DNA of 6,074 nucleotides, taken from NCBI GenBank assembly GCA_021820165.1, contig JAKADW010000138.1, positions 1-6,074 of the forward strand. The letters run 5' to 3'. The stretch is from Bacillota bacterium (GTDB taxonomy: Bacteria; Bacillota_E; Sulfobacillia; Sulfobacillales; Sulfobacillaceae). The translations under genes and the position numbers were made by a program. Below are positions 1-6,074 of this stretch, piece after piece (positions within the stretch are counted from its first letter, which is position 1; every line of letters starts with the position of its first letter). The notes under the pieces are model-generated. The model did not search any database. It worked only from the letters and a program-made list of their open reading frames with translations, and was not told the DNA's origin.

Positions 1-394
1 CGCTGTACATCTCGTGGACATCAACTTTGAGCCCAGGATATCGCTGCACCAGCCCCCGGTACAAGTCAGGGAAACGGTGCGCGGAAGCCGTGGGCACAAT
101 GCCCATCTTAATCTCCCCCTGAATCATGCTGCGATGCAGACCATCAGAGAAGGCGTCAACTTCGGCCACAATGTGACGAGCTCGTTCGACCAACATCAAC
201 GCCTCCGGGCGAACCCGCGTGCCTCGGGCATCGCGATCAAAGATGCGCTGACCTACCTGTTCTTCCAGCAAACGCACTTGGCGGCTTAAGGCCGGTTGAG
301 TCATCTCAAGAAATCCAGCCGCCTGGGAGAGAGAGCCATACTCCGCGATAGCCACCAAGATGCGCAACTGGGTGAGATTCACTCCGTTCTCCAT
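1..394 (-). CDS. LysR-family transcriptional regulator, N-terminal part (cut by window edge)
   Basis: DNA-binding regulator; 131 residues are visible of the roughly 300 usual for the family, and the C-terminal effector domain lies outside the window. The winged helix-turn-helix is clear: LTQLRILVAIAEYGSLSQAA at residues 7-26, then TQPALSRQVRLLEEQVGQ (32-49) and IFDRDARGTRVRPEA, the usual LysR wing. The start of the effector-binding domain is also visible from about residue 90 (GEIKMGIVPTASAHRFPDLY), with the typical spacing after the linker helix. I chose the ATG at 394 because a GGGG at 402-405 sits 7 nt upstream; an in-frame ATG at 400 is the alternative. It is transcribed divergently from an efflux pump 104 bp away, the classic arrangement in which a LysR protein controls its neighbour and itself. 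The effector is unknown. A CbbR-type role (carbon fixation) cannot be told from this part. Confidence 0.93.
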   Translation of the reverse strand, partial: MENGVNLTQLRILVAIAEYGSLSQAAGFLEMTQPALSRQVRLLEEQVGQRIFDRDARGTRVRPEALMLVERARHIVAEVDAFSDGLHRSMIQGEIKMGIVPTASAHRFPDLYRGLVQRYPGLKVDVHEMYS

Positions 395-423
395 CGACAT
401 GCCCCATAACGAAATTTTATAGC
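394..423 (+). promoter_or_regulatory. Possible promoter of the efflux-pump gene
   Basis: TCGACA (394-399, one mismatch to TTGACA) and TATAGC (418-423) are separated by 18 bp. The T-N11-A dyad would lie in the spacer, which fits regulation by the divergent LysR protein. The -10 match is only 4 of 6, so this is tentative. Confidence 0.25.
407..419. promoter_or_regulatory. Candidate LysR-box (T-N11-A) operator
   Basis: T407 and A419 are separated by 11 bases inside the dyad ATAA-N7-TTAT (406-420), which is the T-N11-A form recognised by LysR-type regulators. It lies between the divergent regulator and efflux-pump genes and almost touches the regulator start, so binding here could repress the regulator and act on the pump. 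AT-rich dyads of this size arise by chance, hence moderate confidence. Confidence 0.4.
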
Positions 424-425
424 CA

Positions 426-434
426 ATTATACCA
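426..434 (-). promoter_or_regulatory. Extended -10 promoter element for the LysR gene
   Basis: On the minus strand TGGTATAAT reads as a perfect extended -10 (TG-N-TATAAT), 31 bp upstream of the ATG at 394. No good -35 hexamer is seen at the usual distance, as is common for extended -10 promoters. Confidence 0.5.
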
Positions 435-498
435 GGAAAGCGCTTGGGAGGGCCGCGTTTTCGATGCACCATAGAGGAGAAAGGAACGGGATCCGAGG

Positions 499-1959
499 AT
501 GACCGCAAATTATAAATGGTGGGCCCTCTCGGCCACCAGCTTAGGGATGTTAATGGCCGTGCTGAATGGCACCACGCTCTTGATTGCGTTGCCGACCTTA
601 GTGCGCGCCTTGCACATGAGCGCGTTTCTCTCCATTTGGGTGCTGTTGTCATACATGGTGGTTCAGACGGCGCTGGTGCTAACGGTCGGACGACTGTCCG
701 ACATCTTTGGTCGAAAGCGCCTCTACGTGATGGGTTTTGCCCTCTTTACCGTCGCCGCGCTGGCCGCAGGTCTGGCCCCGAACGGCGTCGCCTTACTGGT
801 TATTCGTGCGGTGCAAGCCATCGGTGGTGCCCTGGTCATGGGCAACGCCACCGCCATTGTCAGCGATGCCTTCCCGCGTCAACAGTTGGGCTTAGCGCTT
901 GGCATCAATTCTATTGTCATTGCCTTAGGGCAGGTGCTAGGACCCATTTTGGGCGGCCTCCTGATTACCTTATTGCCGTGGCATTGGGTATTCTGGTTTA
1001 ACGTCCCGGTGGGCATTTTGGGTACGATTTGGGCCTCCATTCAACTGAAGGATGTGGTAGACCCCACCCGTGAGCCCAAAATCGACTATGTTGGCAACGC
1101 CGCCTACATGCTGGGGCTGACTAGCCTTCTTGTAGGTGTCACCGCGGGCGGTGTAGACGGATGGCAAAGTCCCTTGAGCCTCGGGCCCATCATCTTAGGC
1201 CTTGTGGCCTTTGTCGCCTTCTATACGGCGGAAAAGCGCGCCGCCTACCCTCTCTTCAGCCTGTCGTTATTTAAAAATCGGCTGTTTGCCATGGGCAATG
1301 TCGCCAACCTCCTTATCGCCATGGGGCGGGGCGCTATCGTGCTGCTATTTGTTTTCTATTTCCAAGGCGGGCGTGGTTACTCCCCGCTTAAAGCCGGTAT
1401 CTTGGTTATCCCTTTAGCGATCGCGATGGGCGTCACCGCTCCCCTCTCGGGATGGATTGCCGATCGTCTGGGGGCACGGGGACCGGCCACTCTCGGAGCC
1501 CTAATGGTCGGTGCTGGTCTTTTGGGATTTGCCGCCACCATTACGCTAACCAGCAGCTACGCCATTATTGCAAGCTGGATGGTTGTGGTGGGCATCGGCA
1601 ACGGGCTCTTTAACTCGCCCAACACCAGTTCGATCATGAATGCCGTATCGGTGCATCAACGGGGCGTGGCCGCCGGCACCCGTACCATGTTGCTCAACAC
1701 GGGGAATGTCTTTTCGATCGCGTTTGTGTTGGCTCTCATCACATCCAAACTACCGCCGACCGTCACCATGGCTATCCTCTCCGGCACCACCGCGTCGTTG
1801 TCTCCAGGTCAGTTGGGGAGTTTTGCGGACGTGTTGCGCTTGGCCTTTTTCATCATGGCCATGGTTGCCTTGGCTGCCGCCTTGCTCTCCTGGCTTCGTG
1901 GGAGCGCCCAAGCTAAGCCTGAGGTGAAGTCTTTAGACCGCGTTCCGCGAGTCTCTTAA
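499..1959 (+). CDS. MFS transporter, DHA2 (EmrB/QacA-like) family, 14 TM
   Basis: Proton-driven exporter of the inner membrane, 486 residues, the normal length for 14-helix DHA2 pumps. Visible landmarks: N-terminal KWWALSATSLGMLMAVLNGT into TM1 with IALPTL (29-34); motif A GRLSDIFGRKRLY (64-76); motif B R103-AVQAIGGA; motif C GQVLGPILGG (144-153); WHWVFWFNVPVG (161-172); the PLFSLSLFKNRLF junction (251-263); YFQGGRGYSPLKAG (287-300); and FNSPNTSSIMNAV with QRGVAAGTR (371-395). TM1 carries Asn23 where most DHA2 pumps have Asp (LDxT). The ATG at 499 is supported by the canonical N-terminus; GGGA (488-491) lies 7 nt upstream, and a purine-rich AGGAGAAAGGA stretch lies further up. The gene is divergent from a LysR regulator that probably controls it. 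Substrate cannot be told from sequence; drug or organic-acid efflux are both possible. Confidence 0.95.
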   Translation: MTANYKWWALSATSLGMLMAVLNGTTLLIALPTLVRALHMSAFLSIWVLLSYMVVQTALVLTVGRLSDIFGRKRLYVMGFALFTVAALAAGLAPNGVALLVIRAVQAIGGALVMGNATAIVSDAFPRQQLGLALGINSIVIALGQVLGPILGGLLITLLPWHWVFWFNVPVGILGTIWASIQLKDVVDPTREPKIDYVGNAAYMLGLTSLLVGVTAGGVDGWQSPLSLGPIILGLVAFVAFYTAEKRAAYPLFSLSLFKNRLFAMGNVANLLIAMGRGAIVLLFVFYFQGGRGYSPLKAGILVIPLAIAMGVTAPLSGWIADRLGARGPATLGALMVGAGLLGFAATITLTSSYAIIASWMVVVGIGNGLFNSPNTSSIMNAVSVHQRGVAAGTRTMLLNTGNVFSIAFVLALITSKLPPTVTMAILSGTTASLSPGQLGSFADVLRLAFFIMAMVALAAALLSWLRGSAQAKPEVKSLDRVPRVS

Positions 1960-1963
1960 GGTT

Positions 1964-2001
1964 GGCCGGGCCTCACCCGTATTCTTGAGGTGAGCCCGGC
2001 C
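1964..2001 (+). terminator. Hairpin after the efflux-pump gene, terminator-like
   Basis: A 13-bp GC-rich stem pairs GGCCGGGCCTCACC (1964-1977, one bulged C) with GGTGAGCCCGGCC (1989-2001) around an 11-nt loop, starting 5 nt after the stop codon. No T-run follows on either strand, so it may be an mRNA-stabilising hairpin or a weak or factor-assisted terminator rather than a strict intrinsic one. Confidence 0.6.
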
Positions 2002-2014
2002 ACGCTATAATCAG

Positions 2015-2045
2015 AGCCCCCACGCAGCGATCGTGGTCCGGGGCT
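2015..2045. repeat. Second inverted repeat downstream of the efflux pump
   Basis: AGCCC/GGGCT (2015-2019 with 2041-2045) and CCACG/CGTGG (2020-2024 with 2032-2036) make a 10-bp stem broken by a 4-nt bulge (2037-2040) and closed by a 7-nt loop. A perfect TATAAT at 2006-2011 lies just upstream. It is not followed by a T-run. Role unknown; it could belong to the transcription-end region shared by the facing genes. Confidence 0.35.
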
Positions 2046-2118
2046 AAGCTATGGCGACTGAAAAAATAGTGCATCGACGTCTGCCGCCCGAAAGATTTCC
2101 CTCACCCATGACGGTCTA

Positions 2119-2340
2119 CCAGCATTGCTTCCAAAAACCGGCGGCCAGCGGCGATTGATGAGGAGTGCCGCAAAGACCCTCAGGCAAACCCGAAAGGCTA
2201 AGCAATACCCGACCATCGCGAGAATTAGCGCCCGATTCCGCGGTGACATCACCCAAAGAGATGACGCCCAGGAACCTCCCCGACCGCTGAAAATCGGAAT
2301 CTTCAAGAAGCGACGGCGACGCCGACCAGCGATCGACGCC
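2119..2340 (-). pseudogene. Possible remnant of a CBS-domain protein
   Basis: This minus-strand frame has no usable start and is bounded by stops (TGA at 2341-2343, TAG at 2116-2118). It encodes GRFLGVISLGDVTAE (2280-2236), a good match in character to the end of a CBS domain (G-R-L-V-G-I-V-S-L-G-D-L-A in the family). It is followed by RDGRVLLSLSGLPEGLCGTP, resembling the tail that follows CBS domains (G-E-V-L-x-x-I-S-x-P). The preceding part of the CBS fold (I-R-R-L-P-V-x-D) is not recognisable in this frame; a neighbouring frame has an Arg-rich stretch, which suggests frameshifts. It lies just downstream of the disulfide reductase on the same strand. A chance resemblance is possible. Confidence 0.35.
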
Positions 2341-2375
2341 TCATGGTGACACGCTCGCCGAGGCAACGGCCCATA

Positions 2376-2407
2376 GGGTGGTTTGGGTCGTTGTCCTCCA
2401 ACCACCC
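2376..2407 (-). terminator. Hairpin downstream of the disulfide reductase
   Basis: GGGTGGTT (2376-2383) pairs perfectly with AACCACCC (2400-2407), and GG/CC inside can extend it past a one-base bulge. It begins 15 nt beyond the minus-strand stop codon at 2423. No T-run follows on the minus strand, so it is a terminator-like or mRNA-protecting hairpin. Confidence 0.4.
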
Positions 2408-2422
2408 CGCCGGCACCGCATC

Positions 2423-3775
2423 TTACGGAATCTTGGATCCAATGGCTCGCGCCGCCACCTGCACCGGATCCCACACATCGGAAAAGGGCGGGGCATAGGC
2501 CAGATCCAGATCCAGCAAATCATTCACCGACAACCCGTTGTGAAGCGCCGTAGCCAGGGTGTCGATGCGGATGGCACTGCCTTGACCGCCACTAATTTGT
2601 CCTCCCAAAAGTCGACCGCTCCCAGCCTCGGCTATGAGCTTGACCCGGATAGGCGCGACGTCTGGAAAGTAGCTAAGCTTGGTTTCGGTTTCGATGACCT
2701 GGCTTACAACAGAGAATCCCGCTTCTTCCGCCTCCTTGGTGGAAAGACCGGTTCGCGCCACTTCCCGGTCGCCCACTTGGGTAATGGCCGTGCCCAGCAC
2801 GCCCGCAAACTGCTCTTTTCCACCCGCCAAATTCAATCCCGCAATGCGCCCTTGCTTATTAGCCACGGTCGCAAGCGGCACATACACGGGCCGCTGGGAG
2901 ACCCGATGAAACGACTCCACGACATCGCCGGCGGCCCAAACGTGGGGAGTCAAGGTTCGCATGTCCGGGCCCACCTGAATGGCCCCTTTTACGCCCAGCG
3001 CCATACCGGCATCTTGGGCAAGCGTACTATTCGGCCGTACCCCAAGCCCCAGCACCAATAGATCGGCCCGTATTTCGTAGCCACCCGCCACAACACCTGT
3101 CACCCGGCCGTTCTGGGAAAGAACCGCCTCCAGACGGGTCTTCAGTCTAACCTCAACCCCAAGCCCATGGAGGGTTGATTCTAAATCCTGTGCCAGATCC
3201 TCATCCATACTGGCCATAAGTTGGTCCGCCTGCTCAATTAAGGTGACGGGGATGCCCCAACGAGATAAATTGTCTGCCATTTCGAGGCCAATGTAGCCCC
3301 CGCCGGCAATCACGGCGCGCTCAGGCCTTCGCTCTTCGATCCAGGTACGGATGACCTCGCCGTCCTTCAACGTTTTCACGGAAAAGACGCCCTCACTGCG
3401 GATATTATCCAGTTCGGGCCAAATAGGGTCGGAGCCGGTAGCGATGAGAAGCTGGTCATAGGGTTCTCGACGATGATGCCCATCGCTGTCGACAACCTCT
3501 ATGCGTTGGTTGACTGGGTCAATCGCCAAGACCTCATGTCCCACCCACACGCGAATTTGGGACTTCGACCAAAATTGGTCGGGAGTTCGAGCCACTAGTT
3601 GATCCACATTGTCGACAAACTTGCCGACGTAATAAGGGACGCTTCAAGCAGAATAGGAGGTGACCAGTCCTTTCTCAAAAGCCACCACCTCTAAAGAGGG
3701 ATCCCGGCGCTTGGCTTGCGATGCTGCGCTCATGCCGGCCCCGTCTCCCCCGATGACCACGATACGTTGAGCCAT
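2423..3775 (-). CDS. CoA-disulfide reductase / NADH oxidase-type flavoprotein with in-frame TGA at the catalytic Cys codon
   Basis: Class III pyridine nucleotide-disulfide oxidoreductase, cytosolic, expected to use FAD and NAD(P)H to reduce CoA disulfide (or polysulfide/oxygen) through one redox-active residue. Reading through the TGA at codon 44 gives 450 residues, the family's usual length. Start: ATG at 3775, with GGAGG 6 nt upstream. Seen in order: FAD Rossmann VVIGGDGAGMSAAS (6-19); active-site loop TSYSA-TGA-SVPYYVG (39-51), where relatives have SYSACGIPYYVGG; LLIATGSDP (109-117); NAD Rossmann AGGGYIGLE (157-165), with Glu at the end of VTLIE favouring NADH; FAD motif WAAGDVVE (280-287); dimerisation domain with LDLAYAPPFSDVWDP (423-437) carrying the conserved Tyr427. 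No cysteine is encoded anywhere else. Apart from the TGA the frame is undamaged. Either codon 44 is selenocysteine, or the gene is freshly inactivated, or the base is wrong. CoA-disulfide reductase and NADH oxidase cannot be told apart here. No rhodanese domain is fused. Confidence 0.85.
3608..3633 (-). promoter_or_regulatory. SECIS-like hairpin just after the TGA
   Basis: In the mRNA, GTCGGCA (3628-3622) pairs with TGTCGAC (3617-3611) to give 7 bp including one G-U wobble, capped by the loop AGUU (3621-3618). ATT (3633-3631) can also pair with AAT (3610-3608) across a 2-nt AC bulge. There are 22 nt between the TGA and the loop, and G is the second loop base; both fit the loose consensus for bacterial SECIS elements (upper stem in the coding region shortly after UGA, a G among the first two loop bases). 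Caution: GTCGGC and GTCGAC simply encode Val-Gly and Val-Asp, which are common in this family, so the pairing may be incidental. Confidence 0.4.
3644..3646 (-). other. In-frame TGA at the active-site cysteine: candidate selenocysteine codon
   Basis: Codon 44 of the disulfide reductase is TGA (TCA on the plus strand). It aligns with the single redox Cys of the family (Cys43 in the well-studied staphylococcal CoA-disulfide reductase). The flanks are unmistakable: S-Y-S-A before, P-Y-Y-V-G after. The next two residues are Ser-Val where relatives have Gly-Ile. No start codon with a ribosome binding site follows, so the downstream 394 codons would not be translated without reading through. Selenocysteine insertion is the inference; a nonsense mutation is the alternative. 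Confidence 0.5.
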
Positions 3776-3786
3776 AATCTTCCTCC
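3776..3786 (-). promoter_or_regulatory. Ribosome binding site fixing the reductase start
   Basis: GGAGG (3786-3782 on the minus strand) stands 6 nt before the ATG at 3775. This rules out a longer N-terminus from the open frame upstream (to 3859), whose residues before MAQRIVV have no family resemblance. The 5-bp hairpin CCCAC-AAG-GTGGG (3798-3786) abuts and just overlaps this site. Confidence 0.8.
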
Positions 3787-3805
3787 CCACCTTGTGGGCG
3801 TGAAT

Positions 3806-3835
3806 TTGCATCCTACGATCTACATTTCGTATGAT
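3806..3835 (+). promoter_or_regulatory. Possible promoter of the NCS1 permease gene
   Basis: TATGAT (3830-3835, 5 of 6 to TATAAT) has TTGCAT (3806-3811) 18 bp upstream as a weak -35. It overlaps a dyad at 3809-3836, so a repressor bound there would block it. The leader to the TTG start would be about 60 nt. Confidence 0.35.
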
Positions 3836-3836
3836 G
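3809..3836. promoter_or_regulatory. Dyad operator candidate in the divergent control region
   Basis: TACGA (3814-3818) and TCGTA (3827-3831) are inverted around 8 bp, and CAT (3809-3811) and ATG (3834-3836) extend the symmetry on both sides after 2-bp gaps. The site lies between the divergent reductase and permease genes. No known regulator is recognised from it. Confidence 0.4.
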
Positions 3837-3871
3837 GAAGTCGACGTGGACGCGCCCACCTGATGTCATTA

Positions 3872-3886
3872 CGTATCGATTATACG
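3872..3886. promoter_or_regulatory. Second dyad, CGTAT-N5-ATACG, next to the permease ribosome binding site
   Basis: CGTAT (3872-3876) and ATACG (3882-3886) are perfectly inverted and end directly against the AGGAGG of the permease gene. ATTACGTATCGAT here resembles ATTTCGTATGAT at 3825-3835, so the two dyads may be copies of one operator. As RNA it could also form a small hairpin beside the ribosome binding site. Confidence 0.35.
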
Positions 3887-3902
3887 AGGAGGCCTTCTCT
3901 TG
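3887..3902 (+). promoter_or_regulatory. Strong ribosome binding site selecting a TTG start
   Basis: AGGAGG (3887-3892) is followed by 7 nt and then TTG at 3900. The spacing is ideal and no ATG or GTG in frame is as well placed, so the permease starts at TTG. Confidence 0.85.
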
Positions 3903-5252
3903 GCAAGTTCTGACGGAACCGACCGCATTCCCACCGGTATTCTCGGAGAAGTCGAAACAGTGGGTATTCTCCCCGTGCCTGACGAGCAACGGACCATGTC
4001 GGCAGGAAAAATGACCGTGGTTTGGCTGATGGCGTCGGCCTCTGCCACCACTCCACTCATCGGGGCGCTTTTGTTCCACTTTGGTGTGTGGGACATGGTT
4101 TTCGCCATCGTCTTGAGTTGGCTTATCGGGTTGGTGCCTGCAGGACTCTTTTCCGAAATGGGCCGCGAAGTGCCCTTGACGGGGCTGATTGTGGCCCGAA
4201 AGACCTATGGTACCACCGGTGCCTTTTTGTTCTCCGTGTTGTTCACCTTCGTGAACATGGGCTGGTTTGGTCTGAACACCGCCGTAGCCGGGCAGACTTT
4301 GAGCGCGATTACCCATATGTCGGGAACGCTGTGGTTTTGGATTATCGGGATCGTTCAAGTCATCCTGGTGCTATTCGGAATGAAGTGGCTGGAATACTTC
4401 TATCGCTATACCTCCGTCATTCTTCTAGTCGCCTATGGAGTCCTCGCCTATCTCCTCTTCTCTCGCTACCATGTCGCAATGCCGCACGCCACGGCCCCCA
4501 TGGCCTGGGGCACGGCCATCACCACGGTGGTGACGTTCTCCATTTTGGCTTGGACCTATAAAGTGTCGACTGTCTCTCGATTTGCAAGACCCCTATCCGA
4601 GTCGAAGAGCCGAACGGCCTTCTTCCTGGCACCGTCGGTGGGCATCATGGTCTCCGTCTTGGTCATGGGACTGATGGGCATGTATTCGCAAAAAGCGACC
4701 GACGATTGGAACCTCGCGCTCTTGGGATCTCACGCGCCTCTCTGGGGCGTCATCGCAGCTGTCGGCGTGGCCCTGGCCATTATCCACACCAACGCGATGA
4801 ACCTCTATCCATCTACCGTAGATCTGTTAGTGGCACTGAATACGCTCCGGAAACCGAGCCGTTGGGAGCAACCCGTGGCGACCATCATTTTGGGCATCCT
4901 CGGTACCGTACTAGCCATTCTCGGCATTCTCAATCATGTCCAAGGATTCCTAAACGTCATTGGCGACGTGATTATCCCCTTTACCTTCATCATGCTGGTA
5001 GACTGGGTGTGGGTGCAGAAAAAGCGTACGCCGGCCCGCGCCTTTTTCGAGCGCCCGACCACCGTCCGGGGCTGGTGGAGTTGGTCCGCCTTCATCACCT
5101 TTGCCATCGGTATGGCGATTTCCATCTGGGGAGCCGATTGGCTACCGGGGCTCTTTACCACCGTGCTGCCACTACCGGTCGTCGGTGGGCTCGTCTCGGC
5201 CCTTCTCTACGCCCTTTGGACAGTCTCCCGAAGAAAGCCCCATGCCGCCTGA
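3900..5252 (+). CDS. NCS1-family nucleobase:cation symporter (purine/cytosine permease-like)
   Basis: Inner-membrane uptake carrier for purines, pyrimidines or related compounds (allantoin, hydantoin, thiamine precursors) driven by H+ or Na+. It has 450 residues, typical of the family, and about 12 hydrophobic segments. Landmarks: cytoplasmic N-terminus with the NCS1 entry motif PVPDEQRTMSAGKMTVVW (25-42); GLVPAGLFSEMGREVPLTG (77-95) followed by ARKTYGTTGAFL (99-110), the family's G-x-x-x-R-x-S/T-F/Y-G stretch; GWFGLNTAVAG (121-131) with the Trp and Asn that line the substrate site; HTNAMNLYPSTVDLL (296-310); and FLNVIGDVIIPFTFIMLVDW (350-369). The start is TTG, set by AGGAGG 7 nt upstream. 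The gene is divergent from the disulfide reductase and ends in its own terminator, so it is probably monocistronic. No catabolic gene is next to it to name the substrate. Confidence 0.92.
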   Translation: MASSDGTDRIPTGILGEVETVGILPVPDEQRTMSAGKMTVVWLMASASATTPLIGALLFHFGVWDMVFAIVLSWLIGLVPAGLFSEMGREVPLTGLIVARKTYGTTGAFLFSVLFTFVNMGWFGLNTAVAGQTLSAITHMSGTLWFWIIGIVQVILVLFGMKWLEYFYRYTSVILLVAYGVLAYLLFSRYHVAMPHATAPMAWGTAITTVVTFSILAWTYKVSTVSRFARPLSESKSRTAFFLAPSVGIMVSVLVMGLMGMYSQKATDDWNLALLGSHAPLWGVIAAVGVALAIIHTNAMNLYPSTVDLLVALNTLRKPSRWEQPVATIILGILGTVLAILGILNHVQGFLNVIGDVIIPFTFIMLVDWVWVQKKRTPARAFFERPTTVRGWWSWSAFITFAIGMAISIWGADWLPGLFTTVLPLPVVGGLVSALLYALWTVSRRKPHAA

Positions 5253-5264
5253 ACGCCCGATGTT

Positions 5265-5295
5265 AAGGCCAGAACAACGACGTTCTGGCCTTTTT
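5265..5295 (+). terminator. Intrinsic terminator of the permease gene
   Basis: AAGGCCAGAAC (5265-5275) pairs perfectly with GTTCTGGCC plus TT (5282-5292) around a 6-nt loop and runs into TTTTT (5291-5295). It lies 12 nt after the stop codon. The T-run is only on the plus side, so it serves the permease and not the facing dabA. Confidence 0.92.
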
Positions 5296-5470
5296 GTGCA
5301 TCGCTCGCGAAAATCATTTTCGTGAAGCCGTCAGCTTCCCTGACCATAGATTCGCCCATTGATCGTTTCTTCTATGGGCAAGACCGGTCGCCTCTTGTTT
5401 CCGTACGGGGGGCCAAAGCTTCTACCGAATTTCGCCGGCCCTTTCCCGGGGGATGCCGCCCACTTCGTCC
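5296..5470. other. Intergenic region between converging permease and dabA
   Basis: 175 bp without a gene. It holds a 21-bp dyad (5305-5325), short palindromes (CCGTACGG at 5401-5408, CGAATTTCG at 5426-5434) and G/C-rich runs, but no clear minus-strand intrinsic terminator for dabA. A plus-strand frame starting at 5359 runs into the antisense of dabA and has no family resemblance. Confidence 0.6.
5305..5325. promoter_or_regulatory. Near-perfect 21-bp dyad between converging genes
   Basis: CGAAAAT-C-ATTTTCG (5308-5322) is perfectly symmetric about one base, and TC/GA (5305-5306, 5324-5325) extend it past one mismatched pair. With a one-base centre it looks more like a protein-binding site than an RNA hairpin. 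It lies beyond both gene ends, where no promoter is evident. Function unknown. Confidence 0.35.
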
Positions 5471-6074
5471 TTAGCGAGCTAGAACGCGCCAACCTCCACC
5501 GCGCTCACGGCGGTGAAGAATCCCCTGATCATCCATCTGAAAAAGATGTAGCCATTGGTTTTCAACCAGGTCCTCCACTGAAGCATGCTGCTCGATGACA
5601 TGATCGATGGCCTCTTGTGGGGCGGCGATGACCACCGTGAGGCGCACCGGTTCGTGTCGCCAGACTTTCCCATCGTGCAGCGATTGCTCGGCGAGCCCCA
5701 CGCGAAGGTCGCCGCCATTACCTTCCAGAACCCCGATGGATCCCCCCACCACATTGTGCAGCACCTTATTGCCACTACCGAATCGACCGGGGTCGACCAC
5801 CGATCCGTAATATTGCATGTTGATCCAATGCGCCACCATGAGGGGCGCCGTCATGATAAGTTCCAGGGTGGCAAACTCGGGATCCCGGTGCCAATCATAC
5901 TCATGTAAAAATGCGCGCCCGTCCAAGGAGCAATGGGCGGTGACAGCGCGGGGAGCGGCGATAAAGGCGGCATTGCCGGCCAACCCCCACTCGGGCCGCA
6001 CCTCTGCCCAATCCCGCCCGCGCCGGCGAAAGGCGAGAGGAAGTTTTGACTCCGTAAGCCTATCCATCCCAAAC
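5471..6074 (-). CDS. dabA: DabA / DUF2309 (YbcC-like) inorganic-carbon transporter subunit, C-terminal part (cut by window edge)
   Basis: C-terminal 200 residues of a protein usually 800 or more long; the frame stays open to the window edge, so the Met at 6067 is internal. DabA is the zinc-containing, carbonic anhydrase-like subunit that works with the membrane subunit DabB to bring in and trap CO2/bicarbonate. Conserved family blocks seen: WAEVRPEWGLAGNAAFIAAP, RAFLHEYDW, then LELIMTAPLMVAHWINMQYY, then GRFGSGNKVLHNVVGG and IGVLEGNGGDLRVGL with EQSLHDG (about 5680-5785), and ENQWLHLFQMDD near the end. The zinc ligands of the family lie further upstream, outside the window, so activity cannot be judged. 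The gene faces the NCS1 permease. A dabB-like gene would be expected beyond the right edge. It suggests an autotrophic host but does not prove it. Confidence 0.93.
   Translation of the reverse strand, partial: FGMDRLTESKLPLAFRRRGRDWAEVRPEWGLAGNAAFIAAPRAVTAHCSLDGRAFLHEYDWHRDPEFATLELIMTAPLMVAHWINMQYYGSVVDPGRFGSGNKVLHNVVGGSIGVLEGNGGDLRVGLAEQSLHDGKVWRHEPVRLTVVIAAPQEAIDHVIEQHASVEDLVENQWLHLFQMDDQGILHRRERGGGWRVLAR

Follow-up and report, generated by a model that had tools for sequence, protein, structure and literature searches.

Does the stop codon inside the minus-strand gene at positions 3775-2423 of the window (the whole 6,074-nucleotide stretch of Sulfobacillaceae DNA analysed here) interrupt the protein, or is it read as an amino acid? 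Direct translation gives 450 residues and a final TAA, with a sole internal stop, a TGA at codon 44 (positions 3646-3644) in the context SYSA-TGA-SVPYYVG, so that the frame is open just as the initial annotation had described it. The start ATG (3775-3773) follows GGGGAGGAAG, a strong ribosome-binding sequence. Further upstream, the region holds three promoter-pattern sites for 1.3 expected, and the candidate promoter of this gene is a pattern match only. We conclude that the gene very probably encodes a selenoprotein, with selenocysteine (Sec) inserted at UGA44, and that the product is an FAD enzyme of 450 residues from the CoA-disulfide reductase (CoADR) family. Sec insertion is far better supported than the identity of the substrate. 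The features of the window are collected in Table 1.

Table 1. Features of the window, with positions, strand and the basis of each assignment.
Feature	Positions	Strand	Basis
LysR-type regulator, cut by window end	2..397	-	HTH_1 and LysR_substrate; 82% identical in L001
DHA2-type MFS transporter	499..1959	+	TIGR00711 239.9 bits (cut-off 230.2); 84% identical in L001
Very probable selenocysteine-containing CoA-disulfide reductase / NADH oxidase-family flavoenzyme	2423..3775	-	450 aa, UGA44 as Sec, ATG start, TAA stop; translation, TIGR03385 score, Pyr_redox_2 and Pyr_redox_dim, alignment over almost the full length with CoADR/Nox chains of known structure
SECIS-like hairpin GUCGGCA-AGUU-UGUCGAC, beginning 15 nt after UGA	3611..3628	-	Predicted fold and conservation
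UGA codon 44, in frame, where the family has its redox cysteine	3644..3646	-	Homologue column and Cys of PDB chains
Ribosome-binding region (GGGGAGGAAG) 5' of ATG	3776..3800	-	Read directly
Possible sigma-70 type promoter TTGCCA-16-TATAAT of the selenoprotein gene	3879..3906	-	11/12 consensus match
Divergent NCS1-type permease	3900..5252	+	PF02133; TIGR00800 94.2 bits (cut-off 353.1, not reached); 89% identical in L001
C-terminal part of DabA (inorganic carbon transporter subunit), cut by window end	5471-6067	-	PF10070

With U in place of the TGA, the highest-scoring NCBIfam model is the CoA-disulfide reductase TIGR03385, with 419.8 bits, below its cut-off of 578.8; the H2O-forming NADH oxidase model NF046103 gives 224.9 bits, below its curated equivalog cut-off of 600. 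Pfam finds Pyr_redox_2, Pyr_redox and Pyr_redox_dim, and no domain past Pyr_redox_dim in the 450 residues. The oxidoreductase and dimerisation domains are thus present, together with a single redox Cys/Sec in an S-x-x-C/U-x-x-P motif. Judged by its sequence, the protein is a member of the CoADR / NADH oxidase family in the wide sense, with scores under both equivalog cut-offs. Longer homologues of about 550-570 residues, found in related genomes, share the same flavoprotein core but carry a C-terminal extension, presumably a rhodanese domain.

Solved relatives place codon 44 within this fold. The structures 6ruz (NADH oxidase), 3cgb, 6pfz (NoxA-3), and 5l1n and 4fx9 (CoADR) align over nearly the whole length of the window protein, with the redox position and two tyrosine positions in register. 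In all five printed alignments (two of which concern near-identical chains) the position of residue 44 is occupied by Cys, where the window gene has UGA, and Tyr369 and Tyr427 each align with Tyr. The initial annotation had argued that the flanks SYSA and PYYVG fix codon 44 as the redox Cys, and these alignments agree with it, as do the homologues with TGC or TGT. On the strength of the same alignments the two tyrosines are likely active-site partners, a role that we assume for them. The best PDB match is named NADH oxidase, and such names therefore do not fix the substrate of the window enzyme; the CoADR 1yqz and the CoA-persulfide reductase 8a56 are also in the table of PDB matches.

Is the TGA peculiar to this contig? 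A scan of genome contigs returned six loci (L001-L006). TGA stands at the redox column in S. harzensis (L001, 71% identity) and in a Bacillota MAG (L003, 57%), TGC in another MAG (L002, 59%), and TGT or TGC in the three loci from other phyla (L004-L006). We searched 101 genomes, comprising S. harzensis and relatives: 62 gave a match and, among the matches listed, 11 have an in-frame stop, each a single TGA. The window, 30 loci from that search and L004-L006 make up 34 distinct sequences, whose redox column holds 12 TGA, 18 TGC and 4 TGT; none of the 34 has an in-frame stop elsewhere. As all 12 in-frame stops share one column, chance explains TGA44 poorly, which bears out the earlier point that a random nonsense mutation would rarely fall on this very codon. 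We then have 12 TGA against 22 Cys codons at this position, the TGA/TGC exchange that had been sought in homologues; close sisters of the TGA genes carry TGC. It extends to the 398 genomes of the phylum that we searched, of which 191 matched: 28 new loci were obtained, three of them duplicates, and the rest gave one further TGA gene, L107. The wider set of 59 distinct rows has 13 TGA against 46 Cys codons (28 TGC, 18 TGT). Since loci are best matches per search, and the 398-genome search scored four candidates per genome, these counts may miss some Sec forms. A second candidate from the phylum, L103 of genome G232, was rejected as a TGA gene: its TGA is codon 445, near the end of the frame, and its redox codon is TGT.

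That a Cys codon suffered a nonsense mutation, or that the sequence simply has a wrong base, would be a more ordinary account of the TGA, which lies one base from both TGC and TGT. This account has to face the TGA at the same column in eleven other genomes, in frames that hold no further stops. It would also predict a relaxation of selection downstream of the TGA, and the dN/dS comparison proposed by the initial annotation gives purifying values with no relaxation. Counted by the simple Nei-Gojobori method, pairs of TGA genes have an omega of 0.08-0.19 downstream of the TGA. Where dS stays below 1, which is so for three of the TGA pairs, the values are 0.13, 0.13 and 0.16, and the Cys pair L028/L029 has 0.16. 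For the window and S. harzensis the value after the TGA is 0.095, with dS near saturation; the pair of the window with L024 yielded no computable omega. In the pairs measured, the part before the TGA is conserved as much as the rest or more. The CoADR gene is nevertheless less constrained than its permease and MFS neighbours, which speaks to some extent for decay: in the comparison with S. harzensis its omega is 0.080, against 0.043 for the permease and 0.061 for the MFS gene, and it is 71% identical (window 2423-3775 against L001 5001-6350), the neighbours 82-89%. Even so it is clearly under purifying selection. With the hairpin described below also kept, we regard a pseudogene or a sequencing error as highly improbable.

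Reading the TGA as Sec calls for a SECIS element, and a predicted SECIS hairpin does lie inside the coding sequence directly 3' of the UGA. All three pieces that were folded contain it; their energies are -10.8 to -12.7 kcal/mol, and the z-scores of -1.7 to -2.1 are modest. A hairpin is predicted at the same place in each of the 12 TGA genes, all of which have six of the seven stem pairs in standard form, and it is absent or weak in the Cys sisters L024, L028 and L029. Codons +6, +7 and +10 are GTC, GGC and GTC in all 12 TGA genes and codon +11 is GAC in 11 of them, while the 22 Cys genes vary at these codons. Furthermore, synonymous-site conservation is highest in the gene at the hairpin: among 244 windows of seven codons, the eight best conserved all overlap it, with start offsets of 0 to +7. 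If a single member of the close trio L025-L027 is retained, leaving 10 genes, offsets 0 to +10 account for the starts of the eleven best-ranked windows out of 287 (the best twelve were listed). Covariation among the 12 TGA genes did not rise above shuffles, because the stem pairs hardly vary and five of the seven never do. The distant gene L107 has its own, different hairpin, with a GGA loop. Bacterial SECIS elements usually have a G as the first or second base of the loop and a distance of 16-37 nt from UGA to loop, and both the AGUU loop of the window and the GGA loop of L107 fit this rule. No Rfam family reached its gathering threshold anywhere in the window.

The presence of a selenocysteine machinery is the second issue, and here the machinery of the window organism is inferred from that of its kin. 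The check proposed by the initial annotation is positive in the genomes of the nearest relatives, with gaps for SelA and tRNA-Sec in some. All 11 TGA genomes from the first set have SelB and SelD matches above cut-off. For SelA this holds in nine, the exceptions being G024 and G037, and tRNA-Sec scores more than 70 bits in seven, not in G006, G025, G027 or G037. G037 thus has SelB and SelD, but neither SelA above cut-off nor a strong tRNA-Sec. These absences are to be read with the facts that the completeness of the TGA genomes is not given and that the group-wide tRNA-Sec search had stricter filters. All four components are above cut-off in S. harzensis (G001), in G002 and in G003; the full selA, selB, selD and tRNA-Sec set is found in the TGA genomes G001 and G003, and part of it in others. 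The SelA match in G018 contains one TAA. SelA passes its cut-off in 76 of the 101 genomes of the group at large, including the Cys-sister genomes G002, G013 and G021, so that its presence is a matter of consistency and not proof. The Cys sister G013 has SelA and SelB; neither SelD nor tRNA-Sec passes the thresholds applied there. RF01852 is matched in 81 of 101 genomes; many of these matches score close to 50 bits and could be tRNAs of another kind. Presence of the machinery fails to separate TGA from Cys genomes. In the genome of L107 (G286), SelA and tRNA-Sec lie about 4 kb apart on one contig.

The selD genes of these bacteria have a stop codon of their own. An in-frame TGA was present in all 12 genomes where selD was found (13 searched), one each in the relatives' copies L056, L057 and L058, and SelD is probably itself a selenoprotein in the kin.

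Could the UGA be read as something other than Sec, with a suppressor tRNA inserting Cys or Trp, for example, or through general stop readthrough? The redox column of the 120 database proteins listed holds 116 C, three entries cut short and one W, in P0093; this Trp is the one sign of another reading, and may reflect TGA translated with a non-standard code. Against it, tRNA-Sec has the anticodon TCA in all six loci examined (TGA genomes G001, G003, G019, G024 and G042, and Cys sister G002), SelA, SelB and SelD are present in the kin, and the conserved hairpin accompanies the TGA and not the Cys codons. Moreover, the permease gene of the window itself terminates at TGA (5250-5252; its S. harzensis counterpart ends in TAA), which argues against a reassignment of UGA throughout this DNA. 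We give such a reading very little credence.

The three database entries cut short suggest another arrangement, a short peptide up to the TGA and a separate protein of about 390 residues from a later GTG (3607). The listed copy of the window protein, P0001 (390 aa), begins after the UGA, and its relatives P0002 (389 aa, 87% identity) and P0003 (404 aa, 68%) likewise begin after the TGA. A product starting so late would lose the redox residue and the GGDGAG motif of residues 9-14, which we take to be part of the FAD-binding region, and in the pairs measured the stretch upstream of the TGA shows conservation equal to or higher than that of the remainder. Of the explanations weighed here, two products seem to us the least credible. 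Pseudogene, sequencing error, other reading of UGA and split gene are accordingly all rejected on the grounds given. The TGA column, the hairpin, the selection and the machinery in kin support the original proposal of Sec at codon 44. In the three truncated entries, that of the window protein and those of its two closest listed relatives, annotation hides the active site.

How did Sec and Cys come to share this column? The TGA genes near the window group with three Cys genes in a single clade of 15 rows, supported at 100/100, and the Sec/Cys label changes at least three times in the tree of 34 rows and at least four times in that of 59. L107 is placed in a different, distant clade among Cys genes, which means that Sec was either gained twice, or kept in two places and often lost. 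The residue after Sec is Ser in eight of the 12 TGA genes (USVP in the window) and Gly in the other four.

The mechanism we propose for the Sec enzyme builds on the Cys chemistry of the CoADR family. SelB with Sec-tRNA(Sec) would recognise the hairpin after UGA44, allowing the ribosome to insert Sec, as the hairpin and the machinery in kin suggest. By analogy with the Cys enzymes, NAD(P)H would then reduce FAD, and FAD the selenium of Sec44. The Sec44 selenolate would attack a CoA disulfide, a CoA persulfide or a similar low-molecular-weight sulfur substrate, and the resulting Se-S intermediate would be opened by the next hydride.

The initial annotation had left it uncertain whether Sec forms of this family were already described. 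They are: a Sec 'NADH oxidase' was listed for Geobacter metallireducens in 2006 (PMC1794560), one Sec NADH oxidase sequence is recorded in ocean samples (PMC2398784), and a 'FAD-dependent oxidoreductase (CoA-disulfide reductase, NADH oxidase)' is among predicted selenoproteins (PMC9312934). A 2026 review assigns the Sec form to TIGR03385 with the motif UGxP (PMC13188914). This known Sec FAD-dependent oxidoreductase, exemplified by WP_011365774.1 (apparently a Geobacter protein, going by the reference cited for it), shares the TIGR03385 family with the window protein, and its UGxP fits the cysteine of CGxP; the likeness is one of motif. The two differ in that the window has USVP and belongs to another lineage, Sulfobacillus and relatives. 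The Sec proteins reported for Sulfobacillus in the portions covered, formate dehydrogenase and the peroxiredoxin PrxU (PMC4378227, PMC7409299), belong to families other than CoADR. The same portions of the open-licence Sulfobacillus selenoprotein literature name no CoADR, and the term CoA-disulfide is absent from PMC7409299. The selenoprotein family is thus already known, and the window gene is a new member of it, from the Sulfobacillus lineage.

What is added is a well-supported clade of Sec-containing CoADR-family enzymes with three Cys sister genes, plus one TGA gene (L107) in a distant clade. Such Sec/Cys sister pairs are suited to testing the benefit of selenium in a flavoprotein disulfide reductase. 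We offer as a speculation, itself rather doubtful, that the Sec enzyme of the Sulfobacillus group may be a CoA-persulfide/polysulfide reductase in which selenium would serve ionisation and survival of over-oxidation, close species switching between Sec and Cys at one codon. If this were true, the switching would offer a natural experiment into the reasons for retaining selenium.

S. harzensis has the permease, CoADR, MFS and LysR genes in the same order and orientation as the window. Beside the CoADR genes of the further relatives compared, whose loci mostly span only about 1.5 kb per side, no match to these neighbours was found. Two ORFs in or overlapping 1960-2422 have no NCBIfam match. Read directly, the DNA shows a G+C-rich and nearly perfect inverted repeat (1964-2001), without a T run, immediately past the MFS gene, and another just past the permease gene (5266-5295), followed by TTTTT and terminator-like, which the terminator scan did not list. 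Near the CoADR gene of the relative L003, about 0.9 kb away, lies a SAM riboswitch (427-529, minus strand).
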